Shown here: piece after piece, positions 1 through 48,144 of the stretch
Numbering within the stretch: position 1 is the first letter of the stretch
How the letters are laid out: each line of letters opens with the position of its first letter
Assembly (NCBI GenBank): GCA_030828565.1
Contig: JAURCF010000002.1
Location: forward strand, 1-48,144
Direction: 5' to 3'
Length of the DNA stretch: 48,144 nucleotides
DNA from: Flavobacteriaceae bacterium
GTDB lineage: Bacteria > Bacteroidota > Bacteroidia > Flavobacteriales > Flavobacteriaceae
Notes under the pieces: generated by a model
Told to the model about the DNA's origin: nothing
Seen by the model: only the letters and a program-made list of their open reading frames with translations
The model's database searches: none
Program-made: the position numbers and the translations under genes

Positions 1-9
1 AAACAACCC

Positions 10-27
10 TTAACGTACCGTTTAAAT
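10..27 (+). promoter_or_regulatory. Candidate Pho-box-like direct repeat: TTAACGT-N4-TTTAAAT (11-bp period)
   Basis: TTAACGT at 10-16 and TTTAAAT at 21-27, 46 bp before ATG 73. Same register as stronger motifs at 1350, 4396 and 5668. Weak on its own. Confidence 0.35.
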
Positions 28-72
28 TGGAGGCGTTCTTTTGCGGTGTTAAATAAACAAATCTATAAAAAA

Positions 73-1296
73 ATGAAAAAACTATTTAAAAATTATTCTT
101 TGTTGTTGATCACTTTATTAATCACTTCTTGTGGAGGTGACGATAGTGTTGTTATTGGTGAAGAAAATAATGATTCATCTTCTTACACGTTGAGTGGTAC
201 TTATTCAGACAGCAAAACGCTATCAGCTGACAACATTTGGACTCTTAAAGGAAGAGTTACTTTTACTTCTGGAACTACATTGACTATCCCAGCGGGAACT
301 ATAATTAAGGCTCAAGGAGGTACAGGAACTAATGCATCTACTTTAATTATTGCAAGAGGAGCAAAGATTGATGCTCAAGGAACTGCTAGCAATCCTATTG
401 TTATGACTTCAGTAGCGGATGATATTGAAGTTGGTCAAAAATTTGGAACTAACCTAAACGAAAACAATCGTGGTTTGTGGGGTGGACTTCTTATATTAGG
501 ATATGCTCCTTGCTCATTCGAAAATGACGTTACTCAAGTTCAAATAGAAGGAATTCCAGTAACCGATACCAACGGTCTTTATGGTGGAGATGATGCCACT
601 GACAATTCGGGTATTGTAAAATATATCTCTATACGTCACGGTGGTGCATTGATTGGAGATGGAAATGAAATCAACGGCCTAACATTAGGAGGTGTTGGTT
701 CAGGAACTGTAATTGAAAACATTGAAGTTGTCGGAAACGTAGATGACGGAATTGAATTTTTTGGAGGAACTGTAGACGCTTCAAACTTGTTGGTTTGGGG
801 TCAAGGAGATGACGGTTTGGATATCGACCAAGCCTATTCAGGTACTATTGATAACGCAATGGTAATTGCTGGAAACGTTTCTGATCATGGTCTTGAAATT
901 GACGGTCCTGAAGGAGCTGCCGAAGGTTCATTTATTCTCAAAAATGTTACCTTAATTGGAAGCGAAGTTGCCGCAGATGGAGAATACGCTGATTACCGAA
1001 GCAATGCTATGGGAGCTTCTGAAAATATTTTTGCTTATGGTTTCCAATCAGGGAAAGATGTTGAATTAGACAATGACGGTGTTGCAACCAACTTCAATAG
1101 TGGAAAATTGAATTTTGCCAGCTGGGAAATTATCGCTCCAGCAGGAGTAACTGTTGCAGATATTTTTCAAAACAAAGCAGAAACAGTAACTGTTTCAAAC
1201 TTTGGAGACTTTGCAACTTTAGTAACAACAGGGACTGTTGGTGCTAATGCCGCTGATTTTGCTTGGACATACGCTAAAGAAAAAGGAGCTTATTAG
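73..1296 (+). CDS. Putative surface/secreted lipoprotein, beta-helix-like, downstream of a candidate Pho box
   Basis: ORF 46..1296; ATG at 73 gives signal peptide MKKLFKNYSLLLITLLITSCGGDD with lipobox-like ITSC. Repetitive GTxLTIPAGTxIKAQ.../IVMTS motifs as in Bacteroidota surface lipoproteins. Followed by a perfect terminator. Confidence 0.75.
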   Translation: MKKLFKNYSLLLITLLITSCGGDDSVVIGEENNDSSSYTLSGTYSDSKTLSADNIWTLKGRVTFTSGTTLTIPAGTIIKAQGGTGTNASTLIIARGAKIDAQGTASNPIVMTSVADDIEVGQKFGTNLNENNRGLWGGLLILGYAPCSFENDVTQVQIEGIPVTDTNGLYGGDDATDNSGIVKYISIRHGGALIGDGNEINGLTLGGVGSGTVIENIEVVGNVDDGIEFFGGTVDASNLLVWGQGDDGLDIDQAYSGTIDNAMVIAGNVSDHGLEIDGPEGAAEGSFILKNVTLIGSEVAADGEYADYRSNAMGASENIFAYGFQSGKDVELDNDGVATNFNSGKLNFASWEIIAPAGVTVADIFQNKAETVTVSNFGDFATLVTTGTVGANAADFAWTYAKEKGAY

Positions 1297-1320
1297 GGCA
1301 TCACTTTTCATAAAATTTAA

Positions 1321-1351
1321 AAATCCAACCTTTAGGTTGGATTTTTTTTTT
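1321..1351 (+). terminator. Rho-independent terminator
   Basis: AAATCCAACC-TTTA-GGTTGGATTT perfect 10-bp stem followed by a T run. Confidence 0.92.
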
Positions 1352-1378
1352 AACCAATGCATAACTTTTTAGTAACAT
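1350..1378 (+). promoter_or_regulatory. Candidate Pho-box-like array: TTAACCA-N4-ATAACTT-N4-GTAACAT
   Basis: Three 7-bp units starting at 1350, 1361 and 1372 (exact 11-bp period), upstream of the TonB-dependent receptor. Confidence 0.5.
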
Positions 1379-1422
1379 ACTGGGGGGATTGAATTGGGAT
1401 ATTTGCAAAAAATATTTCTCTA

Positions 1423-4242
1423 ATGAAAGTGTTCAAAATTACTGCTACTATATGTCTTGTTCTTGGATTGAGTTTCTTTGGAAATTCCCAAACAGGGATT
1501 GTGTCTGGAACCATAATTGATCAAGGGTTTCAAGATCCAGTTCCTTTTGCTAATGTCATTGTTAAAGATCTTCAAAAAGGAACTTCGAGTGATTTTGATG
1601 GGAGTTACGAATTGGTTTTAGAAGAGGGAGAATACACGCTGATTTTTTCGTTTTTAGGATACAAAACCGTTGAAATTTCTGATGTAATAGTCCAAGTTGA
1701 TCAGGTAAATGTATTGAATGTTACTCTGGAAGAACTTTCGCAGGGCTTGGATGAAGTAGTTGTTACTGTTAGTGCTAGGCAAAATACAGAGCAAGCCGTT
1801 TTAACCTTTCAAAAGAAATCGGTGAGTTTACTGGACGGTTTGTCTTCGCAAAGCTTTAAAAAAACGGGCGCAAGTGATATCGCATCGGCCGTAAAAAACG
1901 TTCCTGGAGTTTCGGTTCAAGGAGGTAAGTATGTATATGTTCGAGGTTTGGGCGATCGCTATACCAAGTCAATTTTGAACGGCATTGATATCCCCGGATT
2001 GGATCCCGATCGCAATACCATTCAAATGGACTTATTCCCAACCAATATATTGGATAATGTACTGGTTATTAAATCTGCCACAGCCGACATGCCAGCCGAT
2101 TTTACCGGTGGAATTGTTAATGTAATTACCAAGGAATTCCCCACTCAAAAAGAGTGGAGTGTATCGATTGGTACTTCTGCAAATCCAAATATGCATTTTA
2201 ATAGTGATGCTTTGGATTATGAAGGTGGAAAAACCGATTTTTTAGGATTTGATGATGGAACGCGATCGCTGCCTACAAATCTCAATGCGAACTACTCCCC
2301 CATAGAAATAATTAACAATCCCATTCTAACAGAAGTAACCAAAAAATTTACTCCTACATTGGCTGCTGAGCGAAAGTCGAAAGGACCCAACCTAAGTCTT
2401 TCGATTTCTGGTGGAAATCAATTCAATATTGGAGAAAGTGGAAACAAACTAGGTTTTTTTGGATCGCTTTCTTATAAAAACAACAGTACTTTTTATAAAA
2501 ATGCCGAAGATAATACCTATCGAAGAAGCTCAAACAAAAGTGTGTATGATATAGAAGTCAATCGAACTCAAATAGGAGATTTATCAACCGATAACGTTAT
2601 ATTGAGTGGTATGACGGGTGTCTCATTTAAGACCAATACCTCCAAATACAAACTCAACTTACTGCACATTCAAAATGGACAGTCGACTTCAGGGGTTTTT
2701 AACCAATCGCTAAGATTTTCAGATTTTGAGAACTATTTAAAAGATAATTTAGAATATGTTGAGCGATCTATATCCAATGTGCTTCTCTCTGGAGATCATT
2801 CTATTTTAGATGGTTCTTGGAAAGTGGCCTGGAAGCTTTCGCCTACTCGTTCGTCAATTCAAGACAAAGATGTAAGAACAACCGCTTTTAGAATCAACGA
2901 TGAAGGAGGCTTTAGTATTCCCCAAAACCTTCGCCCCACTCGTATTTGGAGAGATTTACAAGAAGTCAACGTAGTTGGTAAATTGGACGTAACTAAAAAA
3001 CTCACATTGTTTGGAAGAGATGCTCGGCTGAAAACCGGAGGTTATGCTTCTTTTAAAGAGCGTGATTTTGACATTTATAAATACGAGATCGCTATTAGTG
3101 GTTTCAAAGGAATTTCGGAAGGAGACTCTAATCAAATTTTGGCAGCTGATAATATTTGGTCTTTAGAGAACCCAGAAGGAAATTATATAGATTTATTATC
3201 TACGGTGGCTGAACAAGGAACGTCTTTTAGTGCAAAGCAAATTACTTTTGCTGGCTATTTTTCGTCCGAATTTAAGGTGTCTGAATCTCTTCGAACCGTG
3301 TTGGGTCTTCGTGTTGAAAAATTTGATGTATTCTACACTGGTGTAAATAGTTCAGGAAAAATAGCGCTAATCAATGCTAAAGTAATCGATAAAATTGATT
3401 TGTTTCCTTCGGCAAACTTTATTTATGCGCTAACCGATGAAAAAAACATTCGCTTGTCGTATTCAAAAACTACTGCAAGGCCTTCTTTTAAGGAAGTTTC
3501 TATTGCTGAAATATTTGACCCACTTTCGAACCGAACTTTTTTAGGAAATATCAATTTAGAGCCTACTTATATTGACAATTTGGATTTGCGTTACGAAATT
3601 TTTGGCGAAAATGCATCCTTTTTTGCGATAAGCGGGTTTTATAAATCGTTTAAAGATCCTATTGAATTGACCTATTCCGAAGCTGCTGCTGATAATTTTC
3701 AACCCAAAAACTTAGGAAATGCCGAGGTATTTGGAGTTGAATTGGAAGTTCGAAAAAATTTAGACTTTATGGGAGCCGATAACTGGAATGTAAATCTAAA
3801 TACTTCCATTATTAAGTCCAAACAAGATTTTAGCGAGAGCGAGTATAATTTGCGTTTATTGGGGTTGAGGGAAGGCGAGACTATAGAAAAATCAAGAACA
3901 TTGCAAGGACAGTCTCCTTTACTAATAAACGCTGGACTGACTTATAATAATGAAGACAATGGAATTCTTTCAGGGCTCTATTATAATGTTCAAGGAAAAA
4001 CATTGGAAATAGTAGGAACTGGGGTTGTTCCGGATGTATATACGCTCCCTTTTCACAGTTTGAATTTTAATTTTTCAAAGAATTTTGGAAAAGACAAAAA
4101 GCACGCAATTACACTACAAATTAGTAATGTGTTAGATTCCAAAAGAGAAAGTCAATATGAGTCTTTTAAGGCTGACAACAAAATCTTCACACTTAGAGAA
4201 CTAGGAAGAACGTTTTCGGTGGGGTATCAAATTCAATTATAG
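1423..4242 (+). CDS. TonB-dependent receptor with N-terminal carboxypeptidase-regulatory-like domain
   Basis: Signal peptide, GTIIDQ..PVPFANVIVKDLQKGTSSDFDGSYEL (CarboxypepD_reg-like), plug domain VPGVSVQGGKYVYVRGLGDRYTKSILNG, C-terminal beta-barrel strand ending GRTFSVGYQIQL. Confidence 0.92.
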   Translation: MKVFKITATICLVLGLSFFGNSQTGIVSGTIIDQGFQDPVPFANVIVKDLQKGTSSDFDGSYELVLEEGEYTLIFSFLGYKTVEISDVIVQVDQVNVLNVTLEELSQGLDEVVVTVSARQNTEQAVLTFQKKSVSLLDGLSSQSFKKTGASDIASAVKNVPGVSVQGGKYVYVRGLGDRYTKSILNGIDIPGLDPDRNTIQMDLFPTNILDNVLVIKSATADMPADFTGGIVNVITKEFPTQKEWSVSIGTSANPNMHFNSDALDYEGGKTDFLGFDDGTRSLPTNLNANYSPIEIINNPILTEVTKKFTPTLAAERKSKGPNLSLSISGGNQFNIGESGNKLGFFGSLSYKNNSTFYKNAEDNTYRRSSNKSVYDIEVNRTQIGDLSTDNVILSGMTGVSFKTNTSKYKLNLLHIQNGQSTSGVFNQSLRFSDFENYLKDNLEYVERSISNVLLSGDHSILDGSWKVAWKLSPTRSSIQDKDVRTTAFRINDEGGFSIPQNLRPTRIWRDLQEVNVVGKLDVTKKLTLFGRDARLKTGGYASFKERDFDIYKYEIAISGFKGISEGDSNQILAADNIWSLENPEGNYIDLLSTVAEQGTSFSAKQITFAGYFSSEFKVSESLRTVLGLRVEKFDVFYTGVNSSGKIALINAKVIDKIDLFPSANFIYALTDEKNIRLSYSKTTARPSFKEVSIAEIFDPLSNRTFLGNINLEPTYIDNLDLRYEIFGENASFFAISGFYKSFKDPIELTYSEAAADNFQPKNLGNAEVFGVELEVRKNLDFMGADNWNVNLNTSIIKSKQDFSESEYNLRLLGLREGETIEKSRTLQGQSPLLINAGLTYNNEDNGILSGLYYNVQGKTLEIVGTGVVPDVYTLPFHSLNFNFSKNFGKDKKHAITLQISNVLDSKRESQYESFKADNKIFTLRELGRTFSVGYQIQL

Positions 4243-4370
4243 AAAATTAATATTATCATAATGTTGAATAAACTTTTTAATAATATCATATAATTATTTT
4301 TGGTTGTAATTACATTTTTAGATCATTGGACAATTAGTTTTAGTCAACTTTATTTGAATTTGATCTTTTT

Positions 4371-4397
4371 AACTGCCTCTGGCCAAGGCAGTTTTTT
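4371..4397 (+). terminator. Rho-independent terminator
   Basis: AACTGCCT-CTGGCCA-AGGCAGTT 8-bp stem plus TTTT. Confidence 0.8.
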
Positions 4398-4435
4398 AAC
4401 TTTGATTTAATGTTAAGTTAACATTGGTGTTAGAT
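4396..4435 (+). promoter_or_regulatory. Candidate Pho-box-like array of four repeats: TTAACTT-N4-TTAATGT-N4-TTAACAT-N4-GTTAGAT
   Basis: 7-bp units starting at 4396, 4407, 4418 and 4429 (exact 11-bp period), 26 bp upstream of the porin start. Confidence 0.6.
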
Positions 4436-4461
4436 ATTTACCGCGACTAAAACTAACATCA

Positions 4462-5664
4462 ATGATAATAAAAAAACGACTCATATTTGCAGTTGTATTG
4501 TTTGCTATTTCTTTTGCAAATGCTCAAACAGAAAACAATTATATCTCTAAAGGAAAATTCGGTAAAGGAATTTTCAACTTTGTAGGCAAAGACAGTACTT
4601 GGAGTATTAAAATGGCTGCAAGAATGCAGATGCTAAGCACCTTTAATTTTGAAAACGAAAATGGACTAAGAAATATGAGTTCATCCGCATTGTTAAGAAG
4701 GTCTCGTTTGAAATTTGATGGATTTGCATACACGCCAAAGCTAAAATACAAACTGGAGCTAGGGTTATCAAACAACGATTTGAGTGGAGGAGATATTACT
4801 TCAAAAAATGCCAACCGCTTGATTTTGGATGCCGTAGTAATGTGGAATTTTGCAGGAAATTTTGAGTTGTGGTATGGACAAACCAAATTACCTGGAAATA
4901 TAGAGCGGGTAATTTCTTCAGGGAATTTACAACTTGTAGATCGCTCAAGGCTTAATAAAGAATTTACCATCGACCGTGAGTTTGGTTTGCAGTTAAGGCA
5001 CCATTTCAATTTGACGAAAACATTTGTAGTTCGTGAAAAACTAGCCATTTCTCAGGGAGAGGCAAGAAATATTACGGTTGCCAATAAAGGAGGGCATCAG
5101 TACACAGGACGTTTGGAACTCCTTCCGCTTGGATTGTTTGAAAGCAAAGGAGACTACTCGGGTGGGGATTTGAAAAGAGAAAAATCTCCAAAATTAATGT
5201 TGAGTGCAGGCTATAGCTATATTGAAGATGCTGTAAGAAAAAGAGGAAACCAAGGTGATTATTTTATTGACTTAGACGAAGATGGAAAGTGGTTGTCAAC
5301 TGGAGCCAGTGCAACGGATGTGAAAACGACTTTTATAGATGCTATGTATAAGTACAATGGTTTTTCTTTTATGGGAGAGTATGCAAAAAGAACTGCCAAT
5401 GATGAAACGAATGTAAGAGTTGGAGATGGATTGAATTTGTCAGCAGGATACCTATTTAAAAGCAACTGGGAAATTGCAGGGCGTTTTACAAACGTTTCTT
5501 TAGATGGAGTTGCAAAGGTGGAAGAAAGAAATGAATATACGATTGGAATTTCACGGTATGTTGTAGGCCACAAGCTAAAAATACAAGCAGATGCAAGCTA
5601 TATCGATATCATTGGAAAAACGAATACAGCAGGAGTTCGATTCCAAGTGGATATTCATCTATAA
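4462..5664 (+). CDS. OprO/OprP-like (phosphate-selective) porin
   Basis: Signal peptide ending ANAQ; ..FNFVGKDSTWSIKMAARMQ...RRSRLKFDGFAYTPKLKYKLELGLSN.. is typical of the porin O/P family; sits next to a PiT transporter. Confidence 0.82.
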   Translation: MIIKKRLIFAVVLFAISFANAQTENNYISKGKFGKGIFNFVGKDSTWSIKMAARMQMLSTFNFENENGLRNMSSSALLRRSRLKFDGFAYTPKLKYKLELGLSNNDLSGGDITSKNANRLILDAVVMWNFAGNFELWYGQTKLPGNIERVISSGNLQLVDRSRLNKEFTIDREFGLQLRHHFNLTKTFVVREKLAISQGEARNITVANKGGHQYTGRLELLPLGLFESKGDYSGGDLKREKSPKLMLSAGYSYIEDAVRKRGNQGDYFIDLDEDGKWLSTGASATDVKTTFIDAMYKYNGFSFMGEYAKRTANDETNVRVGDGLNLSAGYLFKSNWEIAGRFTNVSLDGVAKVEERNEYTIGISRYVVGHKLKIQADASYIDIIGKTNTAGVRFQVDIHL

Positions 5665-5667
5665 ACC

Positions 5668-5685
5668 TTAACGTTTAAGTAACAT
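5668..5685 (+). promoter_or_regulatory. Candidate Pho-box-like direct repeat: TTAACGT-N4-GTAACAT
   Basis: 7-bp units at 5668 and 5679 (11-bp period), just after the porin stop and upstream of the PiT gene. Confidence 0.5.
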
Positions 5686-5758
5686 AACAAAATTCACTTA
5701 TACAGACATTTACAAAGACGTCTAGATTAAAATTATTGTAACAGACAAAATTATATTT

Positions 5759-8050
5759 ATGGATACTATTTATTTATTAATGATTGTCGCTTTAGCAGTT
5801 CTTGCTATTGCAGACCTTGTTGTGGGAGTTAGCAACGACGCTGTAAACTTCCTTAATTCTGCGATTGGCTCGAAAGCTGTATCGTTTAAAAATTTAATGA
5901 TTGTTGCTAGTTTAGGAATCGCGGTTGGAGCCGTTTTTTCGAGCGGTATGATGGAAGTGGCTCGGAAAGGAATTTTCAATCCGGGAGAATTTATGTTCAA
6001 CGAAATCATGATCATATTTATGGCCGTGATGATTACAGATATTCTTTTATTGGATTATTTCAACTCTGTTGGAATGCCAACCTCTACTACTGTATCCATT
6101 GTTTTTGAATTGTTAGGAGCTGCAGTTGCCATGGCTTTAATTAAAATTGGTGTAGCGGGTGGTGATTTTTCTGAAATCGTTAATTACATCAATACCTCAA
6201 AAGCAACTCAAATCATTTTTGGAATTCTACTGTCTGTTGTCGTAGCATTTTCTGTAGGTGCTGCCGTACAATGGGTTTCCAGATTGTTGCTTTCTTACGA
6301 TTTTGAAAAAAAATCAAAATGGGTAGGTGCGGTTTTTGGAGGAATTGCTTTGACGGCAATTACCTACTTTATTTTGATGAAAGGAATCAAAGGAACACCT
6401 TATGCCAAAGTGAGTTTTGACATCATTGGAGAAAGCACTATTAAGGATTTTATGGAAAATTATGTTTTGGCAATTGTAGCTGTTGCCTCTGTTTTTTGGT
6501 CTTTATTGTCCTATTTGTTAGTTCAAGTTTTTAAAATCAATATTTATAAACTAATCATTTTAGTAGGGACTTTTGCTTTGGCATTGGCATTTGCTGGTAA
6601 TGATTTGGTTAATTTTATCGGAGTTCCTATTGCTGCATGGCAATCGTACGGTGCTTGGATTGATTCAGGACTTGCTGCCAATGAATTTAGCATGGGTGTA
6701 TTGGCTTCCAAAGTTCCCACTCCCAGTCTCCTATTGTTTTTTGCTGGAATGATTATGGTGGTTACACTTTGGTTTTCTTCCAAAGCAAAAAGAGTCGTTA
6801 AAACCTCCATTGACCTGTCAAGTCAAGGCGATACCAAAGAGCGTTTTGAGCCTAATTTCTTGTCTCGAATGTTTGTAAGAGTTGGTATAAAAGCTTCTGA
6901 ATACACAAATACATTGATTCCTAATAAAGTGCTCCAAAAAATCGAGAAACAATTTGAACCCATCAAAGTTCAAAAAAATACAGCCGTAGCTGAAGCCGAT
7001 AAGCCTGCCTTTGACATGGTAAGAGCTGCCGTTAACCTTATGGTTGCAAGTGTGTTGATTTCTATTGCTACTTCCTACAAGCTTCCCTTGTCAACTACCT
7101 ATGTCACCTTTATGGTTGCTATGGGTACTTCATTGGCTGATAAAGCTTGGGGAACCGAAAGTGCTGTATATCGTGTAGCAGGTGTACTCAATGTTATTGC
7201 TGGATGGTTCTTTACTGCAATTATTGCTTTTACTGCAGCCGCTACCATTGCTTATTTAATCAATATAAGTGAGTTGATGATTGCTGTATTGCTCTTTGTA
7301 GCATTGATTATACTTGTCAAAAGCTCAATGTCTGGAAAGAAGAAAAACGGGCAAGTTGATGAGGAAGAATTGAGAAATGCTGAAAGCAGCTCTATCCAAG
7401 GAGTCATTCAAGAGAGTACCAAAAACGTTGCTAACGTTGTGAAGCGTGGTCAACGAATTTATTCGAATGCAATCGAAGGACTTGCAAAACAAGATTTGAA
7501 TTTGTTAAAGAAAAACAAACGACAAATTGTTAAGCTTTCCGAAGAGGTAAACGACTTGCGCGATCATATCTTTTACTTTATAAAAAATCTGGACGAATCC
7601 AGTTTAGGGGCAAGTAACTTTTACATTAGTCTTTTGGGCGATTTGCAAGATATTACTCAATCTTTGGAATACATTTCCAAAGTTAGCTTCAAGCACGTCA
7701 ACAACAACCACAAAAAATTAAAATACAATCAAATTCATGAATTAAAGGAAATTGATAATGAATTGAATTCGTTATTGAACGAGATCAGGGACATATTCAG
7801 TCAAAATGAATTTTCTAGAATTGTGGGTGTCTTGTCTAAGAAACAATCATTGTTTGATGCTATTTCATCAAAAATAGAAGCGCAAATAACCCGAACCAGA
7901 TCGGATGAGTCAAGTCCTAAAAACACAACGCTATACTTTTCATTGTTACTAGAATCAAAAGATTTAATCAACACAATGATGTCCTTTTCGGAGTTGTATC
8001 ATAAGGAATACGATGCCTCTATTGAACCAGCAACGATTAAAGAAGATTAA
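5759..8050 (+). CDS. Inorganic phosphate transporter, PiT family, with PhoU-like C-terminal helical domain
   Basis: Duplicated PiT signatures (VGVSNDAVNFLNSAIGSKA; AGNDLVNFIGVPIAAWQS), many TM helices, and a ~220-aa C-terminal coiled/helical region (residues ~540-763). Confidence 0.93.
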   Translation: MDTIYLLMIVALAVLAIADLVVGVSNDAVNFLNSAIGSKAVSFKNLMIVASLGIAVGAVFSSGMMEVARKGIFNPGEFMFNEIMIIFMAVMITDILLLDYFNSVGMPTSTTVSIVFELLGAAVAMALIKIGVAGGDFSEIVNYINTSKATQIIFGILLSVVVAFSVGAAVQWVSRLLLSYDFEKKSKWVGAVFGGIALTAITYFILMKGIKGTPYAKVSFDIIGESTIKDFMENYVLAIVAVASVFWSLLSYLLVQVFKINIYKLIILVGTFALALAFAGNDLVNFIGVPIAAWQSYGAWIDSGLAANEFSMGVLASKVPTPSLLLFFAGMIMVVTLWFSSKAKRVVKTSIDLSSQGDTKERFEPNFLSRMFVRVGIKASEYTNTLIPNKVLQKIEKQFEPIKVQKNTAVAEADKPAFDMVRAAVNLMVASVLISIATSYKLPLSTTYVTFMVAMGTSLADKAWGTESAVYRVAGVLNVIAGWFFTAIIAFTAAATIAYLINISELMIAVLLFVALIILVKSSMSGKKKNGQVDEEELRNAESSSIQGVIQESTKNVANVVKRGQRIYSNAIEGLAKQDLNLLKKNKRQIVKLSEEVNDLRDHIFYFIKNLDESSLGASNFYISLLGDLQDITQSLEYISKVSFKHVNNNHKKLKYNQIHELKEIDNELNSLLNEIRDIFSQNEFSRIVGVLSKKQSLFDAISSKIEAQITRTRSDESSPKNTTLYFSLLLESKDLINTMMSFSELYHKEYDASIEPATIKED

Positions 8051-8070
8051 TACGGTAAAATGCCTACCAA

Positions 8071-8104
8071 CAAAAAATGCGATTCGTTTGAATCGCATTT
8101 TTTG
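8071..8104. terminator. Bidirectional rho-independent terminator between convergent PiT and nrdA genes
   Basis: CAAAAAATGCGATTC-GTTT-GAATCGCATTTTTTG: perfect 15-bp stem with A-tract and T-tract on both sides. Confidence 0.92.
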
Positions 8105-8122
8105 TTCATTACTGATAAAGAA

Positions 8123-10540
8123 TTATGAACCACACATCAAGCAATCATCGTCTTCGCTTTCACGCGATTTGGCAAGCATTTCCTTCAGCTCATTGGGTGT
8201 TAAGGGCTCCACAGGAATCCCTGCAGGCTGCACTTTCCCAACAGTTGGACTGGGCTGCTGAATTTCCTTTTTCTTTTGAGTCAAGGTAAATTTAATCGCA
8301 TCCACAGCCGACTTGGTTCTCAAATAATACATTCCGGTTTTAAGACCTGATTTCCATGCATAAAAATGCATTGAAGTCAATTTTGCCATGGTAGCTCCCT
8401 CCATAAACAAATTCAAAGATTGTGACTGATCGATAAAATATCCTCTATGACGAGACATATCAATAATGTCTTTCATACTCAGTTCCCAAACTGTTTTGTA
8501 CAATTCCTTGATATCGTCAGGGATAGATTCTATTCCTTGAACGGATCCATTGGCACGCATCAATTCTTGTTTCACATCTTCGTTCCAAAGCCCTAAATTA
8601 ACAAGGTCTTCCAACAAGTGCTTGTTTACTACAATAAACTCTCCTGATAACACTCTCCGTGTATAAATATTGGAAGTATAGGGTTCAAAGCATTCATTAT
8701 TTCCTAGAATTTGTGAGGTAGAAGCCGTAGGCATCGGTGCCACTAACAAGGAGTTTCTGACTCCATGCTTAAGGACCGATTTTCTCAACTTAGCCCAGTC
8801 CCAACGACCGCTCAATTCTTCGTCCTTAATTCCCCACATATTGTGTTGAAATTCTCCTTTTGACATAGGAGAACCTTTGAATGTCTCATAGGGTCCGTCT
8901 GCTTTGGCCTCTTCAACAGAAGCAGTTACAGCGGCAAAATAAAGGGTTTCAAATATTTCTTGGTTCAGTTTTTTGGCTTCATCTGAAGTAAAAGGCAAAC
9001 GAAGTTTGATAAAAGCATCTGCAAGTCCTTGCACACCCAAACCTACTGGGCGGTGTCTGAAATTGGAATTTTCCGCTTCTTTAACTGGATAATAATTTCG
9101 ATCAATAACTCGATTCAGGTTTTTGGTTACTTGTTTGGTAACCTTAAACAATTGCTGGTGATCAAAAGCATTATCTTTAATAAACATAGGCAATGCAATA
9201 GAAGCCAAATTACAAACTGCTACTTCATCCTCGGAAGTATATTCTAGGATTTCTGTACACAAATTGGAGGAGCGAATGGTTCCTAAATTTTGTTGGTTTG
9301 ATTTTCGATTCGCTGCGTCCTTGTATAACATGTAAGGAGTTCCTGTTTCAATTTGAGATTCTAGTATTTTATCCCAAAGTTCACGTGCCTTTATGGTCTT
9401 TCTTCCACGGCCTTCTTTCTCATAATTTGTGTACATTTTTTCGAATGCTTCACCATGACAATCATACAACCCTGGGCATTCGTTGGGGCACATTAAAGTC
9501 CACTTGTCATCTTCTTCAACACGTTTCATAAACAAATCCGAAATCCACATGGCGTAAAACAAATCTCTTGCCCGCATTTCTTCTTTTCCATGATTCTTTT
9601 TAAGCTCTAAAAAGTCGAAGATATCAGCGTGCCAAGGCTCCATATAAATTGCAAATGACCCTTTGCGTTTTCCTCCTCCTTGATCTACATATCGTGCCGT
9701 GTCATTAAACACTCGAAGCATCGGAACAATTCCATTGGAAGTTCCGTTAGTCCCAGAAATATAGGATCCTGTAGCGCGGATATTATGAATAGACAACCCT
9801 ATACCTCCGGCTGATTGCGAAATTTTGGCCGTTTGCTTTAGGGTATCATAAATTCCATCAATGCTGTCGCTTTTCATTGTCAACAGAAAGCATGACGACA
9901 TTTGAGGTTTTGGAGTTCCCGAATTAAATAAGGTTGGCGTTGCGTGGGTAAAGTATTTTTTAGACATCATGTGATAGGTCTCAATAGCCGCATCAACATC
10001 ATTGAGGTGAATTCCTATCGAAACACGCATCAACATATGCTGGGGACGCTCTACAATGTTACCGTTGAGTTTGAGTAAATAGGATCTTTCTAATGTTTTA
10101 AAACCAAAATAGTCATAATTAAAATCACGATTGTAAATGATTGTTGAGTCTAACAATTCGGCATTATCATCAATGACTTTTTTGACCTCATCAGAAAGCA
10201 AGGGAGCGTCTTTTCCAGTTCGTGGATTGACATATTGATGCAAATCCGTCATCGTTTCGCTGAATGATTTTTTAGTGTTTTTGTGAAGATTGGAAACCGA
10301 AATTCGAGCCGCTAATTGAGCAAAGTCAGGATGCGTAGTGGTCATAGTTGCAGCAATTTCTGCCGCCAAATTGTCCAATTCCGATGTCGTTACTCCATCA
10401 TAAAGTCCTTCAATAACACGAACAGCTACCTTTACTGGGTCTACTAAATCGTTCAATCCATAACACAACTTTTTAATTCGAGCCGTTATTTTATCAAACA
10501 TCATTGGCTCTTTGTGACCGTCTCTTTTTACTACATACAT
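8123..10540 (-). CDS. nrdA: Ribonucleoside-diphosphate reductase, class I alpha subunit (ATP-cone at N-terminus)
   Basis: N-terminal ATP-cone ([20 protein letters not shown]), [43 protein letters not shown]-terminal DCLMCGS redox cysteines. Confidence 0.97.
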
Positions 10541-10582
10541 GAATTTCTAGTTTTTATTTTGGTTAATGAAGCCTCTCGCCCT

Positions 10583-10605
10583 ATCAAACAAAAAGTGTGT
10601 TTGAT
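10583..10605 (-). other. Inverted repeat in the nrdB-nrdA intercistronic spacer
   Basis: ATCAAACA-AAAAGTG-TGTTTGAT 8-bp perfect stem. Confidence 0.4.
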
Positions 10606-10654
10606 TTGAGAAAAAAGCTTTATAATTAGGTGACGACAAGCGTCTAGTTATTGT

Positions 10655-11632
10655 TTAAAAATCAGCGTCGGTACTAAATTTAGCCGACTGGGTATCATTG
10701 TTAAGTACACCCGCTTTTTGATATTCCGATACTCGTTTTTCAAAGAAATTGGTTTTTCCTTGCAAGGAGATCATATCCATAAAGTCAAAAGGATTTGTAG
10801 CATTGTATTCTTTTTCACACTCGAGTTCAACCAACAATCGGTCAGTAACAAACTCCAAATATTGGGTCATTAGGTTTGCATTCATACCAATCAAACTTAC
10901 AGGAAGTGATTCAGTAACAAATTCTCTTTCAATAGTAAGCGCATCTATAATAATTTCGCGAATTCTTTCTTTTGAAACTCGGTTAACGAGGTGGTTGTTA
11001 TGAAGGTGGACTGCAAAATCACAGTGAACGCCCTCATCTCTAGAAATCAACTCGTTAGAAAACGTAAGTCCGGGCATAAGTCCTCGTTTTTTTAACCAAT
11101 AAATAGAACAGAAAGCTCCAGAAAAAAAGATTCCTTCAACGGCTGCAAAAGCAATAAGTCGTTCGGCAAACGAATCCGATTCTATCCATTTTAGCGCCCA
11201 ATCGGCTTTCTTTTTAATAGCTGGAAATACTTCAATAGCCTGAAACAATTCGTTTTTTTCGGCCTCATCTTTTACGTATGTGTCGATCAAAAGAGAATAG
11301 GTCTCCGAATGAATATTTTCCATCATGATTTGAAATCCGTAGAAAAATTTAGCTTCTGAATACTGAACTTCGTTCACGAAGTTCTCAGCTAGATTTTCAT
11401 TGACAATTCCATCAGATGCAGCAAAAAATGCAAGAATGTGTTTGACGAAATACTTTTCGTCCTCATTCAGCTTTTCATTCCAATCGCTAAGATCTTGTTG
11501 CAAGTCAATTTCTTCTGCAGTCCAAAAACTTGCTTCCATTTTTTTGTACCAATCCCAAATATCGTGATGTTCAATTGGAAATATAACAAAACGATTCTTG
11601 TTTTCTTGAAGGATGGGTTCGATTGCAGACAT
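10655..11632 (-). CDS. nrdB: Ribonucleoside-diphosphate reductase, class I beta subunit
   Basis: Diiron motifs: [95 protein letters not shown]. Confidence 0.97.
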
Positions 11633-11720
11633 GTTTTATGTTTTAAAAATTAGTGTTGTAAATAAAATCATTTGGAGTTCTACAAAGATTTCAAAATGTT
11701 TGGAAAAATAAAAGGGGTAC

Positions 11721-11729
11721 TTATCCACA
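11721..11729 (+). promoter_or_regulatory. Exact-consensus DnaA-box-like 9-mer TTATCCACA upstream of nrdB
   Basis: TTATCCACA matches the canonical DnaA box; located ~90 bp upstream of the nrdB start. Confidence 0.35.
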
Positions 11730-11781
11730 AAGGGAGTTAGTTTTTAACAATTACTCGGTTTTTTCCTACGTCTTCTCTTTT

Positions 11782-11796
11782 TTGCGAAATTCGCAA
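11782..11796. promoter_or_regulatory. Perfect 7-1-7 palindrome TTGCGAA-A-TTCGCAA in the nrdB upstream region
   Basis: Direct inspection; lies between DUF3109 and nrdB. Confidence 0.35.
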
Positions 11797-11887
11797 TTGT
11801 TTGTTTATCAGGTTTTTATGTTGATTTTTTTTCGTGTAACTCCTATAGACACTGAAAACATCAGCTAAACGTTAGCAGACAAAAAAA

Positions 11888-12460
11888 TTAGCTGTCGTGG
11901 TATTGTTTTGCAATTTCCTCTAAAGAGGCATACCAGTCGCTTCCAAATTTTCGAATCAAGGCTTCTTTAACAAATTGATACAACGGAACTTGCAGAGACG
12001 CACCCAAAGAGCAGGCATCGTCACAAATTTGCCAAGCATGATAATTTACCGCCGTGAACTCTGAGTATTTTTGAACTCGAATAGGGTACAAATGACACGA
12101 AATGGGTTTTTTCCATTCAATGGCTTTATCGTTATAGGCTTGCTCAATCCCACAACAAAGAACGCCTTTGGAATTGTAAGTGACATAAGCACACTCCTTA
12201 TCATTTACAAGTGGGGTTTCCCAGTCGCCATCTTCACCTTTAATAAAAGTGCCTTGAGCGTCGATAGCGGCAATTCCTTCGGGTCGAAGATAAGGGCGAA
12301 TGGCTTTGTGTTGGGATTCCAGTATAGCGGTTTCTTCTTCCTCTAAAGGAGCGCCGGCAGTACCTTCTATGCAACAAGCTCCTTTACAAGCCGACAGATT
12401 ACAAACAAATTCTTGTTCTAATATCTGCTCCGATACAATGGTTTTCCCTAAGTGAAACAT
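11888..12460 (-). CDS. DUF3109 family protein (cysteine-rich, probable metal-binding)
   Basis: FVCNLSACKGACCIEGTAGAPLEEEE, CAYV..GVLCCGIEQAY, KPISCHLYPIRV cysteine pattern. Confidence 0.85.
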   Translation of the reverse strand: MFHLGKTIVSEQILEQEFVCNLSACKGACCIEGTAGAPLEEEETAILESQHKAIRPYLRPEGIAAIDAQGTFIKGEDGDWETPLVNDKECAYVTYNSKGVLCCGIEQAYNDKAIEWKKPISCHLYPIRVQKYSEFTAVNYHAWQICDDACSLGASLQVPLYQFVKEALIRKFGSDWYASLEEIAKQYHDS

Positions 12461-12566
12461 CCCGCAAAAATAGGGATTTAAAATGGTAAAAACGGAACTG
12501 AAAATTTAGGAGTAAAAAAAAACAACTGATTAAAATTAAATTATCTTTGCTTGGTTATTTAATGAA

Positions 12567-13142
12567 ATGATTGTGATGAATTTTAAAGAAATATTTACAG
12601 CAGGAATGGTTCTTTTTGCAGTTATTGATATTGTGGGGAGTGTACCTATAATTATTAGTTTGCGAAAAAAAGTAGGCCATATTCAATCGGGCAAAGCCTC
12701 TTTGGTAGCTTGCATCATTATGATTTCCTTTTTGTTTATAGGCGAAGAAATTCTCGGATTGATTGGTATAGATGTAAATTCTTTTGCGGTTGCAGGAGCC
12801 TTGGTAATATTGTTTTTAGCATTAGAAATGGTTTTGGGGGTTTCGTTATTTAAAGAAGAAAGTCCCGCATCAGCATCTGTAGTTCCTATTGCCTTTCCTC
12901 TGATTGCTGGAGCAGGAACCCTTACTTCTTTGTTGTCGCTCCGTGCAGAATATGAACTTATCAATATCATCATTGCTATTGTATTCAATATTGTTATTGT
13001 TTATGCAGTACTAAAATCTTCCAAACGAATCGAAAGTGCTTTGGGAGCCTCAGGAATTGCAATTATTCGAAAGATTTTTGGCATCGTTTTATTGGCTATT
13101 GCTGTAAAGCTATTTGCCGGGAATATTCAAGAACTATTGTAA
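12567..13142 (+). CDS. MarC family integral membrane protein
   Basis: Six TM segments; FAVIDIVGSVPIIISL, ..PIAFPLIAGAGTLTSLLSLRAEY. A TAtcTTTG -7 motif lies at 12542-12549. Confidence 0.88.
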   Translation: MIVMNFKEIFTAGMVLFAVIDIVGSVPIIISLRKKVGHIQSGKASLVACIIMISFLFIGEEILGLIGIDVNSFAVAGALVILFLALEMVLGVSLFKEESPASASVVPIAFPLIAGAGTLTSLLSLRAEYELINIIIAIVFNIVIVYAVLKSSKRIESALGASGIAIIRKIFGIVLLAIAVKLFAGNIQELL

Positions 13143-13152
13143 CTTTTTTTAG

Positions 13153-13350
13153 ATGAAAACACTGATTTATACACTATTGATTTTGAGCGTTTCTTTGTTA
13201 ATTTTTAACGCTACCCAATTAAATTTTAATGACGTTTTGGAAGGGCAAAGTAAAATTGCTATAATTGGGATTTTGGCAAGTTTGTGTAGTATATTGCTTT
13301 TGTGGATTTTATTAGTTTCTAAAAAAATAAAAGAAAAAACAAAACAATAA
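13153..13350 (+). CDS. Small two-TM membrane protein, unknown function
   Basis: 65-aa ORF with two hydrophobic helices, 10 bp after marC-like gene. Confidence 0.6.
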   Translation: MKTLIYTLLILSVSLLIFNATQLNFNDVLEGQSKIAIIGILASLCSILLLWILLVSKKIKEKTKQ

Positions 13351-13357
13351 TACGGTA

Positions 13358-13780
13358 CTACAATTCTGAAAGATGTGTCAATTCAATTCCAGCTTGGGAT
13401 AAAAACTCCAATCCCGTTGCGTCTTTGTATTTTTTGTGATACACAACCCGCCGGATTCCTGCTTGATGGATTAATTTGCTACACTCTTTGCATGGAGACA
13501 GCGTAATATACAATGTTGCATCTTGACAAGATTGTGTGGATGCTGCCACTTTCATAATGGCATTCGCTTCAGCATGAAGAACATACCATTTGGTATAATG
13601 ATTTTCATCTTCACATACGTTTTCAAAACCAGAAGGCGTTCCGTTGTATCCGTCGGAAATAATCATACGATCTTTTACAATCAAGGCGCCTACTTTTTTT
13701 CGTTCACAATAGGAAAGTTTTGCCCACTCTAGCGCCATTTTTAAATACGCTCGATCGTATTTGAGCTGTTTTTCATCCAT
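13358..13780 (-). CDS. dCMP/cytidine deaminase family protein
   Basis: Zn-deaminase motif HAEANAIMKVA...LSPCKECSKLIHQAGIRRVVY. Confidence 0.93.
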   Translation of the reverse strand: MDEKQLKYDRAYLKMALEWAKLSYCERKKVGALIVKDRMIISDGYNGTPSGFENVCEDENHYTKWYVLHAEANAIMKVAASTQSCQDATLYITLSPCKECSKLIHQAGIRRVVYHKKYKDATGLEFLSQAGIELTHLSEL

Positions 13781-13782
13781 CC

Positions 13783-14367
13783 TTAGGAAAGTGTTGCGTT
13801 AATAATCATAGGTAAAACTACTCCAAAAACAATTGCAGAGCCTATCAAAATAAAATCGCGACGAGACACTTTAAACAATCCAACAATAATAAATGATATT
13901 AAAAAAACAACAAACCCTATGATCAGTTGAGCCAACTCTACTCCCAAAGCAAATTCAATCAAAGGAAGCAACTTAGAAGACAAAGAGCTGGTGATTTGTT
14001 TGAAATAACTTGAAAACCCAAGTCCATGAATCAATCCAAAAAATAAAGCCGAAATAACAGAAACAATAAACGTTTGGTCAGAGCCTGCTCGACGTGCCGT
14101 GAGCATGTTGTACAAAGCAGTAACCATTATAGTGACTACAATCAAGTATTCTATCCAAGATGAAGAAACTCTAACAACACCATAAACAGAAAGCGCCAAT
14201 GAAATACTATGGCCAATGGTAAATACAGTAATTAACCAAATAAGATTCCTCCATTGTTTGGATGCATAAGGCAAGCATAGCACTACCAAAAATAGTAAAT
14301 GATCTAGGGCGTTCCAATCCAAAATATGGTACAATCCTAATTTGGAATAAAATAAAAACTCATTCAT
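13783..14367 (-). CDS. HupE/UreJ-like membrane protein
   Basis: LGLYHILDWNALDHLLFLVVL...TIGHSISLALS...GLIHGLGFSSYF: HupE/UreJ_2-type motifs. Confidence 0.85.
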   Translation of the reverse strand: MNEFLFYSKLGLYHILDWNALDHLLFLVVLCLPYASKQWRNLIWLITVFTIGHSISLALSVYGVVRVSSSWIEYLIVVTIMVTALYNMLTARRAGSDQTFIVSVISALFFGLIHGLGFSSYFKQITSSLSSKLLPLIEFALGVELAQLIIGFVVFLISFIIVGLFKVSRRDFILIGSAIVFGVVLPMIINATLS

Positions 14368-14403
14368 CGTTTTTGTGTTTCAGTCAAACTTACAAAAAAA
14401 GCA

Positions 14404-15129
14404 CTAGAATCCACGTTCTCGTTTAATTTGTTCATAGGCTTTTTGAATTTGTTGGAATTTTTCTTGAGCACCTCTTACATAGGCTTCTCCCAAATGTTGT
14501 ACTTTATCGGGGTGGTGTTTTTTTGCTAAATTTCGATACGCTTTTTTGATAGTCTCATCGGGGGCACTTCGATCTACTTCTAAAATTTTATAGGCACTCC
14601 CCACTTCTTTAACAAACATGGCTTTGATGCTATTAAAGTCCAGCATACTAATTCGAAGATAATTGGAAAATGTATTTAGTTTTTGAAGTTCTTGTTCTGA
14701 AATCTTGCCGTCTGCATTGGCAATCCCAAACAGAAAATGAAGCAGTTGTAACCGAATTTCGTAACGGGCAAACTGAACAAAAAAGTTGCAGATTTCTGTA
14801 GCAGAAATTTGTTCTTTATCCATTTGTTCGTTAAATACCTTAAAAACCGCGTTGGCTCGCTCTTTCCCATATGCCGAAACAAAATAATTTCGCACGAAGT
14901 CCAACTCTTGTTGTAGCACTTTTCCATCGGCTTTAATAATTAGCGAAGCAAGTGCTAAGAGTTTCAGCTCGAAATCTTGAGGCGTTATTTTGGAGCGTTG
15001 CCAGGTGTCAAAACCCCGTCTTTGATTTCCATTTTGAAACCCTTCAAAAAGACTTCCCATAAAATATCCCAAGACAGCTCCTGGTATACGAAAAAGGAAA
15101 TATCCAATAATGGCCGCAATCCATTTCAT
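14404..15129 (-). CDS. TerB-like plus DnaJ-domain co-chaperone (DjlA-like)
   Basis: Glycine-rich N-terminal TM, central TerB-like helical domain, C-terminal J-domain YKILEVDRSAPDETIKKAYRNLAKKHHPDKV. Confidence 0.9.
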   Translation of the reverse strand: MKWIAAIIGYFLFRIPGAVLGYFMGSLFEGFQNGNQRRGFDTWQRSKITPQDFELKLLALASLIIKADGKVLQQELDFVRNYFVSAYGKERANAVFKVFNEQMDKEQISATEICNFFVQFARYEIRLQLLHFLFGIANADGKISEQELQKLNTFSNYLRISMLDFNSIKAMFVKEVGSAYKILEVDRSAPDETIKKAYRNLAKKHHPDKVQHLGEAYVRGAQEKFQQIQKAYEQIKRERGF

Positions 15130-15234
15130 TTGAGTCTGTTTTTAGGGAGGCTAAGTTAAAAAATGTTTTCCTTTAGAACGAAGCTTATTTTTGAATCTTT
15201 AGTATCTTTGCTGTTCAAAATTAAACGTTTTATT

Positions 15235-15645
15235 ATGTATCCACCAGAACTTGTACAACCAATGCGAGAAGAACTTACCTCCATTGGATTTGAAGAAATT
15301 GTAACTTCAGCGGATGTTGAATCAGCAATACAAAACGAAGGAACTGCGTTGGTCGTGGTAAATTCTGTTTGTGGTTGTGCTGCAGCCAACGCCCGACCCG
15401 GAGCAAAAATGTCATTAGATAATGACAAAAAACCCAACCGATTAATCACTGTTTTCGCTGGGGTCGATAAAGAAGCAACCGATGCCGCTCGTGGCTTTAT
15501 GGTTCCATTTCCTCCTTCATCGCCTAGTATGGCGTTGTTTAAAAATGGGGAGTTGGTTCATATGCTAGAACGCCATCACATCGAGGGAAGACCTGCAGAG
15601 CTTATTGCAGAGAACCTCAAAGATGCCTTCAACGAACACTGTTAA
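15235..15645 (+). CDS. BrxA/BrxB family bacilliredoxin
   Basis: MYPPELVQPMREELTSIGFEE...VVNSVCGCAAANARPGAK (CGC motif). Start moved from 15163 to ATG 15235. Confidence 0.93.
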   Translation: MYPPELVQPMREELTSIGFEEIVTSADVESAIQNEGTALVVVNSVCGCAAANARPGAKMSLDNDKKPNRLITVFAGVDKEATDAARGFMVPFPPSSPSMALFKNGELVHMLERHHIEGRPAELIAENLKDAFNEHC

Positions 15646-15650
15646 TTGAC

Positions 15651-15674
15651 AACCCTCTTATGGAGGGTTTTTTT
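15651..15674 (+). terminator. Hairpin plus U-tract abutting the plsC start codon
   Basis: AACCCTC-TTATG-GAGGGTT plus TTTTTTT ending 1 nt before ATG 15676. Confidence 0.75.
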
Positions 15675-15675
15675 A

Positions 15676-16404
15676 ATGAAAAAAATAGTCGCATACCCGC
15701 TCTCGTTTTGCTTTTATTTCCTGTTTGGGCTTGTGCTTTGTTTTTTTCATCCCATTCTTTGGGTAGGATATAAAATTTCGCCCAACTCATTGGATCGCTG
15801 TGTCAGCGTTTTGAACCTCTTTCTAATTCGATTGCTTCTTGTTTTAGGAATTCGCGTTTCTATTGAAAAACCTTCTTTAGAAAAAAACAGGCCCTACATC
15901 ATTGTTGCCAATCATCAAAGCACTTTTGATATTCCTCCCATTTTGTGGTTCCTAAGAGACTTGCATCCCAAGTTTATAAGCAAAAAGGAACTCGGAAAAG
16001 GCATTCCAAGCGTTTCCTTTAATCTGCGTTATGGAGGATCGGTTCTTATCGATCGTAAAGATTCTATACAATCTATTAAAGCCATTCGAAATTTTGCAGT
16101 GGCTACCTATTCAAAGGGGCATTCTGCTGTTATTTTTCCTGAAGGAACGCGAAGTAAAAATGGAAGAGCGAAGAGTTTTAGACCCAGTGGTTTGAAAGTT
16201 TTATTGAAACACATGCCCAATGCTCTTGTGCTTCCAATAACTATCAATCATTCCTGGAAAACAATGCAATACGGAAGTTTTCCTATGGGGATATGCGCAC
16301 ATATTCAACTTAAAGTTCATGCGCCCGTTGCCACAAAAGATATCGCAGTAAATGAAGTAATCGAAGCCGTGGAAAAAACAATAAAAGGGAGTATTGTTGC
16401 CTAA
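15676..16404 (+). CDS. plsC: 1-acyl-sn-glycerol-3-phosphate acyltransferase (PlsC-like)
   Basis: NHQSTFDIPP (NHX4D) and FPEGTRSKNGRAKSFRPSG motifs. Confidence 0.9.
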   Translation: MKKIVAYPLSFCFYFLFGLVLCFFHPILWVGYKISPNSLDRCVSVLNLFLIRLLLVLGIRVSIEKPSLEKNRPYIIVANHQSTFDIPPILWFLRDLHPKFISKKELGKGIPSVSFNLRYGGSVLIDRKDSIQSIKAIRNFAVATYSKGHSAVIFPEGTRSKNGRAKSFRPSGLKVLLKHMPNALVLPITINHSWKTMQYGSFPMGICAHIQLKVHAPVATKDIAVNEVIEAVEKTIKGSIVA

Positions 16405-17174
16405 AATTTTGGAGTCTTTTTACTCAAAAATGCTTTGGTGCCTGTGATAAAGTCATCGGAATCAAAACACGAAGAAAATGCTTCCATTTCTACTTTGTAT
16501 CCGTCAACTCCTTGAGAAAATCCAGCACGAACTGCGGCAATTGCTTTGGAGATGGCATTGGGTGAATTTTTAATTACTTTTTCTGCAATCGAAAACGACA
16601 GATTAAGGAGTTGATCGGAAGAAGTAACATGATTTACCAAGCCTACTTCCAAAGCTCGGTTGGCGTCAATCATTCCTGCGGTTAAAATCATTTCATAAGC
16701 AATTCCTTTTCCTACCAATTGCGGAAGTCGTTGTGTGCCTCCATACCCAGGAATCAACCCCAAGGTGGTCTCTGGAAGGCCCATCTTTGCATGATCGGAT
16801 GCAACTCGAATGTGACACGACATCGCCAATTCAAGACCGCCTCCAAGCGCATATCCGTTGATTGCAGCAATGACAGGTTTTTTGCTTTGCTCAAGAAAAT
16901 CAAAAACGAGTTCTTGGCCTTCTTTGGCTAAATCATACCCTTGTTGCGAATCGAAGGTGTGAAATTCTGAAATATCAGCTCCCGCAACAAATGCTTTTTC
17001 TCCGCTTCCTGTCAAAACAATAACACGAACTGCGTCGTCGTCTTGCAGTGCAGCAAAAGCCCAATGAAGCTCTGTCAATGTTTGCTTATTAAGTGCATTG
17101 AGTTTTTTGGGTCGGTTGATGGTTACCAAAGCAATTTTTTGCTTGACAGTTACTAGGAGGTTTTTGTATTTCAT
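16401..17174 (-). CDS. Enoyl-CoA hydratase/isomerase family protein
   Basis: ALVTINRPKKLNALN, AFVAGADISEF, INGYALGGGLELAMSCHIRVAS, GLPETTLGLIPGYGGTQRLPQLVG. Confidence 0.94.
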   Translation of the reverse strand: MKYKNLLVTVKQKIALVTINRPKKLNALNKQTLTELHWAFAALQDDDAVRVIVLTGSGEKAFVAGADISEFHTFDSQQGYDLAKEGQELVFDFLEQSKKPVIAAINGYALGGGLELAMSCHIRVASDHAKMGLPETTLGLIPGYGGTQRLPQLVGKGIAYEMILTAGMIDANRALEVGLVNHVTSSDQLLNLSFSIAEKVIKNSPNAISKAIAAVRAGFSQGVDGYKVEMEAFSSCFDSDDFITGTKAFLSKKTPKF

Positions 17175-17180
17175 AACGAA

Positions 17181-18629
17181 TTATATTGCCGGAAAAACAA
17201 CCCTAAAAGTGGTTTTCTTATTAGGTGTGGAAGTTAAAGTAATTGTGCCGTTATAGGTTTGAAGAATGTTTTTAACCATGGCCAGCCCTAGTCCCATACC
17301 GCTTGTTTTGGTAGTGAATTTGGGTTCGAAAATTTTATCTGTGTTTTTTTCTTCAATCCCTACTCCATTATCAATAACCTCGATCATGACGTTTTCTTTC
17401 TTTTTTTGTACTGAAACTGTAATGATTGGGTTGGGAAGATTTTCACATGCTTGTAGCGCATTTTTTACCAAATTAGTAATCACCCGAATCAACTGTGTGC
17501 GATCAAAAATAGCTCGAATTTCAGTATCGGAAGACTCAAATTGAATGTGTTTTTCATTGAAAATATCCAGTGCTAATTTGGTAATTTTTACCACGTCCAA
17601 TTGCTCGGATTGTTGAGCAGGCATTTGAGCAAAATTGGAAAATGCAGAAGCAATGGAAGTCATGGTGTCAATTTGTTGAATGAGCGTATTCGAAAAATCA
17701 TCGATTTCTTTTACGGCTGGGGGTTGATTTGAGTTGAATTTTTTTTGAAAACTTTGCACCGTTAAACGCATTGGTGTTAATGGATTTTTAATTTCGTGAG
17801 CCACCTGTTTGGCCATTTCTCTCCAAGCCTGTTCGCGTTCGCTTTTTGCTAATTTTTCTGCACTATCCTTAAGTTTGTCAACCATATTGTTGTAGGCATT
17901 CACAAGGGCCGAAATTTCTTTTCCCGATCCTGGAACATTGATTTTTTCGTTGCGTTTATTCAGACTTGTACGGGCCATTTTATAACTGATTTTTCCCAGC
18001 GATTTTGTGATGTATTTGGATACCAAAAAAGCCAAGAGTATTGCTACTAAAAACATAATAAAATACACTTGAATAAGGCGAATTAAAAACTCTCTTAGTT
18101 CCATAGAGCTGAGAGAGTCATCGTCAAAATAAGGCAAGTTTAAAATCCCAATAGGCTTAAATTTAGCATCAACAATGTAAGTATATAACGATCGGAATTG
18201 ACCTTCATCATTGATGATTTTCTCTACAAACCGCTTGTCTGAACTATTCATCAACGCAGATAAAACTTCCTTGTTCATAGTATGATCGCTCTTTTTTAAA
18301 TTAAAATCGGCTATAGAGCTTAGCACCAAATTTCCAGACAAATTGTAGATGTTGAAATTAACATTTTGAACATCCGCAATTTGATAAATTTCATTTCTAA
18401 AAATAGAATCCAAATAGGCTTCGTCGGGTGAGTACAATGTATTTTGAAGAACATAAGCGATACTGGTTTGCAATTGAATTTCTTTGCGCTCCAAACGCTG
18501 TTGATGGTATTCGTTGGACTGCTCTTGATATTGATAAATTGTTACGCCAGCAATGAGCATAGAGGCAACTAAGATCAACGAAATCATAGCCACAAAAATT
18601 CGAGTTCGAAGAGAAAATTGAGTTTTCAT
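17181..18629 (-). CDS. Sensor histidine kinase (HAMP, HisKA, HATPase)
   Basis: Two TMs, HAMP-like region, H-box MAKQVAHEIKNPLTPMRL, N-box LVKNALQAC, G-boxes DNGVGI, GMGLGLAMVKNI. Confidence 0.95.
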   Translation of the reverse strand: MKTQFSLRTRIFVAMISLILVASMLIAGVTIYQYQEQSNEYHQQRLERKEIQLQTSIAYVLQNTLYSPDEAYLDSIFRNEIYQIADVQNVNFNIYNLSGNLVLSSIADFNLKKSDHTMNKEVLSALMNSSDKRFVEKIINDEGQFRSLYTYIVDAKFKPIGILNLPYFDDDSLSSMELREFLIRLIQVYFIMFLVAILLAFLVSKYITKSLGKISYKMARTSLNKRNEKINVPGSGKEISALVNAYNNMVDKLKDSAEKLAKSEREQAWREMAKQVAHEIKNPLTPMRLTVQSFQKKFNSNQPPAVKEIDDFSNTLIQQIDTMTSIASAFSNFAQMPAQQSEQLDVVKITKLALDIFNEKHIQFESSDTEIRAIFDRTQLIRVITNLVKNALQACENLPNPIITVSVQKKKENVMIEVIDNGVGIEEKNTDKIFEPKFTTKTSGMGLGLAMVKNILQTYNGTITLTSTPNKKTTFRVVFPAI

Positions 18630-18676
18630 CTACAGGATTTATGTAAAGATACTAAAAGTTAAAGGGCTCTTTAAAT

Positions 18677-19210
18677 CTATCGTCTGATTTGCTTGTAAAG
18701 TCGAATTCCTAACATCAAAAGGATTCCCAGTCCAACAATCCCTAACACTCCAAAAAGCCAACTAAACGAATCGCGTAACATCACTAAAAAAATTACCGCA
18801 AACAAAATGATCGTAGAACCTTCGTTCCAAATTCTCATTTTAGTAGAGGAATAACGAATTACATCGCTTTGCATTTCACGAAAAATCAAATGTGTTTTGA
18901 AATGATACGCGAACAAAAGACCTACAAATACTAATTTAATCAGCATCCATTGTTGTGTCAACCAGGCTGGCATTAAATACAGAAGCCAAGCCGCAAAAAA
19001 TGTAGCCAATATTGCAGAGGGCCACGAAATTATATACCACAATCTTTTGGTCATTATTTTAAATTGAGCTACTAAAATAGCACTCTCAGGGGCTGGTTTC
19101 TGAGAAGCCTCAATATGGTAAATAAACAATCGAGGAATATAGAACAACCCCGCAAACCACGTAATTACAAAAATCAAATGCAAGGCTTTTATATAATTAT
19201 AATATTCCAA
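18677..19210 (-). CDS. hemJ: HemJ/CopD-like membrane protein, candidate protoporphyrinogen oxidase
   Basis: YIKALHLIFVITWFAGLFYIPRLFIYH, YHFKTHLIF, RIWNEGS: HemJ-type conserved His/Trp/Arg-x-x-Asn-Glu; located in a heme cluster. Confidence 0.8.
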   Translation of the reverse strand: MEYYNYIKALHLIFVITWFAGLFYIPRLFIYHIEASQKPAPESAILVAQFKIMTKRLWYIISWPSAILATFFAAWLLYLMPAWLTQQWMLIKLVFVGLLFAYHFKTHLIFREMQSDVIRYSSTKMRIWNEGSTIILFAVIFLVMLRDSFSWLFGVLGIVGLGILLMLGIRLYKQIRR

Positions 19211-19292
19211 AGCTTTTAATTTATTTTAATTTAAAAATACACGTTTAAAGTTGAATACGGCGCATTCATGCAAATATTATGACAACAACTTT

Positions 19293-20318
19293 TTAAGAAA
19301 CGGGTTGCATTGCCCATTCGTCGATCCAACGACTCAATACTTTTACCCATTCGTGATCTGAATTCAAACAAGGAACAACATGAAATTGCTCTCCTCCTTT
19401 TTCCATAAAATCTTCAGCGGCCTCCATACCAATTTCCTCCAATGTTTCCAAACAATCAGAAACAAAAGCAGGGGTCACTATCGCCATGTTTTTGGTGCCG
19501 TTTTTAGCAAAATCTTCAACAGTGGTATCCGTATAGGGTTGAAGCCATTTATCTCCTGCCAATCGCGACTGAAACGAAGAAGAATACGTGCCCTCTTTGA
19601 GTTCCAAATACTCCACTACTTTTCGAGTCGTTTCATAGCACTGATGTCGGTAACAAAATTGATGTGCGGAAGAGGGTGTTTGACAACATTGACCGTCGAT
19701 TTTACAATGGGATTTGGTAATATCTGTTTTTCGAATATGCCGTTCTGGAATACCGTGGTATGAAAAAAGTAAGTGCTCCCATTCTTTGTCTTTTAGATAA
19801 TTTTGAATAGAATTTGCTAAAACCCTAATATAATCAGGGTGGTTATAAAATGCTGGAAGGTTGGTAAATTCCATATTCGGAAAAAACTCTTTTCGCAATG
19901 CTTCTGCCAATACCAAAATGGTTTCGGTGGAAGCCATAGCGTGTTGAGGGTACAACGGAATAAGCAACGTTTCAGTAACTCCTAAATCCGAAAGCTCTTG
20001 AAGTCCTTTCTTGATAGAAGGTTTTCCGTATCGCATTGCCAAAGCAACGGGTATGGATGTTAATTCTTTTACTTTTTCTTGAAGTCGTTTTGACAATACA
20101 ATCAAAGGCGATCCTTCATCCCACCATATTTTTTGATATGCTTTTGCCGATTTCTTAGGTCGCGTATTTAAAATAATTCCTTTTACCAAAAGCGTTCTTA
20201 AAAATTTGGGTGCATCAATGACGCGTTCGTCCATCAAAAATTCTCCTAAATATTTTTTTACATCTTTGGGTTGTGGGCTGTCTGGAGAGCCCAAATTCAC
20301 CAATAATACTCCTTTCAT
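19293..20318 (-). CDS. hemH: Ferrochelatase
   Basis: GVLLVNLGSPDSPQPKDVKKYLGEFL, HLLFSYHGIPERHIRKTD, PAFVSDCLETLEEIGMEAAEDF. Confidence 0.96.
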   Translation of the reverse strand: MKGVLLVNLGSPDSPQPKDVKKYLGEFLMDERVIDAPKFLRTLLVKGIILNTRPKKSAKAYQKIWWDEGSPLIVLSKRLQEKVKELTSIPVALAMRYGKPSIKKGLQELSDLGVTETLLIPLYPQHAMASTETILVLAEALRKEFFPNMEFTNLPAFYNHPDYIRVLANSIQNYLKDKEWEHLLFSYHGIPERHIRKTDITKSHCKIDGQCCQTPSSAHQFCYRHQCYETTRKVVEYLELKEGTYSSSFQSRLAGDKWLQPYTDTTVEDFAKNGTKNMAIVTPAFVSDCLETLEEIGMEAAEDFMEKGGEQFHVVPCLNSDHEWVKVLSRWIDEWAMQPVS

Positions 20319-20354
20319 CTGCCTGAATTTATTGTTTAATACAGTTTTAATTGT

Positions 20355-21248
20355 TTACAAGGTTAAGGACATTAAGTATTTTTTTGGGGTAGTATTGTAT
20401 TTCTTTTTGAAGGCTGTTATAAAATGACTCGCAGTACTATAACCTACTCGAAGCCCTACTTCATTTACGTTAAGATTGCCCGAAGAAAGCATTTTTCTTG
20501 CCATTTCCATTTTATAATCAAATAAAAAACCATAGACCGAATTCCCATATACTTGTTTAAAACCTTCCTTCAGTTTTTTCAAACTCAAACCAATCTCATC
20601 TGCTAAATCTTGTAAAGATGGTGGCTCGGCCATTCGGGATATGATGATCTCTTTGGCGTTTCTTATCTTTCTAACATTGGACTCATCCGTTAGAAAGGGG
20701 CATTGCTCTATATTGGCCTCTTCATTACGATTGAAATACAAACTCATCAACTCAAAAACCTTTCCTTTTAAATAGAGCGACTGAACAGAAGAATGCACTT
20801 GTTTTTGAGAAATTTGACTCAATACCACAGCCACCATGGGGCTAATAGGAAGGTCTTTGTAATATTTTTTTTCTTTGTTATCATCATTCAAAAACGAAAT
20901 CTGATCGGCTTCTCGGGAAAAAAGACCGTGAAACTTTTTAATTGAAATCAATACCGATACCAGCCAAGAGTGAGGTTGTAGGGTTGCTCGAATAGGCAAT
21001 TCTCTTTGGGGATTGTATAATAATAGCGAAGTTTCGGACTGAATGGGAAGCCGATAAGCACCATTATTAAACCCAAACTGCACCTCGCCACGAAGGCAAA
21101 AATGAAATTGAATGTAACTGTGATTTATTTCATGCTCCACCAAAATCGGCTCATGATGATCGTGGTATTTTGTTAGCACTCTCAAACCCTCCTCCACAAC
21201 AACTTCCTCAATAGAACCTAAAGCGATATTTTTTTGAGAATCTATCAT
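20355..21248 (-). CDS. AraC-family transcriptional regulator, PchR-like
   Basis: C-terminal double HTH (PPSLQDLADEIGLSLKKLKEGFKQVYGNSVYGFLFDYKMEMARKML...VGYSTASHFITAFKKKYNTTPKKY). Confidence 0.93.
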   Translation of the reverse strand: MIDSQKNIALGSIEEVVVEEGLRVLTKYHDHHEPILVEHEINHSYIQFHFCLRGEVQFGFNNGAYRLPIQSETSLLLYNPQRELPIRATLQPHSWLVSVLISIKKFHGLFSREADQISFLNDDNKEKKYYKDLPISPMVAVVLSQISQKQVHSSVQSLYLKGKVFELMSLYFNRNEEANIEQCPFLTDESNVRKIRNAKEIIISRMAEPPSLQDLADEIGLSLKKLKEGFKQVYGNSVYGFLFDYKMEMARKMLSSGNLNVNEVGLRVGYSTASHFITAFKKKYNTTPKKYLMSLTL

Positions 21249-21255
21249 AAATTAT

Positions 21256-21278
21256 TAATTTAGAAGTGTTCTAAATTA
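21256..21278. promoter_or_regulatory. Perfect 10-3-10 palindrome TAATTTAGAA-GTG-TTCTAAATTA just upstream of the AraC-family gene
   Basis: Direct inspection; ends 8 nt from the araC-type start codon at 21248. Confidence 0.55.
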
Positions 21279-21350
21279 CGCACTTCTTACTTTTATATTT
21301 TCAACAAAAATAGGACATTTAAGCATCATTTTATCTAAAAAAATAAAAAA

Positions 21351-21413
21351 ATCCTTGAGCGTTATTAAAAGTTCTTTTAGCGTTATTTTTTAGTTTTTTA
21401 GTGAATTATTTTT
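21351..21413 (+). promoter_or_regulatory. Three 21-bp-period direct repeats (core TTnAG[CT]G), candidate AraC-family operator for hemA
   Basis: AGCGTTATT at 21358 and 21379, AGTGAATTATT at 21400; starts spaced exactly 21 bp. Confidence 0.5.
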
Positions 21414-21414
21414 G
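21407..21414 (+). promoter_or_regulatory. Candidate Bacteroidota -7 element TAttTTTG of hemA
   Basis: Exact TAnnTTTG match 5 nt before ATG 21420. Confidence 0.4.
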
Positions 21415-21419
21415 ACCCA

Positions 21420-22670
21420 ATGATTTATGAGCCCACTTCAAAAGGAAATACTTTTTATGCCATTGGCCTAAACTATAAAAAAGCCGACGCTAACAAGCGC
21501 GGTAGGTTTAGCGTACCCACAAAACAAATTGAGCTTTTACTACAAGACGCAAAAGATCAAGGAATCACATCCATCCTAGTCAATTCAACTTGCAATCGTA
21601 CTGAAATTTATGGGTTTGTTAGCAATGCTAGTCATTTAATTACCCTATTGTGTAACTATTCTGAAGGCACTCTTGAGGAATTTGAAGACATCGGATATGT
21701 GTTCAAAAACGCCCAAGCCGTGGATCATATTTTCAATGTAGGTTCGGGATTGGATAGTCAAATACTTGGTGACTTTGAAATTATTGCTCAATTGAAAAAG
21801 AGTTTTTATCGGTCAAAAAAAATGAAACTGACAGATCCTTTCATGGAACGACTGGTTAATTCAGTTATACAAACTAGCAAACGAATTAAAAACGAAACTG
21901 AAATCTCTTCCGGTGTTACTTCAGTTTCATTTGCATCTGTACGTTATATTTTGGATAATGTAAAAAACATCACTTCAAAAAATATTTTGTTGTTTGGCAT
22001 GGGTAAAATTGGAAGAAATACCTGTGAAAATCTGGTAAAACACACCCAAAATAACCACATCACACTGATCAATAGAACCCGAGGAAATGCAGAAAAAATT
22101 GCCGGAAAATTTCATCTAAAAGTAAAAGATTTTGCAGATCTAACAACCGAAATTCACACTGCCGACATTCTTATTGTTGCTACTGGAGCTTCGAAACCAA
22201 CCATTACCAAAAACCTGATTCATACCAACAAGCCATTGCTCATATTGGACTTGTCTATCCCTAAAAACGTAGACGAAAATGTGTTGGAGCACGATCAAAT
22301 TTCTTTAGTACACCTCGATGATCTATCAAAAATTACAGATCAAACGCTTCATCGAAGAAAGCAATACATCCCCCAAGCACAAAAAATCATTCAAGAAATT
22401 CGAAATGAATTTGATCAGTGGCTAACAACCCGAAAATTTGTTCCAACAATCAAAGCGTTGAAAAACAAATTGATTCAAATTCAGGAAAACGAAATTGCAT
22501 CCCAACGAAAAAAAATTAAAAACTTCGACGAAGAACAAGTTTTGTTGGTTTCCAACCATTTGATTCAAAAAATTACGAATCAAGTTGCCAATCATCTTAA
22601 AGATCACGACGAATCAAACGATCGTTTGACCATGATTCAAGAAGTCTTTAAACTCAATCCTGATGAGTAG
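21420..22670 (+). CDS. hemA: Glutamyl-tRNA reductase
   Basis: FYAIGLNYKKADANKRGRFSV, STCNRTEIYGF, LLFGMGKIGRNTCENL, LINRTRGNAEKIAGKF. Confidence 0.96.
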   Translation: MIYEPTSKGNTFYAIGLNYKKADANKRGRFSVPTKQIELLLQDAKDQGITSILVNSTCNRTEIYGFVSNASHLITLLCNYSEGTLEEFEDIGYVFKNAQAVDHIFNVGSGLDSQILGDFEIIAQLKKSFYRSKKMKLTDPFMERLVNSVIQTSKRIKNETEISSGVTSVSFASVRYILDNVKNITSKNILLFGMGKIGRNTCENLVKHTQNNHITLINRTRGNAEKIAGKFHLKVKDFADLTTEIHTADILIVATGASKPTITKNLIHTNKPLLILDLSIPKNVDENVLEHDQISLVHLDDLSKITDQTLHRRKQYIPQAQKIIQEIRNEFDQWLTTRKFVPTIKALKNKLIQIQENEIASQRKKIKNFDEEQVLLVSNHLIQKITNQVANHLKDHDESNDRLTMIQEVFKLNPDE

Positions 22671-23565
22671 TCCGATTCGCATTGGAACTCGTGACAGTGA
22701 TTTGGCTTTGTGGCAAGCAACTCATGTTCAAAAAAAAATGACCGCATTGGGTCTAAAATCTGTTTTAGTCCCTTTAAAATCCGAAGGCGATCAAAACCTA
22801 ATCCAACCCCTTTACGAAATGGGAATTGTGGGGGTTTTTACTAAAGTGCTAGATACCGCTTTGCTTAATGATCGTATTGACATTGCTGTGCATAGCATGA
22901 AGGATGTTCCCACACAACTCCCCCAAGGCCTCGTTCAAGCCGCTGTTTTGGAAAGAGAAAGCCCGCTCGATCTTTTGGTATTCAAAACGAATGAAATCGA
23001 TTTTTCGAAACCACTAACGATCGCTACTAGCAGTCTTCGCAGAAAGGCCCAATGGCTTTGCAAATACCCACACCATCAAATTGAGGTGTTGCGAGGAAAT
23101 GTAAACACGCGTCTTCAAAAACTTAAAACGAGTAATTGGGACGGCGCCATTTTCGCAAAAGCAGGACTCGAACGATTGAATATGGTTCCTAAAAACAGTA
23201 TCGATTTGTTCTGGATGACTCCCGCACCAGCCCAAGGAGCTTTAATGGTTGTAGCAAAAAGTGAAAATCCAGAGCTTTGCAAATTACTTTCAAAAATCAA
23301 TCACCCAAACACTGCCAAATGTGTTCAAATAGAACGTAATTTTTTAAGAACACTTCAAGGTGGGTGTTCGGCGCCCATTGGGGCTTTGGCTCAAATGAAA
23401 AACAAAGAAATTCACTTTGCTGGAAATATTTCTCATCCCAACGGAAATGATGCCGTAGTCATTGACAAAACTGCTAACATCAAAAGTAAAAATCTTGGGG
23501 AATTGTATGCCAACGAAATATTATCTCAAGGCGGGAAACGAATTTTAGAACAAATAAATCGATAA
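22663..23565 (+). CDS. hemC: Hydroxymethylbilane synthase
   Basis: RIGTRDSDLALWQA, VHSMKDVPTQLPQGL, GGCSAPIGALAQ. Confidence 0.97.
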   Translation: MSSPIRIGTRDSDLALWQATHVQKKMTALGLKSVLVPLKSEGDQNLIQPLYEMGIVGVFTKVLDTALLNDRIDIAVHSMKDVPTQLPQGLVQAAVLERESPLDLLVFKTNEIDFSKPLTIATSSLRRKAQWLCKYPHHQIEVLRGNVNTRLQKLKTSNWDGAIFAKAGLERLNMVPKNSIDLFWMTPAPAQGALMVVAKSENPELCKLLSKINHPNTAKCVQIERNFLRTLQGGCSAPIGALAQMKNKEIHFAGNISHPNGNDAVVIDKTANIKSKNLGELYANEILSQGGKRILEQINR

Positions 23566-23571
23566 AAAACC

Positions 23572-24255
23572 ATGAAAAGACATCGTGTTTTATCGACAAA
23601 AATTTTATCCGAAACTCAACGGGAACGATTGATTCAAGCCAATATTTCATTGATTCAAGCCAATTTTATTGAAACAAAATCGCTGTCTTTTTCGATTCCT
23701 ACCAATTGTGAAAATTGGATATTTACAAGTCAAAATGCTGTGGAAGCCGTTTTTTCTTTATTAAAAAAAGAACAATGTGTAGGCAAAAAGGTGTTTTGTG
23801 TGGGAGAAAAAACAAAATCCCTTTTAATCAAAAATGAGCAAAAAGTAGTAAAAATGAGTCGAAATTCACTAGAATTAGGTCATTTTATAGCAAAAAACTA
23901 TAAAAACGAACCGTTTTTGTTTTTTTGTGGAAATCTTAAACAAGAAGATTTGCCTCATGTTTTATTAGAACATCAGATTCCACTTACCGAAGTTGTGGTT
24001 TATCAAACCGATTTGATTCCTAAAAAAATGGAAACCCCTGTGGACGGTGTTCTTTTTTTTAGCCCTAGCGGAGTAGAAAGCTTCACTCGCCTGAACCAAC
24101 TGGGCAAATCGAAAGGCATTTGTATTGGCGAAACAACAGCCCAAGCGTTAAAACCTTACACATCAAATATTTCAGTAGCTACGTCTCCAACCATTGAAAA
24201 CGTGCTGCTAAAAACAATTCAACATTTTGGCACTTATGAGTATGTTAAAAAATGA
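23572..24255 (+). CDS. hemD: Uroporphyrinogen-III synthase
   Basis: [47 protein letters not shown]; lies between hemC and hemE. Confidence 0.9.
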
Positions 24256-25264
24256 TCTTTTTTTAAAAGCCCTTCGGGGTGAAACCGTTGAGCGTCCTCC
24301 TGTATGGATGATGCGTCAAGCAGGAAGGTACTTGCCTGATTTTATGAAGCTCAAAGAGAAATATGATTTTTTTACGCGATGCCGAACTCCAGAGTTGGCT
24401 ACCGAAATCACCGTAATGCCTATTGATCAAATCGGTCCTGATGCTGCGATTTTGTTCAGTGACATTTTGGTAATTCCGCAAGCAATGGGCATCGAAGTAG
24501 AAATGAAAAACGGAATAGGTCCGTGGTTGCCCAATCCTGTTCGTTCTTTAGAAGCCGTTGCTCAAGTAAACGTACCCGACATCGATGAGAGTTTGGGATA
24601 TGTCCTAGAGGCTATCAAAATGACCAAAGAAGCGCTCAACGATGAAATTCCGCTTATTGGTTTTGCGGGTTCTCCATGGACGATTCTCTGTTATTCCGTA
24701 GAAGGTCAAGGATCCAAATCTTTTGACAAAGCAAAGGGATTTTGTTTTTCGCAACCCGAAGCTGCCCATCAATTGCTTCAAAAAATCACCGACACCACCA
24801 TTGCTTACCTCAAAGCCAAAGTAAAGGCTGGAGTGAATGCAGTTCAAATTTTTGATTCGTGGGGAGGCATGTTGTCTCCTGTAGATTATCAAGAGTTTTC
24901 TTGGAAATACATCCAACAAATCATTGACGCTCTAAAGGACGAAGCTCCCGTAATTGTGTTTGGGAAAGGATGTTGGTTTGCTCTTCATGAAATGTCGCAA
25001 TCAGGAGCTGCTGCTTTGGGTATTGACTGGACCTGTTCGGCTCGTAACGCACGATATCTTACAGGAGGAAACATTCCCCTTCAAGGAAATTTTGATCCTT
25101 CTCGATTACTTTCTCCCATTCCAGAAATTCAAAAACAAGTTAAAATTATGATTGATTCGTTTGGGAAAGATCGATACATTGCGAACTTAGGGCATGGTAT
25201 TTTGCCTAATATTCCTGTCGATCACGCAAAAGCTTTTGTTGACGCAGTTAAAAATTATCATTAA
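24242..25264 (+). CDS. hemE: Uroporphyrinogen decarboxylase
   Basis: [73 protein letters not shown] set at 24242. Confidence 0.97.
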
Positions 25265-25271
25265 TTTTTAT

Positions 25272-26177
25272 ATGAAAACATCATTCTCAAATTATATCGA
25301 ACAACTGCAAGATCGCATTACCAACAGACTTGAACAGCTAGATGGCGGTGCTACATTTCAGGAAGACCTTTGGGAGCGAGAAGAGGGCGGCGGCGGAAGA
25401 ACACGCGTTATTGAAAACGGAAATGTATTTGAAAAAGGAGGAGTCAATATTTCAAAAGTGCACGGAGACTTACCTCCATCCATGCAAGCCTATTTTGGAG
25501 TAAAAGACTGTACTTTTTTTGCTTGTGGATTGAGTCTGGTGCTTCATCCTAAAAATCCAATGGTTCCAACCGTTCACGCCAATTGGCGGTATTTTGAATT
25601 GTACGACATGAAAGGAGCTAAAATCGATGCATGGTTTGGTGGCGGACAAGACCTAACTCCCTATTATTTGTTTGAAGAAGATGCGCTTCATTTTCACACA
25701 GTTTGCAAACGTGCTTGCGATGCGCATGAAGGTGATTTTTACAAAACATTTAAAGAAAAATGCGATCAGTATTTTTGGAACGCTCATCGAAACGAGGCAA
25801 GAGGTATTGGTGGACTGTTCTTTGACTATTGCAAAGCTACGGGTACTTTTTCCATAGAACAGTGGGCAAATTTTGTGTGTGAAGTCGGAGATTCTTTTTT
25901 GGAAAGCTACGTTCCTATTGTTGAACGAAGAAAAGACAGCGCCTATTCGAAGGAACAAAGAGAATGGCAGGAAATTCGAAGAGGGCGTTATGTAGAATTC
26001 AACTTGGTTCATGATAAAGGCACTTTGTTTGGACTCAAAACCAACGGACGAATTGAAAGTATTTTAATGAGTCTTCCTCCAAAAGTGCAATGGAATTATA
26101 ACCATCAACCTAAAAAAGGAAGCCCAGAAGAACAATTAGTTACGGTGCTAAAGCAGCCCGTAGAATGGATAAAATAA
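25272..26177 (+). CDS. hemF: Oxygen-dependent coproporphyrinogen III oxidase
   Basis: WEREEGGGGRTRVIENGNVFEKGGVN, PTVHANWRYFE, WFGGGQDLTPYYLFEED, GRYVEFNLVHDKGTLFGLKTNGRIESILMSLPP. Confidence 0.97.
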   Translation: MKTSFSNYIEQLQDRITNRLEQLDGGATFQEDLWEREEGGGGRTRVIENGNVFEKGGVNISKVHGDLPPSMQAYFGVKDCTFFACGLSLVLHPKNPMVPTVHANWRYFELYDMKGAKIDAWFGGGQDLTPYYLFEEDALHFHTVCKRACDAHEGDFYKTFKEKCDQYFWNAHRNEARGIGGLFFDYCKATGTFSIEQWANFVCEVGDSFLESYVPIVERRKDSAYSKEQREWQEIRRGRYVEFNLVHDKGTLFGLKTNGRIESILMSLPPKVQWNYNHQPKKGSPEEQLVTVLKQPVEWIK

Positions 26178-26183
26178 ACGAAT

Positions 26184-27161
26184 ATGTACCCACTAAGAAG
26201 AAATAGAAGATTACGAACCACCCCTGCACTTCGGGCATTGGTCAGTGAAACGCAACTAAGCACTACAGACTTCATTGTTCCTTTGTTTGTAGTAGAAGGA
26301 TCGGGGATTAAGGAAGAAATTCCTTCGATGCCCAACTATTATCGCTACAGCTTGGACCTTATTCGAAAAGAAGTAAAAGAATTATGGAGTTTGGGGCTAA
26401 AATCCGTTCTTCTTTTTGTAAAAGTTCCTGACAAACTAAAGGACAACGCTGGCACGGAAGCATTGAACGCTAAGGGATTGATGCAACGGGCCATTCAGGA
26501 AGTTCGAAATGCTGTCCCCGAAATGGTAGTCATGACCGATGTTGCTTTGGATCCCTACTCCAATTATGGACATGATGGCATTGTTGAAAATGGAATTGTG
26601 GTGAATGATGCGACCAACACTATTTTGGCCGAAATGGCAGTTTCTCATGCAAATGCAGGAGCCTCTATTGTTGCGCCTAGTGATATGATGGATGGTAGAA
26701 TTTTAGAAATTAGAGAAGCTTTGGAAGATGAAGGATTTGTAGATACAGGCATTATGAGTTACAGCGCTAAATACGCTTCTTCGTTTTACGGCCCTTTTCG
26801 AGATGCGTTGGACTCTGCTCCAGGATTTGGAGATAAAAAAACATACCAAATGGATCCTTCCAATCGGTTTGAAGCAATCAAAGAAACACAAATGGATATT
26901 GATGAAGGGGCAGATATTGTTATGATTAAACCTGGTATTGCTTATTTGGACATTGTTCGAGAAATAAGAAACGAAGTGGATGTTCCTGTTGCCGTATATC
27001 AAGTAAGTGGCGAATATGCCATGATTAAAGCAGCGGCTGAAAAAGGATGGCTTAATCATGACGCCGTAATGCAGGAACAGCTTTTAGCAATAAAACGCGC
27101 GGGGGCCAATATGATTGCTTCGTATTTCGCAAAAGATATGGCGCGGATTATAAACTCTTAA
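26184..27161 (+). CDS. hemB: Porphobilinogen synthase (delta-aminolevulinic acid dehydratase)
   Basis: RRNRRLRTTPALRALVSET, VVMTDVALDPYSNYGHDGIV, VAPSDMMDGRI, YQMDPSNRFEA, MIKPGIAYLDIVRE. Confidence 0.97.
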   Translation: MYPLRRNRRLRTTPALRALVSETQLSTTDFIVPLFVVEGSGIKEEIPSMPNYYRYSLDLIRKEVKELWSLGLKSVLLFVKVPDKLKDNAGTEALNAKGLMQRAIQEVRNAVPEMVVMTDVALDPYSNYGHDGIVENGIVVNDATNTILAEMAVSHANAGASIVAPSDMMDGRILEIREALEDEGFVDTGIMSYSAKYASSFYGPFRDALDSAPGFGDKKTYQMDPSNRFEAIKETQMDIDEGADIVMIKPGIAYLDIVREIRNEVDVPVAVYQVSGEYAMIKAAAEKGWLNHDAVMQEQLLAIKRAGANMIASYFAKDMARIINS

Positions 27162-27281
27162 AATTAACTTCTCCATAAAATCACTTGGAAACTTTGACAA
27201 ATGAAGCTCCTGATGAATCTATTCAAGTAACTAAAATTCTAACAAATACATTTAAAAAACGTATTTTTATAAAAAAATCAT

Positions 27282-28445
27282 ATGCAGCTCTTCATTAAAC
27301 TTTTACGCAAATTAATATTCATTCTATTGATTTTTATTGGAGTCTTGTATTTTTCTGGATATGAATATCTTGTAGATATGGGATTTACTATTATCCGTAC
27401 AGGAAGAGCAGGAGCGGGTATCGATGATTATAAATATTTTTACAATCGATCTATTGAAAAAAGTTCCAATCCACAGCCTTGGGCAATTCACAAAGACTAT
27501 AATCAAACGCCTCCCACCAAAAAGCTGAGCCAACTTCATAAAGACTTGGGTACTGTTGCCTATATGATTATTAAAAACGATTCGATTTGGCACGAACAAT
27601 ATTTTGAAGGTTACGGAACAAGCTCTTTTAGCAATTCGTTTTCGATGTCTAAAAGCGTTGTTTGCGCCATGCTTGGAAGAGCTATTTCGGAAGGATTTAT
27701 AAAAAATATTACCCAAAAAGTGGGCGATTATTTACCTGAATTTAATGACGGATATGCTGCACAACTCACAGTGGGTGACTTGGCTAGTATGTCGTCAGGT
27801 CTTCAATGGACAGAAAGCTACACCAATTTACTTACGATTACACCTAGAGTGTATGTCGAAAAGGAGCTGAACGCACTCATGCGAACCATTCCCATAGAGT
27901 CTGAGCCTGGTAAATCTTTTCGATACCTGAGTGGAAATACACAACTTTTAGCAATGGTACTTGAAGAGGCCACGGGTAAAAATGTTTCTACACTTCTAAA
28001 AGAGTGGTTTTGGGAAGATATGGGCGCAGAAAATGAGGTGCTATGGCAACTAGACGATGAAAACGGGAATGAGAAAGCCTATTGCTGCTTTAATTCCAAT
28101 GCAAGGGACTTTGCTCGATTTGGAAAACTCTTTAAAAACAACGGTGTTTGGAATGGCAAAACCTTATTAGATCCCGAGTTCATTAAGCTATCTATCACCC
28201 CACGGTTTGAGGAAAGCCCACAATATGGTTACGGCTGGTGGCTTGGAGAACGTGAAGGAAGAAAATTCTATAGCATGCAAGGACATCTTGGGCAGTATGT
28301 AATTGTACTTCCAGAAGAAAACACGATTGTTGTTCGACTTGGTCATCAAAAAATTGGCAACCTAAATGGCAATCCTCATCCCGAAGATTGTTACTATTAC
28401 ATAGAAGAAGCCCTTAAAATGATTGCTAATGATTCAACGTCTTAA
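27282..28445 (+). CDS. Serine hydrolase, beta-lactamase/class C family, membrane-anchored
   Basis: N-terminal TM; SMSKSVVCAMLG (SxxK), RYLSGNTQ (YxN-like), YGYGWWLG, MQGHLGQYVIVLP. Confidence 0.9.
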   Translation: MQLFIKLLRKLIFILLIFIGVLYFSGYEYLVDMGFTIIRTGRAGAGIDDYKYFYNRSIEKSSNPQPWAIHKDYNQTPPTKKLSQLHKDLGTVAYMIIKNDSIWHEQYFEGYGTSSFSNSFSMSKSVVCAMLGRAISEGFIKNITQKVGDYLPEFNDGYAAQLTVGDLASMSSGLQWTESYTNLLTITPRVYVEKELNALMRTIPIESEPGKSFRYLSGNTQLLAMVLEEATGKNVSTLLKEWFWEDMGAENEVLWQLDDENGNEKAYCCFNSNARDFARFGKLFKNNGVWNGKTLLDPEFIKLSITPRFEESPQYGYGWWLGEREGRKFYSMQGHLGQYVIVLPEENTIVVRLGHQKIGNLNGNPHPEDCYYYIEEALKMIANDSTS

Positions 28446-29142
28446 TCTTGAACATATTCTGTTTTTAGACATAGAAACAGTTCCGCTTTACAAAACGTAT
28501 TCTGAAGTGCCCGAAATAGAAAAAGACCTTTGGGCAGGGAAAACACAGTACCAACGCAAAGATGAGTTTTCACCCGAAGCGTTTTATCCACGTGCCGGAA
28601 TCTGGGCTGAATTTGGAAAAATCATCTGTATTTCTGTTGGCTATTTTGCTCCCGATCAAAGCCAAAGATCGTTTCGAATCACTAGCTTTTCGGGAAACGA
28701 AAAAGATCTGTTACTTTCTTTCAAATTATTATTAGAAACTTATTTTTTTGAAACCAAAAAACTATTGTGCGCTCACAATGGCAAAGAATTTGACTTTCCC
28801 TATATCGCCAGAAGAATGCTCATTCATAAAATTTCTCTTCCCAAAAAACTAGACTTGTTTGGCAAAAAACCTTGGGAAGTGCCTCATTTGGACACATTAG
28901 AACTTTGGAAGTTTGGCGACTTCAAGCACTATACTTCGCTAAAGTTATTGACTCATGTATTAGGAATTCCTTCTCCAAAGGATGATATCGATGGAAGTCT
29001 GGTTCGGGATATTTTTTATGAAGAAGAAGACTTGGATCGTATTGTCAAATATTGTGAAAAGGATGTCATCGCCGTTGCTCAAATAATACTTACCTTAAGG
29101 GCAGAAGAATTGCTAAATGATTCTGAAATTATTCGCGTTTGA
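28429..29142 (+). CDS. 3'-5' exonuclease (PolB exonuclease-like, RNase H fold)
   Basis: ILFLDIETVPLYKTYSEVP, LCAHNGKEFDFPYIARRM, YCEKDVIAVAQIILTL: DEDD-type motifs. Confidence 0.88.
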   Translation: MIQRLNLEHILFLDIETVPLYKTYSEVPEIEKDLWAGKTQYQRKDEFSPEAFYPRAGIWAEFGKIICISVGYFAPDQSQRSFRITSFSGNEKDLLLSFKLLLETYFFETKKLLCAHNGKEFDFPYIARRMLIHKISLPKKLDLFGKKPWEVPHLDTLELWKFGDFKHYTSLKLLTHVLGIPSPKDDIDGSLVRDIFYEEEDLDRIVKYCEKDVIAVAQIILTLRAEELLNDSEIIRV

Positions 29143-30818
29143 AAAACACAACCCCCATACTGTCTGTTCAAAATCTTTCCATAGCCTTTGGGAAACAAAC
29201 AGTAGTTCACGACCTCAGCTTTGAGGTTTTTTCTGATGAAATTGTTGGAGTTGTTGGTGAATCAAGCAGTGGAAAGTCAGTAACGGCACTTTCCATAATG
29301 GGATTGCTCCCCAAAGGAAATAAACACATTCAAAAAGGATCGATTCGATTTGAAGCTATGGATTTGCACATGCTTTCAACGGATGAATTCAAGTCCCTTC
29401 GTGGAAATCAAATTTCTATGATTTTCCAAGAACCTATGAGCGCTCTCAACCCAAGTATGCGTTGTGGAAATCAGATCTTGGAGGCTATTTTATTGCACAC
29501 CTCACTAACTAAAAAAGCGGCAAAAGAAGAAGTACTCCGATTGATGGAACTCGTCCAACTCCCCGACCCAAACATTTCATTTTCAAAATACCCGCATCAA
29601 ATCAGTGGCGGACAGCAGCAACGTATCATGACAGCCTTAGCTATTGCCTGTCAACCCAAACTATTAATTGCCGATGAACCAACAACTGCACTTGATGTGA
29701 CGGTTCAAAAAGAAATCATTTCGTTACTAAAGGATATTCAGAAAAAAACCAAAATGGCGATGTTATTCATTACCCATGATTTGGGTTTGGTTTCAGAAAT
29801 TGCCGATCGATTGCTAGTCATGCATCAAGGGAAACTTATCGAACAAGGACTCGCATCAAGTATTTTTAAGTCTCCAAAAGAGACTTATACTCAGGGACTC
29901 TTGGGGGCAAGACCTCCCATGAAGAAAAGACCTTTACGACTTCCTACCGTTGCAGATTCTATGGATGAAAAAATATCCATTGCATTTGAAACAAAAAAAG
30001 CACGGAACGAGAAGCATAAAAAAATATACTGCCAACCTCCTATTTTGGAAGCTGTGCATCTTAAAAAAGAGTTCATGACTCCAATAGGATGGCTAGGAGA
30101 AAACAGTCGTTTTACGGCTATCAATGATGTGAATTTCAAACTTTTTCCTGGCGAAACGCTCGGTCTGGTTGGCGAGTCGGGCTGTGGGAAATCCACGTTA
30201 GCAAAAGCAATTCTACAACTGGAATCTTTGGAGGAAGGAACGATTTTGTATGAGGGAATTGACATCAAAAAACTCAAAGGTAAGGCTCTTAAAAAATTCC
30301 GAAAGGAAGTGCAATTGGTTTTTCAAGATCCTTTTGCTTCGCTAAATCCTAGCATTCGGATAGGAAAAGCCATTATGGAACCCATGCGGGTTCATAAAAT
30401 GTATGCAACCCAAAAACAACGAAAAGAAAAAACCCTTGAATTGCTTCAAAAAGTAGGTTTAGAATCGATACACTTTGATCGTTATCCCCATGAATTTTCG
30501 GGAGGGCAAAGGCAACGTATAAATATTGCTAGAGCATTGGCTTTAGAACCCAAAATAATTGTTTGCGACGAATCCGTTTCGGCCTTGGATATTTCAGTTC
30601 AAGCTCAGATTTTGAATCTCCTAAACGACCTAAAAGATCAATTTGGTTTTGCCTATTTGTTTATTTCTCATGATTTGTCTGTTGTTCGATACATGTCAGA
30701 TCATTTAATGGTTATGAAGCAAGGAAGAATGATTGAACACGGAGAAGCTGACTCGGTATTTTCAAACCCTAAAAACAACTATACGCAACAACTTTTAGCG
30801 GCAATTCCCTCTGTATAA
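29139..30818 (+). CDS. ABC transporter ATP-binding protein with two fused nucleotide-binding domains (DppD-DppF/YejF type)
   Basis: Two Walker A (GESSSGKS, GESGCGKS), two signatures (QISGGQQQR, EFSGGQRQR), two Walker B. Confidence 0.95.
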   Translation: MKNTTPILSVQNLSIAFGKQTVVHDLSFEVFSDEIVGVVGESSSGKSVTALSIMGLLPKGNKHIQKGSIRFEAMDLHMLSTDEFKSLRGNQISMIFQEPMSALNPSMRCGNQILEAILLHTSLTKKAAKEEVLRLMELVQLPDPNISFSKYPHQISGGQQQRIMTALAIACQPKLLIADEPTTALDVTVQKEIISLLKDIQKKTKMAMLFITHDLGLVSEIADRLLVMHQGKLIEQGLASSIFKSPKETYTQGLLGARPPMKKRPLRLPTVADSMDEKISIAFETKKARNEKHKKIYCQPPILEAVHLKKEFMTPIGWLGENSRFTAINDVNFKLFPGETLGLVGESGCGKSTLAKAILQLESLEEGTILYEGIDIKKLKGKALKKFRKEVQLVFQDPFASLNPSIRIGKAIMEPMRVHKMYATQKQRKEKTLELLQKVGLESIHFDRYPHEFSGGQRQRINIARALALEPKIIVCDESVSALDISVQAQILNLLNDLKDQFGFAYLFISHDLSVVRYMSDHLMVMKQGRMIEHGEADSVFSNPKNNYTQQLLAAIPSV

Positions 30819-30844
30819 TCTCAGAAAAACAACATTAATTATTG

Positions 30845-30852
30845 TACATTTG
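30845..30852 (+). promoter_or_regulatory. Candidate -7 element TAcaTTTG upstream of the aldehyde dehydrogenase
   Basis: Exact TAnnTTTG 21 bp before ATG 30873; no clear -33 TTG seen. Confidence 0.4.
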
Positions 30853-30872
30853 TTACAAATAAAACAAAAGTG

Positions 30873-32414
30873 ATGCATACTATAAATATTCATAACACTT
30901 TGTTGGCGTTAAACCTCCAAGGTCACAACCTAGGAACCTCCACAGGAAACGAATGGATGGATAGTGATTCCAAAATTGTGTCGATATCTCCTGTTGACGG
31001 AAAGAACATTGCGACAGTAAGTATTACCGATCGCAAGCAATATGAAGCAGTCATAGATTCGGCGTGTAGCGCCTTTAAAAAATGGCGGGCTATTCCTGCC
31101 CCACAACGCGGAGAAGTGGTTCGGCAATTTGGAGAAAAGCTACGCCTCAAAAAGCAGGCTTTGGGCACATTGGTTTCTTATGAAATGGGAAAATCTTTGC
31201 AAGAAGGACTGGGTGAGGTTCAAGAAATGATTGATATCTGTGATTTTGCCGTTGGATTGTCCCGACAACTTCATGGGTTAACGATGCATTCCGAGCGACC
31301 TAAGCATAGAATGTACGAACAATACCATCCTTTGGGGATTGTAGGTATAATTTCTGCATTCAATTTTCCGGTAGCCGTTTGGAGTTGGAATACTGCATTG
31401 GCATGGGTTTGTGGCGATGTTTGTGTTTGGAAGCCCAGTGAAAAAGCTCCATTGTGTGGAGTGGCTTGTCAAAAAATAATTTCAGAAGTATTGATCGATA
31501 ATAACTTGCCAGAAGGTATTTCGTGTTTGGTTAATGGAGATGCTTCGGTAGGAGAATGGCTTAGTAAAGACACTCGAATTCCTTTGATTTCGGCAACAGG
31601 GTCCACAAGAATGGGTAAAATTGTAGCACAAACCGTTGGTGCTCGATTGGGAAAATCGTTACTCGAGTTAGGAGGTAACAACGCCCTCATTATTACGCCC
31701 GACGCAGATATAAATATGACCATTATTGGAGCGGTCTTTGGAGCTGTTGGAACTTGTGGGCAACGCTGCACAAGTACTCGAAGACTGATTATTCATGAAG
31801 ACAAATACGATCAAGTGAAAGAGGCTTTGAAAAACGCGTATCAACAACTTCAAATTGGAAATCCGCTCGATGAAAGCAATCATGTAGGCCCTCTAATTGA
31901 CCGAGAAGCAGTAAAAAACTACTTAAACGCACTCCAAAAGGTGGTTCAAGAAGGAGGAAACATCCATGTAGAAGGCGGTGTATTGAAAGGCGATTTGTAC
32001 CCTGGAGGTTGTTATGTAAAACCTGCAATTGCAGAAGCTTCTCCCAACTATGACATTGTACAACACGAAACTTTTGCTCCAATTTTATACCTCCTTAAAT
32101 ACAAAGGAACTTTGGAAAACGCTATTGATATTCAAAACAACGTCAAGCAAGGTTTATCCTCAGCAATTATGACCAACAATCTGAGAGAGGCTGAACTCTT
32201 TTTGTCGGCAAATGGATCCGATTGTGGAATTGCAAATGTAAATATTGGAACTTCCGGTGCTGAAATTGGAGGCGCTTTTGGAGGAGAAAAAGATACTGGA
32301 GGCGGTCGAGAAAGTGGCTCCGATGCATGGAAAGTTTATATGCGCAGACAAACCAATACAATCAATTACGGAACGGATTTGCCCTTGGCGCAAGGAATCC
32401 GTTTTGATTTGTAG
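30873..32414 (+). CDS. Aldehyde dehydrogenase, ALDH7-like (aminoadipate-semialdehyde dehydrogenase type)
   Basis: GIVGIISAFNFPVAVWSWNTALA, ISATGSTRMGK, LLELGGNNALIITPDAD, GAVGTCGQRCTSTRRLI. Confidence 0.92.
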   Translation: MHTINIHNTLLALNLQGHNLGTSTGNEWMDSDSKIVSISPVDGKNIATVSITDRKQYEAVIDSACSAFKKWRAIPAPQRGEVVRQFGEKLRLKKQALGTLVSYEMGKSLQEGLGEVQEMIDICDFAVGLSRQLHGLTMHSERPKHRMYEQYHPLGIVGIISAFNFPVAVWSWNTALAWVCGDVCVWKPSEKAPLCGVACQKIISEVLIDNNLPEGISCLVNGDASVGEWLSKDTRIPLISATGSTRMGKIVAQTVGARLGKSLLELGGNNALIITPDADINMTIIGAVFGAVGTCGQRCTSTRRLIIHEDKYDQVKEALKNAYQQLQIGNPLDESNHVGPLIDREAVKNYLNALQKVVQEGGNIHVEGGVLKGDLYPGGCYVKPAIAEASPNYDIVQHETFAPILYLLKYKGTLENAIDIQNNVKQGLSSAIMTNNLREAELFLSANGSDCGIANVNIGTSGAEIGGAFGGEKDTGGGRESGSDAWKVYMRRQTNTINYGTDLPLAQGIRFDL

Positions 32415-32465
32415 CGCATTTGAGTTGGGATTGATTATCTTTGTAACAACCAAAAAAAAATAGGT

Positions 32466-32900
32466 ATGTATGAAATTTTACAAGCGCTTCATTCTTATTG
32501 GGCGTATTTCGTTTTATTATTATTAACTGTCGCTGTAATCAATGCGTTTGTAGGAGCTTCCAAAAAGCGTTCTTTCGGTAACAAAGACCTTAGAGTTTCT
32601 TTATTCGGATTGATTTTTTCTCATATTCAACTTTTATTAGGACTCGTCCTTTATTTTGTGTCTCCTAAATTTGGATGGTGGGGAGAAGGAATAGGTGTCG
32701 TTATGAAAAACAGTGATTATCGACTTTATTTAGTAGAGCATCCTTTCACAAACATTTTAGCCATTTTATTGATTACCATTGGATGGTCTCTTCATAAAAA
32801 ACAAACTTCTGACACTAAGAAATTCCGTCGTATTGGAGTTTTCTATTTGTTAGGGCTTGTCTTTCTTCTGAGTCGAATTCCTTGGAACGTTTGGATCTAA
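32466..32900 (+). CDS. Conserved four-TM membrane protein, unknown function
   Basis: 144 aa, about 4 hydrophobic helices, conserved-looking His residues (HSYWAY, SHIQLLLG, EHPFTN). Preceded by TAtcTTTG at 32436-32443. Confidence 0.75.
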   Translation: MYEILQALHSYWAYFVLLLLTVAVINAFVGASKKRSFGNKDLRVSLFGLIFSHIQLLLGLVLYFVSPKFGWWGEGIGVVMKNSDYRLYLVEHPFTNILAILLITIGWSLHKKQTSDTKKFRRIGVFYLLGLVFLLSRIPWNVWI

Positions 32901-32934
32901 AAAAACACCCTCTAAAGATTAGAGAGTGTTTTTT
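32899..32934 (+). terminator. Rho-independent terminator
   Basis: AAAAAACACCCTCTAA-AGA-TTAGAGAGTGTTTTTT, 16-bp stem with one mismatch. Confidence 0.88.
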
Positions 32935-33091
32935 AGTAACCAAACCAATTAAACTATGAAAAACTAATTTTAATTTGCTGTTAAAAACCATTTTAACAAC
33001 ACTGCAATTTAAGAACTTGTTCTACAACATTTTCTTAATCAAATGTTAAATATTTATCCTCTCGTTTTTAATATTATAAAATCGATTATTT

Positions 33092-34087
33092 ATGTCTAAA
33101 AAACTAACTTACGGAGTTGTTGGAGGAGGAAGTTGGGCAACGGCAATTGTAAAAATGTTGTCAGAAAATTTAAGTGAAATTCATTGGTACATGCGAAATG
33201 TAAGTGCTATTGAACATATCCGAAAAGAAAATCACAATCCTAATTATTTAAGTGCTGTAGAATTTAATCCTGATCAAATCAAGCTAACCTCAAATATAAA
33301 TGAGTTAGTTAAGGCTTGTGACCTTATTATTTTAGCCATTCCCTCTGCTTTTTTACATAGTGAAATGCAACCCTTAACAACTCCCTTAACAGATAAAATT
33401 GTGTTTTCTGCCATCAAGGGAATTGTTCCTGAATCGCATCTTATTGTAGGTGAGCATCTTCACGAAAAACATCAAATCCCCTTTGATCAAATTGGAGTTA
33501 TTACGGGACCTTGCCATGCAGAAGAGGTTGCGCTGGAACGATTGTCTTATCTAACCATAGCTTGTACTGACAAAAGCATTGCCAAAGAGGTAGCCTCGTC
33601 CCTAAGTTCAAACTATATTTTCACAAAAGTTTCTGACGATATAATTGGAACAGAGTATGCGGCGATGCTCAAAAATATTTATGCCATTATTGTAGGAATC
33701 GCTCATGGTTTGGGTTACGGAGACAATTTTCAAAGCGTTTTAATGAGCAATGCCATTCGAGAAATGAAACGGTTCATTAAAAAAGTACATCACATGAAGC
33801 GAGACATCAATCGTTCGGCTTATTTAGGTGATTTATTAGTTACTGGTTATTCTGTTTTTAGTAGAAATCGGATGTTCGGGAATATGATTGGCAAAGGATA
33901 TACTGTAAAATCAGCCATGATGGAAATGACCATGGTTGCTGAAGGGTATTATGCTTCAAAAATTGCTTATGAAATTGGTAAAGAAAATGACACTAATTTG
34001 CCTATGATTGATGCGCTATATGCAATTTTGTATCAAGGTAAATCTACCAAAAAGGTCATGGAAAAGTTAACAATGAAATTGGATTAA
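33092..34087 (+). CDS. gpsA: NAD(P)H-dependent glycerol-3-phosphate dehydrogenase
   Basis: GVVGGGSWATAIVKMLSEN, VFSAIKGIVPES, ITGPCHAEEVALERLSYL, EYAAMLKNIYAIIVGIAHGLGYGDNF. Confidence 0.95.
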   Translation: MSKKLTYGVVGGGSWATAIVKMLSENLSEIHWYMRNVSAIEHIRKENHNPNYLSAVEFNPDQIKLTSNINELVKACDLIILAIPSAFLHSEMQPLTTPLTDKIVFSAIKGIVPESHLIVGEHLHEKHQIPFDQIGVITGPCHAEEVALERLSYLTIACTDKSIAKEVASSLSSNYIFTKVSDDIIGTEYAAMLKNIYAIIVGIAHGLGYGDNFQSVLMSNAIREMKRFIKKVHHMKRDINRSAYLGDLLVTGYSVFSRNRMFGNMIGKGYTVKSAMMEMTMVAEGYYASKIAYEIGKENDTNLPMIDALYAILYQGKSTKKVMEKLTMKLD

Positions 34088-35109
34088 ATAGACGCTTTGA
34101 ATTGCTCCAAAAATCGGATGTCATTTTCGTAAAACATACGAATATCTTCAATTTGATAGAGCAACATTGCAATTCGCTCTATACCCATTCCAAAAGCATA
34201 TCCTGAATAAACGCTAGTATCGATTCCACAATTCTTTAGAACATTGGGATCAACCATTCCGCAGCCCATAATTTCTAGCCAGCCCGTGCCTTTGGTAATT
34301 CGATAATCTGCCTCGGAATTCAACCCCCAATAAATATCCACCTCAGCACTTGGCTCGGTAAATGGAAAATAGGACGGACGAAGACGAATCTTTGATTTTC
34401 CAAACAATTCCTTGGTAAAATAAAGTAGCGTTTGTTTTAAATCCGCAAACGAAACATCGGTGTCAATATACAATCCTTCTACCTGATGAAATACACAATG
34501 TGAACGAGCAGAAATAGCTTCGTTTCTAAAAACACGTCCAGGAGAAATGGTCCGGATAGGCGATGTGTTGTTTTCCATATACCGCACTTGAACAGAAGAT
34601 GTATGCGTGCGAAGAAGAATGTCAGGATTGGTTTGAACAAAAAAAGTGTCCTGCATATCGCGGGCAGGATGGTGTTCTGGCAAATTTAACGCAGTAAAAT
34701 TATGCCAATCATCTTCGATTTCTGGACCTTCTGAAACGTTGAATCCAACTCTAGAAAAAATATCAATAATTTTATTCTTTACAATTGAAATAGGATGACG
34801 TGCTCCAATGTCTATGGGTTGAGAAGGGCGCGTCAAATCTCCATAAACTTGCTGCGATCCAGCCGTGCTTGAAAGCGCCTCTTTGAGGGTCGCTATTTTG
34901 TCAGCAGTTGATTGTTTGAGCTGGTTGATTGCCTGTCCATAAACTTTCTTTTCTTCGTTTGGCACATTTTTAAAGTCGGCAAAATACTGAGTAATGAGTC
35001 CCTTTTTGCCCAAATACTTGATTCGAAATACTTCGACTTCTTCCAAAGAATTGGCAGTAAAGTTGGAAACCTCTTCAATATGTTTTTCAATCTGTGCTAT
35101 CATATTCAT
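34084..35109 (-). CDS. pheS: Phenylalanine--tRNA ligase alpha subunit
   Basis: GARHPISIVKNKIIDIFSRVGFNVSEGPEIEDDWHNFTALNLPEHHPARDMQDTFFV, FRNEAISARSHCVFHQVEGL, GYAFGMGIERIAML. Confidence 0.97.
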   Translation of the reverse strand: MNMIAQIEKHIEEVSNFTANSLEEVEVFRIKYLGKKGLITQYFADFKNVPNEEKKVYGQAINQLKQSTADKIATLKEALSSTAGSQQVYGDLTRPSQPIDIGARHPISIVKNKIIDIFSRVGFNVSEGPEIEDDWHNFTALNLPEHHPARDMQDTFFVQTNPDILLRTHTSSVQVRYMENNTSPIRTISPGRVFRNEAISARSHCVFHQVEGLYIDTDVSFADLKQTLLYFTKELFGKSKIRLRPSYFPFTEPSAEVDIYWGLNSEADYRITKGTGWLEIMGCGMVDPNVLKNCGIDTSVYSGYAFGMGIERIAMLLYQIEDIRMFYENDIRFLEQFKASI

Positions 35110-35144
35110 TCTGCATTAACAATGGCAAAAATAGGGTTTTTGCT

Positions 35145-35499
35145 TCAGTCAATCATTCCCTTCTCCAAGAAATACTGAACGATGGCCTCTTTCATTAGAA
35201 TGGACTGCTCACCAGGTTTTAAAGGGGGAAGTGATTCTTTTACTCTATAGTGTGGCCAACCGTCATCGTCTATAAAATCAAAGATATAGTACCCATAGGG
35301 TTCTAACAAACGACAAATGGCTATATGCATTAAATTAATTTTTTCGTCTTTTTTAAACGATTTGTCAACTTGACCCAATTCTTGAAGTCCAATTAAAAAA
35401 ATTATTCCGTCCAAATCAAGAGATTCTCCGTCTGAAAACTGTTTGGAAAGCATTTCTACCACCAAGCTCCATCGATTTTTAAGTTGTTCTTTTAACATC
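35145..35499 (-). CDS. Conserved hypothetical protein
   Basis: ORF 35145..35537; likely ATG at 35499 (MLKEQLKNRWS). CAAATGTA at 35515-35522 is a minus-strand TAcaTTTG -7 motif. Confidence 0.7.
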
Positions 35500-35569
35500 T
35501 TTGCAATTGTTCTACAAATGTACCAAATAGAAGCCAATCAAAATACTATATTTGTACAAAAGCAACCTT

Positions 35570-36076
35570 ATGAGCTACTTGGATATCATTTTGGGAGGAC
35601 TGATACTTTTTGGTGCTGTCAAGGGACTTATCAAAGGACTTATTGTTGAAATAGCTTCTTTACTGGCTTTGATCCTTGGAACCTACGGCGCTATTCACTT
35701 TTCACATTTTGTAAGCAATGTACTTTCTGATTATGTGGAGTGGGAAGAAAAATATTTGAATCTATTGGCTTTTGCTCTTACCTTCGCCTGTATCATCTTT
35801 GTGGTTTCTTTGTTGGGCAAATTCTTAACCAAAATCGCAAAAGTAGTGGCTTTGGGAATGCTAAACAATTTAATGGGAGCGGTGTTTGGAGGTTTAAAAA
35901 TCGCCCTGATTATAGGCGTTTTATTACTGTTTTTTGACAAAGCAAACAATAACTTTCATCTCATAGGAGAGGACGTGATGAACGAATCCATTCTCTATCA
36001 GCCTATTCAAGAATTGGGGGAATGGGTCTTTGGAAAAGTTGTGGAAGAACAAGAGAAATTAAATACTTTGTTCTAA
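35570..36076 (+). CDS. CvpA family membrane protein
   Basis: YLDIILGGLILFGAVKGLIKGLIVEIASLLALILGTYGA, four TMs; ATG at 35570. TAtaTTTG at 35547-35554. Confidence 0.88.
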   Translation: MSYLDIILGGLILFGAVKGLIKGLIVEIASLLALILGTYGAIHFSHFVSNVLSDYVEWEEKYLNLLAFALTFACIIFVVSLLGKFLTKIAKVVALGMLNNLMGAVFGGLKIALIIGVLLLFFDKANNNFHLIGEDVMNESILYQPIQELGEWVFGKVVEEQEKLNTLF

Positions 36077-36077
36077 A

Positions 36078-36830
36078 TTACTCTTTGATTTTTTTTACAG
36101 CATCGGTCAAAAGCCATCCTACGTTTCCATCTGACAAACTTACTTTTGACCAGTTGTTAATTGTTTCATCAATATTAACTTTAGTTCCTTCGTGTAGTTG
36201 AAAAAGAATTTCGCTGCGCATATTAGGTTCGGCTCTAAAAGAAACTTTTTCAAAAACAATGGCTGGTTGTTGGGCATTATCATTGGAAACTTCTATCGTA
36301 CTTATGGTTACTGAAACAACGGCAAGTAACAAGAAAGTAATAGCTCCTCCAAAAAATGTGCGTTTGAAAACAGAAGAATTGCTGAAAAAATAAATCACAA
36401 AACATAGAAATGCAACCCACATGAAAACAACGGCTCCAAAAGCCCACTGATCTGAAGTAAAACTTTTTGCCAAAGATTCATAGCTTTGAGAAATTTGATC
36501 TTTTGGCAAAATTTCTATCGCATCTATAGTCATTTGTTTTGCAAACCCGATGTTGTTAAGGGCGTCTTGATGATTAGGATCGAGCAACAATGCCTTTTCG
36601 TAATAATAAATACTAGGTGCAATATGATTTAGTTTGTAATGAGCGTTTGCTAGATTAAAATACAAGGCCGCCGAGTGAAAGTCGTCTTCCAAAACTTTCT
36701 CGTATAAATCGATCGCTTTTTGATAATTTCCTTCGTTGTAATGAGTATTCCCTTGATCAAAAAGAGTAATATTCTGTGAAAACAAAAAGTTTCCCATCAG
36801 TAGCAATAGAAAAGAAATGTTTTTTGTCAT
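36078..36830 (-). CDS. batE: BatE-like: TPR plus C-terminal SH3-like domain
   Basis: TPR repeats (NYQKAIDLYEKVLEDD..), two TMs, SH3 region AEPNMRSEILFQLHEGTKVNI; position in Bat operon. Confidence 0.85.
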   Translation of the reverse strand: MTKNISFLLLLMGNFLFSQNITLFDQGNTHYNEGNYQKAIDLYEKVLEDDFHSAALYFNLANAHYKLNHIAPSIYYYEKALLLDPNHQDALNNIGFAKQMTIDAIEILPKDQISQSYESLAKSFTSDQWAFGAVVFMWVAFLCFVIYFFSNSSVFKRTFFGGAITFLLLAVVSVTISTIEVSNDNAQQPAIVFEKVSFRAEPNMRSEILFQLHEGTKVNIDETINNWSKVSLSDGNVGWLLTDAVKKIKE

Positions 36831-38611
36831 TACAATATATATTTATCAATTTTAGAAATAACCTGAATAGCCAGTTGGTAATCACTTTGCATCGCTCCTT
36901 CGGAAGTGGGGGTATATCGAGTTAACTCGCAGTGTTCTAATAATTTTATAAAATCCGATATAACAGCTTCCGCTACTTGGTGCTTGGCCAGCAAGGATTC
37001 TATTTTAGCTTTGCTAAATTCGGAAGTTTCAATGGAAATTTTAGCTTTTAAATAATTGTGCAATGCCCGTTCCAAAGCAATATAAAACGTATCTTTTTTT
37101 GTTAGATTTTTTTTGGCTTCTGAAAGGTATTTTTTTGCAAGTCGATTGGCCTTACGAAGTCGGACTCCACGGATGTCGGAATTGTAATCTTCCTTTTTTC
37201 GGGCTACAAAAAATACCACAGGAATTAATAGAATCGGAAGCAACAGCCCTAGATAAAACCATTGCGATCTAAAAAATGCCTTTTTTGAAATGGGTTCTAA
37301 AGAGGTGTTGAATTGAATAAATCGAAAGCTAAATCCGGATTGGGAAATTTTGTTTTTGTTGGCATTACTAGCCGTATTTGTAGATGGACTGGAAACCGAT
37401 TTACTCAATGGACCTTCCGTAACATTCACAATCAATTCTTTGGATTGAAGGGTTTTGTACTGTTTTGCAACTGGGTCAAAATAGGAAAGCAAAATCGGAG
37501 GAATCGGATATTTTCCCTGAAACTGTGGCACAAGGGTGTACGTATCCGATCGAAATCCGCTCATCCCCGAAAGATTGGTTTTTACCGATTCGTTTTGCTC
37601 AGGGTCATACTGTTCTAAAGCACTTGGCACAACCAGTTTTGGTAATGAAAACAATTTTAGATTTCCCTTGCCCGAAACTTTGACTTCGGCTTGTAAGGAC
37701 TCCGATGCCTTCAATTCGGATTTACTAGTAGTCACTTTCAAGTCGAAAGTACCGACTGCTCCCGAGAAGTTAGCAGGCTGACCTTGTTTGGGGAAAGGAC
37801 GAACTCGAATGGTGCGTTTGCCAGTAGAAATTGTTTTGGGAACTTGGGTGTAAATCCGATTTCTAAAAAAATCAACTCTATTGGTTGGAACCTCAACCGT
37901 CACATCCATGGTTAATGGATCCAGAGACAGTTCTCCGGATTGCTGCGGATAAAGCACCATTTTTTTCCAAACAACATAATTGTAAATTTCGTTTTTATAA
38001 GTTCCTCGCTCAATTTCGAGTCGTGAAATCGGAATGCGATGCGACCAAAAATTGGTGTATTCCGGGCTTTCTATTTCTCCCAAGTTAGAAACATTGACTT
38101 TAGGACTAAAGTACAGTTTGTAAACTACCGATACTGCTTGATTGATATAGGGTTTTGAATTCGAAATCTCTGTTACCAAATAAATGTTTTCACTCGCCTG
38201 ATAATCTATCGAGTTGTTTTGATTGGGAGTGGCTACTGCTTCCGAAACTTCAACACGAATAGGAGACGTTTTGTAGGTTTCTCCATCAATTTCTATGTTT
38301 GCTTGACCGATTGTTAGTTCTCCTTTTTTTCGAGGAGATAAAAAATAACTGTAGCTTTTTGAATACGATCGCTTGCCATTAATCCACGAATTGCTTACCG
38401 ACTGATTAGGACCTCCAATAACTCTAAAATTTTCAAAGGAAGGTGGGGAAAAATTATCGCCATCTTGATTCATTATAAAATCAACTCGTAAGCGTTCATT
38501 GATCCCCAATGTTTTTTTGCTCACACTAGCCTCGAAAGAAACCTGAGCAAAAGCCACTGGGCTTATCAAAAGAATAAAAGCTATATGTTGAAGTAATCTT
38601 ATCATGGACAA
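36830..38611 (-). CDS. batD: BatD-like protein
   Basis: Signal peptide; VSFEASVSKKTLGINERLRVDFIMN, FRVIGGPNQSVSNSWINGKRSYSKSYSYFLSPRKKGELTIG. Confidence 0.92.
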   Translation of the reverse strand: MSMIRLLQHIAFILLISPVAFAQVSFEASVSKKTLGINERLRVDFIMNQDGDNFSPPSFENFRVIGGPNQSVSNSWINGKRSYSKSYSYFLSPRKKGELTIGQANIEIDGETYKTSPIRVEVSEAVATPNQNNSIDYQASENIYLVTEISNSKPYINQAVSVVYKLYFSPKVNVSNLGEIESPEYTNFWSHRIPISRLEIERGTYKNEIYNYVVWKKMVLYPQQSGELSLDPLTMDVTVEVPTNRVDFFRNRIYTQVPKTISTGKRTIRVRPFPKQGQPANFSGAVGTFDLKVTTSKSELKASESLQAEVKVSGKGNLKLFSLPKLVVPSALEQYDPEQNESVKTNLSGMSGFRSDTYTLVPQFQGKYPIPPILLSYFDPVAKQYKTLQSKELIVNVTEGPLSKSVSSPSTNTASNANKNKISQSGFSFRFIQFNTSLEPISKKAFFRSQWFYLGLLLPILLIPVVFFVARKKEDYNSDIRGVRLRKANRLAKKYLSEAKKNLTKKDTFYIALERALHNYLKAKISIETSEFSKAKIESLLAKHQVAEAVISDFIKLLEHCELTRYTPTSEGAMQSDYQLAIQVISKIDKYIL

Positions 38612-38633
38612 TTTTTGTCAGAAGTCTGTAAAT

Positions 38634-39446
38634 TTACCAATCTTTTTTGGCTTTGATTGGAACTCCCTTTGCTTTTTGGGCATTCACTTTTTCTTGTACG
38701 TTTTTTTCTTCATTGGACATGGCTTCCAATAAATTTTTTAATTGTTGAGGTGACATTTGAGTGGAGGGCGGCGGGGTTTGTTGAGAATCGTCCTTTTCTG
38801 ATTTTTCATCTTTTGGAGAATCTTTCTCTTCTTGCTTGTCTTCAGAATCGTCCGATTTTTCTTTTTCTTCTTTATCTTCTCCCTCTTTATTCTCCTTTTC
38901 TTGATCTCCTTCCTTGTTTTCGTCTTTCTTCTTATCGTCTTTAGAATCTTTGTCGTCTTTGTCGTCCTTATCCTGATCTTGATTCTTTGGGTCTTCTTGT
39001 TGTTTTTTTAGAAGCTCTTTTGCCAAAGCATAATTGTATCTTGTTTCATCATCTTTGGGATTATTTCGAAGTGCATTTTTATAGGATTCAACCGCTTTAT
39101 CATATTCTTGGGTTTTCATAAAAACATTTCCCATGTTGTGAAATGCGCGGTGTTTTTCCTCTTTTGTTTTACTTTTTTGGGCCGTTGTTTTGAATTGATA
39201 AAAAGCTTCGGCATTGTGATTATTTTCGTACAATGAATTTCCCAAATTATAGGTTGCAGTGGGGTTATCAGGTGTAAGCGAAATCGAGTTTCTATAGGAT
39301 GCTTCGGCTTGGACGTACTCTTTTTGTATCAACTCTTGATTTCCTTGGTACAGAAAATTATCCGATTGCTTTTTCTGAGAAGGTGCTTGCCCAAAAGCAT
39401 TCCCAAAACAAAAAACAGCTAAGACAAAAAGAATTTCTTTTTTCAT
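38634..39446 (-). CDS. batC: BatC-like TPR protein with long acidic/lysine low-complexity tail
   Basis: TPR motifs followed by KDDKDDKDSKDDKKKDENKEGDQEKENKEG...; operon position. Confidence 0.88.
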   Translation of the reverse strand: MKKEILFVLAVFCFGNAFGQAPSQKKQSDNFLYQGNQELIQKEYVQAEASYRNSISLTPDNPTATYNLGNSLYENNHNAEAFYQFKTTAQKSKTKEEKHRAFHNMGNVFMKTQEYDKAVESYKNALRNNPKDDETRYNYALAKELLKKQQEDPKNQDQDKDDKDDKDSKDDKKKDENKEGDQEKENKEGEDKEEKEKSDDSEDKQEEKDSPKDEKSEKDDSQQTPPPSTQMSPQQLKNLLEAMSNEEKNVQEKVNAQKAKGVPIKAKKDW

Positions 39447-40492
39447 TTTTTTTCTTCATTAAATAAGTTAAGACTCTGAATCCATTTTGTTTTTTTCCTA
39501 AATAAAAACAAATCCAAACATATCAAAAATAGTGCTGCACCCAAAAACCATTGAAACTGGTCTTTGTAGGAAACAAATTGTTTGGCCTCAAACTCTTGTT
39601 TGTCCATTTGCTGCAAACGCTCAATAATTAAATCCACTGCTTCTTGGGTGTCTTCGCCAGAAACATACAGCCCATCTGTGGCATTGGCTAGTTCTTTTAA
39701 TGTTTCGGCTTGTAAACGTGTAATTACAACTTCGCCTTGATCGTCTTTTTTATAACTTTCTACAACGCCTCTTTTTTTGATGGGAATGGGACCTCCTTTT
39801 TCAGTACCTACGCCAATCGCAAAAATAGTAATTCCTTGTTCCAATGCTTTTTCAGCTACAGCAAGAGCCCCTGTTCCGTGGTCTTCTCCATCCGAAACAA
39901 TACACAATACTCGATTGGTTTGGTTTTCATCGTCAAAATACCCATTTGCCAGTCCAATGGCTTCGTCAATTGCCGTTCCTTGAGAAGAAAGCATATCGGT
40001 ATTCAGCCCTTGTAAAAACATTTTGGCAGCGCCAAAATCGGTTGTGATTGGCAACTGCGGAATTGCCTTAGCCGCATAGGCAATAATTCCAATTCGATCG
40101 CTTCTCAATTGATTGATTGTTTCAGAAACAAGACGTTTGGATTTTTCCATTCGATTGGGCGCAATGTCTTCGGCAAGCATACTCTTGGAAACGTCAACCG
40201 CAAACACAATATCAACGCCCTCTCGCTTTACCGTTTCTAGTTGAGCCCCTATTTTAGGATTGACCAAAGCAAGGGTTAAAAACAAAATGGCTGCCAAAAA
40301 AAGATTGAATTTAAGCCCTTCTTTAAAAGTCGATTTTTCGGGTGTCAATATAGCCAACATAGAAGATGAGGCAAACTTGTTTTGAGCTCTTTTTTTCCAC
40401 CATTGAAGCCATAAAAAACCTAGCACCATTACAGGAATGACTGCGAGCAAGTAAAAATATATGGGCGATTCTAACTGATACATATCAAACAA
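39443..40492 (-). CDS. batB: BatB-like von Willebrand factor A protein
   Basis: MIDAS DVSKSMLAEDIAPNRMEKSKRL; N- and C-terminal TMs. Confidence 0.93.
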   Translation of the reverse strand: MFDMYQLESPIYFYLLAVIPVMVLGFLWLQWWKKRAQNKFASSSMLAILTPEKSTFKEGLKFNLFLAAILFLTLALVNPKIGAQLETVKREGVDIVFAVDVSKSMLAEDIAPNRMEKSKRLVSETINQLRSDRIGIIAYAAKAIPQLPITTDFGAAKMFLQGLNTDMLSSQGTAIDEAIGLANGYFDDENQTNRVLCIVSDGEDHGTGALAVAEKALEQGITIFAIGVGTEKGGPIPIKKRGVVESYKKDDQGEVVITRLQAETLKELANATDGLYVSGEDTQEAVDLIIERLQQMDKQEFEAKQFVSYKDQFQWFLGAALFLICLDLFLFRKKTKWIQSLNLFNEEKK

Positions 40493-41486
40493 AACTTTTA
40501 AAAAGAGTGCTTCGAAGCAACCATTCTATAATCATTAGCAAGCCAGCAATTAGTGCAAAAATTCGAAATTTTTCATCATAATTGGTATATCGAAATTCTT
40601 CCACATCGCTTTTTTCTAGCTTATTGATTTCCTCATAAATTTCTTCGAGTTTTTTATTGTTTGTAGCTCTAAAATATTTTCCCCCTGTTTTTTGGGCGAT
40701 TTCTTTAAGGAGAGCTTCGTCAATTTCTACTTTGGTCATTCCGTATTGAAATTGTCCACTTTGATTGATTCCAACCGGGGCCAAGGCATTTCCATTGCTT
40801 CCCAAACCTATTGTGTATGTTTTAATCTCAAAATTTTGAGCCAACTCTGCGGCGGTAATAGGGTTGATAAAACCCGAATTGTTTACTCCATCAGTCAAGA
40901 GAATGATCACTTTACTGATTGCCTTACTGTCTTTCAATCGATTGACCGATGTTGCCAAGCCCATACCTATGGCCGTTCCGTCATTAATAACACCTTCAAA
41001 ATTAATTTCTCGAATAGCATTTACAACAATGTTTTTGTCACTTGTAATGGGGGTTTTTGTATAACTTTCTCCAGCATAAACGACCAGTCCTACGCGGTCA
41101 TTGATACGATTTTCAACAAATTCGGAAGCAACTTTTTTTAGGGCTTCGAGTCGGTTGGGCTTTAAATCACGCGCTAGCATACTCGACGAAATATCAATCG
41201 CCATCAAAATATCAATTCCTTTGCTGGTTTTGGTTCGAAAAGAAACATCTACTTTTTGAGGACGCGCCAATGCAATGATGAAAAAAGCAATAGCAGCTGT
41301 CCGCAACAGCCATAAAATAGGTTGTAGGCGCACTGTTAAGGATGTATATGAAAATCCTTTTAGGCTTGATATTTTCAAAACCGCCGCTTGTTGTTTGCGA
41401 CTCCACCACAACCAACCAAAAAGCAGTGGCAATGCTAAAAGTAGCCACAAAAATTCAGGATTTGCAAATGAGTATGCGTCCAACAT
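40485..41486 (-). CDS. batA: BatA-like von Willebrand factor A protein
   Basis: MIDAS DISSSMLARDLKPNRLEALK, LLTDGVNNSG; TM helices at both ends. Confidence 0.93.
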   Translation of the reverse strand: MLDAYSFANPEFLWLLLALPLLFGWLWWSRKQQAAVLKISSLKGFSYTSLTVRLQPILWLLRTAAIAFFIIALARPQKVDVSFRTKTSKGIDILMAIDISSSMLARDLKPNRLEALKKVASEFVENRINDRVGLVVYAGESYTKTPITSDKNIVVNAIREINFEGVINDGTAIGMGLATSVNRLKDSKAISKVIILLTDGVNNSGFINPITAAELAQNFEIKTYTIGLGSNGNALAPVGINQSGQFQYGMTKVEIDEALLKEIAQKTGGKYFRATNNKKLEEIYEEINKLEKSDVEEFRYTNYDEKFRIFALIAGLLMIIEWLLRSTLFKSFV

Positions 41487-41487
41487 A

Positions 41488-43074
41488 TTATTCTTCTTTA
41501 TTGAATTGAATGGAAGCTGTTATTCGATCCATAATTTGTTCAGCATACCGGTCTTCGCGATCGAATACCATTTGAACTTGTTGATAGCCTCCTTGTTCCA
41601 CAAAATTTAAAATAACGTAAGCTCTCCGAATTGTAGAGGTTTCTCCATAATCAAAAGATCCGTATATCTTGACCCCTTTTGTCCCATTGGGTGTTGAAAA
41701 TTCATCTTGCTTAATCAAAATATTCTTAGCACCGATTGCTTCGTATTCGCTAACCGTTTTCTCTATTCTCGATTGCAAATCAAATTCTTTTTCCTCTTTG
41801 GGAACTATTTCCACTGAAAATTTTGTGTAAAACGGGGCTTCAAAATTACCCATCAAAAATTCTTGCAATGCTGGAGAGGTTGCCTCTTGACGAATCAAAA
41901 CAGAAGGAGTCGATAGAGTAGTAGGAATCGCGCCGTAGGTGCTGTTTGCCCATTGATCTTCCAATAACGATTTTGTAGGATGTCCAAAAACAGTATCATT
42001 AACTGTGTTAACTCCATAAATGAAAGAAAAAATCCCCCAAGTAACAACCAGCAGTGACACACTTCCAATCAACGACCATTGCAATTGTTTTTTTCGTTTC
42101 TCTTTACGAAGTTGCGCAAGGTATTCTTCGTTTTTTCTTAATTCTTCTTCAGTGGGTTCGGGCAAAGCTTGTTTGGTTTCTTTAACGACAACTTCCAAAA
42201 CCGCTTTGTCGGCCTGAGCAATCCCAACTCCAGGTATGGAACGTGCAAATTTTACCAGATCGGCTGTTTGGAGTACCGATTTGAAATTGTCAATGGTTTC
42301 TTTTTTCAAAGAAAGTTTTCCAGAGTCCTTTAACAGTTCCAGTTTTAAAATCAATTCTTTAGTGGTGCTTTCCATGGCGTCAATCCGAACATCGTCTTCT
42401 ATATAATTTCGAACAATGTCGGTTAGTTGGGAATAGTATTCTTTGTATTCAAATTGTTCGTTCAAAGAACTGGCTTCAATAGCATGAAGTGCATTGATAG
42501 CTCTTTCAAAAGGAGGTATTTCACGTTTGCGCTCCCTTACTTTTTGCCGTGTTTTTTTAATTAAAAAATAGGAGCCTATCAAAGCCAAAATCACAAACAA
42601 ACTCCATGCATAAGGGCGCCACCATCCGGATGTGTTTTTTTGAGTAACTACCATGGGTTTTATTTCAAAAAACTGCTTGCTAACCGTATCTACCTCAACC
42701 GTAGCAACCTCAACTTGAAGGGAATCAACCTGATATAATAAATCATTTACAAAAATTCGCTGACGAGGAATTGTAAATTGTCCCGAATCAAATTGAGTAA
42801 GAGCGTATTGACGCACAAAATTATAGGCTGCTTTGGCTTTGATGGTATCAATATCAAAGGTCTCTACAACCTCAAAAGGAAGAAAGGTTTGTCCTTCTGG
42901 AAACTTGACCGTTGCTGTTGAATCCGCTTCTACGCGAATTGTATAAAGCATTTGCTCCCCAATTGTGAGAGAAAGCGTGTCAACCACAGCCGCCACCTTA
43001 GGGGTTGTTTGAGCCATCATTGCAACGGAACATATCCCCAAAAGAAAACCCGATATCGATTTCAATTTATCCAC
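41488..43074 (-). CDS. Bat-operon-associated membrane protein of unknown function
   Basis: Signal peptide, BatD-like extracellular region, internal TM (YAWSLFVILALIGSYFLI), second TM (WSLIGSVSLLVVTWGIFSFIYG); between DUF58 and batA genes. Confidence 0.8.
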   Translation of the reverse strand: MDKLKSISGFLLGICSVAMMAQTTPKVAAVVDTLSLTIGEQMLYTIRVEADSTATVKFPEGQTFLPFEVVETFDIDTIKAKAAYNFVRQYALTQFDSGQFTIPRQRIFVNDLLYQVDSLQVEVATVEVDTVSKQFFEIKPMVVTQKNTSGWWRPYAWSLFVILALIGSYFLIKKTRQKVRERKREIPPFERAINALHAIEASSLNEQFEYKEYYSQLTDIVRNYIEDDVRIDAMESTTKELILKLELLKDSGKLSLKKETIDNFKSVLQTADLVKFARSIPGVGIAQADKAVLEVVVKETKQALPEPTEEELRKNEEYLAQLRKEKRKKQLQWSLIGSVSLLVVTWGIFSFIYGVNTVNDTVFGHPTKSLLEDQWANSTYGAIPTTLSTPSVLIRQEATSPALQEFLMGNFEAPFYTKFSVEIVPKEEKEFDLQSRIEKTVSEYEAIGAKNILIKQDEFSTPNGTKGVKIYGSFDYGETSTIRRAYVILNFVEQGGYQQVQMVFDREDRYAEQIMDRITASIQFNKEE

Positions 43075-43933
43075 GTCTTTTAAAATAAGCTAGTAGTTTT
43101 TTAACATAACTTTCGTCCATTCTACAGCTAATAGCGCCCGAGCCACTTTTGCTGAATGATTCTTGAAAATAATTCACATTGTTTTGAAAATATTGAGCAT
43201 ACGAGCGGCGAACTTTTTTGGAAGAAGTGTTGATTAGCTGAAACTGTCCTGTTTCTTGATCTTCCATAGGGACAACTCCCAAATTGGGGATTTGTTCTTC
43301 CTGTTTGTCGTATATACGAATGCCTGTAACGTCGTGTTTTCGAGAAAGAATTTTTAAGGTTCTGTCGTATGGATCGGCCATAAAATCGGATAGAATAAAA
43401 ACAATCGCTTTCTTTTTCATTACACCCGAAACAAATTTCATCGCATTAGAAATGTCTGTTTTTTTACTTTGGGGGTGAAATTCTATCAGCTCTCTAATAA
43501 TTCGTAAAATATGGGATTTTCCTTTTTTGGGCGGGATGTATAATTCAATTTCATTTGAAAAAAGAACCAACCCCACCTTGTCGTTATTTTGCAGTGCTGA
43601 AAATGCCAAGGTTGCAGAAATTTCGGTAAGAATGTTTTTTTTGAATTGCGTGTCCGTTCCAAACAATTCTGACCCACTAACATCTACCATCAACATGAGA
43701 GTAAGTTCTCGTTCTTCTTCAAAAACTTTTACAAAAGGTTCGTTATAACGAGCCGTTACATTCCAGTCAATGGCTCGAACATCATCCCCATACTGATACT
43801 GTCGAACTTCACTAAAAGTCATTCCTCGACCTTTAAACGTACTATGATATTCGCCTCCAAAAATATGGTTGCTCAATCGTTTGGTTTTGATTTCGATTTT
43901 ACGAACTTTTTTTAATAATTCTTTAGTATCCAT
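43067..43933 (-). CDS. DUF58 domain-containing protein
   Basis: KTKRLSNHIFGGEYHSTFKGRGMTFSEVRQYQYGDDVRAIDWNVTARYNEPFVKVFEEERELTLML. Confidence 0.95.
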   Translation of the reverse strand: MDTKELLKKVRKIEIKTKRLSNHIFGGEYHSTFKGRGMTFSEVRQYQYGDDVRAIDWNVTARYNEPFVKVFEEERELTLMLMVDVSGSELFGTDTQFKKNILTEISATLAFSALQNNDKVGLVLFSNEIELYIPPKKGKSHILRIIRELIEFHPQSKKTDISNAMKFVSGVMKKKAIVFILSDFMADPYDRTLKILSRKHDVTGIRIYDKQEEQIPNLGVVPMEDQETGQFQLINTSSKKVRRSYAQYFQNNVNYFQESFSKSGSGAISCRMDESYVKKLLAYFKRRG

Positions 43934-44001
43934 AATTAAGGAATGACCTTGATAAGGAATTTTTTATTGGTTATTAATTGAATGAAAAAATCAGTCGCTG
44001 C

Positions 44002-45003
44002 CTATGGGACTTCAACCTGATTCACAATTTTATTGATGATGTCTTCGGTGGTGACATTTTCAGCCTCTGCTTCATAAGTGATTCCAATACGGTGTCTAAG
44101 TACATCGTGAATTACGGCTCTTACATCTTCTGGAATTACATACCCCCGACGCTTAATGAAGGCGTAGCACTTTGCCGCTAAAGCCAAGTTGATACTTCCT
44201 CTTGGGGATGCTCCAAAATTAATTAGGGGTTTGAGGTCTTCCAAACCGTAACGATCAGGATATCGGGTAGCAAAAACCAAATCAAGTATGTATTTTTCTA
44301 TTTTTTCATCCATATAAACTTCTTGAACCGCTTTTTGAGCTTTTAGGATTTGGGAAGTTGTCACAACGGGCTTGATGGTTCCAAAAGAATCGTTAATGTT
44401 GGCTCTAACAATGAGTTGCTCATCGTTCAGTTTGGGATAATCAATAATTGTTTTTAGCATGAATCGATCTACTTGTGCTTCGGGCAATGGATAGGTTCCT
44501 TCTTGTTCTACGGGGTTTTGAGTTGCCATTACTAAAAACGGAGGTGCAAGAGGAAAGGTTTGGTCACCAATCGTTACTTGTTTTTCTTGCATGGCTTCAA
44601 GCAGCGCAGACTGAACCTTTGCAGGGGCTCTATTAATTTCATCTGCCAACACAAAATTGGCGAAAATAGGCCCTTTTTTAATGGTAAAGTCGTTTTCTTT
44701 TACATTGTAAATCATTGTTCCTACTACATCGGCAGGCAATAAGTCGGGTGTAAATTGTATTCTACTAAAACTTCCCTTTACTGCTTTACTTAGGGTGTTA
44801 ATTGCAAGTGTTTTTGCCAGTCCTGGCACACCTTCTAACAAAATATGCCCTCGGCCTAACAACCCTATCAGTAATCGTTCAATCATGTGCTTTTGACCTA
44901 CTATGACCTTGTTCATTTCAAGAACCAAAAGATCTATAAAAGCACTTTCCTTTTCTATTTTTTCATTAATTGCCTTAATGTCTACGGGTTGGTTTTCTTC
45001 CAT
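44002..45003 (-). CDS. MoxR-family AAA ATPase
   Basis: GRGHILLEGVPGLAKTLAINTLSKAV, RIQFTPDLLPADVVGT, FVLADEINRAPAKVQSALLEAMQEKQVTIG. Confidence 0.96.
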   Translation of the reverse strand: MEENQPVDIKAINEKIEKESAFIDLLVLEMNKVIVGQKHMIERLLIGLLGRGHILLEGVPGLAKTLAINTLSKAVKGSFSRIQFTPDLLPADVVGTMIYNVKENDFTIKKGPIFANFVLADEINRAPAKVQSALLEAMQEKQVTIGDQTFPLAPPFLVMATQNPVEQEGTYPLPEAQVDRFMLKTIIDYPKLNDEQLIVRANINDSFGTIKPVVTTSQILKAQKAVQEVYMDEKIEKYILDLVFATRYPDRYGLEDLKPLINFGASPRGSINLALAAKCYAFIKRRGYVIPEDVRAVIHDVLRHRIGITYEAEAENVTTEDIINKIVNQVEVP

Positions 45004-45156
45004 ATTTAAAAAAAATTATTTTTGTGAATTTAAGCATCCTTTTCAAGGGCTGCAAATTGAGAAAAAAAAAACTATGATTGTGTTAATAATTGGTTAAAAA
45101 ATACCAAAATCGATTCCTAATAATTTCATACATTATCACATATAACAGCTTTTTTT

Positions 45157-46296
45157 ATGATCAACAAGCGCCTTCTAGTTAAGAGTTTACTCGCTCATAA
45201 TGATGAGAACAGTTTTTATGACAAAAAACGGCAACTAAATATTGGACAGCGAGAAGGAAAAGCTAAGTTTCTAAAGCATATTTGCGCACTTTCCAACAGC
45301 AATCCCGCAAACAATTCGTATATCGTAGTAGGTGTTGAAGATGAAAGCAATGAGATTGTTGGAGTTGATTTTTTTGACGACAGTAAAATTCAAAACCTCA
45401 TCAATGCTTATTTGGACAACCCTCCCATTGTGTTATATGAAAACATTTTGTTCCCGCATCTCCCAGAGGGGAAAGTTGTTGGTTTGGTTACCATTCGTCC
45501 GATTCAAAAAGTAACTTCGTTACGAAAAAACATCTGGAAATATTACGGAGGCAGTGTATTCTTTAGAGATGGAAGTACTTCTATGTCGAAAGTGTATGAT
45601 ATTCAGCTCAACGATGTGAATTCAAAATTGGTTGAAACCATCGAACAACACGCAAAAAACAATATAAAGTTGACTTTAGACGGGGTGTTTGAGTTTATGG
45701 AGCATCATCGAGATGGGCTCAATCCAAAATACAAAGTGTTCAAAGAATTTTTTGTGGTTTGCTGGGCTGGACTCAAAAAAACGGTGAAAGACAAAGTGTA
45801 TTACTCTCGGATTGACATAGAGCTTATTAATGAGCAGGTCAAACTATTTTACTCCGCTTTGGACGAAGTAGAAATTGAAATGAATGAAGATTCATTTTCA
45901 ATTATCGAGTACGTTCGTTTGGGGCTATACGGGGACAAAGACTACTTTCCTCTCGAAAAAGTAAGTATTGATTTTTCTGAAAATGGCGTGTATTCTATAG
46001 AAACTGAATTACTTTTTGAAGCACCTCAATACGACAAAAAAACACTCCACCATATTTACAATAGTAACAATATTCTTCTTGAAAAAATCAAAAATAAGCA
46101 ATGGCTTAACAGTAACGAAAAAAAGGATATTCTTCAGCTTCCAGCTACTTATATGCTTTGTTATTTAAACGATTTTGACGAAGCTAAAAACAAACTCTTG
46201 GAATCCCAACCCTATCTTTTGGATTATGGGGAATCTGTATATCTTCTCTACAAAGAAAGTATGCGTATTTTGAGGAAAATAAAATACAGTCATTAG
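45157..46296 (+). CDS. AlbA_2/Schlafen-like ATP-binding/DNA-binding domain protein
   Basis: GREGKAKFLKHICALSNSNPANNSYIVVGVEDESNEIVGVDFFDDSKIQNLINAYLDNPP resembles AlbA_2 domains. Confidence 0.75.
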   Translation: MINKRLLVKSLLAHNDENSFYDKKRQLNIGQREGKAKFLKHICALSNSNPANNSYIVVGVEDESNEIVGVDFFDDSKIQNLINAYLDNPPIVLYENILFPHLPEGKVVGLVTIRPIQKVTSLRKNIWKYYGGSVFFRDGSTSMSKVYDIQLNDVNSKLVETIEQHAKNNIKLTLDGVFEFMEHHRDGLNPKYKVFKEFFVVCWAGLKKTVKDKVYYSRIDIELINEQVKLFYSALDEVEIEMNEDSFSIIEYVRLGLYGDKDYFPLEKVSIDFSENGVYSIETELLFEAPQYDKKTLHHIYNSNNILLEKIKNKQWLNSNEKKDILQLPATYMLCYLNDFDEAKNKLLESQPYLLDYGESVYLLYKESMRILRKIKYSH

Positions 46297-46298
46297 GC

Positions 46299-46880
46299 CT
46301 ACACTTGGTATAAATCGTGTGTTTTAATGTAATTTTCTACGGATTTGGGGAGCAATTTGGAACACTCTGCTCCTTTCATAATTCGCTTGCGAATATTGGT
46401 AGATGAAACTTCAACGATAGGAAAATTCATCACCGTTACCGATGCGTAATTGGGAGATGTTTCTAAACAATTATGGGGTGCTCTTGGGTACACAAAAATC
46501 GGGAAATCCAAAATTCGTTGGTGGCGGTTCCAATTAGGAAGCGTTTCAAGGCTGTCGCAACCCATTAAAATTGAAAAAGTTCATTTTGGATATTGCTTTA
46601 CCAAATAATCAAGTGTATTAGCGGTGTAATATGGAGCTGATAATAAAAACTCAACTTCCGATATTTTTATATTTTTTGATTGGTTTGAAAAAGCCTCTTT
46701 GAGCATTTGCAGTCGATGCTGATCTGGCGCCAATTCATCTGCTTTTTTGTGAGGATTTTGGGGCGTTAAAACAACCCAAAGCTCCTCAAGATTGGCTTGT
46801 TTTAAAAATGCCTTGGCAAGCTCTATATGCCCAATGTGTACCGGATTGAAGGAACCAAAAAACAATCCTATTTTTTTCAT
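46299..46880 (-). pseudogene. nadD: Nicotinate-nucleotide adenylyltransferase interrupted by an in-frame TGA (46581-46583)
   Basis: IGLFFGSFNPVHIGHIELAKAF...TLDYLVKQYPK * TFSIL MGCDSLETLPNW...VSSTNIRKRI...LLPKSVENYI: both halves in the same frame, one stop between them. Confidence 0.85.
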
Positions 46881-47452
46881 GACTGAGAAAGATAGTTGGA
46901 AATTAGAGTGACCGCTTCTTTTTTGGCCGTTTCTAAGTCATTGTTTTCAAGCAATACATCAAACTCCAAAGATCTGCTTATTTCCTTTTTGGATTTTGCC
47001 AATCGCATGCGAATTTTTTCTTCAGATTCGGTATTTCTTGAACGCAGTCGTTGTTCCAAAACTTCCAAACTTGGAGGCTGAACGAATACGGCTAATGTTT
47101 GATCCGGAAATTGTTTTTTGATTTGCAATCCTCCTTCAACATCGATATCAAAAATAACATGTTTTCCCGCTGACCAAATTCTTTCAACTTCACTTTTTAA
47201 GGTTCCATAAAAAGCGCCTTCATAAACCTCTTCGTACTCCAGAAAATCTCCATTGGCTGCTTTTTCTAAAAAGTCCTTTTCTGAAAAAAAATAATAATCT
47301 ACCCCGTGTTTTTCCGAGCCTCTGGGCAATCGAGAAGTTGCAGAAACAGAAAACGAAAGCAACAGCTCAGGATGGGACAATGCATGACGGACAAGGGTTG
47401 TTTTGCCACTACCCGAAGGTGCTGAAAACACAATAAATTTTCCTGTATGCAT
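46877..47452 (-). CDS. gmk: Guanylate kinase
   Basis: KFIVFSAPSGSGKTTLVRHAL, SFSVSATSRLPRGSEKHGVDYYF, FIDIDVEGG-type FDIDVEGGLQIK. ATG set at 47452. Confidence 0.97.
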   Translation of the reverse strand: MHTGKFIVFSAPSGSGKTTLVRHALSHPELLLSFSVSATSRLPRGSEKHGVDYYFFSEKDFLEKAANGDFLEYEEVYEGAFYGTLKSEVERIWSAGKHVIFDIDVEGGLQIKKQFPDQTLAVFVQPPSLEVLEQRLRSRNTESEEKIRMRLAKSKKEISRSLEFDVLLENNDLETAKKEAVTLISNYLSQS

Positions 47453-48144
47453 CACAAAACGTTTAATAATTGTTCTTTTAACTTTTCAAGTTCGTCTTTC
47501 ATTTTTACAACAACTTGTTGCAATAAAGCGTAATTGGATTTGGAACCAATCGTGTTTATTTCTCTTCCTATTTCTTGAGCAATAAAAGCCAATTTTTTTC
47601 CTTTCATCGCGTGGGGCTCTTCCATAGTTTGAAGAAAATATTCCAAGTGATGTTCCAAGCGAGTAATTTCTTCGGTTACATCGTATTTTTCGAGATAATA
47701 GATCAATTCTTGCTCAAAGCGGTTTTGATCGACCTCTATTTTCAATTCTTCCAACGATTTTTGAAGTCGTGTTTTGACTTCTTCAACACGTTTGGGCGCC
47801 CATTTTTTTACCTCTTCTAGCAAGACTGTCAAGGCTTTGATTCGAATTAAAAAATCTTTTTCCAACGCCAATCCTTCTTGATTTCTATACGATAGGACTT
47901 GGTTCAATGCGTTTTGAATCGTATCAACCAAAACATTCAGTTCCGATACATCTACTTCCGAACGCTGTGAGCTAATTGCATCGGGCATTCGAACAGCCAT
48001 TTTCAAAAGCTCCATATCTTCCCCATCTGAGATTTCTTTCAATTGTTTGATATAACCTTTTACAATTGGCTGATTGACTTCAGAAGAAGTTTCTTCTCCT
48101 GTGTAGTCCATATAAACGGATAAATCAATTTTCCCACGCTCCAA
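47452..48144 (-). CDS. YicC family protein (N-terminus beyond window edge)
   Basis: ERGKIDLSVYMDYTGEE..., C-terminal KGKKLAFIAQEIGREINTIGSKSNYALLQQVVVKMKDELEKLKEQLLNVL. Confidence 0.92.
   Translation of the reverse strand: MERGKIDLSVYMDYTGEETSSEVNQPIVKGYIKQLKEISDGEDMELLKMAVRMPDAISSQRSEVDVSELNVLVDTIQNALNQVLSYRNQEGLALEKDFLIRIKALTVLLEEVKKWAPKRVEEVKTRLQKSLEELKIEVDQNRFEQELIYYLEKYDVTEEITRLEHHLEYFLQTMEEPHAMKGKKLAFIAQEIGREINTIGSKSNYALLQQVVVKMKDELEKLKEQLLNVL

Follow-up and report, generated by a model that had tools for sequence, protein, structure and literature searches.

The genes for an outer-membrane lipoprotein, a TonB-dependent receptor (TBDT), an OprO/P-type porin and a PiT phosphate transporter found in the 48,144 bp of Flavobacteriaceae DNA analysed here (the window, which is an entire contig) probably make up a segment of a flavobacterial phosphate-starvation regulon, with PhoB-type arrays at five promoters, one of which would serve an sRNA that limits the porin (Table 1). 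In the proposed mechanism, a PhoB-type response regulator would occupy tandem TTAACnT half-sites that recur with each helical turn, every 11 bp, and activate separate promoters for the four genes when phosphate is low. As the array keeps a fixed phase to the sigma-A -7 box, one half-site would take the place of the -33 element. The fifth promoter would drive a three-hairpin, terminator-ended sRNA of ~91 nt encoded directly 5' of the porin gene. A hairpin loop displaying UUAGUUUUAGUC would pair with the initial 12 nt of the porin mRNA; in this species the sRNA would additionally pair across the start codon, most likely blocking ribosome entry and limiting porin synthesis. The switch that opens this hole in the outer membrane would thereby also apply an incoherent feed-forward brake to it.

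Table 1. Features of the phosphate block in the window
Feature	Position	Strand	Evidence or remark
Pho-box units TTAACGT (10) and TTTAAAT (21), 5' of lipoprotein gene	10..27	+	Array cut by contig end; complete in sister genome L061
-7-like box TTCTTTTG, lipoprotein promoter	36..43	+	TTTG at 40-43; TAnnTTTG consensus (PMC9723704)
Outer-membrane lipoprotein, 407 aa, beta-helix (pectin-lyase-like) fold	73..1296	+	Structure model
Terminator-like hairpin 3' of lipoprotein gene	1322..1349	+	Missing in L061
Three Pho-box units (1350, 1361, 1372), 5' of TBDT gene	1350..1378	+	Matrix, phase test
-7 box GATATTTG, TBDT promoter	1398..1405	+	Phase test
TBDT, 939 aa; CarboxypepD_reg, plug and barrel domains	1423..4242	+	Domain search
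Fifth Pho-type array, putative sRNA promoter: TTAATAT (4247), ATAATGT (4258), TAAACTT (4269)	4247..4275	+	Consensus of relatives, phase test
-7 box TATTTTTG, putative sRNA promoter	4295..4302	+	Consensus of relatives
Predicted sRNA, about 91 nt, terminator-ended	4307..4397	+	Covariance model R2, covariation
sRNA stretch ATCATTGG, complementary to porin start-codon region UCAAUGAU	4322..4329	+	Window duplex
sRNA seed TTAGTTTTAGTC, complementary to porin mRNA +1 to +12	4334..4345	+	Pairing analysis
Intrinsic terminator of sRNA, AACTGCC...GGCAGTT and T run	4371..4397	+	Folds, covariation
Four Pho-box units (4396, 4407, 4418, 4429), 5' of porin gene	4396..4435	+	Matrix, phase test
-7-like box GATATTTA, porin promoter	4433..4440	+	GATATTTG in L061
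Porin mRNA 5' end GACUAAAACUAA, predicted sRNA target	4445..4456	+	Pairing analysis
OprO/P-type porin (Porin_O_P)	4462..5664	+	Domain search
Two Pho-box units (5668, 5679), 5' of PiT gene	5668..5685	+	Matrix; kept in relatives
-7-like box GACATTTA, PiT promoter	5705..5712	+	GACATTTG in L061
PiT phosphate transporter, C-terminal PhoU-fold domain (about aa 535-750)	5759..8050	+	PHO4; AlphaFold model

The first-pass annotation had described 11 repeat units upstream of the four genes, and their coordinates, sequences and 11-bp spacings were all correct when re-read in the window. At each of the four promoters, the TAAC of one unit starts exactly 29 bp 5' of a -7-like TTTG or TTTA (11 to 40, 1373 to 1402, 4408 to 4437 and 5680 to 5709), and TAnnTTTG is the flavobacterial -7 consensus (PMC9723704). 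Scored at the -40/-29 positions, the TBDT and PiT promoters reach 10/10 and the porin promoter 9/10, and the remaining 212 ATTT[GA] anchors of the window all stay below 8/10. With a scoring matrix trained on PiT promoters from 60 Flavobacteriaceae outside the organism's own genus, the three best positions on either strand were 5667 (17.0 bits, PiT), 1360 (13.7, TBDT) and 4406 (9.8, porin), and the fourth-best score was 5.6. A Markov null predicts 0.125 matches per 48-kb strand at 10 bits or above, and the arrays are more than chance occurrences. Across the 1.55-Mb genome the strict pattern TAACnTTnnnnTAACAT has two matches, at 1362 and 5669, and the block contains them both. The lipoprotein site (10-27) is weak alone (-1.5 bits); the contig starts within this array, and the full array, in identical phase, is present in L061. 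The arrays have the properties of Pho boxes, namely tandem direct repeats with an 11-bp period, whose distance and helical phase to the promoter are constant and which overlap its -33/-35 region.

The Flavobacteriaceae are a large bacterial family of sea and soil, and the site is found 5' of PiT in 76 of 80 members. Among the 255 strong matches in these 80 loci, 237 are promoter-type, and nearly all of the strong matches precede PiT, porin, TBDT or lipoprotein genes or their neighbours. TAAC-to-TAAC spacing in the relatives peaks at 11, 22 and 33 bp, and the distances from unit to TTTG (18, 29, 40 and 51) are all equal modulo 11. The annotation had proposed that its reading would fail if the motif were as common upstream of non-phosphate genes. 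In 37 family genomes the motif recurs at the PiT/porin locus and at phoB: among the 138 strict-pattern matches listed, about 40 fall in the PiT/porin locus, which is well under 1 % of the genome, 5 adjoin phoB and 1 is at a porin-pst locus (all counted from coordinates). Five more precede a small MORN-like gene that elsewhere resides in the PiT/porin locus. About 60 % of the strict-pattern matches in other genomes are not accounted for by Pho loci. Placement upstream of phosphate genes was seen for PiT and porin in the 80 loci, and the upstream regions of PhoX and PstS gave mixed results.

Some alternative search strategies and interpretations were discarded. Matches 5' of aspS are not false positives, as the site belongs to the divergent MORN-like gene. 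Being short, a sequence-only covariance model of the box (R1) could not serve to rank matches across genomes; Infernal bias correction left 3 matches, the best at 5663. A pattern of three perfect tandem units was too strict (38 matches versus 26 in the control), and one that included the -7 box permitted too many spacers and barely exceeded its control.

The first-pass reading, that a PhoB-type regulator would control all four units, is supported by the conservation of the site at PiT and by repeated genome-wide matches beside phoB and at porin, TBDT and lipoprotein units. Although the searches were seeded only by PiT promoters, matches adjoin phoB in 8 genomes, as would be expected of an autoregulated PhoB system, which links the motif to a PhoB-type regulator. 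In the own genome the phoB site is weak (3.1 bits, p = 0.09). Only two OmpR-type regulators are encoded in this genome, one PhoB-like with a PhoR-like kinase and one RprY-like; the top profile matches of the former pair are PhoB and PnpS/PhoR, under the curated equivalog cut-offs. OmpR-family sites look alike, and the Riemerella PhoP motif also resembles that of ArcA (PMC9603813), so that another OmpR-type regulator, such as the RprY-like one, might bind the arrays. However, the choice is limited to these two, the targets of the arrays are phosphate genes, and the phoB genes of the 8 relatives are preceded by arrays in reversed orientation, making a binder other than the PhoB-like protein distinctly unlikely.

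The lipoprotein has no Pfam match, and its model (pLDDT 90) finds beta-helix enzymes as top PDB matches at low TM. The match of the TBDT to TonB-Xanth-Caul is under the cut-off. For PiT, the AlphaFold model (pLDDT 89) has PhoU as its top structure match (TM 0.69), and neither PhoU nor PstS was detected in the genome.

The fifth promoter, overlooked in the first-pass annotation, shares the design of the other four, and the consensus from 49 relatives has three 11-bp units in identical phase. The predicted sRNA start was set 5 nt after TTTG by analogy and the end at the terminator. Covariance model R2 scores the window copy, which is among the model's 51 rows, at 61.8 bits (genome-wide E 2.8e-11). 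Two-sided changes occur in 13 of the 23 pairs of the terminator and stem, in 97 cells compared with no more than 15 in slid controls. The structure was taken from folds of the individual sequences together with a specified structure, as RNAalifold, run on the raw MAFFT alignment, overlooked the terminator where sequences were locally misaligned. Judged from sequence, this element has what is expected of a base-pairing sRNA, a promoter and intrinsic terminator of its own and a conserved structure with compensatory changes. It reached no Rfam family at the gathering score. Strong copies lie directly 5' of porins in further genomes, no strong match was found in the species-rich genus of the order sample, presumably Flavobacterium, and in 2 genomes the sRNA has no adjacent porin. 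This apparent survival of the sRNA beyond the porin in a few lineages would suggest other targets. No recurrent second target was found among other copies of the target 14-mer, and the sRNA appears to represent an undescribed family with one evident target, the porin.

The seed lies in a hairpin loop, and pairing of 12-21 nt with the porin mRNA is found in 56 of 70 porin loci. All 44 distinct seed-target pairs form at positions 0-10 (0/2000 in the swap control), with double compensations at two positions and the remaining changes G-U compatible. The complementarity is thus conserved with compensatory changes. The window duplex (-24.0 kcal/mol; 5 of 300 shuffles equal or better) extends over the AUG, and across species contact with the start codon is modestly above controls (7.46 versus 7.12 +/- 0.17 for swaps). 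As the porin 5'UTR is only 17 nt, pairing that reaches the start codon should block ribosomes, and the sRNA is most likely a Pho-controlled antisense RNA that represses porin translation. Stabilization or activation of the porin mRNA by pairing at its extreme 5' end is unlikely for the same reason, even though a seed on +1 to +12 is placed where it could protect that end, and the sRNA and porin have promoters of one kind.

Two further explanations dispense with a trans-acting RNA. The complementary segments could be a DNA operator pair, in which a looping repressor binds inverted copies of one 14-bp site, the first near -110 and the second where the porin mRNA starts, with neither sRNA nor target. 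This we consider highly improbable: a covarying hairpin holds one of the copies in its loop, with a -7 box and Pho array of its own on the 5' side and an intrinsic terminator on the 3' side; every one-sided change is G-U compatible, a restriction not needed for DNA; and orphan sRNA genes are kept without a porin copy. The 14-mer CGACAAAAACTAAT is, however, mostly found as an inverted pair 120-220 bp apart, and operator copies would likewise co-vary. Alternatively, the seed and porin leader, being on one strand and 110-250 nt apart, could form a cis leader in which upstream read-through folds the seed onto the leader and masks the start codon, so that only transcripts from the porin promoter are translated. 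Between seed and leader, however, lies a strong terminator, the seed is served by a promoter of its own and the sRNA element is found 3' of unrelated genes, which leaves the cis leader with little credibility.

With the antisense sRNA preferred, we favour on balance a more general scheme, in which one PhoB-type switch across the Flavobacteriaceae transcribes the phosphate porin and an adjoining dedicated antisense sRNA. Its seed loop would be complementary to the start of the porin mRNA and an arm of its stem could extend to the start codon, so that outer-membrane permeability would come under an incoherent feed-forward loop. In a few lineages the sRNA would have outlived the porin.

A Pho box defined precisely by unit, period, phase and distance to the -7 box can be scanned for and mutated. 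Lipoproteins and TonB receptors of unknown function would join the phosphate acquisition group, and the sRNA family would bring a target open to testing, few such targets being known in the phylum. With PhoU and PstS both undetected in the genome, the PiT-PhoU fusion is a candidate means of phosphate sensing in such bacteria.

The boxes of E. coli PhoB and B. subtilis PhoP are direct repeats of 6-7 bp with an 11-bp period that overlap the -35 region of phosphate genes, and the B. subtilis box shares the TTAACA-like core of the flavobacterial arrays. The latter differ in having 2-6 units that keep phase with the Bacteroidetes -7 box, at 29 bp from TTTG, in their reversal at phoB, and in occurring in a genome without detected Pst or PhoU. 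MicF and MicC of enterobacteria pair with the 5' region of outer-membrane porin mRNAs, as the predicted sRNA would, but the latter is encoded next to the one target evident for it, is preceded by a Pho-type promoter, would pair from +1 onwards and lies outside the Rfam families. In the literature searched, which left out most subscription papers, no Pho box has been described for Bacteroidetes. The most conserved bases of the DAP-seq motif of Riemerella anatipestifer PhoP, a PhoP/PhoB-type regulator of a related bacterium, are TTTAACA, resembling the arrays; however, that report contains no 11-bp arrays at PiT or porin promoters and does not connect the system to phosphate starvation (PMC9603813). 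The gene set of F. johnsoniae PUSIV, where OprP, a TonB receptor and a pectin-lyase-fold lipoprotein are clustered with phoBR, is as found here, but no Pho box or sRNA was described (PMC8115612). In that cluster Fjoh_0545 (TBDT) and Fjoh_0546 (lipoprotein) are strongly induced by phosphate depletion and the OprP gene is not induced by low phosphate (PMC8115612), so the response of the porin may differ. Rfp18 of F. psychrophilum is likewise a conserved flavobacterial sRNA thought to act by pairing but, unlike the predicted porin sRNA, it targets metalloproteases and has no link to porins or phosphate (PMC9723704).

TTAACnT-like 7-bp units with an 11-bp period had been reported in the first-pass annotation ahead of genes for a lipoprotein (no Pfam match), a TonB-dependent receptor (TBDT), an OprO/P-type porin and a PiT transporter. 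All were located in the window sequence where claimed, with exact spacing, and their reading as Pho boxes is backed by computation, namely conservation, matrix ranking, phase and sites before phoB. The source genome (Flavobacteriaceae) is 1.55 Mb, 92 % complete and in 100 contigs, and the first array is truncated at the contig end because the window is an entire contig, C16.

In other genomes, a dimer lies 45–95 bp before PiT in 76 of 80 PiT loci, with the consensus AAAAnATAACnTTnAGnTAACAT, then GATATTTGC at a fixed distance. When both strands of the window were scanned with a matrix trained on these PiT-promoter sites, with its own genus left out, the PiT (17.0 bits), TBDT (13.7 bits) and porin (9.8 bits) arrays ranked as the top three, with the next match at 5.6 bits. 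Across the 80 loci (≤22 kb each), 237 of 255 strong matches were promoter-type, and these precede PiT (91), porin (87), TBDT (23), lipoprotein (7) and other genes (29), many of the last being small genes adjoining TBDT. The TAAC–TAAC spacing ahead of PiT, porin, TBDT and lipoprotein-type genes peaks at 11, 22 and 33 bp, and TBDT promoters contain as many as six units.

Distances from unit to TTTG of 18, 29, 40 and 51 bp are equal modulo 11. In each of the four window promoters, one unit is exactly 29 bp 5′ of TTTG/TTTA in the −7 box, and one half-site therefore occupies the position of the −33 element, as is likewise the case in activating PhoB boxes. Scores at the −40/−29 positions were 10 of 10 for TBDT and PiT and 9 for the porin, and 8/10 was reached by none of the 212 other anchors (−7-like TTTG/TTTA) in the window. 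A TSS map for F. psychrophilum (PMC9723704) supplied the −7 consensus, TAnnTTTG at −12 to −5. The segment containing a terminator, Pho box and −7 box between the lipoprotein and TBDT genes is absent from the sister genome, and this promoter has therefore been recently gained or lost.

Arrays farther upstream of porins led to an element overlooked in the first-pass annotation, a predicted sRNA. This is a conserved segment, TATTAGTTTTTGTCGACTA, followed by an intrinsic terminator and complementary to the porin leader over 12–21 nt; it was found in 56 of 70 porin loci, mostly ~125 nt ahead of the leader. From its sequence, the segment has its own predicted promoter, with the consensus in 49 aligned relatives TTAATaATta.TTAATaTT.a.aTTACA, then GATaTTtG, i.e. 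three 11-bp units in a phase identical to that of the Pho arrays. The sequences, folded one by one, share three elements: a 5′ hairpin, a central hairpin with the seed (the stretch complementary to the leader) in its loop, and the terminator. With this structure specified, 88.9 % of cells were paired, with two-sided changes in 13 of 23 pairs (97 cells, versus ≤15 in slid controls). The window copy, itself one of the 51 rows of the covariance model, scored 61.8 bits (genome-wide E 2.8e-11), and strong copies were found immediately 5′ of porins in other genomes. There was no match in Rfam 15, and no strong model match in one densely sampled genus (g130, probably Flavobacterium). Copies ahead of PiT without an adjacent porin may be either remnants or sRNAs with other targets.

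Coordinates of features in the window and in stretches of other genomes
Feature	Location	Coordinates	Remark
Terminator, Pho box and −7 box	window	1320–1412	absent in sister, L061 5620–5790
sRNA promoter units (starts)	window	4247, 4258, 4269	
sRNA −7 box	window	4295–4302	
Predicted sRNA	window	4307–4397	
Porin −7 box	window	4440	TTTA; TTTG in sister L061
PiT −7 box	window	5712	TTTA; TTTG in sister L061
PiT C-terminal domain	window	7316–8047	last 244 residues
Second, weak sRNA-model match	own genome (G000), C36	7355–7415	31.5 bits, E 0.001
sRNA gene without porin	L376 (G014)	3479–3587	
sRNA gene without porin	L382 (G135)	4415–4531	
MORN-like gene	L380	4681–5001	example; further cases found
MORN-like gene	L379	4838–5200	
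MORN-like gene	L220	1070–1426	

Positions 0–10 were paired in all 44 distinct seed–leader pairs. At position 3, both sides have changed (A-T to T-A) in Lutibacter and in the genus of the window, two sequences have C-G in place of T-A at position 9, and every one-sided change within positions 0–10 is compatible with G-U pairing. When seeds were exchanged between genomes, 517.7±1.0 pairs formed versus 525/528 observed (0/2000 swaps as high), and genome-wide the target 14-mer was found mainly as the seed–leader pair. The window duplex (−24.0 kcal/mol; 5/300 shuffles as good) covers mRNA +1 to +12 and continues to the start codon via sRNA AUCAUUGG and mRNA UCAAUGAU, though over the species compared, contact with the start codon exceeds controls only modestly.

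An antisense sRNA under Pho control that blocks porin translation is the most likely reading of these sequences. The complementary segments could instead form a DNA-loop operator, or the element could be a cis leader, but both fit less well because there is a terminator, the segment has a separate promoter, changes follow a G-U pattern and copies exist without a porin. If the antisense sRNA represses, the promoter design it shares with the porin would make an incoherent feed-forward loop: Pi limitation would lead to porin synthesis, and the accumulating sRNA brake would then cap it or switch it off. As the sRNA promoter units (TTAAT/TTAC) are weaker Pho-unit matches, we guess that this promoter responds later.

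Of the two OmpR-type regulators in the genome, one is PhoB-like and adjoins a PhoR/PnpS-like kinase, and the other is RprY-like. Whole genomes of relatives were searched with patterns derived from PiT promoters, and phoB orthologues in eight genomes have a reversed dimer 59–155 bp upstream (up to 26.4 bits). Among the 138 matches listed in one such search of 37 genomes, the PiT/porin locus accounts for ~40 when counted from coordinates, 5 adjoin phoB, and a further 5 precede a small MORN-like gene located elsewhere, three of these being upstream of aspS. In many genomes this gene, for a small secreted protein (~105–125 aa), is divergent from the sRNA, with a reversed Pho-like array, and it takes the Pho-type site along into new neighbourhoods, e.g. 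beside aspS. Strict-pattern sites also precede long genes with a carboxypeptidase-regulatory-like N-terminus (L308, L256, L274, L309, L288 and L305); these probably encode SusC-type TonB receptors and are possibly further regulon members. Strong Pho-like dimers (18–23 bits) in similar sequence context lie 380–490 bp upstream of varied genes in four genomes (L239, L255, L244 and L207), two encoding an RNase R-like protein, and no phosphate link was apparent for these four.

The PiT C-terminal domain is predicted to be all-helical (pLDDT 89), with PhoU proteins as the best structural matches (TM 0.69). Since neither PhoU nor PstS had a family match in the source genome (92 % complete), with none detected as stand-alone proteins, we infer that this fused PhoU-fold domain is a candidate link from transport to PhoR. 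Where present, true PstS tends to adjoin the porin.

The most conserved bases of the Riemerella PhoP DAP-seq motif are TTTAACA (PMC9603813). In the F. johnsoniae phoBR cluster, Pi depletion induces a TBDT and a pectin-lyase-fold lipoprotein, not OprP (PMC8115612). The window lipoprotein is a β-helix by structure prediction and fits the type of that lipoprotein, the likeness being at the level of the fold.
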